Source: an uncultured Bacteroidales bacterium | GTDB lineage: Bacteria > Bacteroidota > Bacteroidia > Bacteroidales > UBA932 | Direction: 5' to 3' | Assembly (NCBI GenBank): GCA_945874155.1 | Contig: CAMCFO010000001.1 | Span: 1-64,000 of the forward strand | Length of the DNA: 64,000 nucleotides | Shown: one piece after another, positions 1 through 64,000 of the stretch | Position numbering within the stretch: position 1 is the first letter of the stretch | Layout of the letters: the number at the start of each line of letters is the position of its first letter | The notes under the pieces: generated by a model | What the model saw: only the letters and a program-made list of their open reading frames with translations | Database searches by the model: none | Told to the model about the DNA's origin: nothing | Made by a program: the position numbers and the translations under genes

Positions 1-122
1 TTTTATTCACGGCCAGGGCCGCGTAACTTATTGAATTTTTAACGAACTATTGAAAGAATCATTTCGCCGCTCTCTGTAGTTCCGATGGCCACCGGCCATC
101 TGCAATCATTGTTGTCCATATT

Positions 123-1196
123 TTACAATCCTGTATGTTTCCTGTGTACCTTCCTGAGAGCCTTCAAGAAGTCCTCGGCCAAATTGTCGTCTTTTCGGCA
201 GTCCGGAAGCCGGGAGATTTCCTCCAGTTCGAAATATTCAATGCCCCTCCTCCAGACGAACTCCCCGAGGCTCTCTCCTGAAGGGCGGCTCTGTGCCTCA
301 TGCATGAACTTGTCCACGAACTCCTGCTCTTAGCAGTCCTTCCACCAGAAAAGGCGTGTCCCGTCCTGCTCGCTTATCTGCTGCACGGTCACGTCCACCT
401 TCACCTCGAAGGTGTTCATCCTCAGAAGGTCCGGGACAGGGTAGTCCTGATGAGTCACGACTGCATGAGTCGCATAGCACATACAGATATGGTCGAGTTT
501 CGGATGCCTCAGCCAGCTTTCCGCCCAGCTTGTGCCGTCGTCAAGATGATTATCAATATCGAGTTCGGCGTCGCTCATCGAGGACTTGTGTCCGCAGCCC
601 GGATTCCAAAATGGACGGCATGAGATGATTTCCAGGTCTCCCTTGACATCCCTCTGGAGGGTGGCGTTGACAAGGATCATCCTCGTGAAGTCGGACCCGT
701 AGAACTCGTCGTCCTCCAGATGGAGTACGTCCTGCGCCGAGTCTCCCCAGTACTTCAGCGTCCCTTCAACCGTGAGGTCATCGTCCTTGGGGTCCATCGG
801 GAGGTCGAGGATGTTCCGGTACATCCTGCCGGTCCTGGAGAACATGTCGCAGGTGAGTTCATACAGATGTGCATTGACGCTCTCCATCCTTTTTACCTCT
901 GCCTCGGAGCAATGGATTTCGAACATCTTCGAAAGAAGATAGTAGCGTCTCCCAAGCAGGTCCTCGACCTTTTCGGCAGTCCTTTCGCTCTTCTCCCAGC
1001 GTCTGGACGAGAGCTTCAGGGGGTCTCCCGTGAGGCGGAGTATGCTTTTCTCCACCTTCTGCACCTCTGCGCGGTACTTCTCTATTCTCTCTTCTTCCGG
1101 GAGTGTCTCAAGAGCATCGATGGTCTCAAACCATTTCATTTGCTGCTCATATAAATCGCCGTAATGTTTCATTGTTTTTTGAATTTTATGCTGCAA
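123..1196 (-). pseudogene. Hypothetical protein gene interrupted by an in-frame TAA (330..332); 288-aa ORF followed in the same frame by a further 68 codons
   Basis: ORF 330..1196(-) ends ..RLFWWKDC*; the next codons in the same frame read EQEFVDKFMHEAQSRPSGESLGEFVWRRGIEYFELEEISRLPDCRKDDNLAEDFLKALRKVHRKHTGL*, a coherent continuation. Confidence 0.55.
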
Positions 1197-1208
1197 ATAT
1201 AGTATATA

Positions 1209-1279
1209 TCACTGCAAGAATATGGCAGGAAGAAATCCTGTCGCAGAATCTTTAATGTGCTGCCATATTCTTGCAGTGA
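1209..1279. repeat. Perfect 20-bp inverted repeat (1209..1228 and 1260..1279) with 31-bp spacer
   Basis: tcactgcaagaatatggcag ... ctgccatattcttgcagtga, read directly. Confidence 0.9.
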
Positions 1280-1320
1280 AACTTGCTTTCTTTGTACTCT
1301 GAAACCAATAGACACAGTAT

Positions 1321-1458
1321 ATGACACTTTATGAATTACTCCGCAAGGTCTCGTTCGACGAGCTCATACCCACTCTGAAAGGGGTGTATGACGTGAAGGA
1401 TATCTACTCCTACAGGGAGGCGTTCAATGAGCTTATGCTCAAGTCTAGAATATCTTGA
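1321..1458 (+). pseudogene. 45-codon ORF resembling the N-terminus of a DUF6557-type protein, apparently truncated
   Basis: MTLYELLRKVSFDELIPTLKGVYDVKDIYSYREAFNELMLKSRIS*; resembles recalled family N-termini; no coherent continuation downstream. Confidence 0.4.
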
Positions 1459-1713
1459 CAGGACTCTGGAAAGGAACGGAGGCACGATGGAAGTGAGTTC
1501 TGGCAGGAACAGTTCTCACCCACTGCCGTACAATATGTCGTTGGCGGGGCCTTCAAGGGCGAAGCCTATCACATAAGGTTTTGCTAAGTAGGCGTCAAAA
1601 TAGTAAGCACAAAGAATGAGATGAATTAAATTGACTATATTTGCGTTATACTTTCGATTCATCTCAACTGTTATAGAAATTATAACCGACAACAATTCAA
1701 ATAGTAACTTTGT

Positions 1714-3522
1714 ATGTACAAACACATTCTCACAATCGCATTATCCACTCTGTCTATTTGCATTTCCCATGCTCAAAGCACTTGGATGGACAATCCTTTT
1801 GCATCGAAGGGCACAATTGTCGCTCCGGTGCTGAGCAGTTCGCTTGTGGATGAGATTGTGATTGTTTCCGATAATCCTGGAGACTGGAAATTCAACGCAT
1901 CTTTAGAAAATGATGGAGAGAAAGAAATAATCAGCATATCGATGGACGCTCCTCAGCCGTGTGCACCGGCAAAGTTCAACGTCTATTTCACATTTCCTCA
2001 GAAAGGCGCCTTCAACACTTGGAGTTCGGACGTCTATTGCGGAACCCATCTCGACCCGTTCTGGGGCAGCAGCAACGGTTCCAGCGCACTTGCGTTCAGA
2101 ATGCCGCTCTATGAGTATTTCGACGACAACGATACAAACTGCCTGACAATCGCATGCAGCGAGACTTTCAGACGGGTGGAGGCAGCCCTCGGCGTGATGG
2201 AGGAAGGTTGCGACGTCTGTTCGGAGCTGCGTTTCTTTAGAGAAGCCGAGGCTCCGATGAGCCATTATGAAACCCGGATTATGCTCGACGGGCGTCGCGT
2301 GTTTTGGGGAGAGACCATTCAGGAGGGCGTCAGGTGGATGATGGAAGAAAAGGGTCTACAGGCCTTTGACACTCCTGAAGCCGCTTTCGAGCCGCTCTAT
2401 TCAACTTGGTACCAGTTCCACCAGAACGTGACTGACAAGACAGTCGAAGAAGAATGCAGGCTCGCGGCGGATCTCGGAATGAAAACCATAATTCTTGATG
2501 ACGGATGGCAGACTGCCGATGGAAACAGAGGTTATGCTTTTTGTGGAGACTGGAGACCGGCTCCCGAAAAATTTCCGGATATGGCCGCACACGTCGCCGC
2601 AGTGCACAAACTCGGTATGAAATATATGATTTGGTACAGCGTGCCTTATGTCGGATTCAACAGCGAAGCATACGCAAAGTTTGAGGGAAAATATCTCTAT
2701 ATTGACTGGGGCAGCCGCTGCGCCGTGCTTGACCCACGTTTTCCGGAGGTCAGAAAACATCTTGTGGAATTGTATTGTAAGGCGCAGAAAGATTGGCATC
2801 TGGATGGTTTCAAACTCGATTTTATCGACAGTTTTGGGCTGCGGGGAGAGGATCCGGCCGTAAAGGAGAACTATGCCGGACGCGACATTATGAATGTCAG
2901 TGAGGCGGTGAATGTGCTGATGAAAGAAGTCTCCTCTGCGCTGAAGGCCATAAAGCCGGACATTCTCCTTGAATTCAGGCAGCAATACATTGGACCGGCC
3001 ATCAGACAATACGGCAATATGTTCCGCGCCGCCGACTGTCCCGGAAATGCGAAGGACAACAGAATGAGAATAGCTTCGCTGAGGCTCACGAGCGGCTCGA
3101 CGGCCGTACACTCGGATATGTTGGAATGGAATCTGGAAGAAACTCCGGAGAATGTCGGACGCGCGATAATCAACTCTATTTTCGGAGTCATCCAGTATTC
3201 CGCGATGTTGAAGGATATTCCGCAAGAACATCTTGCTGTAATGCGAAAATGGATGGCATTTGCATCAGAGCACCGCGAGACTCTGCTGCATAGCGAGTTC
3301 CGCCCTCATCACCCCGAACTTGGCTACCCGCTCATCGAGGCAGAGAGTGACTCAGAACTCATAATTGCCGTCTATCAGGACAACGCCGTCGTTGAGGCTG
3401 CCCCTCGCGGCAAGCGTCTCTACATCCTCAACGCATCCGGATCTGAGCGCATAGTCATCCGCCGCGGTGACAAACTCCGCACTGTAAAGGTTCCTTGCGG
3501 TGACTGGAAAGAGGTGAGATGA
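1714..3522 (+). CDS. Glycoside hydrolase family 36-like alpha-galactosidase (exported)
   Basis: Signal peptide; motifs TIILDDGWQTAD, GYAFCGDW, WHLDGFKLDFID typical of GH36 melibiases. Confidence 0.85.
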   Translation: MYKHILTIALSTLSICISHAQSTWMDNPFASKGTIVAPVLSSSLVDEIVIVSDNPGDWKFNASLENDGEKEIISISMDAPQPCAPAKFNVYFTFPQKGAFNTWSSDVYCGTHLDPFWGSSNGSSALAFRMPLYEYFDDNDTNCLTIACSETFRRVEAALGVMEEGCDVCSELRFFREAEAPMSHYETRIMLDGRRVFWGETIQEGVRWMMEEKGLQAFDTPEAAFEPLYSTWYQFHQNVTDKTVEEECRLAADLGMKTIILDDGWQTADGNRGYAFCGDWRPAPEKFPDMAAHVAAVHKLGMKYMIWYSVPYVGFNSEAYAKFEGKYLYIDWGSRCAVLDPRFPEVRKHLVELYCKAQKDWHLDGFKLDFIDSFGLRGEDPAVKENYAGRDIMNVSEAVNVLMKEVSSALKAIKPDILLEFRQQYIGPAIRQYGNMFRAADCPGNAKDNRMRIASLRLTSGSTAVHSDMLEWNLEETPENVGRAIINSIFGVIQYSAMLKDIPQEHLAVMRKWMAFASEHRETLLHSEFRPHHPELGYPLIEAESDSELIIAVYQDNAVVEAAPRGKRLYILNASGSERIVIRRGDKLRTVKVPCGDWKEVR

Positions 3523-3577
3523 TGGAAAGATGCGGTCTCCATTAGCCCAGCCTGTTATCTAAAGCAAATTGATTTTG

Positions 3578-3622
3578 AAACTCAGCGAAAATGGTCGATT
3601 TCTGGCCATTTTCGCTGAGTTT
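3578..3622 (+). terminator. Strong hairpin downstream of the GH36 gene (17-bp perfect stem)
   Basis: aaactcagcgaaaatgg (3578..3594) pairs with ccattttcgctgagttt (3606..3622), 11-nt loop, T-rich run ~8 nt downstream. Confidence 0.75.
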
Positions 3623-3780
3623 CTTGGAATTTTTTCATAATACCGGCAACGGCTGAGGATGGTTTCATCCCCAATAAACTTTTACGTAAAAATATGATTT
3701 TTCTACATTTGCTCAAAAAATATCACCACAGCGCAAAGACTTAAGCCGGATTTTGTGTAAGTTTGCGGAAATTGCGTTGT

Positions 3781-6465
3781 ATGAGAAAATTTTTAGTCTG
3801 CATAACCTGTCTGTTGTTTCTGATAAGCCAGGTGGTGGATGCAGCTCCGAGACGGCGGAAGAAGGCGGTCAAGAGGATGGCTCCGTTGGAACAAGTCGGT
3901 TTTCAGATGCCTTCAACGATAACGGATACCGTGAAGGCTGTTCCGGCCAAGGGGCTGTATATGAATGCTCTCGACCTGCTTCAGGGACAGTCTGCCGGGG
4001 TCAATGTCTCCAGCGACGGTATCAATGGCAACGCGGTGCTCAACAGCGTGAGGGTGAGAGGATCTTCTTCCATCTTGGGCGCTAACGACCCTATGGTCAT
4101 CATTGACGGAGTGATTTCAGACATCACTGCTCTTTCCGCTCTCTATCCGTCCGACATCGAGAGTTTCACGATTTTGAAAAACACCTCAGAAACAGCTGCT
4201 TATGGTTCCGACGGATCTGCGGGAGTGATTCAGGTCAAGACCAGGATGAACTCCGGAGAGGGGTTCCGCATAGCCTATGAGGGCCATTTGGCGGTTTCAG
4301 CTCCATACGGCGGTCTGCAGATGCTCTCCGCCGATGAATACCGTGCCGTGGCAGCGGACAGAGGCCTGTATATCAACGACGGAGGCAGTTCCACGAACTA
4401 TTACTCCGCTCTCACCCGTCCTTCCTTCGTGCAGAACCATTATGTGGCATTGGGAGGGGGCTCCGGTCCTTTCGGCTACAGGGCATCCGTGGGATATGCC
4501 CAGGACAACAGTGTGCTCAAGGACAAGGGCAACGATAATATAGTCACAAAACTGGATGTGAATCAGACACTTCTGAATGACCGCATAAATCTGGACCTGG
4601 GTGTAGTGGGGTCACTTTCAAGAAACTATGGACTGAATGACCCGAAGAAAATATTCTATTCCGCCGCCTGTCAGAATCCCACCTACGACGCGGAAGCAAA
4701 TTTCCGTAATCCCAACGCCGTTCTCATAGGTGCGCCTCTCGCGATGATTGCTGCCAAAAACGACAGCCGCAATATGAACATCGCCACTCACGCATCATTC
4801 AGTTACGATATTCTCGACTGTCTTGCCCTGAATGCTTTCGGCTCTTATTATTTCACATCCTATGAAACTGCATTTACGGATGGAGGCAGTGCATCCCGCA
4901 GCGAATCCAAAAAGGACGACCTTTTGTGCAATGTCTCCCTGCAATACGACAAGACCTGGGGTGACCACAATTTCTCATCACACATCAGGACTGAATATCA
5001 CGTCGAGCGCAACTCCGGATTCCGGACTGGGGTACGCTCACTTGCCAATCCTCTTTTCGGTTACGACAATCTCGGGGCAGCCTCCTCAATTCCGCTGGGT
5101 GGTACCGGCAGCAACTATCTCGAAAAGAAACTGCTCTCCTTCGGAATTGAGCTCGATTATCTTCTGATGGGACGTTACAAATTCGCGCTGAATGCCCGCA
5201 CCGACGGCTCCAGCCTGCTCGGCGATGCCCACAAGTGGGGATTCTTTCCGTCTGCTTCGTTCGTCTGGAATGTCAAGAAGGAAGACTTTCTCGTTGACAA
5301 CCAAACCGTTTCATCGCTTAATTTCAAGGTCGGTTACGGCCGTTCCGGAAATATCGGAGCCATCAATTCTTATGTGAACGGCAATTATGCGCAACCAGTC
5401 GGTATGGTGCCTGTCTATGGCTATCCCGTCCTGGCTCTCGGAACCACGTACAATCCCAATCCGGACATTGGCTGGGAAAGAGTTTCTTCCGTGAACATAG
5501 GCGCAGAACTCGGGATGTGGAACAGCCGCTTCCTTCTCACAATCGAGTACTACTATTCCAGGACAGACAATATGCTCTATGTGTATGATGTGCCCGTGCC
5601 GCCATTCACCTACGACAAGATGCTCGCCAACCTTGGCAAAATGAGCAATATGGGTGTGGACCTGGGCGTTGCCATTGCTCCAGTCAAAACCAGTGACATA
5701 GACCTTGTCATAAGTGCAAACGTCTCCTGGCAACGCAACCGTCTGGAATCGCTCAGTGGCACCTGGATGGGGATGGAACTGGATGCCGACCGGATTTCTC
5801 CCATAGCCTCAGTTTCTGGGGCAGGACAGGTCGGAGGTGACAACAATGTGGTTTACCAAATCGTGGGAGAGCCTGTTGGAGTGTTCTATCTACCTCATTG
5901 TGAAGGACTTGTACAGAATGAAGACGGGACCTGGCGCTATAATATAGTGGACCTTGACGGCGATTCAAGCGTGGACCTCGGTGATTACGGAGACCGTCAG
6001 GTGGCGGGGCAGGCAATTCCGAAATTCACTCTTGGCTCAAGTATCAGTTTCAGATGGAAAAGTCTCTATCTCATAATGCAGATCAATGGGGCATTCGGCC
6101 ATAAAGTCTTCAACGGAACGGCTTTGGCCTATAGCAATATGACTTCATTCCCATCCTACAACGTGCTCAGAACGGCCCCCGGGAAAAATATTGCAGACCA
6201 GAGAGTTTCCGACTATTGGCTCGAAAAGGGAGATTATGCCAATATTGAGCATCTGACCTTGGGTTACGAATTCCTGCTTCCCAAGTCGGCTGTCCAATCC
6301 CTGCGTATCTCATTCTGTGTCAAGAACCTGGCTCAAATGACATCCTATTCCGGCCTCACACCTGTGATAAACAGTTATGTGGTGAACAGCACTCTTGGAA
6401 TAGACGACAAGATGTGCTGGCCCCTTTTCCGCACCTACTCTCTGGGATTCAGTATAAGATTTTGA
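3781..6465 (+). CDS. SusC/RagA-like TonB-dependent outer-membrane receptor lacking the usual N-terminal carboxypeptidase-regulatory-like domain
   Basis: Plug motif NALDLLQGQSAGVNV..SVRVRGSSSILGANDPMVIIDGV..DIESFTILKNTSETAAYGSDGSAGVIQVKT; C-terminal YSLGFSIRF; ATG 3781 preferred over TTG 3763. Confidence 0.9.
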   Translation: MRKFLVCITCLLFLISQVVDAAPRRRKKAVKRMAPLEQVGFQMPSTITDTVKAVPAKGLYMNALDLLQGQSAGVNVSSDGINGNAVLNSVRVRGSSSILGANDPMVIIDGVISDITALSALYPSDIESFTILKNTSETAAYGSDGSAGVIQVKTRMNSGEGFRIAYEGHLAVSAPYGGLQMLSADEYRAVAADRGLYINDGGSSTNYYSALTRPSFVQNHYVALGGGSGPFGYRASVGYAQDNSVLKDKGNDNIVTKLDVNQTLLNDRINLDLGVVGSLSRNYGLNDPKKIFYSAACQNPTYDAEANFRNPNAVLIGAPLAMIAAKNDSRNMNIATHASFSYDILDCLALNAFGSYYFTSYETAFTDGGSASRSESKKDDLLCNVSLQYDKTWGDHNFSSHIRTEYHVERNSGFRTGVRSLANPLFGYDNLGAASSIPLGGTGSNYLEKKLLSFGIELDYLLMGRYKFALNARTDGSSLLGDAHKWGFFPSASFVWNVKKEDFLVDNQTVSSLNFKVGYGRSGNIGAINSYVNGNYAQPVGMVPVYGYPVLALGTTYNPNPDIGWERVSSVNIGAELGMWNSRFLLTIEYYYSRTDNMLYVYDVPVPPFTYDKMLANLGKMSNMGVDLGVAIAPVKTSDIDLVISANVSWQRNRLESLSGTWMGMELDADRISPIASVSGAGQVGGDNNVVYQIVGEPVGVFYLPHCEGLVQNEDGTWRYNIVDLDGDSSVDLGDYGDRQVAGQAIPKFTLGSSISFRWKSLYLIMQINGAFGHKVFNGTALAYSNMTSFPSYNVLRTAPGKNIADQRVSDYWLEKGDYANIEHLTLGYEFLLPKSAVQSLRISFCVKNLAQMTSYSGLTPVINSYVVNSTLGIDDKMCWPLFRTYSLGFSIRF

Positions 6466-6467
6466 CA

Positions 6468-8069
6468 ATGAAGAAGTTAATCATATTGTCCGCGTTGCTT
6501 CCGTGCTTTGTTTCCTGTCTCTACGTGAAGGTGGGGGACAGTTTGCCGCACGATGAGATTTACTCCACTCCGGCAGATGTTTACAGGAATGCAGTCGCAG
6601 CCCTCTACAACAATTTGGGCAGTAATCAGGAATCCATAGGCCTGCAGGGCACCTGTCGTGGAATCTACGACTACAACACCCTCACCACAGATGAGGTCAT
6701 TGTACCCATCCGGGGAGGGGACTGGTATGACGGAGGTTATTGGGAGAACCTATATTTTCACACCTGGGAATCCTCTGACCGTTGCCTCTATACCGTATGG
6801 ACCTATCTGTTCAGCAATATCAGCAGGTGCAACGCATCTCTGGATGTGCTGGCGCGATCATCGGAAAACTGCGGTGTCGAAACAACCAATGCCTGGATTG
6901 CAGAAGTGAGGGCGCTGAGGGCCATTTTCTTTTGGTATGCTATGGATTTGTTCGGAAACATTCCGATAGTGGATGAACACAATAAATGGCAGGAGCTACA
7001 ATCTCCCCGCAGTCAGACATTCCGGTTTATTTTCAACGAGTTGCAATACTCTCTGGAGTATCTTCCCATAGCCCGGAGCAACGAAGAGGGTCTGCACTAC
7101 GGCAAGGTCACTGCGCCCGTGGTGTGGTTCGTGCTGGCAAAACTGGCTCTGAATGCCGAAATTTACTCCGATGACGACTGCACGGACGGAATCGGGCAGG
7201 ACGGTTCCGCAATAATGTTCGAGGTGGAAGGAAGCAAGCTGAATGCTTGGGAGACCTGTATCTTTTATTGCGACAGGCTGGCGGACATATATGGCTTGGA
7301 ATCAATGATCTCGAGCAATTTCAGCACCGGGAATGAGAAGTCGCTTGAGAATATCTTCACCATCCCGGCTGACAGGGAGTCCTACAAGGTGGAATATCAT
7401 TACCAGTTCCGGTCCATCCACTACAGCCACGGTGCCGCCTATGGCTTTGAAGCAGAAAACGGCCCCTCAGCCACGCGTAAGGCAATGCAAGTTTTCGGAT
7501 ATGGCACCCCGTCTCCCGATCCGAGGCTATGGGCAACATTCAGTTTCGATGAAGTGAAGGTGGGAGGTGAACCGGTTCTGACGGAAGATGGGAGTCCTCT
7601 GGTCTATTACCCTATGGAAGTGGCTCCGAATCTGACAGACAGCCCTTTCAAGACCACGGCGGGGGCCCGCTTCAACAAATATGAAACCGATATTCACGCC
7701 TACGAAAACGGCAAACTCCAGGACAATGACATAGTCCTGTTCAGATTTGCGGATGCACTTCTGATGAAGGCAGAGGCACTTGTGCGCAACGGTCAGGACG
7801 GTACACCGTCTATGGCACGGGTGCGTGAAAGGGCCGGAGCTTCCCCAAGGGAGTGTAATCTGGAAACCCTTCTGGAAGAGCGTATGCTGGAACTGGCTTT
7901 GGAAGGCTGGCGGCGTCAGGACCTCATACGTTTCGGGAAATACCATCTGGAATACGATATGAGACCGCAACTGCCTTCCGAGACCGATGCCCACACAATC
8001 TTATTCCCCATTCCGCGCAAATGCATAGAACTCAACGGAAAGTTGAAGCAGAACAAGGGTTACGAATGA
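6468..8069 (+). CDS. SusD/RagB-like nutrient-binding lipoprotein
   Basis: Follows susC directly; lipobox-like LPCFVSC; NAWIAEVRALRAIFFWYAMDLFGNIPIV and RFADALLMKAEALVR typical of SusD. Confidence 0.9.
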   Translation: MKKLIILSALLPCFVSCLYVKVGDSLPHDEIYSTPADVYRNAVAALYNNLGSNQESIGLQGTCRGIYDYNTLTTDEVIVPIRGGDWYDGGYWENLYFHTWESSDRCLYTVWTYLFSNISRCNASLDVLARSSENCGVETTNAWIAEVRALRAIFFWYAMDLFGNIPIVDEHNKWQELQSPRSQTFRFIFNELQYSLEYLPIARSNEEGLHYGKVTAPVVWFVLAKLALNAEIYSDDDCTDGIGQDGSAIMFEVEGSKLNAWETCIFYCDRLADIYGLESMISSNFSTGNEKSLENIFTIPADRESYKVEYHYQFRSIHYSHGAAYGFEAENGPSATRKAMQVFGYGTPSPDPRLWATFSFDEVKVGGEPVLTEDGSPLVYYPMEVAPNLTDSPFKTTAGARFNKYETDIHAYENGKLQDNDIVLFRFADALLMKAEALVRNGQDGTPSMARVRERAGASPRECNLETLLEERMLELALEGWRRQDLIRFGKYHLEYDMRPQLPSETDAHTILFPIPRKCIELNGKLKQNKGYE

Positions 8070-8090
8070 TCTGCGGCTTGCGCCCAATGG

Positions 8091-9380
8091 CTATATGAAA
8101 TTGAAAATGAAGACCACAATCAGAGTTGCAGGCGCAAGATAGCGGATTGCGAAATACACCAGTTTGTAAATTCCTGTGTTGCAGCTGCCTTTGTTGGTGA
8201 GTTCATCCTGTACAGCGGTCTTGTCCATTTTCCAGCCTACAAAGAGCACTGCAATCAGGGCTCCGAAAATAAGCAGTATGTTGGAGCAGAGATTGTCCAC
8301 GAACCCGAAAATCTCCTGGGAGAATGCGCTTCCGACCCCAATCAGCCATATCACTGAAAACATTATGATGCAGGCTTTCCTGCGGGGGATTCTCTTTTCT
8401 TCCACCAGCCAGGCAATTCCGGGTTCCACAAGGGAAATGGTCGAGGTGAGGGCGGCGACAACTACGGTCAGAAAGAAGAGTACGCTGATTGCCCTGCCCA
8501 GGAAAGGTGAAGCCTGGCCCATCTGAACAAATATTTCAGGGAGGGTTACGAAAAGCAGCCCGGGACCGGATTCAGGGTCGATGCCCTTGGCGAAGACTGC
8601 CGGCATTATGGCGAAGCCTGCGATTATTGCAAAGACAATAGAGGAAATGGCTGTCCAGATGCCTGAGGTCATCATATTTTCCTTTTTGCTGACATAGGAG
8701 GAATAGGTTAGAATGATGCCCGAACCTAAGGACATAGAATAGAAGGACTGGCCTATGGCTGCAACTATGGTCCGGCCTGTGATTTTGGAGAAATCGGGAT
8801 GAATCAGATATTCAACTCCTTTCGTCGCTCCGGGCAGCCTGAGGGCATATATCATTATTATGATTATGAAGAGGAACAGCGCCGGGATGGAGTATTTGCT
8901 GAATTTTTCTATCCCGTTCTTCACCCCGCAGGCCACCACCAGGCAAGTGATACCGAGCATCACCGTGCCGAATGCCAGGGCTTTGTAGCCGGAGGGCAGG
9001 AATTCGCCATAATTCAAATTGAAAGAGCGGAGAAAATATTCCACTGACCATCCGCCCACTATGCTATAATATGAAAGCAGCACGGTGGGGGTTAAAACTG
9101 AAAGTACACCTAAAATGTTCCAAAATGACTTGGGAGCGAGTTTTTTCATGGACCCCACTGCGTTGAGCTGCGCGTGACGGCCGATTACAGCTTCTGCAAG
9201 GAAGATGGGAAGGGATAGTAACAGTGTGCAAATCAGATAGATAAATATGAATGCAGCGCCTCCGTTTTCCCCCGCCATATACGGGAATCTCCATAGGTTT
9301 CCAAGTCCGATGGCAGAGCCTGCATAAGCCATTATGACTGCGAAACTGCTGCCGAAACTGTCTCTTTTTGCTGCTGACAT
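8091..9380 (-). CDS. Neurotransmitter:sodium symporter (SNF) family transporter
   Basis: GSAIGLGNLWRFPYMAGENGGAAF signature at N-terminus; many TM segments. Confidence 0.93.
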   Translation of the reverse strand: MSAAKRDSFGSSFAVIMAYAGSAIGLGNLWRFPYMAGENGGAAFIFIYLICTLLLSLPIFLAEAVIGRHAQLNAVGSMKKLAPKSFWNILGVLSVLTPTVLLSYYSIVGGWSVEYFLRSFNLNYGEFLPSGYKALAFGTVMLGITCLVVACGVKNGIEKFSKYSIPALFLFIIIIMIYALRLPGATKGVEYLIHPDFSKITGRTIVAAIGQSFYSMSLGSGIILTYSSYVSKKENMMTSGIWTAISSIVFAIIAGFAIMPAVFAKGIDPESGPGLLFVTLPEIFVQMGQASPFLGRAISVLFFLTVVVAALTSTISLVEPGIAWLVEEKRIPRRKACIIMFSVIWLIGVGSAFSQEIFGFVDNLCSNILLIFGALIAVLFVGWKMDKTAVQDELTNKGSCNTGIYKLVYFAIRYLAPATLIVVFIFNFI

Positions 9381-9481
9381 AACAATTTGTAAGTAGATTT
9401 AGGTGCGCAAAGGTAATATAATTCTGGAAAATTCATTATCTTTGCAGTCCTTTTTTGATATTGTCAGTCAGAAAGGGCTAT

Positions 9482-9553
9482 GCCTCCGTAGTTTAATGGA
9501 TAGAATTTCAGATTCCGGTTCTGACGGTTGCGGTTCGATTCCGCACGGGGGTA
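9482..9553 (+). tRNA. tRNA-Arg(CCG)
   Basis: Cloverleaf folds by hand: acceptor GCCTCCG/CGGGGGT, anticodon stem TCAGA/TCTGA with loop TTCCGGT, T arm TGCGG-TTCGATT-CCGCA. Confidence 0.9.
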
Positions 9554-9628
9554 CAAGTTTTTTCATCCCGCATTTTTTCCGGCTATGTCCGGTATCTTAT
9601 GGGCATCTGAAAAAAATCGATTTTTTCC

Positions 9629-9659
9629 TTTGCAATTGCAAATATCTTTTATATTTTTG
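9629..9659 (+). promoter_or_regulatory. Bacteroidetes consensus promoter of the ilv-leu operon
   Basis: TTTG (9629..9632) - N19 - TATTTTTG (9652..9659), exact match to TTTG-N19-21-TAnnTTTG. Confidence 0.8.
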
Positions 9660-9703
9660 CACTCGCAATTGAGCGGACTTTTCCGCAGTAAATTTTTGGA
9701 ATT

Positions 9704-9772
9704 ATGTTAGTAGTCGTGAACGTCATTAGCTTGCTAGTCCTTGTCATTAAGATAGTTGGACCGGGAAAGTGA
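9704..9772 (+). CDS. Branched-chain amino acid leader peptide (attenuator), MLVVVNVISLLVLVIKIVGPGK
   Basis: 22-codon ORF with 14 Leu/Val/Ile codons ~40 nt after the predicted transcription start, immediately before an ilv terminator-like hairpin. Confidence 0.85.
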   Translation: MLVVVNVISLLVLVIKIVGPGK

Positions 9773-9832
9773 TGGCATCACGTGTGATAAAGCATACTGG
9801 AGCGCTCTTCCCGGAAAATCGGAAAGAGCGCT
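9761..9832 (+). promoter_or_regulatory. Attenuator: terminator hairpin 9801..9832 versus antiterminator pairing 9761..9767 with 9808..9814
   Basis: Terminator stem agcgctcttcccg/cggaaagagcgct with one C.A mismatch; ccgggaa (9761..9767) is complementary to ttcccgg (9808..9814), which lies in the terminator 5' arm and loop. Confidence 0.75.
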
Positions 9833-9866
9833 TCGATATTATTTGAAGTAACAATTTGAAAGGACT

Positions 9867-11699
9867 ATGAAACACGAACTCAGAAGTGCAGTGACCCAAA
9901 ACGGCAGACGAATGGCCGGAGCCAGAGCCCTGTGGATAGCAGCAGGAATGAAGAAGGAACAGATGGGCCGACCGGTAATTGCCGTAGTGAATTCTTTCAC
10001 CCAGTTTGTTCCGGGTCACACTCATCTTCACGAAATAGGCCAGATAGTCAAGGCGGAAATTGAAGCCCAGGGATGTTTTGCAGCTGAGTTCAATACCATC
10101 GCAGTTGATGATGGAATCGCAATGGGCCACGACGGAATGCTCTATTCCCTGCCTTCCAGAGACATCATAGCAGACTCGGTGGAATATATGGTCAATGCCC
10201 ACAAGGCAGACGCGATGATTTGTATAAGCAATTGTGACAAAATCACCCCGGGAATGTTGATTGCTGCAATGAGGCTCAATATCCCTGCGGTTTTCGTGTC
10301 GGGAGGCCCTATGGAGGCAGGAGTTATGGGCTCGCAGAGACTCGACCTGATTGATGCAATGGTGAAGTCCGCAGACCCTTCCGTAAGCGACGAAGATGTT
10401 GCCGAAATTGAAAATTCCGCATGCCCGGGTTGCGGCTGCTGTTCCGGAATGTTCACGGCCAATTCAATGAACTGCCTCACGGAAGCCATAGGCCTTTCAC
10501 TCCCAGGTAACGGCACTGTTGTCGCCACCCATAGCCGGAGAATAGAACTCTTCCGCAAGGCCGCCAGTCTGGTTGTCAGCAACGCATACAAATACTACAG
10601 GGATGGGGACGAGTCCGTGCTGCCCCGCTCAATAGCCACCCGTGGAGCTTTCCTCAATGCAATGGCCCTGGACATAGCTATGGGCGGTTCTACCAATACC
10701 GTGCTTCATCTCCTTGCAGTTGCAAATGAGGCCGGAGCGGACTTCAAGATGTCGGATATAGATGCACTTTCCCGCAGGGTGCCTTGCCTGTGCAAGGTGG
10801 CCCCCAACACCAACAAATATCACGTTCAGGATGTGAACAGGGCAGGCGGGATTGTCACCATTATGAACGAACTTGCAAAAGGCGGTCTTGTGGACACTTC
10901 CCTCAAAAGGGTGGACGGAATGACGCTGGCTGAGGAGATTGACGCATATTGTATTGATAGTCCTAATGTTACGGAAGAGGCAAAAGGCATTTACTCAAGT
11001 GCACCGGCCAACCGTTTCAGCACCCGGATGGGCTCGCAGGACAATGATTATGAAACTTTCGATACGGACCGCAGCGATGGTTGCATCAGAGACCTTGCCC
11101 ACGCCTACACCACAGACGGAGGCCTCGGAGTGCTTTTCGGAAACATAGCAAAGGACGGCTGCGTAATCAAGACCGCCGGAGTGGACAAGTCCATATGGAA
11201 ATTCTCCGGCCCTGCGAAAGTCTTTGATTCTCAGGAGGCTGCCTGTGAGGGAATTTTGGGCGGAAAAGTCAAGGCGGGGGATGTCGTGGTCATAAGTTAC
11301 GAAGGCCCTAAGGGAGGCCCTGGAATGCAGGAAATGCTTTATCCGACCTCCTATATCAAGTCAATGCACCTGGGAAAGGAATGTGCCCTGATAACTGACG
11401 GCCGTTTCAGCGGGGGAACCTCAGGACTCAGCATAGGACATATTTCTCCGGAAGCGGCAGCGGGGGGCAACATTGCCCTGGTACGCGACGGGGACATCAT
11501 AGAAATAGACATACCCGAAAGGAAAATCAACGTCCGTCTCAGCGATGAGGAGCTTCAGCTCAGGCGTGAGGAGGAACTTTCGCGCGGAAAATCGGCATTC
11601 ACGCCTTGGGAGCGCAAAAGGGAAGTTTCAAAGAGCCTCAAAGCCTATGCTGCAATGGTCAGCTCGGCGGACAAGGGTGCAGTCAGGATTATTGAATAG
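9867..11699 (+). CDS. ilvD: Dihydroxy-acid dehydratase
   Basis: [56 protein letters not shown]. Confidence 0.97.
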
Positions 11700-11751
11700 C
11701 AATCTTAATACCCGATATTTCTGAAAACACGGAGGAACAAAACTGAAAGAT

Positions 11752-13476
11752 ATGGAAACAGACCAGACACAGAACCGGCTTACCGGAGCCGAAATTCTCC
11801 TGCAATCTCTTGTGGAGGAAGGCGTTGACACCGTTTTCGGTTATCCGGGAGGTCAGGTAATGGCCTTGTATGATAAACTTTTAAACTATTCCGACAAGCT
11901 CAGGCATATACTCGTCCGTCACGAGCAGGGAGCCATACACGCGGCCCAGGGCTATGCAAGGGTGAAGAATACCCCCGGAGTTGTCTTCGTTACCTCCGGT
12001 CCGGGCGCGACCAACATCATCACGGGTGTAGCCGACGCAATGTCCGATTCTACCCCGGTTGTGGTGATTACGGGACAGGTGCCCTCCAGTTCTCTCGGAA
12101 CGGACGCATTTCAGGAGGCCGACATCATAGGTCTCACTACTCCTATTTCCAAATGGAATTATCAGATCAGGCGTGCCGAAGACGTGGCCTGGGCAGTGGC
12201 AAGGGCATTCTACATTGCCGGTACAGGCCGTCCGGGACCGGTGGTGCTGGACTTTACCAAGGATGCGCAGACTGGATTTGCCGAGTTCAAGTATTCCAAG
12301 TGCGATTTCATCCGCAGCTATGTGCCTGAGGCTGAGGCTTGTGAGGCTGAGCTTGACGAGGCTGCAAGAATGATAGACCAGTCCTCCAGGCCTTTCGTGG
12401 TCTTCGGTCAGGGCATATTGATGAGCGGGGCAGAACAGGCTCTTATGGATTTTCTCAAGAAAGGGGATATACCGGCAGGTTCCACTCTTCTCGGACTGAG
12501 CGCCCTGCCTTCCGGATTCAGCCATTTCGAGGGTATGCTCGGAATGCACGGCAATCTCGCTCCTAATGTCAAAACCAATGAATGTGACCTGCTCATTGCT
12601 GTGGGTATGCGTTTCGACAACAGGGTGACCGGACCTGTCTCTACTTATGCCCGTCAGGCGAAAGTCATTCATATAGACATAGATGCATCCGAAATAGGCA
12701 AGCTTGTGCCGGTGGACTTGGGCATTAATGCTGATGCGCGCAAAGTTCTCGAGGCCCTGACTGCCAAGATTTCCCGCGCCGACAGGCACGAGTGGAGGGA
12801 GAGTTTCAGACAGGTTAGAAAAGTGGAAGATGAAAGGGTCATCCGTCCGGAACTTGAGCCGGAGACAGGCGACATAAGGATGGGCGAGGTTGTCGATATG
12901 GTTTCCCAAGTTACTGAAAACAAGGCTATTGTGGTCACGGATGTGGGCCAGAACCAGATGGTTGCAGCCAGATATTCCCGTTTCAATCAGACCCGCAGTT
13001 TCATTTCTTCCGGAGGATTGGGCACTATGGGATTCGGCCTTCCTGCAGCCATAGGCGCAAAAATCGCAGACCCGTCAAGACCCGTTTGCCTTTTCTGTGG
13101 AGACGGAGGTATTCAGATGACCATCGAGGAACTGGGAGTGGTGATGCAGGAAAATGTCGGAGTCAAAGTTGTCATACTCAACAACAACTGGCTCGGCAAT
13201 GTGAGACAGTGGCAGGAGATGTTCTTTGACCGCCGTTATTCCGCAACCAGGATGATGAATCCGGACTACACTCTGATTGCCCGGGCATATGGCATTGACA
13301 GTGAGGTGGTTGATTCCCGTGAGGAATTGAGGGGAGCCGTGCATAGGCTTTTCGCTGACGAGCGCGCCCGCATTCTCATAGTCCACGTTGCGGAACAGGA
13401 AAATGTGATGCCTATGATTCCGCCGGGCAAAAGTGTCAACGAGATAATGATTTCTGAAACTCAATGGTATAAGTAA
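11752..13476 (+). CDS. ilvB: Acetolactate synthase large subunit
   Basis: TPP enzyme: VFGYPGGQVMALYD, GPGATN, GDGGIQMTIEELGVVMQENVGVKVVILNNNWLGNVRQWQ. Confidence 0.97.
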   Translation: METDQTQNRLTGAEILLQSLVEEGVDTVFGYPGGQVMALYDKLLNYSDKLRHILVRHEQGAIHAAQGYARVKNTPGVVFVTSGPGATNIITGVADAMSDSTPVVVITGQVPSSSLGTDAFQEADIIGLTTPISKWNYQIRRAEDVAWAVARAFYIAGTGRPGPVVLDFTKDAQTGFAEFKYSKCDFIRSYVPEAEACEAELDEAARMIDQSSRPFVVFGQGILMSGAEQALMDFLKKGDIPAGSTLLGLSALPSGFSHFEGMLGMHGNLAPNVKTNECDLLIAVGMRFDNRVTGPVSTYARQAKVIHIDIDASEIGKLVPVDLGINADARKVLEALTAKISRADRHEWRESFRQVRKVEDERVIRPELEPETGDIRMGEVVDMVSQVTENKAIVVTDVGQNQMVAARYSRFNQTRSFISSGGLGTMGFGLPAAIGAKIADPSRPVCLFCGDGGIQMTIEELGVVMQENVGVKVVILNNNWLGNVRQWQEMFFDRRYSATRMMNPDYTLIARAYGIDSEVVDSREELRGAVHRLFADERARILIVHVAEQENVMPMIPPGKSVNEIMISETQWYK

Positions 13477-13517
13477 TCCTCAAATCTGAGGCAACTTTTT
13501 ATTTTCATATTATAATT

Positions 13518-14063
13518 ATGGACAACACGGTTCGAAGATATACGGTAGTTCTGCACTCCGAAAACCAGATCGGTGTGCTCAACCAGGTGGCCAACATATT
13601 CACCAGACATAGCCTGAATATGTCCAGTATGTCTGCAAACGCCTCCCCGCTGGAGGGAATTCACACGATTTCCATAGTTACCTACACCGTGGAGAAGAAA
13701 ATTATCGAGGTGGTGCAACAGCTGGAGAAGAAGGTGGACATAGTGAGGGCCTTTTACTATTCCGACGAACAGACCGTCTATAGGGAACTTGCCCTGTACA
13801 AAGTGCCGACAGACAAGATTATAGGCTCCGGCAACATAGAGGACATACTCCAGGGCTATTATGCAAAAATCATAGAAATCAACAGGGACTTCACGGTAAT
13901 TTCCAAGGTCGGCACCACTGAGGAAACTCAGCAGCTCTACAACGAGCTCAGCCGTTTCGGGGTGATGCAGTTCCAGCGTTCCGGCCAGATTATGGTCTCC
14001 CGCGAGAAACAGGAGCCCCTTTACAAATATCTTGAAGAAAGAGAAAAAGTTAAATCCAAATAA
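13518..14063 (+). CDS. ilvN: Acetolactate synthase small (regulatory) subunit, ACT domain
   Basis: YTVVLHSENQIGVLNQVANIFTRHSLNMSSM; between ilvB and ilvC. Confidence 0.93.
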   Translation: MDNTVRRYTVVLHSENQIGVLNQVANIFTRHSLNMSSMSANASPLEGIHTISIVTYTVEKKIIEVVQQLEKKVDIVRAFYYSDEQTVYRELALYKVPTDKIIGSGNIEDILQGYYAKIIEINRDFTVISKVGTTEETQQLYNELSRFGVMQFQRSGQIMVSREKQEPLYKYLEEREKVKSK

Positions 14064-14075
14064 TTGTTCAAAATT

Positions 14076-15119
14076 ATGGCAAAGATTAATTTTGGTGGTG
14101 TAGAAGAAAATGTCATCACTCGTGAAGAATTCACACTCGAACAGGCAAGGGAAACACTCAAAGGCGAGACCATCGCTGTCATTGGTTACGGCGTGCAGGG
14201 GCCGGGTCAGTCTTTGAACCTCAGGGACAATGGTTTCAACGTGATCGTGGGCCAGCGTCCGGGCAAAACCTACGACAAGGCAGTAGCTGACGGTTGGGTG
14301 CCGGGCGAGACTCTTTTCGGCATTGAGGAAGCTTGCGAAAAGGGTACCATCATTATGTGCCTGCTTTCAGATGCAGCAGTGATGTCCGTATGGCCACGCA
14401 TCAAACCTTACCTCACTCCGGGCAAGGCTCTGTATTTCTCACACGGTTTCGCAATCACCTGGAGCGACCGCACAGGCTGTGTGCCTCCTGCTGACGTGGA
14501 CGTGATTATGGTGGCTCCTAAGGGTTCAGGCACAACTGTGCGTTCACTCTATCTCGAAGGCCGCGGAATCAATGCATCCTTTGCTGTATATCAGGATGTT
14601 ACAGGCCGTGCATACGAGCGCACCGTAGCCCTCGGCATAGGCATAGGTTCAGGATATCTTTTCGAGACCACCTTCCAGAGAGAGGCAGTTTCAGACCTCA
14701 CAGGAGAGCGCGGATCTCTTATGGGTGCAATCCAGGGCCTGCTTCAGGCACAGTACGAAGTGCTCCGCGAGCACGGTCACACTCCGAGCGAGGCCTTCAA
14801 TGAGACAGTTGAGGAACTTACCCAGTCTCTTATGCCGCTGTTTGCCCAGAAGGGTATGGACTGGATGTATGCAAACTGCTCAACTACAGCCCAGAGGGGT
14901 GCCCTTGACTGGTATCCTCGTTTCCACGATGCCATCAAGCCTGTAGTGGAGCAGCTCTACGAGAGCGTGCAGAATGGAACAGAGGCTCAGATTTCCATTG
15001 ATTCCAACTCCAAGCCGGACTATCGCGAGGGTCTTGAGAAGGAGCTCAAAGTCCTCAGGGACAGCGAGATGTGGAAGACTGCGGAGACAGTTCGCACACT
15101 CCGTCCGGAGAATAAGTAA
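14076..15119 (+). CDS. ilvC: Ketol-acid reductoisomerase
   Basis: [36 protein letters not shown] at 14076 preferred over TTG 14064. Confidence 0.96.
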
Positions 15120-15130
15120 TCTCCTGCATT

Positions 15131-16633
15131 ATGGACAAGAATCGAGTCTATTTCTTTGACACAACCCTGAGGGACGGGGAGCAGGTGCCGGGATGCCAGC
15201 TGAATACGGTTGAGAAAATCCAGGTGGCCAAGGCTCTCGAGTCCCTCGGAGTCGATGTTATCGAGGCGGGTTTTCCGGTGTCCAGTCCGGGGGATTTCAA
15301 TTCCGTCATCGAGATTTCCAAGGCTGTGACCTGGCCTTCAGTCTGCGCCCTCACCAGAGCTGTGCAGAAGGATATCGATGTGGCTGTGGATGCCCTCAAA
15401 TATGCAAAGCGCAAGAGAATCCACACCGGAATAGGCACTTCCGACTCGCATATCAGATACAAGTTCAACTCCAACCGTGAGGAAATCCTGGAGAGGGCTG
15501 TGAAGGCCGTGAAATATGCCAGGAATTTTGTGGACGAGGTGGAATTCTATGCAGAGGATGCTGGAAGGACCGAGAATGAGTATCTTGCAAGAGTAATTGA
15601 AGCTGTGATAGCCGCAGGTGCGACCGTAGTCAACATACCTGACACAACGGGCTATTGTCTTCCTGCAGAATATGGGGCAAAAATCAAGTACCTGTGTGAC
15701 AATGTGCCCAATATCGAAAACGCCATCATCTCAACCCACTGCCACAACGACCTCGGAATGGCAACCGCCAACACTATGGCAGGACTCCTGAATGGAGCGC
15801 GCCAGTGTGAGGTGACCATCAACGGAGTGGGCGAGAGGGCCGGCAACACCTCCCTTGAGGAAATAGCGATGATCATCAAGTCCCACAACGACATAGACCT
15901 GCAGTCCAATATCAACACCACGAGGATTTATCCTGTGAGCCGTATGGTTTCCAACTTGATGAATATGCCGGTGCAGCCCAACAAGGCCATAGTGGGACGC
16001 AATGCCTTTGCCCATTCCTCCGGCATACATCAGGACGGCGTGCTCAAGAATGTCTCCACCTATGAAATCATAGATCCGAAAGACATAGGTCTGGACACCA
16101 ATTCCATAGTCCTCACGGCCCGTAGCGGTCACGCGGCACTGAAATACCGTCTGGAGTCTCTCGGAGTCAAGCTCAGCGAGGAAAAGCTGGACAAGGTATA
16201 TCAGGAGTTCCTCAAACTTGCGGACAAGAAAAAGGAAGTCTGCGATGACGACATCCTTATGCTTGCAGGTGCGGACCGCAGTCACGAGCAGGTCATCAAG
16301 GTGGACTGGCTGCAGGCCACCAGCGGCATAGGAATGAAACCCGTGGCATCCATAGGAGTGGATATAGCCGGGGAGAAATTCGAGGCGGCCGCAACTGGAA
16401 ACGGTCCTGTGGATGCTTCCATCAATGCCCTCAGGCAAATCGTCAAACGCAAAATCAACATCAACGAATTCACAATCCAGGGTGTCACCAAGGGTTCCGA
16501 CGACTCCTGCAAGGTGCATATGCAGGTGGAGCACGAAGGGCGGATTTATTACGGCTTCGGGTCCAACACGGACATTGTCACCGCTTCGGTGGAGGCCTAT
16601 GTGGATTGTGTGAACAAAATCCACAGCGTCTGA
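15131..16633 (+). CDS. leuA: 2-isopropylmalate synthase
   Basis: [34 protein letters not shown]-terminal LeuA regulatory domain. Confidence 0.96.
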
Positions 16634-16634
16634 G

Positions 16635-18029
16635 ATGAATACCCTATTCGACAAAATCTGGGACTCCCATATTGTGGACCGCATTGAGGACGGCCCTCAG
16701 CAGATCTATATCGACAGACTCTACTGCCACGAAGTGACCTCACCACAGGCTTTCGAAGGCCTGCGTGCAAGGGGCATCAAGTGTTTCCGTCCGGAGAGAA
16801 TTTTCTGTATGCCGGACCACAACACCCCCACCCACGATCAGGACAAACCGGTTCAGGATCCGGTTTCGCGGAAACAGCTGGAGACATTGGATGCAAATGT
16901 CAGGGAATTCGGACTGACATATTTCGGGATGATGGATCCGCGCAACGGCATAATCCACGTGGTGGGGCCGGAGCAGGGACTGTCTCTTCCCGGTATGACC
17001 ATAGTCTGCGGAGACTCGCACACATCCACCCACGGAGCTGTGGGCGCAATAGCCTTCGGAATCGGAACCAGCGAGGTGGAAATGGTGATGGCCTCCCAAT
17101 GCATACTCCAGTCCAAGCCCAAGTCTATGAGAATCAAAGTGGAGGGCAAATTGGGCAAGGGAGTGACAGCCAAGGATTTGGCTCTTTACATAATGAAGCA
17201 GATCAGCACTTCTGGTGCCACAGGTTATTTCGTGGAATATGCCGGAAGTGCAGTCCGGAGCCTGACTATGGAAGGCCGTCTTACCCTCTGCAACCTTTCC
17301 ATAGAAATGGGGGCGAGGGGAGGATTCGTGGCACCGGACGAGACCACTTTCGCCTACCTCAAGGGCCGCCCGTATTCACCGAAAGGGGATGATTGGGACA
17401 AGGCTGTGGAATATTGGAAGAGCTTGCGCAGCGATGATGATGCTGTGTTTGACAAGGAGATTGTTTTCGATGCAGCCGACATCAAGCCTATGATAACCTA
17501 CGGCACCAATCCGGGAATGGGAGTTGAGGTGTCGGGCAGAGTGCCTGCACTTGAATCCATACCGGAGCAGGGGCGTGAATCCTTCTGCAAGTCGCTGGAT
17601 TATATGGATTTTCATCCTGGGGATGCGATGATTGGCAAGAAGGTGGACTATGTCTTCCTCGGGGCTTGCACCAATGGCAGGATTGAGGATTTCAGGGCAT
17701 TTGCCTCCATCGCGGCAGGCCGTCACAAAGCTGAGAATGTCGTTGCCTGGCTGGTTCCGGGGTCTTGGGCAGTTATGGAGCAAATCAAGGACGAGGGACT
17801 GGATAAGGTGCTGGAAGCTGCAGGTTTTGAAATCCGTCAGCCGGGTTGTTCGGCCTGTCTGGCTATGAATGACGACAAGGTGCCTGCAGGAAAATACTGT
17901 GTCTCAACCAGCAACCGCAATTTCGAAGGCCGTCAGGGACAGGGGGCAAGAACCCTTCTCGCCAGCCCTCTAACTGCGGCTGCAGCAGCAGTAACCGGTT
18001 GTGTCACAGATCCAAGAGATTTACTATGA
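16635..18029 (+). CDS. leuC: 3-isopropylmalate dehydratase large subunit
   Basis: [53 protein letters not shown]. Confidence 0.96.
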
Positions 18030-18640
18030 AACAGAAATTCAATATTATCGAAAGTACCTGCGTGCCTCTGAAGGTGGAGAATGTGGACACGGACCAGATC
18101 ATCCCGGCCCGCTTTCTCAAGGCGACCACAAAGGACGAAAAATATTTTGGCGATATGCTGTTCAGGGACTGGAGATTCGATGCTGAAGACAAGCCTAAAC
18201 CGGATTTTGTTCTCAACCGTCCGGAGTTTTCTGCCTTTCCTGCCGAGGGAGTGCATCAGATTCTGGTGGCAGGCAAGAACTTCGGCAACGGCTCCAGCCG
18301 TGAACACGCTGCCTGGGCCCTGGCCGGATATGGATTCAGGGTGGTGATTTCCAGCTTTTTCGCCGACATCCACAAGAATAACGAATTGAACAATTTCGTG
18401 CTTCCTGTAGTGGTGCCCGAGGATTTTCTTCAGGAGCTTTTCGATACCATTGAAGCTGACAGCGAGGCCAGAGTGAGGGTGGATGTGCCGTCCCAGCGAG
18501 TTACCAATCTCACCACAGGCCGCCAGGAAAGCTTCGAACTGAATGCGTACAAGAAGTATTGTCTGATGAATGCCCTTGATGACATTGACTATCTTCTTGA
18601 AAATCAGGATAAAATAATTGCATACGAGAATAAGAGATGA
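18026..18640 (+). CDS. leuD: 3-isopropylmalate dehydratase small subunit
   Basis: [36 protein letters not shown] overlap with leuC. Confidence 0.95.
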
Positions 18641-19713
18641 AACTTCGAATAGCAAGGCTTCCGGGTGACGGAATAGGACCCGAAGTGGTGGAACAGGCCG
18701 TAAAGGCCGTGGATGCCGTTTGCGCAAGCTTCGGACACGAGGCTGAATATGCTCACGGCTTTGTGGGAGCCTGTGCCATAGACAGATATGGAGATCCGTT
18801 TCCGGAAGAGACTTTCCGTCTGTGTATGGATTCCGATGCTGTGCTTTTCGGCGCAGTGGGGGATCCCAAATATGACAATGATCCCACTGCCAAAGTGCGT
18901 CCCGAACAGGGATTGCTTGCAATGCGCAAGAAACTGGGCCTCTATGCCAATCTGCGTCCGGTCGAGACTTTCAAGTCTCTGGTGCACAAATCTCCCCTTA
19001 AGGAACATCTTGTGGACGGAGCAGACTTTCTGTGTGTCAGGGAATTGACCGGAGGAATGTATTTCGGGGAAAAGGGCCGCAGGGATGATGGCGACACTGC
19101 CTACGACACCAATCTCTATCACCGTTACGAAATCGAAAGAATCCTCAGACTCTCCTATGATTACGCCAGGCGCAGACGCAGACACCTGACCGTGGTGGAC
19201 AAGGCAAACGTGCTGGAGTCTTCCCGTCTCTGGAGGCAGATTGCTCAGGAAATGGCCCCGCAGTATCCGGATGTGACCACCGACTATATGTATGTGGACA
19301 ATGCCGCTATGAAACTCGTTACGGGACCGAAGTTCTTCGATGTGATGGTGACTGAAAACACCTTCGGAGACATACTCACGGACGAGGCAAGTTGCATTTC
19401 CGGTTCTATGGGACTGCTGGCATCGGCATCGGTGGGGGAACATACCTCAGTTTTCGAACCCATTCACGGCTCTTATCCCCAGGCGGCAGGCAAGGACATA
19501 GCCAATCCTGTGGCTACCATACTTTCGGCTGCGATGATGTTCGAATATGCTTTCGGACTTATGGACGAGGGGAAGGCAATCAGGGAGGCTGTGGCAGCTT
19601 CGCTTGAAGCCGGAGTGGTGACAGAAGACCTTGCAGATGGAGGTCCTGCGTATGGCACTGCTGCTGTGGGAGACTGGATTGCATCATATATTTCGGAAAA
19701 GAATAATAAATAA
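18637..19713 (+). CDS. leuB: 3-isopropylmalate dehydrogenase
   Basis: [55 protein letters not shown]. Confidence 0.96.
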
Positions 19714-19724
19714 ATCAAATAGTT

Positions 19725-20768
19725 ATGGCAAATATTGATTGGGATAAACTGGGCTTTGATGCCTATAGGACCAAGACTCTGGTCTTGGCAAGATGGAAGA
19801 ACGGACAGTGGTCCGAAATCACTGAAACTGACGAGTTCCAGTTTGTTCTGGACCCTTTCACTTGTGTTTTTCACTATTCCTTCGCCTGCTTTGAGGGTTT
19901 GAAGGCTTTCACCCAGAAAGATGGCAAGGTAGTGCTCTTCCGTCCATACGAGAATGCACACAGGATGCAGAGGTCTGCACGCTTTCTCGGACTTCCGGAG
20001 CCTTCCGACGAAATGTTCGTTCAGATGTGCGAGATGGCTGTGAAGGCAAACCGGGAGTTTCTACCTCCTTATGGTCACGACGCTTCCCTTTATGTGCGGC
20101 CTTTGCTTATGGGAGCACAGCCCAAGATGCAGCTTACCCCTCCTAATGAAGTGATTTTTGCGGTGATGGTGGCTCCGGCAGGCAGTTACTACGGAGCCAA
20201 TATGAAGTCTTTCTCCGCAGTGATTCCTCTAAATTACGACCGTGCGGCTCCTAAAGGTTCAGGCAGTTACAAAGTGGCTGCGAACTACGCCTCCACTTTC
20301 AGGCCGTATCAGATAGCTCACGAACAGGGCCATATGGAACTGCTCTATCTCAATTCCAGCACTCACGAATTTATCGATGAGTTCGGTTCTTCCAATTTCT
20401 TCGGTATCAAGAACAATACTTATGTCACTCCGCTTTCGGACAGCGTGCTGCCTTCCATCACCAACAAGTGTCTGCAGGAGATTGCCGCAGACCTCGGACT
20501 TAAGGTGGAGAAGAGACCAGTGCGTCTTGAGGAACTTGAGGAGTTCGAGGAGGTGGGAGGCTGCGGCACTGCAGTGGTCATCAATCCTATGTCTCATATA
20601 GAGGTCAAGGAAGTTCTTGAGGAAGAACCTGTCAAGAAGGTTTACCGCTTCTGCCCTGACGGCGAGGTGGGACCTGTCAGCACCCGTCTGTATAAAACCA
20701 TCACCGGTATTCAGAAAGGTGAGATTGAGGACATCCACGGCTGGTGCCACGAGATTAAGGATTTCTGA
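19725..20768 (+). CDS. ilvE: Branched-chain amino acid aminotransferase
   Basis: YSFACFEGLKAF; SLYVRPLLMG; VKKVYRFCPDGEVGPVSTRLYKTITGIQKGE. Confidence 0.94.
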   Translation: MANIDWDKLGFDAYRTKTLVLARWKNGQWSEITETDEFQFVLDPFTCVFHYSFACFEGLKAFTQKDGKVVLFRPYENAHRMQRSARFLGLPEPSDEMFVQMCEMAVKANREFLPPYGHDASLYVRPLLMGAQPKMQLTPPNEVIFAVMVAPAGSYYGANMKSFSAVIPLNYDRAAPKGSGSYKVAANYASTFRPYQIAHEQGHMELLYLNSSTHEFIDEFGSSNFFGIKNNTYVTPLSDSVLPSITNKCLQEIAADLGLKVEKRPVRLEELEEFEEVGGCGTAVVINPMSHIEVKEVLEEEPVKKVYRFCPDGEVGPVSTRLYKTITGIQKGEIEDIHGWCHEIKDF

Positions 20769-20781
20769 TTCCCGACCGGCC

Positions 20782-21537
20782 TTACCGGGCAACTAAAACA
20801 AATGTTTCGGCGTCATCGAGCACCGGGAATTTCTCCCTGTACTCTTTCAGAATATTCAAATTGACATCGCCTTCTGCCACCTCTTCCATAGAGTCCGTGC
20901 AGGAGGCGATGGTCATTCCATAGGGGTCAAGCAGCACGCTTCCTCCGTCATACACGCAGGACAGGTCTGTTCCCACCCTGTTCACTCCAGCCACAAAGCA
21001 CTGGTTCTCGATTGCCCTTGCCCTAAGCAGACTGTCCCAGGCAAATCTGCGGGAAGAAGGCCAGCTGGCCACATAGATTATCATATCGTAATCCCCCTTG
21101 TTCCTGCTCCAGACCGGAAACCTCAAATCGTAGCACACCAGAAGAAGGATTCTCACTCCCTTCCATTCCACCACCACCCTTGAGTCACCTCCGCTGAACT
21201 TCCTGTGCTCTCCTGAGTAGGTAAAGAGGTGTTTTTTGTCATAATACTGAATGGAATCCGGAGTGACAAAATAAAATCTGTTCACTTTCGCCCCGTTCTG
21301 CAATTCCACGGCAATGCTTCCTGCCACTGCACAATCCCTTTCCCGGGCAATCTCCTGCATAGCTTTCAGCCCCTGCGCCGGTTCCGTCTCGCAGTCCCCG
21401 TTGAAACCCGTGCTGAACATTTCCGGGAGTATATAAATATCTGCCCCGGGGCATAGTCCAATCTGATTTTTAGCCTTTTCAATATTCTTTCGGACATCTC
21501 CCCAGACTATGTCCATTTGTACCAATGCAGTTTTCAT
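20782..21537 (-). CDS. Carbon-nitrogen hydrolase (nitrilase superfamily, omega-amidase-like)
   Basis: MKTALVQMDIVWGDV.. start; E-K-C triad contexts ILPEMFSTGF, YDKKHLFTYSGEH, LLVCYDLRFPVW. Confidence 0.88.
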   Translation of the reverse strand: MKTALVQMDIVWGDVRKNIEKAKNQIGLCPGADIYILPEMFSTGFNGDCETEPAQGLKAMQEIARERDCAVAGSIAVELQNGAKVNRFYFVTPDSIQYYDKKHLFTYSGEHRKFSGGDSRVVVEWKGVRILLLVCYDLRFPVWSRNKGDYDMIIYVASWPSSRRFAWDSLLRARAIENQCFVAGVNRVGTDLSCVYDGGSVLLDPYGMTIASCTDSMEEVAEGDVNLNILKEYREKFPVLDDAETFVLVAR

Positions 21538-21654
21538 AGCTTTTCTTAACCTATTGAAAATCGGGACTTTCTTTAATCCGAACCAAAAATTTTGCACAAA
21601 ATCTGTGCAAAGATAGCGAATTTCAATATTGTTTTCTAAATTTGCAGTCCCCAA

Positions 21655-21726
21655 GCGGGTGTAGCTCAGCGGTAGAGCATTGGCTTCCCAAGCCGAGGGC
21701 CACGAGTTCGATCCTCGCCACCCGCT
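21655..21726 (+). tRNA. tRNA-Gly(CCC), genomically encoded CCA at 21727..21729
   Basis: Acceptor GCGGGTG/CACCCGC, D arm GCTC-AGCGGTA-GAGC, anticodon loop TTCCCAA, T arm ACGAG/CTCGC-type stem. Confidence 0.93.
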
Positions 21727-21733
21727 CCATCTT

Positions 21734-21778
21734 TCCGTGAAACAGACCTATTCAAGTCGGGTTTCACGGATTTTTTTT
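21734..21778 (+). terminator. Intrinsic terminator after tRNA-Gly
   Basis: tccgtgaaac / gtttcacgga 10-bp stem followed by tttttttt. Confidence 0.9.
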
Positions 21779-21833
21779 GAAGCTCTGAATCTGTTGGGCT
21801 TCAGACACTGTTTTGAAATATATTTAAAATGAT

Positions 21834-24749
21834 ATGTTTATGAAGAAATTACTTATCCTTGCAGTATTGTCCTGCGCAATGCTGTCTTCCTGCTGCAACG
21901 GGAAGTATGAGACCGTAAAGGGAGATTTGAGCCAGACTCAGATTTACACCCTGGACAACGGCCTCAAAATCTATATGAGTGTGAACAAGACCACTCCGCG
22001 CATCCAGACTGCCATTGCAGTGAGGGTGGGAGGCAAGAACGACCCGGCTGAGACTACTGGTCTGGCCCATTATTTCGAGCATCTGATGTTCAAGGGTACA
22101 GAGAATTTCGGTACCTCCGATTATGCTGCCGAAAAGCCTCTGCTTGATGAAATTGAGTCCCTCTTCGAGGTCTATCGTGTGACCACCGATGAGGCTAAGC
22201 GTTCAAAAATCTACCACCGCATCGACTCCCTCAGCTACGAGGCTTCGAAGATTGCCATCCCCAACGAGTACGACAAACTGATGTCCCTCATAGGTGCACA
22301 GGGGACCAACGCCTTCACTTCCACCGACGTGACCTGTTATGTGGAGGATATCCCTTCCAACCAGATCGAGAATTGGGCGAAGATTCAGGCGGATCGTTTC
22401 CGTCATCCTGTCATCAGGGGCTTCCACACCGAGCTGGAGACCATCTACGAGGAGAAGAATATGTCCCTCACCCAGGACGGCCGCAAAATGTGGGAGGCGA
22501 CCCTTGCAGCCCTCTTCCCTCACCATCCATACGGCACCCAGACGGTTCTGGGCACCCAGGAGCACCTGAAGAACCCTTCCATCACCAATGTGAAGAACTA
22601 CCACAAGACTTGGTATGTTCCGAACAATATGGCAGTCTGCGTGGCAGGAGACTTCGACCCGGACTATATGGTTTCAGTGATTGAGAAGTATTTCGGCGAT
22701 ATGGAGCCTAATCCTGAAATCCCTGAGTTGCGTGCAAAGGTCACTGCCAATCCGGCTACTCCTATCACCGAGCCGCTGGAGGTTGAGGTGAAAGGCCTTG
22801 AGGCTGAGTATCTCTATATGGCTTGGAGACTTCCTGAAATCACCGACAAATCCATCGATGTTGCAGAAGTCGCAGGATCAGTTCTGAGCAACGGCAAGGC
22901 AGGACTCATAGACCTGGATCTGAACCAGCAGCAGAAAACTCTCGTCTCATTTGCAGAGCTTGTAACCCAGCCGGACGGATGCGCAATGATACTCGGAGGC
23001 TATCCTAAGCAGGGACAGACACTTGAGCAGGTGCGCGACCTTCTTCTTGAGGAAGTGGCAAAACTTCGTGACGGCGACTTCGACGAGGCTCTCATCAAGT
23101 CCATCGTGAACAATATGAAGAAGGACTATATGAGCGGTCTGGAGAACAACAGGTCCAGGGCTATGGAATGTGTGGATGCCTTCGTCAACGGCGAGGATTG
23201 GGCTGAGCACTCAGGCCGTATAGAGCGCATTTCAAAAGTTTCCAAGGCAGATATCCAGGCCTGGGCAGCAGAATTCCTTGCAGACAACAACTATGCTGTC
23301 ATCTACAAGAGACAGGGAGAAGACAAGAGCGTGAAGAAAATCGCTGCTCCGAAGATTACTCCTATAGTCACCAACCGTGACCTCCAGTCCGATTTCCTCG
23401 TGGAGATTGCAAATTCCGAGGTGAAGCCGATTGAGCCTGTGTTCGTGGACTTCAAGAAGGAAATGTCAGAGTTTGACCTTTGTGACGGCGTGGAAGTGCT
23501 CTACAAGAAGAACACCATCAACGAACTCTTCAACATCAGCTATATCTTCGACATCTCCAAGACCCAGAAACCTGAACTCCCTCTTGCGCTTTCCTATATA
23601 CAGTATCTCGGCACATCAGAAATGAGCAATGCCGAAATATCTGCAAAGATGTATGACCTCGCAGTGGACCACAGGGCAGGTGTAGGCAAAGTCCGTACGA
23701 GTGTAAGCTTCAGCGGTCTTTCAGATTCGATGGATGAGACCCTGACACTCTTCAAACAACTGCTCGATGATGTGCAGGGCGACGAGGCAGTTCTTGCCAA
23801 CCTCAAATCCGACGAAATAAAGAGCCGTACCGACAACAAGCTCAACCAGTCAATGTGTTTCAGCGCTCTCAGCAACTATGCTTACTTCGGGCCGGAGCAG
23901 GCTGTGTGCGGAGTCCTCAGCGATGAGCAGATTATGGCCCTTACTTCCGAGCAGCTCATTGATGCAGTCCGGGATCTCTTCAATCACGAATGTGAGGTGC
24001 TCTATTACGGTCCGGCTTCCCAGAGCAGCCTCAAGAAGAGCCTCGCCATCCTCCACGACGGCAAAACCGAGTTGAAGGAAACTGAACTTGATATGCCTGA
24101 ACTCCAGCTCACCCCAACCAACACGGTGCTTCTCGCTCAGTACGATGCAAAGCAGCTCTATTTCACACAGTACTCCTGTGACGACAGGGAGTTCGACCCT
24201 GAAAATCAGGCAGGTATCGAGCTGTATGACAACTACTTCGGAGGCGGAATGAACAGCGTGGTGTTCCAGGAGATGAGAGAGGCGCGAGGACTTGCATATT
24301 CAGCCTGGGCCAGCTTGAGCAGCCCGGAGTGGAAAGACGGGAAATACTACTATATGGCCTTCATTGCCACCCAGAACGACAAGCTCCGCCAGGCACTTGA
24401 TGCCTTCGACGACATCATCAACAATATGCCTGAGTCCGAGGCAGCCTTTGCCATAGCCAAGGAAAGTATGATTAGCGACCTGAGAACCAAAAGAATAGTG
24501 GGCAAGGATGTGCTCAACAGCTATATTGATTGCCGCGACCTCGGACTTGACGAGCCTCTCGATAAGGCCATCTGGGAAGCAATCCAGACTATGACACTCG
24601 ATGATGTGAAGGCTGTGCAGAAAGAATGGGCGAAGGACCGCAACTACACCTACTGCATACTCGGCGACATCAAGGACCTCGATATGAACTATCTCAAGAC
24701 TCTTGGTCCTGTGAAAATCGTCAGCATAGATGATATTTTCGGATATTGA
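21834..24749 (+). CDS. M16 (insulinase-like) metallopeptidase, lipoprotein
   Basis: Inverted zinc motif HYFEHLMFKG; lipobox-like AMLSSC; two M16 halves. Confidence 0.93.
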   Translation: MFMKKLLILAVLSCAMLSSCCNGKYETVKGDLSQTQIYTLDNGLKIYMSVNKTTPRIQTAIAVRVGGKNDPAETTGLAHYFEHLMFKGTENFGTSDYAAEKPLLDEIESLFEVYRVTTDEAKRSKIYHRIDSLSYEASKIAIPNEYDKLMSLIGAQGTNAFTSTDVTCYVEDIPSNQIENWAKIQADRFRHPVIRGFHTELETIYEEKNMSLTQDGRKMWEATLAALFPHHPYGTQTVLGTQEHLKNPSITNVKNYHKTWYVPNNMAVCVAGDFDPDYMVSVIEKYFGDMEPNPEIPELRAKVTANPATPITEPLEVEVKGLEAEYLYMAWRLPEITDKSIDVAEVAGSVLSNGKAGLIDLDLNQQQKTLVSFAELVTQPDGCAMILGGYPKQGQTLEQVRDLLLEEVAKLRDGDFDEALIKSIVNNMKKDYMSGLENNRSRAMECVDAFVNGEDWAEHSGRIERISKVSKADIQAWAAEFLADNNYAVIYKRQGEDKSVKKIAAPKITPIVTNRDLQSDFLVEIANSEVKPIEPVFVDFKKEMSEFDLCDGVEVLYKKNTINELFNISYIFDISKTQKPELPLALSYIQYLGTSEMSNAEISAKMYDLAVDHRAGVGKVRTSVSFSGLSDSMDETLTLFKQLLDDVQGDEAVLANLKSDEIKSRTDNKLNQSMCFSALSNYAYFGPEQAVCGVLSDEQIMALTSEQLIDAVRDLFNHECEVLYYGPASQSSLKKSLAILHDGKTELKETELDMPELQLTPTNTVLLAQYDAKQLYFTQYSCDDREFDPENQAGIELYDNYFGGGMNSVVFQEMREARGLAYSAWASLSSPEWKDGKYYYMAFIATQNDKLRQALDAFDDIINNMPESEAAFAIAKESMISDLRTKRIVGKDVLNSYIDCRDLGLDEPLDKAIWEAIQTMTLDDVKAVQKEWAKDRNYTYCILGDIKDLDMNYLKTLGPVKIVSIDDIFGY

Positions 24750-24772
24750 TTTATGTTTTGTAATTGATTGAT

Positions 24773-24816
24773 AATGACGCGGATTGCTTTTCCCGAGCAT
24801 CTCGCGTCATTTTTTA
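24773..24816 (+). terminator. Intrinsic terminator after M16 peptidase
   Basis: aatgacgcg / cgcgtcatt stem followed by ttttt. Confidence 0.8.
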
Positions 24817-24819
24817 TGC

Positions 24820-24850
24820 TTTGTTTTTTACAGATAGATTTTTATATTTG
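24820..24850 (+). promoter_or_regulatory. Bacteroidetes consensus promoter for the fimbria-like operon
   Basis: TTTG (24820..24823) - N19 - TATATTTG (24843..24850). Confidence 0.75.
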
Positions 24851-24865
24851 TAAGGATTTGCATTT

Positions 24866-25735
24866 TTGAATTTGTATCGAGTCAGAGCATACATTGCCAT
24901 TTTTTTGGCTGTATTTTCATTGTCTTGTCCCTTGGCGAAGGGACAGGATACCGAGGTGTCTCAGAACATCAAGGCTCCTTCAGATCGCCTGCAGGGATGG
25001 GACCGCTGGTCTTTCAAGGTCAATGCCCTCGAGTTGCTCTGCACCGTGCCCAATTTCTCTGTGGAATTCGACCTGTCCTCCTCCCCATATGCCCGCTCCA
25101 CCCTTTCATTGGCAGTGAAATACAATTGGGAGACCTGGCATACCCTTCCTCCAAGGCTGGTGTTCAATATGCTGGAGTTACGTCCTGAATACCGTTGGTG
25201 GTTCCGCATAAAACCTCGTGACGGGAAACGTAATTGGTTGTCCAACAAGGCTTTCTTTGCTGGAGCCTATGCCCAGGCCGGGAACTTTGCAATCAAGCCG
25301 GGCACCTATGGCATACAGGGACCGCTCTATGGAATTGGAGCCAGTTTCGGCTTCGATTTTCCGCTCTACAGCTATCGCAGGCTTGCACTTGACTTCGAAC
25401 TTGGCGTGGCTGCCGGCCTGCTGGTCTGCCGATCCGATGGATTTACAACCAGCCGCAGCGGAACCGAATATATTGTGGTCCCGGAAAGATCCAGGCCTAT
25501 GCACCTGGTGCCATATCCGGCCTTTACCGAAATCAAAGCCTGCTTTGTCTTCCGTTCCCGTTCCATCAAGGACAAATACGTGAAACAGGATCAGCAGAAA
25601 CTCATAGAGAAACAGGAAAGGGAAGATGCTAAAGCTGCCGAGAAGGAGCGTAAGGCTGCTGAGAAAGAGCGCAAGGCCGCAGAAAAGGCTGCCGCCAAAA
25701 AAGCAAAGGCTGGGGAGGTGCCTGAAAATGAATAG
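24866..25735 (+). CDS. DUF3575-family outer-membrane protein with Lys/Glu/Ala-rich C-terminal tail; TTG start
   Basis: Signal peptide; WSFKVNALELLCTVPNFSVEFDL..ELRPEYRWWF typical of DUF3575; AEKERKA repeats at C-terminus. Confidence 0.75.
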   Translation: MNLYRVRAYIAIFLAVFSLSCPLAKGQDTEVSQNIKAPSDRLQGWDRWSFKVNALELLCTVPNFSVEFDLSSSPYARSTLSLAVKYNWETWHTLPPRLVFNMLELRPEYRWWFRIKPRDGKRNWLSNKAFFAGAYAQAGNFAIKPGTYGIQGPLYGIGASFGFDFPLYSYRRLALDFELGVAAGLLVCRSDGFTTSRSGTEYIVVPERSRPMHLVPYPAFTEIKACFVFRSRSIKDKYVKQDQQKLIEKQEREDAKAAEKERKAAEKERKAAEKAAAKKAKAGEVPENE

Positions 25736-26762
25736 ATTTTGTCTTGTCTTCCTTGCATTTTGCTGCACAGTCTCCTGCGTGATGCTGGATTTGAGCGTAT
25801 CCGATGCCGATGCCGTGGACTCAAGGGTGAGTTTCGAATGTGTCTGGCCAGACATCAACGCCCGCCTTGGTTGCGACAGCGTCTATGTCCTTATGAACCG
25901 TTCCACTGACGGGGTGCGCTACCTCTATGCCTCATCTTCCGCAGAGACCATTCCGGACACGACTGCGATTTTCGGGCAGTATGTGGCTATGAGTTATTCT
26001 CTCAATACGGATGATTATCAGATAGAAGGACGCTCGGACTTCCTTTCTTCCTCGCTGACCTATATCCGCGATTTCACTGCGCATACCCTGACCGTGCCGA
26101 TGGAGACTGTGGAAGCTCTCAGGGGCAATTCGGGCCTGGATTTCAATGCCTCTTACAAATTCATATCCATTCCGACCCAGATCTATTCCTCGTCGTCCCT
26201 GGTGACAGTTTCCGATGTGGCTGACAACAATTTCCGTTTCAACTTCACTCCGGTTCTCACCAATCTCAAACTGAGGCTTGTATTGCGGGCCGAACCAGGA
26301 GTGTCCATAACTTCGGTTTCCGGGGAGATTTCAGGAGTGCCGGCTTCCATCAACATCAAGGATGCATCCACGAGCGCAGAGGACCTTGCCCGCATAATCT
26401 TTCCTCTGGTCCGCAGCGCTGACGGCACCTGCACTGCAGACCTGCTGGTGACGGGGCTCTATCCTTCGGAATCGGCCGAACTGCTCACCGGACCGGGCAT
26501 ACTTCGCCTTTGCGTCTGTGCCGGCTTTTCAGGTTCTGAAAAGATTTTACACCCTGCATTAAACCTCAGGGACCTTATCGTATCCAAAAAAGTTATGGTT
26601 CCGGCGGTGCAGGAGGGCAGATATGTGACCTCGAGCCGCAGCCTTGAACTTGCCGTAACCCCAGAATTGCTTGTGGGGCTGGACAGTTTCATAAGCACTG
26701 GAGGCGGTGACGGTGTGGGACAGTGGTTCGACTCCGATGTTCTGATTGATGTGGAATTGTAA
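25728..26762 (+). CDS. DUF5119-like fimbria-associated lipoprotein
   Basis: Signal/lipobox MNRFCLVFLAFCCTVSC; position between DUF3575 and fimbrillin-like genes. Confidence 0.6.
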   Translation: MNRFCLVFLAFCCTVSCVMLDLSVSDADAVDSRVSFECVWPDINARLGCDSVYVLMNRSTDGVRYLYASSSAETIPDTTAIFGQYVAMSYSLNTDDYQIEGRSDFLSSSLTYIRDFTAHTLTVPMETVEALRGNSGLDFNASYKFISIPTQIYSSSSLVTVSDVADNNFRFNFTPVLTNLKLRLVLRAEPGVSITSVSGEISGVPASINIKDASTSAEDLARIIFPLVRSADGTCTADLLVTGLYPSESAELLTGPGILRLCVCAGFSGSEKILHPALNLRDLIVSKKVMVPAVQEGRYVTSSRSLELAVTPELLVGLDSFISTGGGDGVGQWFDSDVLIDVEL

Positions 26763-26764
26763 GT

Positions 26765-27931
26765 ATGCGAAGGCCAACTCTCATATTGATGCTCGTTGCA
26801 GCCCTTCTTCTTTCCTGTGCCGACAGGGCGTGGGTGGGAGTGGTCGAAGGCGAGTATGACGACAGCGAGGACCTGCTCCCGGTGCCTGTGCTGGTGGGCG
26901 TTGGAGATCCTGACCAAACCAGGGGTACGGGCGCAATGGACGCTGATGAGGGTCATCCCTTCAAAGAGGTGGATGTCTATGTATATGCTTTCAACCGAAG
27001 CAGCGCAGCATCTTTCACCAAACTTGCCAATTCTTCTCCAAATGATTGTCTGATAGATGCTTCGCTTGATTCTCCAGGCTCCAGAGCGGGCCGCAAGGCT
27101 CATTTCAACGGCACCGATCTCTATGTGGATTGGGTGAATGCATCCGCTTCGACATACTATCCTGCAGGTACCACGGATGCTTACGACTTCTATGCCTATT
27201 TCCTGGATGACTGTCCTGTTGCGTCCGTCACCAGAACCGCTGACAGGATAACTATGCCTGTGGAAATAGACGGTGCAAGGGACATTATGAGCGGCAGGGC
27301 TGAATTCAGCGAAACATCACTCCCTTCCACTTTTTCAGAGACTGAGAAGATGCTGCTCCGACAGAGGGCATTCAGTGCCTACACGGCCCGCAGGGGAGTG
27401 AACCCGGTGCTTAGCTTCCGCCACCATCTGGCTCGTTTGCGCTTTGTGCTCTATCCTGCCAGCGAGGAGGCTCACACCGTGGTTGTCAATTCCATCAAGG
27501 TTAAATCCAGACACTCCGGCATCTTCACCGCAGTGGCCCGCAACCAGGAGGAAGAGGGCATTGCTTTCTCCTCCGACTATGCCTGGCTCAGTCTTCCGGA
27601 GGCCGACGGAAGTGCCCTGAAGACAGATACCTACCACACCCCGCTCGGAGCCGACCTTTCCCTCCCTCTTTATGAGCGCAATGGAGTGCAGGTGGGCGGA
27701 ACCGTGCTCGTAGCTCCAGATTCGGACTATGAGGCGGAGGTGGAGTTTTTCGATCAAAAGGGTAACGGACATTCCGGAAAGTCTGTGCTGAACCTTAAAG
27801 GTACTTTCCTTCCGGGACATCAGTATCTGGTCAGAATAGCCATTTACGGTTTGCTCGAACCTCAGGTAAGCGTGAACTTGGAGGAGTGGGGAACAGGAGG
27901 ATATTTCATACTTGACAATGAAGACAAATAA
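26765..27931 (+). CDS. Fimbrillin family (Mfa-like) lipoprotein
   Basis: Lipobox ALLLSC; YYPAGTTDAYDFYAYF, AFSAYTARRGVNPVLSFRHHLARLRF, C-terminal NLEEWGTGGYF. Confidence 0.75.
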   Translation: MRRPTLILMLVAALLLSCADRAWVGVVEGEYDDSEDLLPVPVLVGVGDPDQTRGTGAMDADEGHPFKEVDVYVYAFNRSSAASFTKLANSSPNDCLIDASLDSPGSRAGRKAHFNGTDLYVDWVNASASTYYPAGTTDAYDFYAYFLDDCPVASVTRTADRITMPVEIDGARDIMSGRAEFSETSLPSTFSETEKMLLRQRAFSAYTARRGVNPVLSFRHHLARLRFVLYPASEEAHTVVVNSIKVKSRHSGIFTAVARNQEEEGIAFSSDYAWLSLPEADGSALKTDTYHTPLGADLSLPLYERNGVQVGGTVLVAPDSDYEAEVEFFDQKGNGHSGKSVLNLKGTFLPGHQYLVRIAIYGLLEPQVSVNLEEWGTGGYFILDNEDK

Positions 27932-27962
27932 ACTTATATATTAACCATTAACACAAAATGTT

Positions 27963-29075
27963 ATGAAAAAGTCTCTATTATTTGCAGCCCTTGCGGTCAC
28001 AGTGGCCGCTGCCTGCACGAAGACCAACCAGGTGCCTCAGGAAACAACTGATAACGGGGAAGCCGTTCCGGTTCGTCTTGCCGTCTCTTCTCCAAGGACT
28101 ATTGAAGTGAAATCCACCGGTGCCGCAACAGGCCAGTGGAGCGGACAGAAACTCAATATCTACTCCTATGAAGCAGGTGTTGCAGATTACAGCACTGCTA
28201 CTGCCTTTATTGACAATGTTGAGGCAACTGCACCGACCTCAGAACTTACCGGTGCCATCACTTTGACCAATCCTGACACCAGTGAGCCTTTCTTCTATGC
28301 TGCAGGAAAGTACTATGATTTCTTCGGATACTACATTGACGATGCTGCAACTGCCGTTCCTACTGTGGCTGCTGACGGAGTCTATGTGCCTTTCACCATC
28401 AATGGTTCACAGGACCTTATGACTGCTACCTCAGACAAGGCTGCAGATATTGCTGCTGCGGGTGCTTCTCTCACAGAAGACAAAGTTTACAGCGCCTATG
28501 CTGCACGCCGCGGTGTACAGCCTAAGCTTGTCTTCAAGCATCAGCTTGCAAGATTCACTTTCGAAATTGTCGCAGGTGCAGAGTCCGGCAACCTCATCAA
28601 TGTTGATGGTATAAGCATTGAGTCAGTGGCAAGCGGAGACCTCAAGGTTGTCGGTGCAGACAGGGGCCTTGCAAATCTTGCTTCCGATAAGGTTGAGTTC
28701 TTCCTTCAGGAAAAAACAGCTGAGGGTACATTGCAGGCACTCACTCCTGTTAAGCCTCTTCCGTACGACGTTAGTGCTCCTAAGACCAATGTCAAGAGCG
28801 TGGGCGAAAGCCTTATGGTCGTTCCGGGAGCAGCCAGTTACAGACTCAAGGTATATACCAGCCAGGACAACACCCAGTCACAGATTGAACCTCAGGTGTG
28901 GGATCTCAACATCAACAACATACAGGGCGCTCCGGAAGGTGCTGCAGCCTTCGAAGCCGGATATTCCTACAAGGTGACCATAGTGGTTTACGGACTTGAG
29001 GAAGTGAAGATTTCTGTTGAACTCGAAGAGTGGAAAGACGGCGGCTCCACTGTTCTCGACCCTGATATTTTGTGA
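27963..29075 (+). CDS. Fimbrillin family (Mfa-like) lipoprotein
   Basis: Lipobox VAAAC; VYSAYAARRGVQPKLVFKHQLARFTFEIV, C-terminal SVELEEWKDGGSTVLDPD. Confidence 0.75.
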   Translation: MKKSLLFAALAVTVAAACTKTNQVPQETTDNGEAVPVRLAVSSPRTIEVKSTGAATGQWSGQKLNIYSYEAGVADYSTATAFIDNVEATAPTSELTGAITLTNPDTSEPFFYAAGKYYDFFGYYIDDAATAVPTVAADGVYVPFTINGSQDLMTATSDKAADIAAAGASLTEDKVYSAYAARRGVQPKLVFKHQLARFTFEIVAGAESGNLINVDGISIESVASGDLKVVGADRGLANLASDKVEFFLQEKTAEGTLQALTPVKPLPYDVSAPKTNVKSVGESLMVVPGAASYRLKVYTSQDNTQSQIEPQVWDLNINNIQGAPEGAAAFEAGYSYKVTIVVYGLEEVKISVELEEWKDGGSTVLDPDIL

Positions 29076-29080
29076 GTATT

Positions 29081-30133
29081 ATGAAAAAAATATTTCTCTT
29101 CATTTCTGTCGCAGCCCTTTGCGCCATATCCTGTACCAAGACGGTCCAGCCGGTAGATGACGCTGACAAATGGATCAATGACGAAAGTCTCAAGGTACCT
29201 GTTCAGTTCGCATCCGGGACCCAGGTGGAAACCAAGGCCATAAATTACGGACGAATCGAAGGAAACGTGATGAACACTCTGGACGTGGGCGTGATTGCAG
29301 TTGCCGAGAAGCAAAGCGACGGCACTCCTGTGGTCTGGAGCGAGTCTCTGTCCGGTTCCATACTTATTGACAACACGATGGTGACAACATCCGAAACCGG
29401 AGAAATAGTCTTCACCCCTGCGGTTTACTATCCTTACGGAAACGTATATGCCTACTCCTTCTACAGTTACTATCCTTACACCAATGCTGGCGGCCAGGCA
29501 GCAGCCAATGTGGGCGGAACCTACAGTATCACCTACGACCTGGGCGACACCGACATTCTTTGGGCCAATTCTGTGGCAAGCGATTATGAAGGCCTCAAAG
29601 GTTTCAATGCTGCATACTGTCGTGCTGTAAGGCAGGCCGGCGTGCAGTCCCAGTATTTCCCAAAGCTCCAGTACAAGCACCTTCTCACTGCAATGGTGTT
29701 CAATGTTGTGGGCAAGGATGCAACAATATCAGACTATGACCTGAATGTGACAGGAGTACACATCCTCAACACTTCCACCCAGGCCACACTCACCGTGGCC
29801 GACAGTCAGGGAGTGTCTTCCGGTGTACTCACTGGCAGTGAAGACGGCGGAAGTATAGGCTTTGACAATCTGAATGTGCCATTGACTTCTTCATCTTCTA
29901 TGGCCTGCACAATTCTGGCTATGCCTGCCTCAAGTTACACTGCACAGATCAGCTTCAGCAAGGGAGGCGACTCACGCGAGCTTGAAATAACCAACTCGGA
30001 CAACGAGTTCAAGGCTGGTTATGTCTATTACTTCACTGTCAAGGTGAACAACCCGGAGGAAGTTACCATACTCCAGACCGGTTTGGATGAATGGCAGACC
30101 GGAACAACTCCGGGAGAAGGGGAAGTGGAATGA
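29081..30133 (+). CDS. Fimbrillin family (Mfa-like) lipoprotein
   Basis: Lipobox CAISC; FTPAVYYPYGNVYAYSFYSYYPY, LQYKHLLTAMVFNVVG, C-terminal LDEWQTGTTPGEGEVE. Confidence 0.75.
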   Translation: MKKIFLFISVAALCAISCTKTVQPVDDADKWINDESLKVPVQFASGTQVETKAINYGRIEGNVMNTLDVGVIAVAEKQSDGTPVVWSESLSGSILIDNTMVTTSETGEIVFTPAVYYPYGNVYAYSFYSYYPYTNAGGQAAANVGGTYSITYDLGDTDILWANSVASDYEGLKGFNAAYCRAVRQAGVQSQYFPKLQYKHLLTAMVFNVVGKDATISDYDLNVTGVHILNTSTQATLTVADSQGVSSGVLTGSEDGGSIGFDNLNVPLTSSSSMACTILAMPASSYTAQISFSKGGDSRELEITNSDNEFKAGYVYYFTVKVNNPEEVTILQTGLDEWQTGTTPGEGEVE

Positions 30134-30702
30134 TGCGTGCACGGACTGCTTTGACAATATTCCTTCTGCTCGTGGCTCTATGCTGCGGGCAGGAGGGGTT
30201 TGCCCAGCAGTTTGCAGTACGTTCCAATGCTCTGGCCACAGGTCTGCTCCAGACTCCTGATCTGGGGCTGGAAATCGTGGCAGGGGAGCATAGCTCCGTT
30301 GCATTTTCGGTGGCCGGACATTATATGCCCTATGGACTGAATACCAAGCTCATCACGGTGCAGCCCCAATACCGCTACTGGTTCTCGGGCAGGCCCCTGA
30401 ACAGGGAATACGTGGGCGTGGCAGCCCTTTACGCCGGTTACGACATCAGGCTCAAGGACAATATCTACAACGGCAACTCTGCCGGGGCAGGCATTACCGG
30501 AGGTTATGTCCTGTCTATGGGCAAGCGCTGGGGGATAGAGTTTTCCGGAGGCCTGGCCGTGATGGTCTTCAATCAGAAACGTTACAACCGTTCCGACAGT
30601 TATGAGGACTATTATGCCGGAGACTCCGATTGGGCCAATTCCAAGGGCTATTGCCTCATGCCTTTCAATATAGGTGTAACTTTCATATACATTATAAAGT
30701 AA
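30130..30702 (+). CDS. DUF3575-family outer-membrane protein
   Basis: QFAVRSNALATGLLQTPDLGLEIVAGEHSSVAFSVAGHYMPYG..TVQPQYRYWFSGRPL. Confidence 0.8.
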   Translation: MMRARTALTIFLLLVALCCGQEGFAQQFAVRSNALATGLLQTPDLGLEIVAGEHSSVAFSVAGHYMPYGLNTKLITVQPQYRYWFSGRPLNREYVGVAALYAGYDIRLKDNIYNGNSAGAGITGGYVLSMGKRWGIEFSGGLAVMVFNQKRYNRSDSYEDYYAGDSDWANSKGYCLMPFNIGVTFIYIIK

Positions 30703-32963
30703 TGCGCAGGCATCTTTTCATAAGCATCTTCCTTATTCTTCTGAGCGCCGTGTCCCTCCGGGCACAGCAGATGAAGAGGGTGACCGGCAGGGTGTTGGAC
30801 AAGACAAGCGGCAAGCCCATAGACCAGCAGCAGTTCGGAATCAGGATTTACGGCTTCAACACGGTCGCCGCTGCACGGGATGTGAAGAAGCTTATGGACT
30901 TGGATGCCAATACTTTTGTCGTACCCGATGCTGAAGCCTATCCGGACGACAGCGGCTATTATGAAATCAACGTGGCTGAGACTGGAGCCTTGATTTTCAA
31001 GGCTGATATGAAGGATGCGGTGCTGGAACAGGTCAATTTCAGGCTTGAAATCAATGTCCGCATAGAAATGGGCAACTACATACGCACCAGCCAGGTATCA
31101 GCGGTAAGGGATGTCGTGGACGTGATAGACCAGCGCACCGATATGGAGGGCAACTATCTCAAGGCAAGGAGTTCCATAAGTATCCCCGACAACGTGGGCA
31201 AGACAGATGCCCGCCTCATAGTGCAACCCTTCCTCATAGATGCCGTCACCAAGGACACCCTCAGGGCCCTGAGGCCCAGCGTGATGGAAGGGACGGAATA
31301 CAAGATGACCCAGCACCGCAGGATGAACTATGACGACAGTCAGGACCCACTGAACTCCTATCTGCTCCCGGATACGCTCACTTCAGATGCCCTGATCATC
31401 CCCTGGGCAGACACCATCTATGTCAGGGACCCTTCCCGCAACTATCTCGTGAAAGGCATAGTCCTTTTCGAGGACTACAACAGGGTCTATGACCGCAAGG
31501 ATTATTACCTCGCCTCTTCGAGGATAGGCCGTCCCCTGCGCTTCCTGGAATATTCTATGGTGCCTTATATGCTGGATCCTCAGGCCTACAGGGAGAGGGC
31601 CAAGCGCGAAAAACGCAATACGGCAGGCAATATGTCCCTGACCTTTAAGGTGGGGCAGGCCCGTCTTGAAGATTCCGACACTCTCGGTAAGCGGCAGTTG
31701 GACTCCATTCGCAATGTTCTTCTGGACATTATCCACGGGGAAGGTTCGCAACTTAAGGAATTCCATATTACAGGCACGGCTTCTCCGGAGGGCCCGCTTG
31801 CCGGCAATCAGAAACTGGCCAAGAAGCGTCTGGACTATGCCCTTGGACAGATTACTTCCGTGCTACCTGCAAGTGTCAGGGAAAGGGTCTATATGACCAC
31901 CGATGCTAAGGTCGCGTCCTGGAGCAGGGTGGCGGAACTGCTCGATGCCGATTCACTCCTTTTCGAAGCTGAGTCTGTCCGTTCCATAGTGGCGGCAAAT
32001 CCACGCAATCAGGACCGTCAGGGCTATCTCATACGCTCCCTTCCGTACTACAAATCAGTGATTGCGCCTTTGCTTCCACGCCTGAGGTCTGTCAGTTATT
32101 CCTATTCCTATGAAATATTCAGGGAACTCACTCCGGAGGAAATACTCGACAGGTATCTCCACGATGAGGACTACCGCAGTGGCCGAAAACAATTTGCCCT
32201 CTATGAATACTGGCACCTTTTCAATATGGTGACTGACAAGGACGAACTGCATTCCCTCTATGAGAGGGCCTATAGGGAATCTATGGAACTGAGCGGCAAG
32301 CCGTGGATACTTGCAGCCTGCAACCTTGCAGCCTCGAACATTGCCAGAGGAGTCTGTGACACCACCTTGTTGAGCCGTTTCATAGACCTAAAGACTCACA
32401 CGACGGATTTCCGTATGATGCGGCTCAACGGCAACGGCTACGACCTGGTGAACCCGGAGGCGGTGATTGCCAACCAGTTGATAATGTATGTGATGGCCGG
32501 GGATTTCCGCAAGGCAGGCCAGTTGGTGAACATCCTCCCGGACAATGACCGCAACCGTATGGTCCGTGCCTTCGCCCTCTGCCTCGGCGGTTATTACAAG
32601 GGCGGAAAGACAGCTTATGAGAGGGCGGAAGCCAGGAAGGTGTTCGACTTGGTGAGCTCATCATCCCCGCGGAACAAAATGGTGCTATGTCTGGCTATGA
32701 ACACTAAGAATTACGACGATATGGCGGAAAATATGTTGGATGAACTGCCTCAGGACGATGCCCTGACAAGCTATTTCCGTTGTATAATCTTCTGCCGCAA
32801 AGGAGCCAGGAGCAAGGACTTTATGGACGACATTGCAGCAGAAGACGCGCTTCTGGACTGTTTCCATAAGGACAAATCCTTCATAGACATAGCCGCAAAT
32901 GACGGTTATGTGGTCGAAACCATATTCAAGAACGCTAAAGACAGGTATGACTATGGCGAATAA
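30702..32963 (+). CDS. Large exported protein with OmpA-like peptidoglycan-binding region (fimbria operon, DUF3868/Mfa-associated type)
   Basis: Signal peptide; LKEFHITGTASPEGPLAGNQKLAKKRLDYALGQI OmpA-like motif; TAATG coupling to DUF3575 gene. Confidence 0.6.
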   Translation: MRRHLFISIFLILLSAVSLRAQQMKRVTGRVLDKTSGKPIDQQQFGIRIYGFNTVAAARDVKKLMDLDANTFVVPDAEAYPDDSGYYEINVAETGALIFKADMKDAVLEQVNFRLEINVRIEMGNYIRTSQVSAVRDVVDVIDQRTDMEGNYLKARSSISIPDNVGKTDARLIVQPFLIDAVTKDTLRALRPSVMEGTEYKMTQHRRMNYDDSQDPLNSYLLPDTLTSDALIIPWADTIYVRDPSRNYLVKGIVLFEDYNRVYDRKDYYLASSRIGRPLRFLEYSMVPYMLDPQAYRERAKREKRNTAGNMSLTFKVGQARLEDSDTLGKRQLDSIRNVLLDIIHGEGSQLKEFHITGTASPEGPLAGNQKLAKKRLDYALGQITSVLPASVRERVYMTTDAKVASWSRVAELLDADSLLFEAESVRSIVAANPRNQDRQGYLIRSLPYYKSVIAPLLPRLRSVSYSYSYEIFRELTPEEILDRYLHDEDYRSGRKQFALYEYWHLFNMVTDKDELHSLYERAYRESMELSGKPWILAACNLAASNIARGVCDTTLLSRFIDLKTHTTDFRMMRLNGNGYDLVNPEAVIANQLIMYVMAGDFRKAGQLVNILPDNDRNRMVRAFALCLGGYYKGGKTAYERAEARKVFDLVSSSSPRNKMVLCLAMNTKNYDDMAENMLDELPQDDALTSYFRCIIFCRKGARSKDFMDDIAAEDALLDCFHKDKSFIDIAANDGYVVETIFKNAKDRYDYGE

Positions 32964-34200
32964 GACTTTACTTTGTTGCGCTGCCCTCTGCCTGTTCTGC
33001 AGTTTTGCACAGGCCCAGGAGGTGGACACCACCGGCTTCAATGCCCTGGAATACTCGATGCAGAAACGCTGGAGACCCTCCAATTCCGAGTTTCGTGGCG
33101 ACAGGTTCAGCGACAATCTTACGCTCAGCCTGGGCGGTGGGGTGGAGCAGCTGCTGGAAAGGTCCACTTCTTCCTATTCCCTCGGTCCTCTTTTTAGGGC
33201 ATCCTTAGGCAAGGATCTCAATATCACCAACAATCTCTTCGTGGGGGTATCCGCCGGGATGTTCAGACGCAACCGCGACGGAGCCAAGGTGCTGCGGGGA
33301 GGGCTTGAACTCGGTCATTCTTTCGACATCGCCTCCTATTTCTGGGGTTATGACCCGGACCGCAAGCTGGGATTGGGTACGGTTGAGGCTCTGGGTATTA
33401 ATCTTTCAAGGGCATCCGGGCAGTACCGCTTTTCTGCGTCAGTGAGTCTGGGGCTGCGTCTCAAGGCTATGGTGGCCAAGGATTTCGACTTCTTCTTCCA
33501 GCCGGATGTCTCTTTCTACACCGATGGCATAGACTGTTCCTCCGCAGCCAACTGGCAGAAATTCGACTTCGGATACGGCTTCAGCTTCGGAGCGATATTG
33601 CACCTGAACCGTTACCGGGCTGTGCCTTTCCAGGTGAGGAACCCCACCGAATGGCTCATCGACGGGGGCTATTTCCTGTTTTCTGGAGGCTGCAATTTCC
33701 AGATTTCCTCCCTTACCCTCGACAGACCAGGTCTCTTCCCTTCGGCCCGCGAGACTGTGCAGCTGACCTATGGGAGAGTGGTGGAAGGCCCACTCGCAGT
33801 GGAACTTGCATTCTTTTATTCGAGGGATGTGTGGAAGCAGTTCTCGGAAGGTCGCAATATGCCTTGCTACTATGTCGGATTCAGGCCTCAGGTGGCTTTC
33901 GACCCTCTCTGGTGGGCAGGAATTGACTGGTTCTCAATGCCGCTTGTGCTCGGTCCGGAAGTGGGACTTATGGCCAAGATAGATGACGGCTACAGCGTAA
34001 TACGCAGCTATATGGGCCTTTCAGTGGCCTTGCGTCCCGATTTCCTCGTACACAGGCATCTGTCTCTCTTTCTTGAACCGCGCTTTTCTATGGTGCCCTA
34101 CTCCTGGACCCCGCGCACCAACAGCACCCTTGTCACCGGCAGCCGCAACTATTACGATATGCTGCTGAGCCTCTCACTCGGTATGCGTGTGCCTTTCTGA
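32953..34200 (+). CDS. Predicted outer-membrane beta-barrel protein, last gene of the fimbria-like operon
   Basis: Signal peptide MANKTLLCCAALCLFCSFAQAQ; alternating beta-strand pattern; C-terminal SLSLGMRVPF ending in Phe. Confidence 0.6.
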   Translation: MANKTLLCCAALCLFCSFAQAQEVDTTGFNALEYSMQKRWRPSNSEFRGDRFSDNLTLSLGGGVEQLLERSTSSYSLGPLFRASLGKDLNITNNLFVGVSAGMFRRNRDGAKVLRGGLELGHSFDIASYFWGYDPDRKLGLGTVEALGINLSRASGQYRFSASVSLGLRLKAMVAKDFDFFFQPDVSFYTDGIDCSSAANWQKFDFGYGFSFGAILHLNRYRAVPFQVRNPTEWLIDGGYFLFSGGCNFQISSLTLDRPGLFPSARETVQLTYGRVVEGPLAVELAFFYSRDVWKQFSEGRNMPCYYVGFRPQVAFDPLWWAGIDWFSMPLVLGPEVGLMAKIDDGYSVIRSYMGLSVALRPDFLVHRHLSLFLEPRFSMVPYSWTPRTNSTLVTGSRNYYDMLLSLSLGMRVPF

Positions 34201-37200
34201 CGATTTCTGCTTTGACTCCGTCTGCAACTTCCCGGAGAATGCCCCGTTGGCCCTATAGTCAGGAGCGTAGAGCGATTCTATCGTAGTGACTTGGGCGGTG
34301 AATACTCCGGCCTGGCTTACGAAAAACTCTTCCTCTATGTCTCTGTCCTCTTCCGGAAAGACTTCGAACCAGTAATCCAGAGCGTCTTCGTGCACCTCCC
34401 TGTAAGCTTGCGCACCGACCCACCAGGCGGCACAGCCTTGTAGCGCTGGATTGATTCTCCACTCGCGAAGGCCGCAACCGTAGTGGCCGGAAAGCTGGCG
34501 CACAGGTCGCAGGCAGGCGTTGTACGGAAGTCTCAGGTGGACAAGGGAACGGTTCTCATCGCTGTGGACTTTGTACCTTATGGTCAGTTTGTCGCCCACT
34601 TTCAGCACTTCTCCTTCCCGGAGCGGCCGGTATTTGCCTTCTTCAGTCATCATCAGGGCTTCCGTGGAGATGCTGAATCCGTTTCCGGCAGCCTTGATTT
34701 CCCGCAGCGGCAGGTATGATGTTGCACTGAGACTGAGTACGGAGGTGCCGAGCATTTCCTCTGAGCCCCGTCTTACAGCCAGCACCGCATTCACATATTC
34801 AAAGCCGCTTTCCCATTTTTGGTTGTCCTTCTGTATCATCAGCCAAAGCCTTATGCCGTCGGCTATTTCCGCTGCCCGTTCATCTCTCCTGCCTTTTCCT
34901 TCAAGATAGTCATTCCAACTGTCCATCAGGTCGCAGACAATCGAGTGGGCGTAGGCCTCGGACTCCAGCATGGCCCTGAACGGCATCACGGCATTAGGGT
35001 AGTAGCAACCTCCGCCGGAGTGCTCCACCGCATATTCCTTGAGCGAGGCTATGTCTGCACTGAGCAGTTTCTCCATCTTCAGACGGCCAAGGCCGAGGGA
35101 TGTCGCGAAAGCATTGCCTGCACAGTTTTCCATAAAAGCTGCCGCCCTGCGGGCCTTTTCCAGAATACGGCCTTTGAGTATGTCCTTCCCGCTTTTTGCG
35201 CAGGCGTATTCCCTGACGGCCTTTGTCGCTTCCTTATTCTCCTTTATGAGTTTTGAGTCCACCGCAATCTCAGGGAAGAAGGACCTCACTCTGAAATATT
35301 GTCCCACGGAAAGATTCCAGAAAAGGCCTGGGGCCTGCGAGAAGAAACTCCTGTCCAGATATGCCACGGCATCCGGGAAGATGGCCTCGATGCTTTGGTC
35401 CTCAAGCCCCGCCTTCCGTAATCCGGCGAGCCTTTCAAGCACTACTGCCGTGAGCACCGGTGAGGAATTGAAGTCCGGGAACCAGGCAAAACCTCCATCG
35501 TTGCACCTGCATTTGAGGATTTTTTCCCAAGCTTCCTTCCAGTCTCCTTGTCCGGTGAGATGGCGCACGCACAGCACTTCGCTCAGGTCCAGGAGGTTAT
35601 CCGACTTGATTTCTGTCTTGCTCCGCATCACTTCGTCCAGCAAATCGGCAAGGCTTCTTTCCCTGGCTGTGGCAGACTCTCCGCTGAAATTGATGAATTC
35701 GGCCCTGAGCCTCTTTTCCAATTGTGCCCTGTCTCCATCTTTGCTGAGCAGGGCGGAATGGGTTTCTGTGACTTCCTGCTTGTCCGGAAGAACCGGAATT
35801 CTCACTGCAATTCCGTCTGAGGCTGATTCCGAGATGAATACAGCCTTGATTTTCAGACTTGCCCTGCCATTGCTGAATGATGAGAGGCTTTCGGCTGCGG
35901 GTATGTTCATCTGCAGGTCTGGAGTGTGGATGCCCATAGAGGGGAGTTCCACAGGGAAGGATTTGGACAGCAGGGCTGCACTTTCCCCGTCGTAAACAGT
36001 TATGTCCAATATGCCTTTCACGGTTTTGTCCGTGTTGTTCGAAAGGGTCGGACGGAAATGCCACAGGTCAGCTCCGTAGAGCAGGGAAGGCTCGTGGACG
36101 GTGATGCTCACCGGCTGGCTCACCACAAATTCTTCCCTCAGGCTCCTGTTGTGGAAGGCCTTGTCGTGGGCAAAAACTGATACTATATAGGTCGAAAGCC
36201 TGTCCGGAGCTGTGAAACGCAGCTCGGCAGTCCCGTCCTCGGCCGTGCAGATATGGGGCTCGAAAACTGCAGTGCTCCGGAAATCGTCCCTTATCCGGAT
36301 TTCCATATCGGCGGGACCGGACTCTTTCGGGCTTCGGTTCATAGCTGCACTTGAAGGTGCCATCTCAGCGTCTTCCATAAACTCCGCTCTGCTCCCCATC
36401 AGCTGGAAAGGCATTATGCCCCGATAAAAATTGTCTGCGCTGAAATCGCAGCCGTCGGATGTGGTGCCACAGAGGTAGATGCCACGTATGGACGGAAAAA
36501 TTTCGTGCCACCTGTTTGGAGCTATGTCCTCGGTGCTCTTGTCGAAAATCGCGGCGGCGAGTTCAGCCTGCGCGGTGGATTTGAACTCCAGACAGTATTC
36601 CACTCCGGGCAAGAGGCTGTCACTGAATCGTTTGATGCTCAGAGGCAGGCGGAAACTGTCTGCTTTTCTGGTGAACTGGTGGGAGAAACTGTGGCATTCC
36701 CCATTGCGTATGTAATCCATTTTCACCATAATCCTGTCAGTCCATCCTTCCTTGAATGTCCACATCAGCTTTTTGAGGTTGTTGCCCTTTGTCCCGTCCA
36801 GCTTGAAGGATAGTATGTCTAAAATGTGCCCGTCCAGGTCCACCACAATGGCATTTGCCCATACAGGGGAGCTGGAGCCGAAAATGATCCCGATGCCATT
36901 GTCCTTTTCCACCACCTTGTAGGCATTGTCCAATCTGCAGCAGAGGCTTTCGTCCTGTTCGGAGAGTTTCAGAAGTTCAAGTTTGCGGGTGCTGGCGGAG
37001 CGGACTTCCTTGCCGTTACCGTCCCTGAACACATATTCCTTGTGCAAATTGAGCAGATAAAGTCCAGAAGGATGGGCCTTTAGGCTGAGACTTGTGCTTT
37101 TCCCGCTTTCGCACAGACCGGAATCCAGCACTTCCTTACCCTTGAGCAGTTGCCATTCTATCTGCCCTTCCAGCGGGGCTCCGTCAATGTCTCTAAGCGA

Positions 37201-39423
37201 TGGAGTGAATACAATCTCATCCTCTTTGAGAATCAGTTGCTCAGGCTCATCCCAACTGTAACCATCCTTTTCATTCCGGCAGAATTCCCCTTCCGCAAGG
37301 CCTTCCAGAGCGCAATCTATGCTGAAATCCCTGCCCACGGTCAGCCAGGCCTGTTTCTCAATCGTCTGTCCGGCTGCATCCGTAAGGCGCAGGCTTATGG
37401 TATAGTGGCTTTGCCCGGACTTTGCACTTTCGACATAGAAAATGAAGTTGCCTTCCCGGTCCATCTGGGGCACGCCTTTCACCGGATTTCCCCTCCAGGA
37501 TGAAATCTCATATTCCAGCCCCAGTCCCTCCAGACTGTTCCCGGCGTAACTCGTGATTTTTCCCCTCACCGGCACCTTGTCCCCAGGGAAATATTTCACA
37601 CCGTCGTGGGTGAAATCAATGGAATAGTCCGGGAGTTTGAACTCGTCCACTGTGAACCATTTGGCGTTGAGAGTCTGTCCGTTTATGAAAATGGCGAGTT
37701 TCCAAGTGCCGCCGCGATGGTCCCGGGGCAGCTGAATTCTTCCTGCAACCGAACCGAAGTCATTGGTGGTCAGGAATATGCTGGAGACATTATTGTCCTG
37801 GGCATCTCTCACTACAGCCTGCACCTGCAAACCTTCAGGAGCGGTGTTCATCTTCCCGTTGCGATAGTCCTTGTATATTATGGACTTGAACTCAAGCGTT
37901 TCGCCCGGTCGGTAGGCGCTGCGGTCGGTCAGCAACTGGGCCTGCCAGGAGTCTTGATTATCATAGTCCGTTTCGGAATATTTGTTCACGCTGAATCTGT
38001 CGCTGCACAGCATCAGACCGTCTTCATCAACGCAGCTTGCCACAATCTGCCTTGCTCCTCCTTCAATGGCCTCAGCCAATTCCCCTGTCAGAAGCGTAGG
38101 TCCGTTGAAGCTCAAACTTTTCTTTATCAAGGACTTGTCCTTGCGGTCGAAGATTTCGATTTCGGCCTTTTCCACAGGCTTGCCCGTCATTCTCTCGGCA
38201 AGGTACATCAGCCATCCGTCGGCTGTCTTGTCCAGAGTGACTGCCAGGGAATGTCTCCTGAGGTTGAATTTTTCCCTGCACTTTCCGCTTTCGAATACGG
38301 CTGTGTATTCCCCGTCGGCAAGGGCCGGAAGACTTGTCCGGAGTGTGTCTATGACATAGAAACTGTGGGAGGGATTTTCAAATGTACGGCTGAATACGGC
38401 AGGACCCTTGTCTGTATTGCCCTCGTGGACAGTCATCTTCACATTGCCGAGATTGCGGAGGCCGATTTTCACCTTGTCGCCGTTTATCTGGGCATAGACA
38501 GCGCTGCCCTTCAATTGCCCAATCAGTTTTTCAGCGCCGTTTTCGTTTTCAAGCAACTGTTTCTCTTCGTCTCTGAACCGGTCTTTCTCGTCGCAGAGTT
38601 CCTTGCACCGGGCGCTCAGCCTGAGGTAGTCCTCAGATGTCCAGGATTTGCCGTTGATGGCATTTTCCTTGACGAAACGGCCCTTTTTGTCGGAGTTCAT
38701 CATCTCGAACATCAGAGCGCATTCGCGTATTCCGGCCATCGTGCCCACAGCCTTGCCCTCGTATTTCCTGGCGAAATTCCTGTAGGCCTTGATGAGCTTT
38801 TCGGTCCTGAGACTGTCGTAGCCGGTCTGGTCTTCTATGGAGGAGTACTCCACGAGTACGGACACAGGATAGTTGTCGGGGTGGGCTTTCAGGTATGCCC
38901 GGCAGCTTGCAGAATCAGCCCTGTGGCTGAAAATCTGAGAGAGAATAACATATTCGAGGTCATTGCTGATATGATTTGCCACGACTTCGCCTTTGAGACC
39001 GACCGGGCGCTTGTGCCAGAAGTCCTCATTGCGTCCATTTTTCAGACTGCTTTCCCATTCTTCCACAAATGCGGGAAAGTCGGGTGCGAGTCCTGCGGAA
39101 TACAAGACCACCGGATTGCCCAATTCCCGGAATGCCTGTTCCTTTTCGCTTGTGAGTTCGTCGCGCAGTTTCCAATTGCGGCGGGACATCACTTTCACAT
39201 ACTCCTCCCAGGCCTTGAAAAAGTCATAGTACAGGCCTTCTTTCCTGGCTGACTCCTGTATCTTCAGCAAGGTTTCTGCCGATTTTTCGGGCAGGTCCCT
39301 GGATTCGTACTCTTTGTAATCATTCCAGAGCCTGTCTATCCTGGAACGGCTGTCTCCGGAGCCGAAAAGAGAGAATGTTGACATAAGGGAAATGAGAATT
39401 AATGCTGCTGAGATTCTTTTCAT
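34174..39423 (-). CDS. Alpha-2-macroglobulin-like (MG2/TED-type) exported protein without a visible CxEQ thioester
   Basis: 1749 aa; LLTDRSAYRPGETLEFKSIIYKDYRNG (MG2 hallmark), APDRLSTYIVSVFAHDK, GGFAWFPDFNSSPVLTAVVLERLAGL. Confidence 0.82.
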   Translation of the reverse strand: MKRISAALILISLMSTFSLFGSGDSRSRIDRLWNDYKEYESRDLPEKSAETLLKIQESARKEGLYYDFFKAWEEYVKVMSRRNWKLRDELTSEKEQAFRELGNPVVLYSAGLAPDFPAFVEEWESSLKNGRNEDFWHKRPVGLKGEVVANHISNDLEYVILSQIFSHRADSASCRAYLKAHPDNYPVSVLVEYSSIEDQTGYDSLRTEKLIKAYRNFARKYEGKAVGTMAGIRECALMFEMMNSDKKGRFVKENAINGKSWTSEDYLRLSARCKELCDEKDRFRDEEKQLLENENGAEKLIGQLKGSAVYAQINGDKVKIGLRNLGNVKMTVHEGNTDKGPAVFSRTFENPSHSFYVIDTLRTSLPALADGEYTAVFESGKCREKFNLRRHSLAVTLDKTADGWLMYLAERMTGKPVEKAEIEIFDRKDKSLIKKSLSFNGPTLLTGELAEAIEGGARQIVASCVDEDGLMLCSDRFSVNKYSETDYDNQDSWQAQLLTDRSAYRPGETLEFKSIIYKDYRNGKMNTAPEGLQVQAVVRDAQDNNVSSIFLTTNDFGSVAGRIQLPRDHRGGTWKLAIFINGQTLNAKWFTVDEFKLPDYSIDFTHDGVKYFPGDKVPVRGKITSYAGNSLEGLGLEYEISSWRGNPVKGVPQMDREGNFIFYVESAKSGQSHYTISLRLTDAAGQTIEKQAWLTVGRDFSIDCALEGLAEGEFCRNEKDGYSWDEPEQLILKEDEIVFTPSLRDIDGAPLEGQIEWQLLKGKEVLDSGLCESGKSTSLSLKAHPSGLYLLNLHKEYVFRDGNGKEVRSASTRKLELLKLSEQDESLCCRLDNAYKVVEKDNGIGIIFGSSSPVWANAIVVDLDGHILDILSFKLDGTKGNNLKKLMWTFKEGWTDRIMVKMDYIRNGECHSFSHQFTRKADSFRLPLSIKRFSDSLLPGVEYCLEFKSTAQAELAAAIFDKSTEDIAPNRWHEIFPSIRGIYLCGTTSDGCDFSADNFYRGIMPFQLMGSRAEFMEDAEMAPSSAAMNRSPKESGPADMEIRIRDDFRSTAVFEPHICTAEDGTAELRFTAPDRLSTYIVSVFAHDKAFHNRSLREEFVVSQPVSITVHEPSLLYGADLWHFRPTLSNNTDKTVKGILDITVYDGESAALLSKSFPVELPSMGIHTPDLQMNIPAAESLSSFSNGRASLKIKAVFISESASDGIAVRIPVLPDKQEVTETHSALLSKDGDRAQLEKRLRAEFINFSGESATARERSLADLLDEVMRSKTEIKSDNLLDLSEVLCVRHLTGQGDWKEAWEKILKCRCNDGGFAWFPDFNSSPVLTAVVLERLAGLRKAGLEDQSIEAIFPDAVAYLDRSFFSQAPGLFWNLSVGQYFRVRSFFPEIAVDSKLIKENKEATKAVREYACAKSGKDILKGRILEKARRAAAFMENCAGNAFATSLGLGRLKMEKLLSADIASLKEYAVEHSGGGCYYPNAVMPFRAMLESEAYAHSIVCDLMDSWNDYLEGKGRRDERAAEIADGIRLWLMIQKDNQKWESGFEYVNAVLAVRRGSEEMLGTSVLSLSATSYLPLREIKAAGNGFSISTEALMMTEEGKYRPLREGEVLKVGDKLTIRYKVHSDENRSLVHLRLPYNACLRPVRQLSGHYGCGLREWRINPALQGCAAWWVGAQAYREVHEDALDYWFEVFPEEDRDIEEEFFVSQAGVFTAQVTTIESLYAPDYRANGAFSGKLQTESKQKSSERHTHTE

Positions 39424-39425
39424 AC

Positions 39426-40775
39426 TTATTCATTTTCAGGACTGGTTGGGGTGCGCTGCCGTAATTTCAGGGCTTGGGCCACCACATAGGAACTGCCGCC
39501 GACATAAATCAGCGGCTTTTTCCCGGCATTTTCCAAGTTCTGTGCCAGTTCCGTTGCCAAGCGCATCGCATCGCCCACCATCGGGCAGATTCCGGCAGTT
39601 GTGGGAGCATCGGGCCCGGTCCAGACTTCGGAGGCCGCCTGTGCAAGTGAGGCTGCCGGTTCGGCTCTCTTGCCCGGAGCATTGGTGAAGATGACCTGCA
39701 CACCGGAAGGGAACATTTTCAGGACAGTCTTGTAGTCTTTGTCAGAAACGGAGCCGTAAACGATTATCGCAGTGTAACCGCCTTCCTGTATGGTGCGGAC
39801 CAGCTGACGGAAATTGTGCTGCATCGCATCGGGATTGTGGCCTATGTCCATTATTGTCAATGGGTTGTCGCTGACTTTGTCCCATCTTCCGGCTAATCCT
39901 GTGCGGGCTGCGGTGTGCTGGAGAGCCTTGATGGTGCTGCTCTGACGAGTGTCTATTCCCAAGCATTTCAAGGCACAAACGGCCGTCCTCAAATTTATCC
40001 GCTGATAGTCGCCCCTCAGGTCCATATCAGACAGTATCGGGCTCAAATCTTCTGTGATTTCCCTGTCCGCAAACACCAACGGAGTAGTTTCCGTCTTCGA
40101 AAGGGTCTTTGCTGCGTTCTCGAACACCGGCCCCGTGGCCTCGTCCCGACCCCAGACCACAGCCCTAACCCCGGGTTTGATGATTCCGGCCTTCTCCGAA
40201 GCTATATCCTGGAGCGTATCTCCCAATATGTCACAATGATCCAGTCCGATTCCCGTAATGACGCTGAGCACCGGAGTGATGATATTGGTGCTGTCCAGTC
40301 TCCCGCCGAGCCCCGTCTCGACCACCGCAAAGTCCACCCCCTCGCTCCTGAACCATTCGAAGGCCATAGCCGTGGTAATCTCGAAGAACGACAGCCCCAG
40401 CCTGTCCATCTCATCTCCCCACTTGCGGCAGAACCCCGCCACAAATTCCCGAGGCACCATAGTCCATCCCGAACCGTCACATATTCTGGCCCTCTCCCGG
40501 AAATCCACCAGATGCGGTGAGGTATAAAGCCCCGTCCTGAACCCCCGTGCCGCAAGAGACGAAGCAATCATACTGCTCACCGAGCCCTTCCCGTTGGTCC
40601 CTGCCACGTGTACGCATCTGTAGGCCCTGTGAGGATGCCCCAACTCGGTGTCGAAGGCCTGCATATTGGCAAGCCCCGGATGATATGCCTGTGAACCGTG
40701 ACTCTGGAATGACGGGAAACGGGTAAATATGTTTTCGACAATTTTGTCGTAGTCCATTTTTGAAAATTCTGTCAT
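39426..40775 (-). CDS. folC: Bifunctional folylpolyglutamate/dihydrofolate synthase
   Basis: HVAGTNGKGSVSSMIASSLAARGFRTGLYTSPHLVDFRER; ETGLGGRLDSTNII; DIGHNPDA. Confidence 0.94.
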   Translation of the reverse strand: MTEFSKMDYDKIVENIFTRFPSFQSHGSQAYHPGLANMQAFDTELGHPHRAYRCVHVAGTNGKGSVSSMIASSLAARGFRTGLYTSPHLVDFRERARICDGSGWTMVPREFVAGFCRKWGDEMDRLGLSFFEITTAMAFEWFRSEGVDFAVVETGLGGRLDSTNIITPVLSVITGIGLDHCDILGDTLQDIASEKAGIIKPGVRAVVWGRDEATGPVFENAAKTLSKTETTPLVFADREITEDLSPILSDMDLRGDYQRINLRTAVCALKCLGIDTRQSSTIKALQHTAARTGLAGRWDKVSDNPLTIMDIGHNPDAMQHNFRQLVRTIQEGGYTAIIVYGSVSDKDYKTVLKMFPSGVQVIFTNAPGKRAEPAASLAQAASEVWTGPDAPTTAGICPMVGDAMRLATELAQNLENAGKKPLIYVGGSSYVVAQALKLRQRTPTSPENE

Positions 40776-40869
40776 ATTTCAAAGATTTGCAACTTTTATT
40801 GCAGCAATCGCAAAAATAACTAATTTTGCACAGATGTCACCTATGAACGACATATTGTACAATTGATTT

Positions 40870-42126
40870 TTGCTGATGAAAAGTAAGCAAACTGCTTTGT
40901 TTTCAAGATATGTACTCGATGGAATACGTCAGGACGTAACTCCAGCCGAACTTCTTGAAGAATGTATGATACCCGCAAACAACGCCGAAACTGCCTCCTA
41001 TGATGCTGACGATGCTGAATTTATAGCCGGAGAGGCCGCCACTGCTGCTCAGGACATCTGGGATGAATGTCTGGACCAGAGTCCCGAGTCCCTTAAATGT
41101 ACCGAAGCGGATTTCGCGTCCTTACTGGAGAAAGTGACAGCGGCGTCTTCCCCCGCCCAGGACCGTTCTTTCGAATTGCTTTACCCCGAAAGTTTTACCC
41201 GTGCCAGAATTGCCTCCGCCCTGATTGACTGCCTGTGGCTGGAGGGTGAATTCCGTCTGGAAGACCTGCGTCTGTGGGCCGACTGGAGCTGGAATTCCGA
41301 AGGTATAGGCCGGATGGCAGCCTTCTACAACAGCGTACGCAGCGCCTCCGAGTACATTTACGACCTTGGGGTGGGCATAATGGGCTATGGTTATGAGGAT
41401 TCGGAAGGGGAGTGCGTGAATTCCTATTTCCCGACTCTTGCTGCCTATGCCGACACCTCAGAGGAAGAAGACGAGGATATGGCGGACAAGGATTGGGAGG
41501 AAGATGATATGGCTCCGGAACGTCAATGGACTGTGGGCGGGCCTGACTGTGCTCTCGGTATGGACAGGCAGGTCTGGATGGGCGATGAGAGAAAATGCTC
41601 GGCCGTGCTCAGGGATTGTCCCGAGTCCACATTCCTGGTCTATGTGCCCTTCGACACCTGTCAGTTCCGGCTCGGAGGTTCTCTGCTTTCCAACTGTCTG
41701 GGTGAGGGTGGAGGACCTGCCCCGGTGATGGACGATCCGGACTATTTCATAGATTGCTTCGAGGTGGTCAGAGACCTTGTGGAGGACGGGGTGGTGCTTT
41801 CTTCCAGAACCGTTTGCGATGGCGGACTGGCCGTGGCCGCGAAAAAGCTTGCCTCCTCGACGGGCTTGGGCATATCTTTGAATGTCAATGGATTGAGCCG
41901 GGCATATAATGAGTCCGACCGTATGAAACTCCTCTTTGCGGAAGTCCCTGGGGTGCTGCTCCAGTTCAATGAAGCCGATGCTGATTATGTGGATTCGCAG
42001 TTTCTGCTGCAGGATGTTGCATATTACCGCGTTGGCACGGTTTCTTCCGCTTTCAAGGGTGTGGTGCTGGAGCCCCGGAGCAACGGAGTTGAAAACATAA
42101 TTGCTTCACTTGGTGGAGGATTTTAA
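40870..42126 (+). CDS. Stand-alone protein with a divergent PurL (FGAM synthase) AIRS-C-like C-terminal region
   Basis: CPESTFLVYVPFDTCQFRLGGSLL..FEVVRDLVEDGVVLSSRTVCDGGLAVAAKKLASSTGLGISLNVNGL..LLFAEVPGVLLQF parallels the PurL C-terminal AIRS_C domain; acidic linker EEEDEDMADKDWEEDDM. Confidence 0.55.
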   Translation: MLMKSKQTALFSRYVLDGIRQDVTPAELLEECMIPANNAETASYDADDAEFIAGEAATAAQDIWDECLDQSPESLKCTEADFASLLEKVTAASSPAQDRSFELLYPESFTRARIASALIDCLWLEGEFRLEDLRLWADWSWNSEGIGRMAAFYNSVRSASEYIYDLGVGIMGYGYEDSEGECVNSYFPTLAAYADTSEEEDEDMADKDWEEDDMAPERQWTVGGPDCALGMDRQVWMGDERKCSAVLRDCPESTFLVYVPFDTCQFRLGGSLLSNCLGEGGGPAPVMDDPDYFIDCFEVVRDLVEDGVVLSSRTVCDGGLAVAAKKLASSTGLGISLNVNGLSRAYNESDRMKLLFAEVPGVLLQFNEADADYVDSQFLLQDVAYYRVGTVSSAFKGVVLEPRSNGVENIIASLGGGF

Positions 42127-42294
42127 GTATTTTACGGAATGTCGTTTATGTCTGTAAGAAAAATTTCCTATATACTCCATTTTTTTGTAACTTCGCGGCG
42201 CTTTGCAGGCAGATTTATCCATTGATGAAGATTCAGCCTTTCGGAATGATAAGTTTTGAATGAAAATATATCACATTTAACATTTTTTCAAAAT

Positions 42295-45018
42295 ATGGAA
42301 AACAACAAGAAACGTGTCTATCGCTTTGGCGGAAAAACCGCAGAAGGCAATGGAACTATGAGAAACCTCCTCGGCGGAAAGGGTGCAAACCTTGCTGAAA
42401 TGTGTCTTCTCGAAATCCCTGTACCGGCAGGATTCACCATCACAACTGAGTGCTGTGCAGAGTACTATGCCCTCGGCGGCGGTTATCCTGAAGAACTCAA
42501 GGCAGAGGTTGCCGAGGCTCTCAAGGCCACTGAGGCAATAATGGGAATGAAGTTCGGCGACAAGGAGAATCCGCTTCTGGTGAGCTGCCGTTCAGGTGCC
42601 CGCAGCTCTATGCCGGGTATGATGGATACCATCCTCAACATCGGTCTCTGCTCTGCAACCATCCCGGGTATGATTGCAAAGACCAACAACCCCCGTTTCG
42701 TGTATGACGCTTACCGCCGTCTCATTATGATGTACTCAGACGTCGTGATGGAGAAGGCTGAGGGAATCGAGCCGGAGGACGGCAAGGGAATCCGCCAGCA
42801 GCTCGACAGAATGATGGAAGAGCTCAAGGAGGAGAAAGGCTACAAGTCAGACACTGACATCACCGCTGACGAACTCAAGGACCTTTGCGACCGCTTCAAA
42901 GTTCGCGTGAAGGAAGTTCTCGGCGTGGATTTCCCTGACACCGCAGAGGCTCAGCTCTGGGGTTCAATCGGTGGCGTGTTCAAGTCCTGGAACGGAAAAC
43001 GTGCCATCGCCTACAGAAGAATCGAAGGTATTCCTGACGATTGGGGTACAGCCGTTAACGTGCAGTCAATGGTGTTCGGAAATATGGGCAACACATCTGC
43101 AACAGGTGTGGCATTCTCACGTAACCCTGCCAACGGTGACAACAAATTCTACGGAGAGTGGCTCATCAACGCACAGGGAGAGGACGTGGTTGCAGGTATC
43201 CGCACCCCTAACCCTCTCAACGAGGCCACCAAGACTCCTCACAACGCAGACCTCGCTTCCCTCGAGACCGCAATGCCTGAGGTTTACAAGGAACTCGACG
43301 ACATCCGTCTTCACCTCGAGGAACACTTCAACGATATGCAGGACATCGAGTTCACCATTCAGGACGGCAAACTCTGGATGCTCCAGTGCCGTATAGGCAA
43401 GAGAACAGGTCTCGCTGCTTTGAATATGGCTATGGATATGCTCGAGGAAGGAATGATTGACGAGAAGACCGCAGTTACCCGTGTGGCTCCTGCACAGCTC
43501 GACGAAATCCTCCACCCTATCCTCGACCCTGCATCAGAGAAGAAGGCAACAGCAATCGCAAACGGTCTTCCTGCATCTCCGGGTGGAGCAGTGGGAGTTG
43601 CAGTTTTCTCATCCGAGGCAGCAATGGAAGCTGCTGCAAAGGGCATCAAGGCAATTCTCATCCGCGAGGAGACTTCTCCTGAGGACGTTGAGGGTATGCG
43701 TGCCGCTGCTGGTATCCTTACCATGAAGGGAGGTATGACCTCACATGCTGCACTCGTTGCACGCGGCTGGGGCAAATGCTGTATCGTAGGTTGCGAGTCC
43801 ATGACCATCGACCTGGATGCAAAGATAGCCCACTTCAAGAGCGGCGCAGTGATCAAGGAAGGCGATTCAGTTTCCCTCAACGGTGCCAAGGGTCTGGTTT
43901 ATGCAACCGCTCTCGACACTATGGACGCTTCCGAGAATCCTCGTTTCGTGAAGTTTATGGAAATCGTGGACAAGTTCAGGACTATGGGCGTGCGTACCAA
44001 TGCCGACACTCCTGAGGATGCTGCAAGAGCAATTTCCTTCGGTGCAGAAGGTATCGGTCTGTTCCGTATTGAGCATATGTTCTATGGAAAGAACTCCGAG
44101 ACTCCGCTTGCAAAACTCCGCAAGATGATTCTCTCCAAGACTGACGACGAGCGCCGTTCAGCACTTGCAGAGCTCGAGCCATACATCAAGGCAGCTGTCA
44201 AGGGTACACTCAAGGTTATGGACGGCAAGCCTGTTACCTTCCGTCTTCTCGACCCGCCTCTCCACGAGTTCGTTCCTCAGGGACACGATAAGAGAGAGGA
44301 ACTTGCAACCGAGCTCGGTATCGATGAGCAGGAGATTGCAAAGAGGGGTGAAGCCCTCCACGAAGTGAACCCTATGATGGGTCACAGAGGTGTGCGTCTC
44401 CACATCACCTACCCTATGATTTCAGAGACTCAGTTCCGTGCAATCTTCACTGCAGCTGCAGAACTCAAGAAGGAAGGCCTGAACCCTATGCCTGAGATTA
44501 TGGTTCCTGTAACCATCTCCGAGCGTGAGCTCCGCTTCCAGAAGGCAATCTGCGAGAAAATCCGCGCTGAAGTTGAGTCTGTGTTCGGTTTCGAGATTGC
44601 ATACAAGTTCGGTACTATGATTGAGATTCCTCGTGCAGCCCTCACTGCAGACAGAATGGCAAGAACAGCTGAGTTCTTCTCATTCGGTACCAACGACCTC
44701 ACCCAGATGACCTTCGGATTCTCCCGTGACGATGTCGGAACCTTTATGGGCGACTACCTCGGCAACAAGATTCTTGATTCCGATCCGTTCAAGACTCTGG
44801 ACACCAAGGCTGTGGGCAAACTCGTTGAATACGCTGTGAAAGAAGGCCGTTCAACCCGCGAGAACCTCAAGTGCGGTATCTGCGGAGAGCACGGCGGTGA
44901 CCCTGCATCAGTTGAGTTCTGCTACAAGATCGGTCTCAACTATGTGTCCTGCTCACCTTTCCGCGTGCCTATCGCAAGACTTGCTGCGGCTCAGGCTGCA
45001 ATCAAAGCAAGCAAATAA
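42295..45018 (+). CDS. ppdK: Pyruvate, phosphate dikinase
   Basis: GGKGANLAEM; LTMKGGMTSHAALVARGWGKCCIVGC; CGICGEHGGDPASVEFC. Confidence 0.97.
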   Translation: MENNKKRVYRFGGKTAEGNGTMRNLLGGKGANLAEMCLLEIPVPAGFTITTECCAEYYALGGGYPEELKAEVAEALKATEAIMGMKFGDKENPLLVSCRSGARSSMPGMMDTILNIGLCSATIPGMIAKTNNPRFVYDAYRRLIMMYSDVVMEKAEGIEPEDGKGIRQQLDRMMEELKEEKGYKSDTDITADELKDLCDRFKVRVKEVLGVDFPDTAEAQLWGSIGGVFKSWNGKRAIAYRRIEGIPDDWGTAVNVQSMVFGNMGNTSATGVAFSRNPANGDNKFYGEWLINAQGEDVVAGIRTPNPLNEATKTPHNADLASLETAMPEVYKELDDIRLHLEEHFNDMQDIEFTIQDGKLWMLQCRIGKRTGLAALNMAMDMLEEGMIDEKTAVTRVAPAQLDEILHPILDPASEKKATAIANGLPASPGGAVGVAVFSSEAAMEAAAKGIKAILIREETSPEDVEGMRAAAGILTMKGGMTSHAALVARGWGKCCIVGCESMTIDLDAKIAHFKSGAVIKEGDSVSLNGAKGLVYATALDTMDASENPRFVKFMEIVDKFRTMGVRTNADTPEDAARAISFGAEGIGLFRIEHMFYGKNSETPLAKLRKMILSKTDDERRSALAELEPYIKAAVKGTLKVMDGKPVTFRLLDPPLHEFVPQGHDKREELATELGIDEQEIAKRGEALHEVNPMMGHRGVRLHITYPMISETQFRAIFTAAAELKKEGLNPMPEIMVPVTISERELRFQKAICEKIRAEVESVFGFEIAYKFGTMIEIPRAALTADRMARTAEFFSFGTNDLTQMTFGFSRDDVGTFMGDYLGNKILDSDPFKTLDTKAVGKLVEYAVKEGRSTRENLKCGICGEHGGDPASVEFCYKIGLNYVSCSPFRVPIARLAAAQAAIKASK

Positions 45019-45040
45019 GGTACTGGAATACAATCAATTA

Positions 45041-45081
45041 GGCGGTAAGGTTCTGATTCAAAAGGCTTTACCGCCTTTTTT
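45041..45081 (+). terminator. Intrinsic terminator after ppdK
   Basis: ggcggtaa / ttaccgcc stem followed by tttttt. Confidence 0.85.
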
Positions 45082-45209
45082 ATGCGTTCATTCCAACAAG
45101 GTTTCCTTGCAAAAAAAATAGAAGCAATGAATGCTGACGTGAGCCCTTTGTGAGCCCTTTGACGACGTAATACGTCCCTTTCCCGGTTGTGCCCGTTGTG
45201 CCTGCTCTC

Positions 45210-46199
45210 TTACTCCATCTCCTTACCCTTCCCAGAGCGTTTGGCACGCCTTTCCGCCCTTCGTTCGGCCCTTCGCTCGGCCCTCTCGGCAATTCTTTCG
45301 GAAATTTTGTCGATAGTCTCTGAACTGAGTTCCCTCAATCTCTCCTCGAAATATTCCCGCCTTGCCCTCAGCCTTTTCTGCCTGTCCTCACTCTCTTCTT
45401 CCGGAATGTTGAACTCAATACTTTCTGGAGGCATAATTCTCTCATAGCCAATATCTTCCAGAGCCCGGCACGCATCGGCATAGCCCTGCCTGAACAGTTC
45501 AGGGGTCTTGGACAGGTCATACACGCTGTAGCCGTCAGTATTCAATTCTATGAAATGGTCCGCCAGCCGGGAATCTGCCATTATATTGGACATAAACATC
45601 ATACTGTAGGCCCTTGTGGCGGTGAACAGCAGCGAGTCCTTGTATTTTTCCTCTTCCATTCGGCGCACGCTGAATGCTATCACTTCCTCGCACATATTCC
45701 TGATGGTAGGCACCGGAAGGTTCTGGAATACCCCTCCGTCTATGTAGTGCACCCCTCCTATTACCATAGGCTTGAACATCACAGGGATGGAGCAGGATGC
45801 CACAAGACGCGGGGCTATTTCCCCCTTGGAGAAAACTTTCACCTTTCCGTGGTCCATATCCGATGCAACTATGTGTACCGGAACGGGCAGGTCCTCTATG
45901 TTTCTGTAGGGCATATTCTCCCTTATGAAATTCAACATCGGGGAAGAATCGAAGATGCCTCCGCGGGGTCTGGAAGGGGTGGCCATATCCCTGAAAAACG
46001 TCTTGTCGGCACAGAGTTCAATCATTCTCTTGGGTTCTATTCCCGCCGAATGGAAAGCTGCCACCATTGCCCCTGCACTTGTGCCGGCAAGAACATCTGC
46101 CTTCACTCCATATTCTTTCAATGCCTGAAGAGCCCCGCAATGAGCCGCAGCCTTTGCCCCTCCTCCGCTGAATACTATTCCGAGATGATATTTTTTCAT
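45210..46199 (-). CDS. Patatin-like phospholipase family protein with Arg/Ala/Glu repeat tail
   Basis: GIVFSGGGAKAAAHCGAL oxyanion motif, GTSAGAMVAAF (GXSXG), DGGVFQNLP; tail RAERRAERRAERRAKRSGKGKEME. Confidence 0.9.
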   Translation of the reverse strand: MKKYHLGIVFSGGGAKAAAHCGALQALKEYGVKADVLAGTSAGAMVAAFHSAGIEPKRMIELCADKTFFRDMATPSRPRGGIFDSSPMLNFIRENMPYRNIEDLPVPVHIVASDMDHGKVKVFSKGEIAPRLVASCSIPVMFKPMVIGGVHYIDGGVFQNLPVPTIRNMCEEVIAFSVRRMEEEKYKDSLLFTATRAYSMMFMSNIMADSRLADHFIELNTDGYSVYDLSKTPELFRQGYADACRALEDIGYERIMPPESIEFNIPEEESEDRQKRLRARREYFEERLRELSSETIDKISERIAERAERRAERRAERRAKRSGKGKEME

Positions 46200-46430
46200 A
46201 ATTGCCAATTTTTCAAAAGCCGCGTATTCTCCGCAAAAATGATGCTCAAGTAATCATATTACTGCCCCGTCAGTCTTCAAATTTGTTTCGCCTACAAAAA
46301 TAATTGGTTTATTGCAATTTATTCCTAAATTAGCGGGTTGTTTGGCAGCGCAATCAGACCGCTTGTATTAATCGGCAGTCTGCCCGGCCGGCAACCCCAC
46401 CAATGGATATTAACAACAACCTTAGATTAT

Positions 46431-46925
46431 ATGAAAAAGTTCCTTACCATCGCTCTCGCACTGCTCATATGCATCAGTGCTTCAGCAGACAAAAAGAACA
46501 AGAAGGCAACCCAGGCTTACAAATACGAGATTGAGAAAATCGAGGCCGGGGCAGCTTCAAACGGTGTCCAGGCTGTCTATGTGCAGTCTTATATGAACAA
46601 CATTAAGAATGCAGACCAGGTTTGCCGCAGAAATGCAGTTCACGGTGTGATATTCAAGGGCTACAGCGGCAGGGGAGACTATCATCCTGCGCTTGCTTCC
46701 GACCCGACTGCCCAGCAGGACCACAAGGAGTTTTTCGATGCCTTCTTCGCAGACAACGGTGACTATAACAAATATGTTGCAAGCACTTCGGCTTCCGGCC
46801 CTCAGTATGTGAAAATCAAGAAGATAGGCTATAAAGTCGGACTCGTGGTATATGTCAATGTGGCAGCTCTCCGCCGTGACCTCGAAAAGGCGGGAGTCAT
46901 CAAGGGAATGAGTTCAATGTTCTAA
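46431..46925 (+). CDS. Exported hypothetical protein, LPP20/FlgP-like repeat paralog A
   Basis: Signal peptide; CRRNAVHGVIFKGYSGRGDYHPALASD..QDHKEFFDAFFADNGDYNKYV aligns by eye with the next gene. Confidence 0.6.
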   Translation: MKKFLTIALALLICISASADKKNKKATQAYKYEIEKIEAGAASNGVQAVYVQSYMNNIKNADQVCRRNAVHGVIFKGYSGRGDYHPALASDPTAQQDHKEFFDAFFADNGDYNKYVASTSASGPQYVKIKKIGYKVGLVVYVNVAALRRDLEKAGVIKGMSSMF

Positions 46926-46939
46926 ACTTACCGCTCGCT

Positions 46940-47416
46940 ATGAAAAAAATCCTGATTATCGCATCGGCGGTGCTGATGGCTATAGGATGTTCACCGAGAA
47001 ACATCACTTCCGCATACAATACTCCGGAACCTATATATATGAATGACGAGGCTGACGGAAGCATAACAGTACGCGCATTCGGAGAGGGACGCAATCTTTA
47101 CGACGCAAAGACACAGGCCCGGAAGAATGCTCTCAGGGCAGTGATTTTCAAAGGTATATCCGTTCCCGGCAATGCTTATCTCTCACGTCCGCTGGTGACT
47201 GAGCTGAATGCTCAGGAAAAGTATGAGGCTTTCTTCAACGAATTCTTCAAGGATCACGGTCCTTATGAGAAATTCGTCAGCGCTTGGGACAGCAGGGCAG
47301 CTTCCGACGGAAACAGCGTCAGCAGCCGTCAGGCACGCAAATCCGCCACTATCAGAATACTCAGGTCCGAACTCAAGGCCTATCTAATTGAAAATGGAAT
47401 AATTAAAACAGAATAA
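46940..47416 (+). CDS. Lipoprotein, LPP20/FlgP-like paralog B
   Basis: Lipobox LMAIGC; ITVRAFGEGRNLYDAKTQARKNALRAVIFKGISVPGNAY..EKYEAFFNEFFKDHGPYEKFV. Confidence 0.6.
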   Translation: MKKILIIASAVLMAIGCSPRNITSAYNTPEPIYMNDEADGSITVRAFGEGRNLYDAKTQARKNALRAVIFKGISVPGNAYLSRPLVTELNAQEKYEAFFNEFFKDHGPYEKFVSAWDSRAASDGNSVSSRQARKSATIRILRSELKAYLIENGIIKTE

Positions 47417-47421
47417 TCCAA

Positions 47422-48372
47422 ATGAAAAAACTGACGCTCATACTCGCCGCCCTCTCTTTTGCGGCAGTTCTTTCGGCTCAGGTGAAAAAGCCGACCCTTA
47501 TGATTGTGCCGAGTGACAACTGGTGCACCCAGAGAGGTTTTGTGGAAAACTATGACAATCAGGGAATGACTCAGACCCTTCCAGACTACAACGCTGCCTT
47601 CAACGAGGACCAGGACCTGGGCTTCGTCATTTCGAAAATCAGCGGCATAATGGCTGACAGGGGCTTTCCTTTGAAAAATGTCTATGAGGAAATGAAGTCC
47701 ATCAACACCACCTCTGCCGAACTTTCTGCACTTCAGGGCAAAAACGGAGGTTCCGTACAGACCAACACCTACACCGAAGTGCGCAACCGCGCGAAGGCCG
47801 ACCTCATACTCCAGCTCAACTGGAAGGTGAACAATGTAGGCCCTAAGAAATCAGTGACCTTCAATCTGGAGGCTTTCGATGCCTATTCCAACCGTTCCGT
47901 GGCTTCTGCGACAGGTACCGGCAATCCCTCCTTCTCCGCCGAGACAGCGGTTCTGCTTGAGGAAGCCGTAAATTCCTATATGGACGAGTTCTGCGCGAGG
48001 CTCCAGAGCCATTTCGAGAACATGCTGGAGATGGGCAGGGAGATTGGACTGGATGTCTATGTGTTTGATAATGACGAGGATCTCGACCTTGAGACTGAAT
48101 TTGACGGCAAGGAACTCATAGACATCATCGAGGATTGGGTGGCAGACAACACTGTCGGACACCGCTACAATCTCGTGGATGCCAACGAACTTCAGATGAA
48201 ATTCGAAGAGGTTCACGTGCCTCTCTATGACGAAAGGGGACGTGCCATAGGTGCCAGCGACGTGGCAGGTAACCTCAGGAAATATCTCAGGAACACGGTT
48301 CAGCTGCCTGTGGACGTGAAGGTGCTCCGCATCGGTCTCGGACAGGCTCGAATCATCATCGGATCCAAATAG
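47422..48372 (+). CDS. DUF6175-like exported protein (TolB/CsgG/FlgO-like N-terminal fold suspected)
   Basis: Signal peptide; KKPTLMIVPSDNWCTQRGF..; ADLILQLNWKVNNVGPKKSVTFNLEAFDAYSNRSVASATGTG. Confidence 0.55.
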   Translation: MKKLTLILAALSFAAVLSAQVKKPTLMIVPSDNWCTQRGFVENYDNQGMTQTLPDYNAAFNEDQDLGFVISKISGIMADRGFPLKNVYEEMKSINTTSAELSALQGKNGGSVQTNTYTEVRNRAKADLILQLNWKVNNVGPKKSVTFNLEAFDAYSNRSVASATGTGNPSFSAETAVLLEEAVNSYMDEFCARLQSHFENMLEMGREIGLDVYVFDNDEDLDLETEFDGKELIDIIEDWVADNTVGHRYNLVDANELQMKFEEVHVPLYDERGRAIGASDVAGNLRKYLRNTVQLPVDVKVLRIGLGQARIIIGSK

Positions 48373-48381
48373 TTGATGCTT

Positions 48382-49326
48382 ATGAAAAAGATACTGACAA
48401 TATTTGCGGCTGCTGCAATAGCTACGGCGGCTTATGCACAGAAAATTGAGAATTCGGTTCCTGTGGCGGTTTTTGTGCCCGAATCGGTGGATAATGTGCC
48501 GGAGTCTTCCAGGATTCTGCTTGAGACAAAGTTGAATGCTCTCACATCCAAATGCGGTATGGGGACTGCCGAACTCACCCAGTTCTATCTCACCTGCTAT
48601 GCCAATGTCATTGACAAACAGGTGATTCCGGGAGCGTCTAATAAATTTGTGAATGAAGTGGAACTTACTGTGGCTGTTGTGGATGCACTCGGAAAGAGAA
48701 CATTCGATGCCTGCGGCCTGAATCTCAAGGGAGCCGGCAACAGCGATCAGAAAGCCTTCAATGCCGCATTCCGGAATCTTAAGATCACGGACCAGAAGCT
48801 GACCAGGTTCATGGCCCAGACCAACGACAAGATTATTTCCTACTATGAAAGCAATGCAGACCGCATTGTCTCTGAGGCTCAGCTGCTTGCCAAATCCCGC
48901 AACTATGAGGAAGCCTTTTTCAGGCTTTCGCTCGTGCCGGATGTCTGCAAATGCTACACGGAGAAAATCCTTCCGGTTGCCCTGGACCTCTGGCAGGAAT
49001 ATCTGGACTTCACTGCACATCAGAATCTGATGAAGGCAAAGGCTGAATGGGCATCTGGACTCAACCGGGATGCCGCTTTTAATGCAGTCGAGTACCTTGC
49101 AGAAATCCCTGCTGATTCCAAATACTATGAAGAGGCTCTCAAACTTATGGAAGAAATCAAGACCAGGGTCGGAGAGGACATAGAATACGAGAGGGCAATC
49201 GAGGCAAGGGATGCCGACAGGGCATTCGAACTGGATATCACAGCTGTCGATGCCTGGTGTCAGGTGGGTAAGGCATTTGGTGAAAATCAGCAGCCTACCA
49301 CTTATCGTGAAGCATATTTGAGATAA
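48382..49326 (+). CDS. Exported hypothetical protein of the same operon (FlgO/TolB-like N-terminus, helical C-terminus)
   Basis: Signal peptide; VPVAVFVPESVDNVPESSRILLETKLNALTSKCGMG then helix-rich YEEAFFRLSLVP region. Confidence 0.5.
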   Translation: MKKILTIFAAAAIATAAYAQKIENSVPVAVFVPESVDNVPESSRILLETKLNALTSKCGMGTAELTQFYLTCYANVIDKQVIPGASNKFVNEVELTVAVVDALGKRTFDACGLNLKGAGNSDQKAFNAAFRNLKITDQKLTRFMAQTNDKIISYYESNADRIVSEAQLLAKSRNYEEAFFRLSLVPDVCKCYTEKILPVALDLWQEYLDFTAHQNLMKAKAEWASGLNRDAAFNAVEYLAEIPADSKYYEEALKLMEEIKTRVGEDIEYERAIEARDADRAFELDITAVDAWCQVGKAFGENQQPTTYREAYLR

Positions 49327-49350
49327 GCATTCGTTTTGATAATAACTCTA

Positions 49351-50733
49351 ATGAAAAAAGTATTCATATTAATGGCTGTGCTGTCCCTTTCGGCAGCACA
49401 GTTGTTTGCACAGGGAAATGAAAATCCTCAGGATGAAATTGCTGAGAAATACCGCAGAAGTTCGCTCTGCAATGTCCTCATCTCCCATCCGGATTTTCAA
49501 TACGGTCTTGAGATTGATACCGCCTTCCACTCGGTGCCGGTTCCGGACAAGTTCAATGACCACACCGTCACTTATCTCAACATTGTGTCAAGCGCCGATA
49601 AACTGCGCAAGGGCGGCAATGAAAAGCGTGAAATGAACTTCCGTGACATTGACGCATATTTAACCCAGTATGATATAGCGAAACGACTCGTCTCCAAATG
49701 GTACTGCCGAAATCCGTATTCGGGAAAGTTCGATATGTCTCTCATTGCTGAGCGCGGGCTCTACGATGCTTCACAGGCCGCTATTGAGGAAGCCCTCAAG
49801 AACAGAACATTTTATCAGTTGTCCGATGCAGGTGAGGAACTCATAGGCAATACTTACCTTATAGCCCACGACATAACTTATGTGGACAAGGGCAAGAACT
49901 CGGCAGTGGCTGGAGCAGTGGTCGGGGGATTGTTTGCAATAGCAGGGGCACTCTTGGGTCTGGACACCAGCACAGCCTCTGATTTGGGCAATGTGACCAA
50001 TGCCCTCATTTCCGAAATTGACGGTTTCACCGTGAATGTAACCTCCTATCTCTACAGATTGGAATGGAATGAGGAATGTGCCGCAAAGATGTATAATGAG
50101 TACTGGATCTATGACGAAGATCCTTCTGAGGTTGCCGCGATGAAGAAGGCTGCTTTCGACAACTCAACTGCCTTCAGACTGACTTTCGTGGGGGAGACCA
50201 CTGCCACGAGCAGCAACACCTCCTCCAAGTCCTTCAGCAAGGCGACCAAAGGCGAGCAAATCAGCAAGGTTTGCGCCCGTGTTATGGATAAGGCTATCGT
50301 TGCCCTGCAGAGGGAGTATGAGGATTTCAAGGTAAAGGTGCCGATTCACAGCATATCTCCTGACGGAAAGGCGGTGCAGGTGAAAATCGGTCTGAAGGAA
50401 GGAGTCAACTACAAGAACAAGTATGAAGTGCTGCTTCCTGAATATGATGAAAAAGGCAAGGTGAAATACAAGGTTGTCGGGACTCTGAAGGCCCAGAAGG
50501 GTATGGTCTGGGACAACCGTTTCGGTGCGCTGGATGAGTACCAGGAAATGCAGGCAGCTGTGACAGGAAGTGACCGCGAGGCCCGTAAGGCTGCAGCCAA
50601 GGCCCAGAAGGAGGCGGAGAAGGAAGCCGGCATCAAGGCAGACCCTACTATCGGAGCCACGACCTTCGTCATCAAGACCGGACACGGGAAGATACTTCCC
50701 GGAATGCTTGTGCGCGAAGCCCAGGTGAAATAA
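49351..50733 (+). CDS. Exported hypothetical protein of the same operon with FlgT-C-like end
   Basis: Signal peptide; Gly/Ala-rich AVAGAVVGGLFAIAGALLGL; VKIGLKEGVNYKNKYEVLLPEYDEKGKVKYKVVGTLKAQKGMVWDNR. Confidence 0.5.
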   Translation: MKKVFILMAVLSLSAAQLFAQGNENPQDEIAEKYRRSSLCNVLISHPDFQYGLEIDTAFHSVPVPDKFNDHTVTYLNIVSSADKLRKGGNEKREMNFRDIDAYLTQYDIAKRLVSKWYCRNPYSGKFDMSLIAERGLYDASQAAIEEALKNRTFYQLSDAGEELIGNTYLIAHDITYVDKGKNSAVAGAVVGGLFAIAGALLGLDTSTASDLGNVTNALISEIDGFTVNVTSYLYRLEWNEECAAKMYNEYWIYDEDPSEVAAMKKAAFDNSTAFRLTFVGETTATSSNTSSKSFSKATKGEQISKVCARVMDKAIVALQREYEDFKVKVPIHSISPDGKAVQVKIGLKEGVNYKNKYEVLLPEYDEKGKVKYKVVGTLKAQKGMVWDNRFGALDEYQEMQAAVTGSDREARKAAAKAQKEAEKEAGIKADPTIGATTFVIKTGHGKILPGMLVREAQVK

Positions 50734-50753
50734 TTCAAGCTTTAAGTGAGGTT

Positions 50754-51320
50754 CTATCCCAATACCCCGAAAATTCTCTCCCTTACCTGCTCGACGGTTC
50801 CGAGTCCGTCAATCTCAGTGTATTTTTCTGCAGACTTGTAGAAAGATATGATGGGCTCAGTTTTCTTGTGATATGTGGAAATCCGAGTCGCGATAACCTC
50901 GTCCTTGCAGTCGTCCTCGCGTCCTTCGATTCCGGCTCTGTGACGTATTCTCTCATAGATGGTTGCATCCGGAATCATAAGCGAGACAACCTCAGTAACG
51001 CTCTCACCCCTCTTGTTCAGCAGAAGATCCAGTGCCTTAGCCTGAGCCAAAGTCCTCGGGTATCCGTCCAGCAGAAATCCATCCACTTCAGTATTCCGGG
51101 CGAATTCCGCCTCAATCATTCCTTCCACCACTTCGTCCGGTACCAGACATCCTGCATCAATCAGCTCCCTGGCTTTCTTGCCCAATTCAGTGCCCTCAGC
51201 CATTTCCTTGCGGAGCAACTCCCCGGTGGAAATGTGTTTGAGATTATATCTTTCAGAAATTGCAGTGGCCTGAGTGCCTTTACCCGCACCCGGAGGCCCG
51301 AATATGATGTAGTATTTCAT
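50754..51320 (-). CDS. adk: Adenylate kinase
   Basis: FGPPGAGKGTQATAISERYNLKHISTGELLR; DGYPRTLAQA. Confidence 0.96.
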   Translation of the reverse strand: MKYYIIFGPPGAGKGTQATAISERYNLKHISTGELLRKEMAEGTELGKKARELIDAGCLVPDEVVEGMIEAEFARNTEVDGFLLDGYPRTLAQAKALDLLLNKRGESVTEVVSLMIPDATIYERIRHRAGIEGREDDCKDEVIATRISTYHKKTEPIISFYKSAEKYTEIDGLGTVEQVRERIFGVLG

Positions 51321-51341
51321 TTCTTTTGCCTGTTTAGTCAG

Positions 51342-51884
51342 CTAGTCTTCAAGAACATAAATATCCCTGAGGTTCCTTCCCAACTCATTGTAGTCCAGTC
51401 CGAATCCGAGAATGAATCGGTTTGGAATCTCCTTCCCTATATAGTCTATCTTCTCGTTGGCCCTGTATGCGTCCTTCTTGAAAAGCATAGTGCAGATCTT
51501 CACATCTGAAGCACCTTCCTCTTCCAGAATCTTCTTCAGGGCAACCAAAGTCAGTCCGGTGTCCACGATGTCTTCAGTCACAATCACCCTGCGCCCTTTG
51601 AGCGACGCTGTCAGAGGCATAGTCTGTTTCACTTCTCCGGTAGTGGAAGTGCCGACATAGGATGTCATCTTTGTGGATACCAACTGACAGGGAAAATTCA
51701 GTCTCTGCATCAACTCTCCGGTGAACATAATGGACCCGTTCAGAATGCATAGCACCACGGGAACGTCCTCGGCTCCCGCATAATCCCGGTTGATTTCTTC
51801 GGCCACCTTGTCTATGCAGCCCATCAGCTCGTCGTGAGGAATGTAAGGCACAAAGGTCTTGTCGTAAACTTTGATTCTGTCCAT
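51342..51884 (-). CDS. hpt: Hypoxanthine phosphoribosyltransferase
   Basis: VVLCILNGSIMFTGEL; RRVIVTEDIVDTGLTL PRPP motif. Confidence 0.93.
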   Translation of the reverse strand: MDRIKVYDKTFVPYIPHDELMGCIDKVAEEINRDYAGAEDVPVVLCILNGSIMFTGELMQRLNFPCQLVSTKMTSYVGTSTTGEVKQTMPLTASLKGRRVIVTEDIVDTGLTLVALKKILEEEGASDVKICTMLFKKDAYRANEKIDYIGKEIPNRFILGFGLDYNELGRNLRDIYVLED

Positions 51885-52030
51885 AAAAAATAGAATAAGA
51901 GCCGCAAAATTACGATTAAACATATAAAAAAAGAAAAAAAATCACTCAAATTTTTTCAAAGCGCTGACTGTTTCGCCAATAATTCCTATAATTGCAAAAA
52001 TCGACTTGGGGTTCATCGGCAAACAAGCGT

Positions 52031-53740
52031 ATGAACCTGAATTTATTTGTGACGACACTGCTCCGGGCAATGCTCATAGTCTCCGGCGCGGGGCAAATGG
52101 AGGATTTGACTGAAGACGAAAAGCAGATCTTCGAACATTATGCTGCCCACCCTCTTCCCGTCAACACATCAGATGTCCGCAGCCTGAGGGAGAGCGGGCT
52201 GTTCTCAGAATTCCGGGCGGCTTCCCTCGCAGACTATATCAGCCGCAACGGACCTGTGCTCTCGGTCCGGGAATTGGCCACAGTTGACGGTTTCAATCAG
52301 GAAATAGCAGAAGCCCTGAGCTGGTTCATCAGTTTCGATACCGCTTCTTTGCGGGAAGACAGGCGGACGGTCTATGACTCAAGGTTCCAGGCGGGAGCGT
52401 CGCTTTTGCAGAAACAGAGCTGGTCGTGGCTCTCCAATGCCAGGCTGCAGAAGGGACAGGACTATTTTGTGAATGCCGGAGTTGCTGGCCAATGCCTCCC
52501 GTCGGGACAGAACATCCCGTCCATTTCAGCACTCACCATCTCCTCCAGTCTGAACTTTCCAAGGGCTGGATTGAAACTCTATTTAGGTGATTTCAATGCT
52601 CGTTTCGGACAGGGAGCAGCCTGCTGGAACTCCCTTCTTATCAAGTCCTATACCTCGGTTAACTCTTTGATTCTCAAACCTTCAGGCCTTGCGGAATCCA
52701 GGTCCGACAAAGGCAACTATGCCAAGACCGGCCTTGGGGCCCGTTTCAGCTTCGGGCGCTGCGAACTGTCCTTGGCCCTGACTCTGCCCGGTTTTAAGAC
52801 AGCCCTTCTGACCTCAATCAACGGGAATCCCAAGGGTGGAACCGGTTTCGAGCCTCTGCTGAATTTCAACTGGTGGGGAAGGCATTGCAGTCTGGGGCTG
52901 ACTTCGGTTGTGACCATACTTCCCTCTGCCTCGGCTTCTGTGATTTCAACTGCTGTGTCGGCTGATTTCCGTACCTGTCTGCGCGGTGTGGACCTGGCCG
53001 GGGAAGTGGCCCTGATGGTGAAAACCCATTCCTCCCATCCGGTAGTGGAGCCTGCAGCCCGCCTTGCCTGTACTGTTCCGGCAGGAGAATGGTTCAAGGC
53101 CGGAACCTGCCTGATTTACACAAAGACCAGACATGCTGCCTCCCTGATATTCGAAGCCAGGACCCCGAAACAGCATTCCTTTGCCCTAGGAGCCTGTTTT
53201 ACCAACAGCCATTCCTCCTCAGGGACTTCCCGCCAGACAGCCCGCTTCGATGCAACTGCAAGCTTCAGATGGGCTCAAGTCTGGGCCTGGGATCTGCGTC
53301 TGAAGGAAAACCTGGACTTTGCCTGTCCTCAGCAGCTGGTCTCTACCCTCCGTACCGACCTTGCGGCAAGCTGGGCCTCTGCCTGGACCACGAGTCTCAC
53401 TGCAGCCTGCAGCAAATCCTCAAAATGGGGTCTAGCCATCTATCTGGAGCAGAGTTTAAGAAGCGCATCCTCTGTCAGTGCCCACCTGCGGGCAGGTATT
53501 TTCAGCATCGATGATTGGGACGGCCGTATCTATTTCTATGAATACGACCTGCCGGGCCGATTCACAGTGCCGGCACTATATGGCCGAGGCTATTGGATTT
53601 CAGCCCATCTTGGCGCCAAAATCGCCCGTTGTTTCAGATTGGATTTCCGTCTGTCCTATAAGGATTACGCATTTATGCCTCCTGAAGTGCGCAAAGCCCC
53701 CGCTTTGGAGGCCCGCCTGGGCTTTTCTACAAATTTTTGA
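52031..53740 (+). CDS. Helix-hairpin-helix (ComEA-like) domain protein fused to a predicted outer-membrane beta-barrel
   Basis: LPVNTSDVRSLRESGLFSEFRAASLADYISRNGPVLSVRELATVDGFNQEIAEAL (HhH-like); beta-rich remainder ending LEARLGFSTNF. Confidence 0.65.
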   Translation: MNLNLFVTTLLRAMLIVSGAGQMEDLTEDEKQIFEHYAAHPLPVNTSDVRSLRESGLFSEFRAASLADYISRNGPVLSVRELATVDGFNQEIAEALSWFISFDTASLREDRRTVYDSRFQAGASLLQKQSWSWLSNARLQKGQDYFVNAGVAGQCLPSGQNIPSISALTISSSLNFPRAGLKLYLGDFNARFGQGAACWNSLLIKSYTSVNSLILKPSGLAESRSDKGNYAKTGLGARFSFGRCELSLALTLPGFKTALLTSINGNPKGGTGFEPLLNFNWWGRHCSLGLTSVVTILPSASASVISTAVSADFRTCLRGVDLAGEVALMVKTHSSHPVVEPAARLACTVPAGEWFKAGTCLIYTKTRHAASLIFEARTPKQHSFALGACFTNSHSSSGTSRQTARFDATASFRWAQVWAWDLRLKENLDFACPQQLVSTLRTDLAASWASAWTTSLTAACSKSSKWGLAIYLEQSLRSASSVSAHLRAGIFSIDDWDGRIYFYEYDLPGRFTVPALYGRGYWISAHLGAKIARCFRLDFRLSYKDYAFMPPEVRKAPALEARLGFSTNF

Positions 53741-54722
53741 GAACTCTCAGCTGCCCGTCCATGCGTTCTATGCTCACCGGCAAATTGCCCACCACCTCTC
53801 CGTCCACTTCCACCAGCGGGGCTGGGGAGGATAAAGGTTTGATGCTCAAGCTGCTGCACTTTGCGGAAATGAGTTCCGGATTATCCTTCAGAAGTTTGCC
53901 TGTGAACAGTCCCGGAACGGCCCTGATTATGCGGTGCAGGGGCATCAGAGGTATTATGGTAATGTCCAGAAGACAGTCGTCCAGAACTGCATCCGGCACC
54001 TGGAGCATACCTCCTCCTGAATATTTCCCTGCTCCAAGGGCTATGGACATAGTCGTTCCTCTGAAAATTTCCTTCCCGTCGGCCTCCACTACGCAATCGA
54101 AGGTCTTGAAGTTCAATATGTTGGAAATGAGAGCCTTGAGGTAGAGCACCTTGCCGCTCTTGCCTGTGTTTTTCTCGAAATTCACCTTCTTGCAGACATT
54201 GGCATCGAAACCTACCCCGCCCACATTGGCCATAAAACTCTCCAGATTGCGGGAGGTGTTGTCGTCCCTAAGGCTCAGGCAGAACACATCTTGACGACCT
54301 GTGGAATCCTTTTTCATAAGTTCTGCCACCTTGTTGAAATCTTTCGGGATTTCCAGGGTCTTGATCCAGTCGTTTCCGGAACCAATGGGCATCACGGCGA
54401 GAGTGAAATCATCCAGAGCCACTTTCTGGCTTTCCTTATCTAAGGTTTTTGCCACTGCTGATATCTGCACATATTTCGCTATGCCCTCCAGTATCTCGTG
54501 CACCGTGCCGTCTCCACCCACTGCCAGAAACTTGCGATAGCCTTCTGCACAGGCCTTCATAGTGATTTCCACTGCCGCCCCCATCTTCCAGGTGGTCTTG
54601 TATTCGAAATCTATCCTGTTGTCGGACAGTGTTTTGCTGGCTTTCGGCCACTCGGACACAGTCTTTCCTGACCCCGCATTAGGGTTCACGACCGCATACC
54701 ATATCTTCTCATTTGAATCCAT
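53727..54722 (-). CDS. Diacylglycerol kinase / YegS-like lipid kinase family
   Basis: WYAVVNPNAGSGK; AVGGDGTVHEILEGI; VMPIGSGNDW. Confidence 0.92.
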   Translation of the reverse strand: MDSNEKIWYAVVNPNAGSGKTVSEWPKASKTLSDNRIDFEYKTTWKMGAAVEITMKACAEGYRKFLAVGGDGTVHEILEGIAKYVQISAVAKTLDKESQKVALDDFTLAVMPIGSGNDWIKTLEIPKDFNKVAELMKKDSTGRQDVFCLSLRDDNTSRNLESFMANVGGVGFDANVCKKVNFEKNTGKSGKVLYLKALISNILNFKTFDCVVEADGKEIFRGTTMSIALGAGKYSGGGMLQVPDAVLDDCLLDITIIPLMPLHRIIRAVPGLFTGKLLKDNPELISAKCSSLSIKPLSSPAPLVEVDGEVVGNLPVSIERMDGQLRVLKNL

Positions 54723-54834
54723 ATCTTCTTCTCAAGAGGGCGACAAAATTACTAAAAAAAGAAAAGTAAAGAAATTATTTAGTAAATTTGCACGATATGC
54801 ACCCGGCGCAACGGTCGCCAAATATATACTTGAT

Positions 54835-55620
54835 ATGGGAAAAGTCATAGCTATAGCCAACCAGAAAGGGGGAGTGGGCAAGACCACGACGGCAATCAAC
54901 CTTGCCGCCTCTCTCGCTGTTCTCGAGAAGAACGTCCTCATCATTGACGCAGACCCTCAGGCCAACACCACTTCCGGACTCAACTTTTCCCCGGACAGTG
55001 AGGAAGGCAGGACGCTTTACAATCTGCTCATAGGCGAGAGGACTGTGGAAGACGTACTCATCCAGACTGAAATAGGCCGTCTTCATATGATTCCTTCCAC
55101 CATCGACCTCGTGGGGGCCGAGCTGGAACTTCTGGAAGCCCCGCAAAGGGAGTCTCTGCTCAAGAACGCCATTGCTCCGGTCAGGGACAGGTACGATTTC
55201 ATCATCATCGACTGTTCCCCTTCCCTGGGACTCATCACCGTGAACAGTCTCACAGCGGCAGATTCCGTAATCATACCGGTTCAGCCCGAGTTCTTTGCGC
55301 TGGAGGGCCTGGGCAAGCTCCTTCAGACCATACGTCTGGTTCAAGGCGGAGTGAATTCCTCCCTCACCATAGAGGGCTTTCTGGTCACGATGTTCGACGG
55401 AAGGACCAAGGTGCACAATCAGGTGGTCGAGGACCTCAAGGAACATTTCAAGGATATGGTCTTCAAGACGGTCATCCAGAGAAACATAAGGCTCAGCGAG
55501 GCTCCTTCCCACGGCAAGCCGATTATTCTTTATGACGTAATCTGCAACGGCACCACCAACTACCTCAATCTGGCCAAGGAGGTGCTGGAGCGCAACGGCC
55601 TGTCAATCAACAAAGCTTAA
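54835..55620 (+). CDS. parA: Chromosome partitioning ATPase ParA
   Basis: MGKVIAIANQKGGVGKTTTAINLAAS; LIIDADPQANTTSGL; IIIDCSPSLGL. Confidence 0.96.
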   Translation: MGKVIAIANQKGGVGKTTTAINLAASLAVLEKNVLIIDADPQANTTSGLNFSPDSEEGRTLYNLLIGERTVEDVLIQTEIGRLHMIPSTIDLVGAELELLEAPQRESLLKNAIAPVRDRYDFIIIDCSPSLGLITVNSLTAADSVIIPVQPEFFALEGLGKLLQTIRLVQGGVNSSLTIEGFLVTMFDGRTKVHNQVVEDLKEHFKDMVFKTVIQRNIRLSEAPSHGKPIILYDVICNGTTNYLNLAKEVLERNGLSINKA

Positions 55621-55643
55621 GTCAAACTGAAAATAGAAGACTG

Positions 55644-56573
55644 ATGTCAAACAAACCCCAGAGAGGATTGGGCAAGGGACTCGGGGCCCTGCTCGGCGAG
55701 GCCGGTTCTATGGACAACTTCCGCAAACCGGTCGGATATGTGAACAAAGTGAATGTTGTGGAAAGCACAGCGCCGCAGGACAAGGCCGATGTGCTTATGA
55801 TTCCTGTGGACTACATAGAGCCGAATCCTTTCCAGCCTCGCCAGTCTTTCGACCAGGAGGCACTTGAGGAACTCGCTGAATCCATACGCACCCTCGGTCT
55901 CATCCAGCCGGTCACCGTGCGCAAGAAGGCAGCCGACAAGTACCAGATAATCAGTGGAGAAAGGCGTTTCAGAGCCTGCCGTCTGTGCGGGATGGATCTG
56001 ATTCCGGCCTATGTGCGCGATGCGGACGACCAGGGTATGCTGGAGATGGCGATAGTGGAGAATATCCAGCGCGAAAACCTGGACCCGATAGAAATTGCCC
56101 TCAGTTACCAGAGACTCATAGACGAATGCCGGCTCACTCAGGAGCAGATGGCCTTGCGTGTGGGCAAGAAGAGGGCTTCGGTCACCAATTACCTGAGGCT
56201 CCTGAAGTTGCCTGCCAAAATTCAGCACGACCTCAAGGTAGGGCAGTTGAGCGTGGGCCACGCGAAGGTGCTTCTCTCAGTGGAGGACAGCAGGGTGCAG
56301 GAGGCTCTCTGCGACCTTGTGGTGAAAGAAGGCCTTTCCGTAAGGGAGCTGGAAAAGAAAATCCAGAGGTTGCAGGAAACATCCAGTGATCCGCAAACGG
56401 CTGAGGCTCAGGACCTTCCTGACGAATATTTCAAAGTGCTTGAAATAGTTGGAAGATATTTCGACAACAGCATCAGCCTCAAGAGAACCCCATCAGGCAA
56501 GGGTTCGATGACCATACGTTTCAATTCCGACGAGGAAATGAGGAAATTCCTGACTGCAATCGAGAAAATCTGA
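55644..56573 (+). CDS. parB: Chromosome partitioning protein ParB
   Basis: GLGKGLGALLGE; PNPFQPRQSFDQEALEELAESIRTLGLIQPVTVR; ISGERRFRA. Confidence 0.96.
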   Translation: MSNKPQRGLGKGLGALLGEAGSMDNFRKPVGYVNKVNVVESTAPQDKADVLMIPVDYIEPNPFQPRQSFDQEALEELAESIRTLGLIQPVTVRKKAADKYQIISGERRFRACRLCGMDLIPAYVRDADDQGMLEMAIVENIQRENLDPIEIALSYQRLIDECRLTQEQMALRVGKKRASVTNYLRLLKLPAKIQHDLKVGQLSVGHAKVLLSVEDSRVQEALCDLVVKEGLSVRELEKKIQRLQETSSDPQTAEAQDLPDEYFKVLEIVGRYFDNSISLKRTPSGKGSMTIRFNSDEEMRKFLTAIEKI

Positions 56574-56575
56574 AA

Positions 56576-57514
56576 ATGCGGATGAGGACAAAGGCACTGA
56601 AATATGCTCTGGCATTTGTGGCCCTGATGGTGCTGCATACCTTCAGTGCATCTGCCCAATTCAGGGATGAAGCCTTCAAGCAGAATTACAACGACACCAC
56701 CTACAAGACCCAGACCGACACCACCGACAAACTCTTCTCCTTCAAAGAACTTTTCCGTGGCCTGGGACACAAGCAGGAAATCAAGATCGGAACCATGTTC
56801 GGAGGAGCGGTGATGTTCCCCGGTTCCGGCCAGATCTACAACCGGGACTATTGGAAATTGCCCATAGTCTATGGCGGAATAGGGGCCTGCCTTGGTACAG
56901 CCGCCTATTACAATGTCAAATACAATCAGTCAGTTGCCGCCGGAAATCCGATTCAGCAGTATAAGACCAACTATATCTGGCTTTATGCCGGCGCAGGTCT
57001 GGTCTATTGGGGGTCCCTTATGGATGCCACCGCCTTCTATCCTTCAAACGGAAAGCCCAGTTCCGGTAGGGCTGCAATCTATTCCGCTCTGCTGCCGGGT
57101 CTGGGACAGGCCTACAACGGAGAATACTGGAAAATCCCGGTCTATTATACAGGTCTTCTCGCGGCCGGGTATTTTGTCTATTTCAATAATCTCAACTACG
57201 TGAGGTTCAAAAGGATATATGGCGAAGCAACGAATAAGGAGGTGCCCTACACCGGTCCTGTGACTGCCGATCAGGCCAAGTACTACAAAGACTCCTACAG
57301 GCGTCTGAGGGACTATTCCATAGTTGCCCTGGGCCTTGTCTATATATTGCAGATTATCGATGCCAATGTCTTTGCCGTGATGTACGATTTCGAAGTTACG
57401 GATGACATCAGCATCAGAATGGAACCGACTGTCATCACTCCGGACAACAATTTCGCGTTCAAGGGAGGCCCGTCCGGGGAGGCTGTGGGTATGAAAATCG
57501 GTATTAATTTTTAG
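56576..57514 (+). CDS. DUF5683 domain membrane protein
   Basis: Position between parB and mltD-like gene; MFPGSGQIYNRDYWKLPIVYGGIGACLGTAAYYN. Confidence 0.85.
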   Translation: MRMRTKALKYALAFVALMVLHTFSASAQFRDEAFKQNYNDTTYKTQTDTTDKLFSFKELFRGLGHKQEIKIGTMFGGAVMFPGSGQIYNRDYWKLPIVYGGIGACLGTAAYYNVKYNQSVAAGNPIQQYKTNYIWLYAGAGLVYWGSLMDATAFYPSNGKPSSGRAAIYSALLPGLGQAYNGEYWKIPVYYTGLLAAGYFVYFNNLNYVRFKRIYGEATNKEVPYTGPVTADQAKYYKDSYRRLRDYSIVALGLVYILQIIDANVFAVMYDFEVTDDISIRMEPTVITPDNNFAFKGGPSGEAVGMKIGINF

Positions 57515-57515
57515 A

Positions 57516-58814
57516 ATGAGAGTTACAGGTCATTGTTTTGCGGTCGCAATTGCGGCTTTTTTCAGTCTGGAAGCATATTCCCAGGATTATTTTGATGTTC
57601 CGGAAATCGTGTCGAGCATAGATTCCCTGCAGGATACGGCAGAGGCATTTGCGGACAGCAGCCTCAGCAAAACCCGCGTGGACAGTCTTCTGCTTGAATA
57701 TTACGGCAAAAACCGCAATTTCGAGTTCACCAGTCTCAGCGACTTGGACACCACAATCGTACGCTATACATCCTCGGTCCCGGACTCGGTCTTCGTGCAG
57801 CGTCTCTCCGACATAAAGTCATTCATACCTTTGACTTTCAATGATGTGGTCAAGAACTACATCATACTTTACTCCGAAAAGATGCCCGAAAAGATGGGCC
57901 GGGTCATCGGTCTGGGCAATTACTTTTTCCCCATTTTCCAGGAAACATTCAACCGTTACGGCATACCTGAGGAGCTTAGGGCAATGGCGGTCATCGAGTC
58001 TATGCTCAAGTATGACGCTGTGTCCCGGGTGGGCGCAAAGGGTATGTGGCAGTTTATGTACGGCACTGCGAAACTCTATGGCCTGACCATCAATTCCTTT
58101 GTGGACGAAAGGCTGGACCCGGTTAAGTCTGTGGAAGCGGCTGCCAAATACCTGAGTGACTCCTATGCAATCTTCGGAGACTGGCAACTGGCAATCGCCT
58201 CCTACAACTGCGGCCCCGGCAATGTGAACAAGGCGATGAAACGCTCGGGCAAGCACGATATCTGGGATATCTACTATTATCTGCCCCGCGAGACCAGGGG
58301 CTATGTGCCTGCTTTCACCGGGGCCCTCTATGCCCTCAATTATTATAGGGAGTACGGCATTGAGCCGGAGAGAGTGGACCTGCCTGCCCAGGTGGACACC
58401 TTCCACGTGAACAAGATGCTGCATTTCAAGCAGGTTAGCGAATTGACCGGGGTGCCTATCGAGACCCTCAAACTGCTCAATCCGCAATACACCCACGACA
58501 TCATACCCGGCAGTCCGAAGGAGAAATGGGTACTCCGCATTCCGGCACATTATACAGGAGATTATGTGGCTGTGGAGGATAGTCTGCATCTTTACAAGGC
58601 TGATACGCTTCTCAGTCCGGTGGTGATAAAGAAAATCAAGGACGGGGGAGACGGGCAGAGGATTGCCTACAAGGTCAAGAGCGGAGACACCCTGGGAGGC
58701 ATTGCCAAGCGCTACGGGTGCACTGTCAAGCAGATTCAGACCTGGAATCATCTCAAGGGTACCACCATACGCATAGGGCAGACCTTGAGTATCTACCGAG
58801 GTGGGCGCCGCTGA
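57516..58814 (+). CDS. Lytic transglycosylase (MltD-like) with LysM domain
   Basis: IPEELRAMAVIESMLKYDAVSRVGAKGMWQFMYGTAKLYGL; LysM YKVKSGDTLGGIAKRYGCTVKQIQTWNHLKGTTIRIGQTLSIY. Confidence 0.92.
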   Translation: MRVTGHCFAVAIAAFFSLEAYSQDYFDVPEIVSSIDSLQDTAEAFADSSLSKTRVDSLLLEYYGKNRNFEFTSLSDLDTTIVRYTSSVPDSVFVQRLSDIKSFIPLTFNDVVKNYIILYSEKMPEKMGRVIGLGNYFFPIFQETFNRYGIPEELRAMAVIESMLKYDAVSRVGAKGMWQFMYGTAKLYGLTINSFVDERLDPVKSVEAAAKYLSDSYAIFGDWQLAIASYNCGPGNVNKAMKRSGKHDIWDIYYYLPRETRGYVPAFTGALYALNYYREYGIEPERVDLPAQVDTFHVNKMLHFKQVSELTGVPIETLKLLNPQYTHDIIPGSPKEKWVLRIPAHYTGDYVAVEDSLHLYKADTLLSPVVIKKIKDGGDGQRIAYKVKSGDTLGGIAKRYGCTVKQIQTWNHLKGTTIRIGQTLSIYRGGRR

Positions 58815-58832
58815 GCAGATGCCCTCAACCTC

Positions 58833-58853
58833 ATTCCCGTCTTGACCGGGAAT
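58833..58853. repeat. REP-like palindrome between convergent genes
   Basis: attcccg-tcttgac-cgggaat. Confidence 0.5.
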
Positions 58854-59987
58854 CTAAACCATCAAATAAGCCAAAAATCCGCAGACCAGGGCCACGGCAC
58901 AGTTGATGGCTTTAGCCTTGAAGAAAGCCATCCTGTTCTCAGCCAGCAGCGGAATGGAAGCATGTCCGTCCTGTGAAATGCTGCTGGCGAGCAGCACCGG
59001 CAGCGGCACAATCCCCGCCGCATAAAGCGTGACAAAAATCAGGTGCGGCCCCGACTCCGGTATGATGCCTATGGCAGTGGCAAGGAGTATCATAAGTGCC
59101 GTGTTGTCGTTTACCCAAGTGCTTATGTCGAAGAAGGAAGTGAGTACGGTTATGAGCGTCAGTACTCCCAGAGTCCAGGCAAATATGCTTGGCAAGTGCC
59201 TGCAGACCACGTGTCTCCAGAGATGTTCCTCCACGAAATGGTCGCCTGCAAAAACTACGGCCCCGAGTATCCCTATGCTCAGAATGGCAAAAACAATGTT
59301 CATCCAGGTCTCGTCCAGCAGGTTTATATGTATGCCCCCTGCCTCTTCGGCCTCGTGGTGCCCGTGACAGCAGCAGACCTCTTCCTCCTCAGTGCCGGCG
59401 TGCTCGTGTCCTATGGCTCCTGTGGCAAGGCTGACTATGAATGCGCTTATGCCGACAGCCAGAACAAGCCGCTTCCATCCGAAATGCCTGCCGTGGCTGT
59501 GGGAAGCCTCTTCCTCGTGATGATGGTGGGTGTCTTTCTCGTGCAGAGCAAAGCCTTCCTCACAGGCCTTGTCGGCTGCCAAATTCTTCTTTTTCAGTGC
59601 CTTGCGCACTACATCCGTACACAGTCCCGTTATCGTTGCAATTATGAAAAGCAATCCCATGATCATAAGCGACTTCTGCGGAAACATAGCGAGCATCACA
59701 AATGCTTCGTCCCCGGATGAGGCAATGAGTGTGGCAACCAGAGCTCCCAGGCTCAGCATCCCGTGGGTGTAGAGCGAAACACTTGCAAAGCCTCCCAGAC
59801 ATCCAGGGATTATACCTATTGCCGCTCCGAAAACCACCTGCCCGAAGGCACTGCGTCTGAGTCCGGAGAAGAATCTGCCCCGAGATTCAATGTTCACGGC
59901 CTCGATCATCATCATCATCACTGTGACCAGACCTGTTATTTGAAGGGAACTGCCCAGTATCTCCAGGGCTGTGTGTAAAACTTCCAT
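58854..59987 (-). CDS. Putative metal (manganese-type, ArsP_2-like) transporter with His/Cys-rich loops
   Basis: Polytopic; EKDTHHHHEEEASHSHGRHFGW and GHEHAGTEEEEVCCCHGHHEAEE; AIGIIPGCLGGF and IGIIPESGPHL repeats. Confidence 0.75.
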   Translation of the reverse strand: MEVLHTALEILGSSLQITGLVTVMMMMIEAVNIESRGRFFSGLRRSAFGQVVFGAAIGIIPGCLGGFASVSLYTHGMLSLGALVATLIASSGDEAFVMLAMFPQKSLMIMGLLFIIATITGLCTDVVRKALKKKNLAADKACEEGFALHEKDTHHHHEEEASHSHGRHFGWKRLVLAVGISAFIVSLATGAIGHEHAGTEEEEVCCCHGHHEAEEAGGIHINLLDETWMNIVFAILSIGILGAVVFAGDHFVEEHLWRHVVCRHLPSIFAWTLGVLTLITVLTSFFDISTWVNDNTALMILLATAIGIIPESGPHLIFVTLYAAGIVPLPVLLASSISQDGHASIPLLAENRMAFFKAKAINCAVALVCGFLAYLMV

Positions 59988-59993
59988 AGGCTG

Positions 59994-61124
59994 TTATTCC
60001 AGATAACCTGTTATGAACAAATTGATTACGGGGCGAAGAGGGGAATTTGTCGTGAGCTTCACCGTCACGAGAGTTTCTCCCTTGGGCATCATTGATGTGT
60101 CCACATGCACTCTGACCGAGCCGTTTTTTCCGCTGCAAACCGGCTCGATTCTGCCGTGGGAATAATTCAGGGCATCGGTTTCACAACGATGGACGCAGAA
60201 ACAGTCCTCTCCCTCGTTGGTGAAATTGAATTCGGCGTGAATGGTGCTTCCGGCCTTGAGCTTGCCGAAAGAGTATGTGCTGGTCTTGAATACCGGACGG
60301 GGACCGCGATTTTTCTGGGCATCGCTCATCGCAGTGAAATTGTCTGTCGTGAAGGCATTTATGCGGATTTTTCCGGCTTTGGACGCATCAGGAAGACCGC
60401 TCAGTTCAAAGGATGTCTTTCCATTTACCACTGGTGTGGCGAAATAACTGTTTCCGCCCCAGCGACTTCGGGAACTGGTGATTGTGTAGCCTATGCTTTC
60501 CTCTGCTCCCGGGGCAAGGCTGTACTCTTGATTGTCCATAGTCAGGCCTTCGCTCAGATCCCGGAATTCGACTTTTAAGACTGTGGAGCCGATATTGGCG
60601 ATTTTGAACTCCCCGCTGCGAGCCTCTCCCTGGAGTATGTTTCCGCATTTTATGTCCATACTTCTGAGACCGAGGTTCCCGAAATGGCAGGAATAAATTT
60701 CAGAAAGGGACAGAGCCTTGGCGTGGGACACACCCCGGAGCTTGAGTATCAGAGGCTTCTTGCTGCAGGAAAGATAGACCGTGAGGTTCTTGTCGAAGGG
60801 TACGGGGGCTTCGTTGTTGCTGTAAGTGGCTGAAATTTTGGCTTTTGCACCCGGTTTGACAGGCTCTTTGGTCCAGACTACGTCTGTGCAGCCGCAGGAA
60901 GAGACCACATTATAGATTGCAACGGGCTTCTCGGAGTTGTTTGTGAGGGTGAATGTGCAACTCACGGCCCCGCTTCCCAGTATGATGTCTCCAAAATCGT
61001 GGACGTCCTTGTCCATTTCCACTCCACGGGCTATTTTCACCTGTGCGCTCGACTTAGGGCAGGCAAGGAGCAGGACAAGGGCGGCTGCATATATAATATA
61101 AGGTATATTTTTCATAAATTTCAT
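59994..61124 (-). CDS. DUF1573 domain-containing exported protein
   Basis: DVHDFGDIILGSGAVSCTFTLTNNSEKPVAIYNVVSSCGCTDVVWTKEPVKPGAKAKISATYSN. Confidence 0.88.
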   Translation of the reverse strand: MKFMKNIPYIIYAAALVLLLACPKSSAQVKIARGVEMDKDVHDFGDIILGSGAVSCTFTLTNNSEKPVAIYNVVSSCGCTDVVWTKEPVKPGAKAKISATYSNNEAPVPFDKNLTVYLSCSKKPLILKLRGVSHAKALSLSEIYSCHFGNLGLRSMDIKCGNILQGEARSGEFKIANIGSTVLKVEFRDLSEGLTMDNQEYSLAPGAEESIGYTITSSRSRWGGNSYFATPVVNGKTSFELSGLPDASKAGKIRINAFTTDNFTAMSDAQKNRGPRPVFKTSTYSFGKLKAGSTIHAEFNFTNEGEDCFCVHRCETDALNYSHGRIEPVCSGKNGSVRVHVDTSMMPKGETLVTVKLTTNSPLRPVINLFITGYLE

Positions 61125-61216
61125 CTCTCAGGCGATTGCCCTGGCTGACCTTGGGGCTCAAATCGCGAAACAAAAGACAAAGATAAGTCAAATGATTGAC
61201 AAATGTGGAACAAAAT

Positions 61217-61247
61217 TTTGTTTCAATCCAAACTCTTGCTAAATTTG
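61217..61247 (+). promoter_or_regulatory. Bacteroidetes consensus promoter of ferredoxin
   Basis: TTTG (61217..61220) - N19 - TAAATTTG (61240..61247). Confidence 0.8.
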
Positions 61248-61286
61248 TGAACAGTTTTACGAAACACAATTTAATTTAAAAATATT

Positions 61287-61454
61287 ATGGCTCACAAAAT
61301 TTCACAGGATTGTGTCGCTTGCGGCACCTGTATTTCAGAATGCCCGGTAGGCGCTATTTCTGAAGGCGACATCTACACCATTGACCCAAATGCCTGCATC
61401 GATTGCGGTACTTGTGCTGATGTTTGTCCTCAGGGGGCTATCTCGGCTGAATAA
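61287..61454 (+). CDS. 2x[4Fe-4S] ferredoxin (55 aa; not in ORF track)
   Basis: MAHKISQDCVACGTCISECPVGAISEGDIYTIDPNACIDCGTCADVCPQGAISAE*, two CxxCxxCxxxCP motifs. Confidence 0.96.
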   Translation: MAHKISQDCVACGTCISECPVGAISEGDIYTIDPNACIDCGTCADVCPQGAISAE

Positions 61455-61478
61455 GACCGCTTGACAATCCTAAATGAG

Positions 61479-61509
61479 ACCGGTGGATTTCCCGCCGGTT
61501 TTTTTTTGT
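61479..61509 (+). terminator. Intrinsic terminator after ferredoxin
   Basis: accggtgg / ccgccggt stem (one GU) followed by a T tract. Confidence 0.88.
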
Positions 61510-61574
61510 TTGTGATTTTTTATACTTTTGCATTCGTCCACGCCCGGCCACGACCGGGAAAACATAACCACATT

Positions 61575-63182
61575 ATGAATAAATTGTATCCAGTCCTGCT
61601 GGTCCTGTTGGTAATAGCCGCCACTGTCTGCACCCCGCTAGTCTTCGCTGAAGGGGAAATTCCAGCAGACGTAAGCCTTGAAACCCTCGACTACATAGTC
61701 GATCACTCCGCCCAGTACGAGAAACTCCGCCAGGCAAAAATTGACAGCTGCAAAGCCCTGATAGCCAGTAGCGACGACAGCAGCAAATCCGGACTGTACA
61801 ATCAGTTGTTCGGCTTCTACTACGGCTTCCAGTCCGATTCTGCCATCACATGTGCCCGCAAAGGCCTGGAATACGCCCGAAAATGCAACAACAAGACCGA
61901 TGAAATAAGCTCCACCATCCACCTCGCCACCCTTTATCAGGTGACAGGCTGCTATTTCGATTCCAAACGTCTGCTGGACAACCTGGACCACAGCCAGATG
62001 AACAGTTCCCAGCTCTACGATATATATTCCTGCTATGCCAATATCTACGATGCCCTGGAGCAGATTGCCTGCGACAGCATACTGGCTGAAGAATATACCG
62101 CCAACTACAATTCCTACCGGGACTCACTCCTGACCATCGACCCCGAAAATGTCTTCTTCCGCACCGGAATACTCGTGGACAAAGGCAGACTTGTTGAAGC
62201 TCTACAGACGATGAAGCCCTACTGCGATAGCCTGGATGTAAATGACCCTATTATGGGAGCCTCCGCTTATGTGGTGTCCGGAATATACCGCGAGATGAAC
62301 AAGACTTCCTTGGAAAAGGAATACCTCATCAAATCCTGCCATTCCGACCTTATGCACGCCAACCGTGAATATATCTCTCTCACCCGCCTTGCTGAAATAC
62401 TCTACGAGGAAGGGGACATAGTCCGGGCATACAATTATCTGAACCGCTCCATCGAAGATGCCAGTTATTGCAAAGCCTTGCAGAGAATGGATATGGCAGC
62501 GCCTATGCTCTCGATAGTCAATACGAGTTACAAGAGAATGAATTCAAGGTGGTTGAAGTCTCTCTCAGGCATCTCTCTGGTACTCCTGCTTATGGCCGTG
62601 GCCCTGCTCGTGCTCATCCATTATCTCCGCGCCCAGAGGAAACGTCTGGCCATGGCCAACAGCGAACTCACCTCATCCCAGGAATTGCTCAAGTCCGCCA
62701 ATGTCCAGATAAGGGAATCTTCCAACATCAAGAATACCTATATCACCCATCTAATGCTTGAGTGCATAGCCAGAATCGAAAGTCTGGAATCCTACCGCAA
62801 AAACCTCAAGAAAATGGCTCTGGCTTCCGACTTGGATTCATTGAGAAAGGAACTCAAGTCCAACGATTTCTCAGAGGCAGAATGGAAATCATTCTATCGT
62901 ACCTTCGACACCACCTTCCTTTCCCTCTTTCCGACTTTTGTGGATGATTTCAACAAGCTGTTCCCTCAGGAGTGTCAAATCCGCCATCTCCCCGGCAAGC
63001 CTCTCACTCCGGAACTCCGCATCTATGCCCTCATACGTCTTGGCATAGACTCCACCGAGAAGATAGCCTCCTTGCTCCGCTATTCCCGTGCGACCATCTA
63101 CGCCTACCGTTCCCGCACCCACCTCAAATCCTTCAATCCGGATACATTTGAGGACGAAGTGAGGAAAATTGCTTCGATTTAG
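61575..63182 (+). CDS. DUF6377-type membrane regulator (TPR-like sensor, TM, C-terminal HTH)
   Basis: Signal peptide; helical TPR-like region; TM ISLVLLLMAVALLVLIHYLRAQRKRL; C-terminal LRIYALIRLGIDSTEKIASLLRYSRATIYAYRSRTHLKS; next to susC. Confidence 0.8.
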   Translation: MNKLYPVLLVLLVIAATVCTPLVFAEGEIPADVSLETLDYIVDHSAQYEKLRQAKIDSCKALIASSDDSSKSGLYNQLFGFYYGFQSDSAITCARKGLEYARKCNNKTDEISSTIHLATLYQVTGCYFDSKRLLDNLDHSQMNSSQLYDIYSCYANIYDALEQIACDSILAEEYTANYNSYRDSLLTIDPENVFFRTGILVDKGRLVEALQTMKPYCDSLDVNDPIMGASAYVVSGIYREMNKTSLEKEYLIKSCHSDLMHANREYISLTRLAEILYEEGDIVRAYNYLNRSIEDASYCKALQRMDMAAPMLSIVNTSYKRMNSRWLKSLSGISLVLLLMAVALLVLIHYLRAQRKRLAMANSELTSSQELLKSANVQIRESSNIKNTYITHLMLECIARIESLESYRKNLKKMALASDLDSLRKELKSNDFSEAEWKSFYRTFDTTFLSLFPTFVDDFNKLFPQECQIRHLPGKPLTPELRIYALIRLGIDSTEKIASLLRYSRATIYAYRSRTHLKSFNPDTFEDEVRKIASI

Positions 63183-63213
63183 CCCTGCTATGTTTGTATT
63201 ATCAGGCGGGGCT
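63181..63213 (+). terminator. Possible terminator hairpin after the DUF6377 gene
   Basis: agccctgc / gcggggct stem (one GU); weak T tract. Confidence 0.4.
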
Positions 63214-63363
63214 TTAATACTTAAACCATTGATATTCAATGTAGAAATGTTCTAATATATCTATATTATCATTATATGCTATTGCATTGGAGGTCACTTC
63301 CGGCTAATTTTGCCATACAAATTTGTTTTCCGCACAATTGATAGCAGAAAAACTAACCTACAA

Positions 63364-64000
63364 ATGTATATGCTACACAAAAAATCTTTAACCATCAGAT
63401 TGGCTTTGGTGTTGGCACTCACCCTTCTGGGGGGGGGATTCTCTAAGAGCAATTCAGCCTTTGCCCAATCCAAGCCCATATCTGTAAGCGGTACTGTCAC
63501 AGACAGCGAAAAGGTCCCGCTCATCGGAGTGGGCGTTATGGTCCAGGGTACTACAATCGGTGCATCCACGGACATCGATGGACACTTCTACATTGACGTT
63601 CCTTCAAAGGAATCAGTCCTCGAAGTTTCCTATCTCGGTTTCAAAACCCAGGAAATCAAAGTGGGTTCGGAAATCAACTTCAAAATTGTCCTCCTCGAAG
63701 ACAGTTCGGAACTTGACGGAGTAGTGGTCACGGGTTACGGCCATCAGAAACGTCTCTCTGTCATAGGTTCAGTGGAGACCATCGACCCGGGTGAGCTCCA
63801 GACCGGTTCCACCCGTTCCCTCAGCAACAACCTCGCAGGTCAGCTGGCCGGAGTCATTGCCTTCAGGCCATCCGGTGAGCCGGGTTATGACAACTCCAAT
63901 TTCTGGATTCGCGGTATTGCTTCATTCAGCGGCAATACCTCGCCTCTGGTTCTGGTGGACGGAGTGGAGCGTAGCCTCAACGATATCGACCCTGCCGAAA
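63364..64000 (+). CDS. SusC/RagA-like TonB-dependent receptor, 5' part (runs off window)
   Basis: Signal peptide, KPISVSGTVTDSEKVPLIGVGVMVQGTTIGASTDIDGHFYIDVP (carboxypeptidase-regulatory-like), LDGVVVTGYGHQKRLSVIGSVETI plug; open to the window end. Confidence 0.93.
   Translation, partial: MYMLHKKSLTIRLALVLALTLLGGGFSKSNSAFAQSKPISVSGTVTDSEKVPLIGVGVMVQGTTIGASTDIDGHFYIDVPSKESVLEVSYLGFKTQEIKVGSEINFKIVLLEDSSELDGVVVTGYGHQKRLSVIGSVETIDPGELQTGSTRSLSNNLAGQLAGVIAFRPSGEPGYDNSNFWIRGIASFSGNTSPLVLVDGVERSLNDIDPAE
63429..63437 (+). repeat. G9 homopolymer inside the susC signal-peptide region
   Basis: ctgggggggggattc; frame closes correctly with nine G. Confidence 0.85.

Follow-up and report, generated by a model that had tools for sequence, protein, structure and literature searches.

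How is branched-chain amino acid synthesis controlled in an uncultured member of the Bacteroidales? This question is raised by the region before ilvD in the window (the whole 64,000-nucleotide stretch of DNA that was analysed), where a short ORF rich in Leu, Val and Ile codons precedes a terminator-like hairpin. An earlier note on this DNA had read the arrangement as the attenuation logic of the E. coli ilv, leu, his and trp operons. That reading is supported by the conservation of the leader and its pairing in relatives, and the region is very probably a ribosome-mediated transcription attenuator of the ilv-leu operon that responds to branched-chain amino acids.

Gene content, promoter and leader peptide

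The nine genes downstream are all on one strand and, by NCBIfam, follow the order ilvD-ilvB-ilvN-ilvC-leuA-leuC-leuD-leuB-ilvE (Table 1). They encode the branched-chain enzymes from acetolactate synthase through to the aminotransferase, plus the leucine branch. This gene content bears out the nine-gene operon that the earlier note had placed under the attenuator. Co-transcription is suggested by the close spacing of the genes and is still an inference. On the same strand as the promoter, a tRNA-Arg(CCG) gene (9482-9554) lies just 5' of it and is preceded by a divergent sodium-dependent transporter gene (8091-9380).

Table 1. Positions of the regulatory features before ilvD and of the downstream genes in the window.
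Feature	Position	Strand	Details
Bacteroidota-type promoter	9629..9659	+	TTTG 9629-9632, 19-nt spacer, TATTTTTG 9652-9659; read from sequence
Leader peptide ORF	9704..9772	+	ATG 9704, stop 9770-9772, 22 aa, peptide MLVVVNVISLLVLVIKIVGPGK
Possible protector hairpin (region 1:2)	9722..9776	+	MFE fold of leader; weak candidate
Region 2, antiterminator segment CCGGGAA	9761..9767	+	End of leader ORF; equivalent pairing in relatives
Terminator hairpin (region 3:4)	9799..9834	+	14 pairs, one C.A mismatch, -22.2 kcal/mol; counterparts in relatives
Region 3, TTCCCGG	9808..9814	+	Common to antiterminator and terminator 5' arm
Poor U-tract after hairpin	9835..9847	+	GATATTATTTGAA; longest T run 3
ilvD, dihydroxy-acid dehydratase	9867..11699	+	NF009103/TIGR00110 over cut-off
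ilvB, acetolactate synthase large subunit	11752..13476	+	TIGR00118 over cut-off
ilvN, acetolactate synthase small subunit	13518..14063	+	TIGR00119 over cut-off
ilvC, ketol-acid reductoisomerase	14064..15119	+	TIGR00465 over cut-off; true start may be 3' of listed TTG
leuA, 2-isopropylmalate synthase	15131..16633	+	TIGR00973 over cut-off
leuC, 3-isopropylmalate dehydratase large subunit	16635..18029	+	TIGR00170 over cut-off
leuD, 3-isopropylmalate dehydratase small subunit	17999..18640	+	TIGR00171 over cut-off; ORF as listed, homology from residue 12
leuB, 3-isopropylmalate dehydrogenase	18637..19713	+	TIGR00169 over cut-off
ilvE, branched-chain amino acid aminotransferase	19725..20768	+	TIGR01123 over cut-off

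The consensus promoter described in the earlier note is borne out. The same element (TTG-N17-24-TAnnTTTG, the -33/-7 element) precedes the leader in 66 of the 84 relatives' loci that have one, compared to 1.4% of shuffles. In the relatives, the median distance between the -7 box and the leader start is 24 nt. In the window, transcription would be expected to start near 9667. A sigma-70 consensus scan of the region finds no promoter, which is the expected outcome for a promoter of the Bacteroidota type. The sole terminator-like site from the sigma-70/terminator scan is a small hairpin 5' of the leader (9673-9686).

The leader has the position, length and composition that had been claimed for it. 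Its 22 residues include 4 Leu, 7 Val and 3 Ile. When the 260 nt preceding ilvD were dinucleotide-shuffled 4000 times, no shuffle equalled this total of 14. The Leu/Val/Ile content is also among the highest of the ilvD leader set.

At the Rfam gathering threshold, no leader, T-box or riboswitch family is found in this region and the whole window yields two tRNAs only. Control of the operon by a T-box or metabolite riboswitch was therefore rejected. Such an element would suit the position between the promoter and the first gene of an amino acid operon, but the leader ORF and its pairing account for the region, and this alternative is extremely improbable.

Predicted competing hairpins in the window copy

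The sequence from 9666 to 9866 folds better than its own shuffles (z = -4.4). In the terminator hairpin, 11 outer pairs enclose the C.A mismatch (C9810, A9823), which is followed by 3 inner pairs. The earlier note had correctly identified the hairpin and its single mismatch but placed it at 9801..9832 with 12 pairs; the extent and pair count obtained by folding are those in Table 1.

Regions 2 and 3 are exactly complementary, as the earlier note stated. The 7-mer complementarity alone is moderately beyond chance (6 of 100 leader-segment shuffles equal it). The 7-bp pairing is convincing because the arrangement is conserved in relatives, not by virtue of the 7-mer itself. The 7-bp core is incompatible with 5 of the 14 pairs of the terminator; formation of a pseudoknot could, in principle, allow the nine outer pairs (9799-9807 with 9826-9834) to persist alongside it. 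The claim that antiterminator and terminator cannot form together is thus correct as to the clash, but full exclusion is too strong for the window copy. The best antiterminator fold is a longer, imperfect hairpin (-22.4 kcal/mol) that reaches over the arm to 9793. In the folding model without a ribosome, region 2 is paired upstream with a probability of 0.35 when region 3 emerges.

The hairpin is followed by a poor U-tract (GATATTATTTGA), in which no T run exceeds 3. A T run of at least 4 follows the stem in 76 of the 84 relatives, and 8 of the 84 loci have runs of 3 or fewer. Of the features of an intrinsic terminator, the window copy has a strong stem (-22.2 kcal/mol) and a poor U-tract, and most relatives have both a stem and a T-tract. 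Because its U-tract is weaker than in most relatives, termination is the least certain step in the window copy. An alternative is that the leader and switch are the same but produce little intrinsic termination here, with the hairpin acting through Rho or on mRNA stability and the response being weak or post-transcriptional. This would be consistent with the short T run, which is shared by only 8 of the 84 loci. It is nonetheless unlikely, given the strength of the stem, the ordinary T-tracts of most relatives, and the retention of leader and pairing at loci with short T runs (L060, L064 and L092).

Conservation of leader and pairing in the Bacteroidales

The search for ilvD covered 61 relatives and 395 genomes of the same order, and genomes with a match supplied additional upstream regions. 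Many genomes of the same genus have no ilvD match. In total, 111 ilvD upstream regions were scored, with minus-strand loci turned to gene orientation. To count as a leader, a short ORF had to have 8 or more Leu/Val/Ile within 12 codons.

A Leu/Val/Ile-rich leader is present in 84 of the 111 upstream regions, compared to 258 of 6660 shuffles (3.9%); the 84 loci are mutually related and are not 84 independent observations, although many families are represented. Examples of these leaders are MNNVLHIILVVVLLVISR (L034, L035), MFHTSLIIVISVLVLLVIQ (L006) and MKNLLNIVLVVVVVISEMK (L022). Species with a leader include Bacteroides graminisolvens, Phocaeicola faecalis, Heminiphilus faecis, Odoribacter laneus and Bacteroides propionicigenes. 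The leader mostly starts 140-200 nt before ilvD, and the layout and the class of peptide are kept. Across relatives, it is the composition of the leader that is conserved and not its sequence. The remaining 27 upstream regions do not contain a Leu/Val/Ile-rich leader (including L007, L009, L010, L046 and L047).

In three loci (L083, L092 and L025), two Leu/Val/Ile-rich leaders appear to stand in tandem before ilvD. In L083, a separate hairpin and T-tract come after each leader, and the locus resembles two consecutive complete attenuators.

In 70 of the 84 loci, the sequence surrounding the stop codon of the leader pairs with the 5' arm of the terminator and does so better than 95% of shuffled segments. 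Each of these 70 loci has a terminator-like hairpin, mostly with T-tracts. Because terminators share a weak common consensus, each terminator arm was also paired with leader segments of other species. This own-versus-foreign comparison took the place of a covariance model, since the stems are too variable for a sound alignment. The mean pairing energy is -13.0 kcal/mol with a locus's own leader segment and -6.5 kcal/mol with the segments of other species. Across loci, own segments have a median rank of 6%; the window copy ranks at 14% and is not among the strongest. Pairs in which both sides have changed include CGGACTGGGAAGG:CCTTCTCAGTCCG (L002), GGAGGGCTG:CAGCCCTCC (L011), AATCGGTATG:CATGCCGATT (L021) and GTGAGAGAATG:CATTCTCTTAC (L022). 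Such co-changing segments are what would be expected of an antiterminator/terminator switch under selection.

The earlier note had proposed alignment with related Bacteroidales as a check on the leader and pairings. In that comparison layout, spacing, peptide class and co-changing pairs are all found to be kept. It is this comparative evidence, with leaders in 84 of 111 regions and pairing that is specific to each species, that decides in favor of an attenuator.

The comparison also bears on whether the window copy is decaying, i.e., whether the attenuator was functional in an ancestor and read-through is now constitutive. Regions 2 and 3 of the window have both diverged from those of relatives and are still exactly complementary. 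The window copy also has a matching promoter, one of the most stable terminator stems and one of the leaders richest in Leu/Val/Ile, although its antiterminator core is short and its U-tract weak compared to loci of the same genus (such as L002 and L004). Maintenance is favored by the strong stem, the intact leader and the divergence of two regions that remain complementary, and decay is a quite improbable explanation.

Ribosome position and the proposed switch

For the window copy we infer stalling, termination with its efficiency, and an amino acid response along the following lines. RNA polymerase would start near 9667 and a ribosome would begin the 22-codon leader. Under a shortage of charged Leu-, Val- or Ile-tRNA, the ribosome would stall at about codons 2-15, leaving region 2 free to pair with region 3 once this has emerged. 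The 2:3 pairing would delay the terminator and the polymerase would continue into ilvD. When amino acids are plentiful, the ribosome would proceed to the stop codon and cover region 2, the terminator hairpin would form and transcription would stop just 3' of it.

A simple occlusion model, in which the ribosome is assumed to hide 12 nt past the first A-site base, was used to fold the RNA for two positions of the polymerase. At the position where region 3 has newly emerged, the modeled probability of 2:3 pairing is 0.83-0.93 with the ribosome at codons 1-7 and approximately 0.97 at codons 8-15. The probability is 0.82 at codon 16, falls to 0.08 at codon 17 and is 0 from codon 18 to the stop. By this profile, starvation can be sensed at 12 of the 14 Leu/Val/Ile codons, the exceptions being codons 17 and 18. 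The Leu/Val/Ile codons within codons 2-15 are thus the likely sensing codons in the model. The earlier note had claimed that a ribosome stalled on Leu/Val/Ile codons frees region 2; under the occlusion model this is true up to approximately codon 16, but not for every such codon. Its claim that a ribosome at the stop covers region 2 agrees with the modeled absence of 2:3 pairing there.

Without a ribosome, 2:3 pairing in the same model is still 0.48, and the protector 1:2 hairpin is weakly supported for this reason. Once the whole hairpin has been transcribed, the terminator is favored at every ribosome position in the model. The outcome must therefore be decided kinetically, and classic attenuators have been modeled in kinetic terms (PMC1183508).

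Similar leaders at other operons and in the wider phylum

Short leaders of a corresponding kind precede other amino acid biosynthesis genes in the relatives. In the hisG upstream regions (L228-L250), short ORFs with runs of 4-7 His are found in most of the relatives examined (e.g., L233, L240 and L248), for example MNNTLHHHHHHCNSSR (L233) and MRFYSRHRVHHHHHHLSG (L240). These are probably histidine attenuators. Short leaders containing WWW precede trpE in L199, L200, L202, L205 and L206, for example MNNSNLHIWWWHNSGIKP (L205), and are probably tryptophan attenuators. The window's own genome (completeness approximately 98%) has no match to hisG or trpE. The species may need external histidine and tryptophan while keeping branched-chain synthesis.

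Runs of His ahead of hisG and of Trp ahead of trpE are in keeping with codon sensing rather than membrane insertion. This is relevant to the idea that the ORF before ilvD encodes a functional small hydrophobic membrane peptide, to which the hairpin is unrelated. The peptide is indeed very hydrophobic, but across relatives its composition is conserved and its sequence is not, and its stop-codon region pairs with the arm of the hairpin. There is hardly any likelihood that this idea is correct, and the attenuator remains the preferred reading.

A search of the phylum with the window ilvD protein at an E-value of 1e-150 returned only its own match. With TIGR00110, more distant ilvD genes were found, several of them with Leu/Ile-rich leaders. 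Candidate leaders of this kind, Leu/Ile-rich short ORFs, occur before distant ilvD genes in L252, L253, L256, L259 and L278, and several contain an IILLGIIIL-like stretch. The evidence is about evenly balanced on whether leader-peptide attenuation is the default control of branched-chain, histidine and tryptophan operons across the Bacteroidales and perhaps across all Bacteroidota, a phylum seemingly without an experimental test of it, with some lineages stacking two attenuators.

Relation to known attenuators

In E. coli and Salmonella, ilvGMEDA and leuABCD are controlled by leader-peptide attenuators. The window copy is similar to these in having a leader rich in the regulated amino acids with the biosynthetic operon downstream, and an antiterminator in which the end of the leader pairs with the 5' arm of the terminator. 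It differs in belonging to another phylum and having another type of promoter, and the likeness is one of layout. It also has one fused ilv-leu operon behind a single leader that combines Leu, Val and Ile codons, and its 1:2 hairpin and U-tract are weak. Comparative predictions of leader-peptide attenuators of amino acid operons were reportedly made by Vitreschak et al. in 2004, with some cases in the Bacteroidetes/Chlorobi, and are said to have been made by Lopatovskaya et al. in 2010.

Within the same order, the long 5' UTRs of Bacteroides thetaiotaomicron contain short ORFs reminiscent of attenuation leader peptides, whose existence was left for validation (PMC7366714); the worked example there is BT_4401 and not ilvD. 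Reported branched-chain attenuators outside the Proteobacteria include an ilvBNC attenuator in Corynebacterium (PMC10272879, PMC11857589) and a leucine-rich attenuator peptide in Staphylococcus aureus (PMC5794164). These are from unrelated phyla and are likened to the window copy by description. According to a 2010 survey, Proteobacteria and Actinobacteria were the only groups in which its authors knew leader peptide systems to have been demonstrated (PMC2965389). The open-access literature yielded no paper or experimental study on an ilvD attenuator in the Bacteroidales, which is weak evidence of novelty as subscription papers are mostly outside it.

The attenuation mechanism itself is textbook, and its lineage-wide use in the Bacteroidales is the more interesting result. 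The leader draws attention to very short genes, which are prone to loss at size cut-offs. Translation initiation in the Bacteroidota is largely Shine-Dalgarno-independent. Despite this, attenuation implies that in the Bacteroidales ribosomes trail RNA polymerase closely enough for the switch to work. For this major group of the animal gut, the locus would provide a clear and testable mechanism for the control of branched-chain amino acid synthesis.
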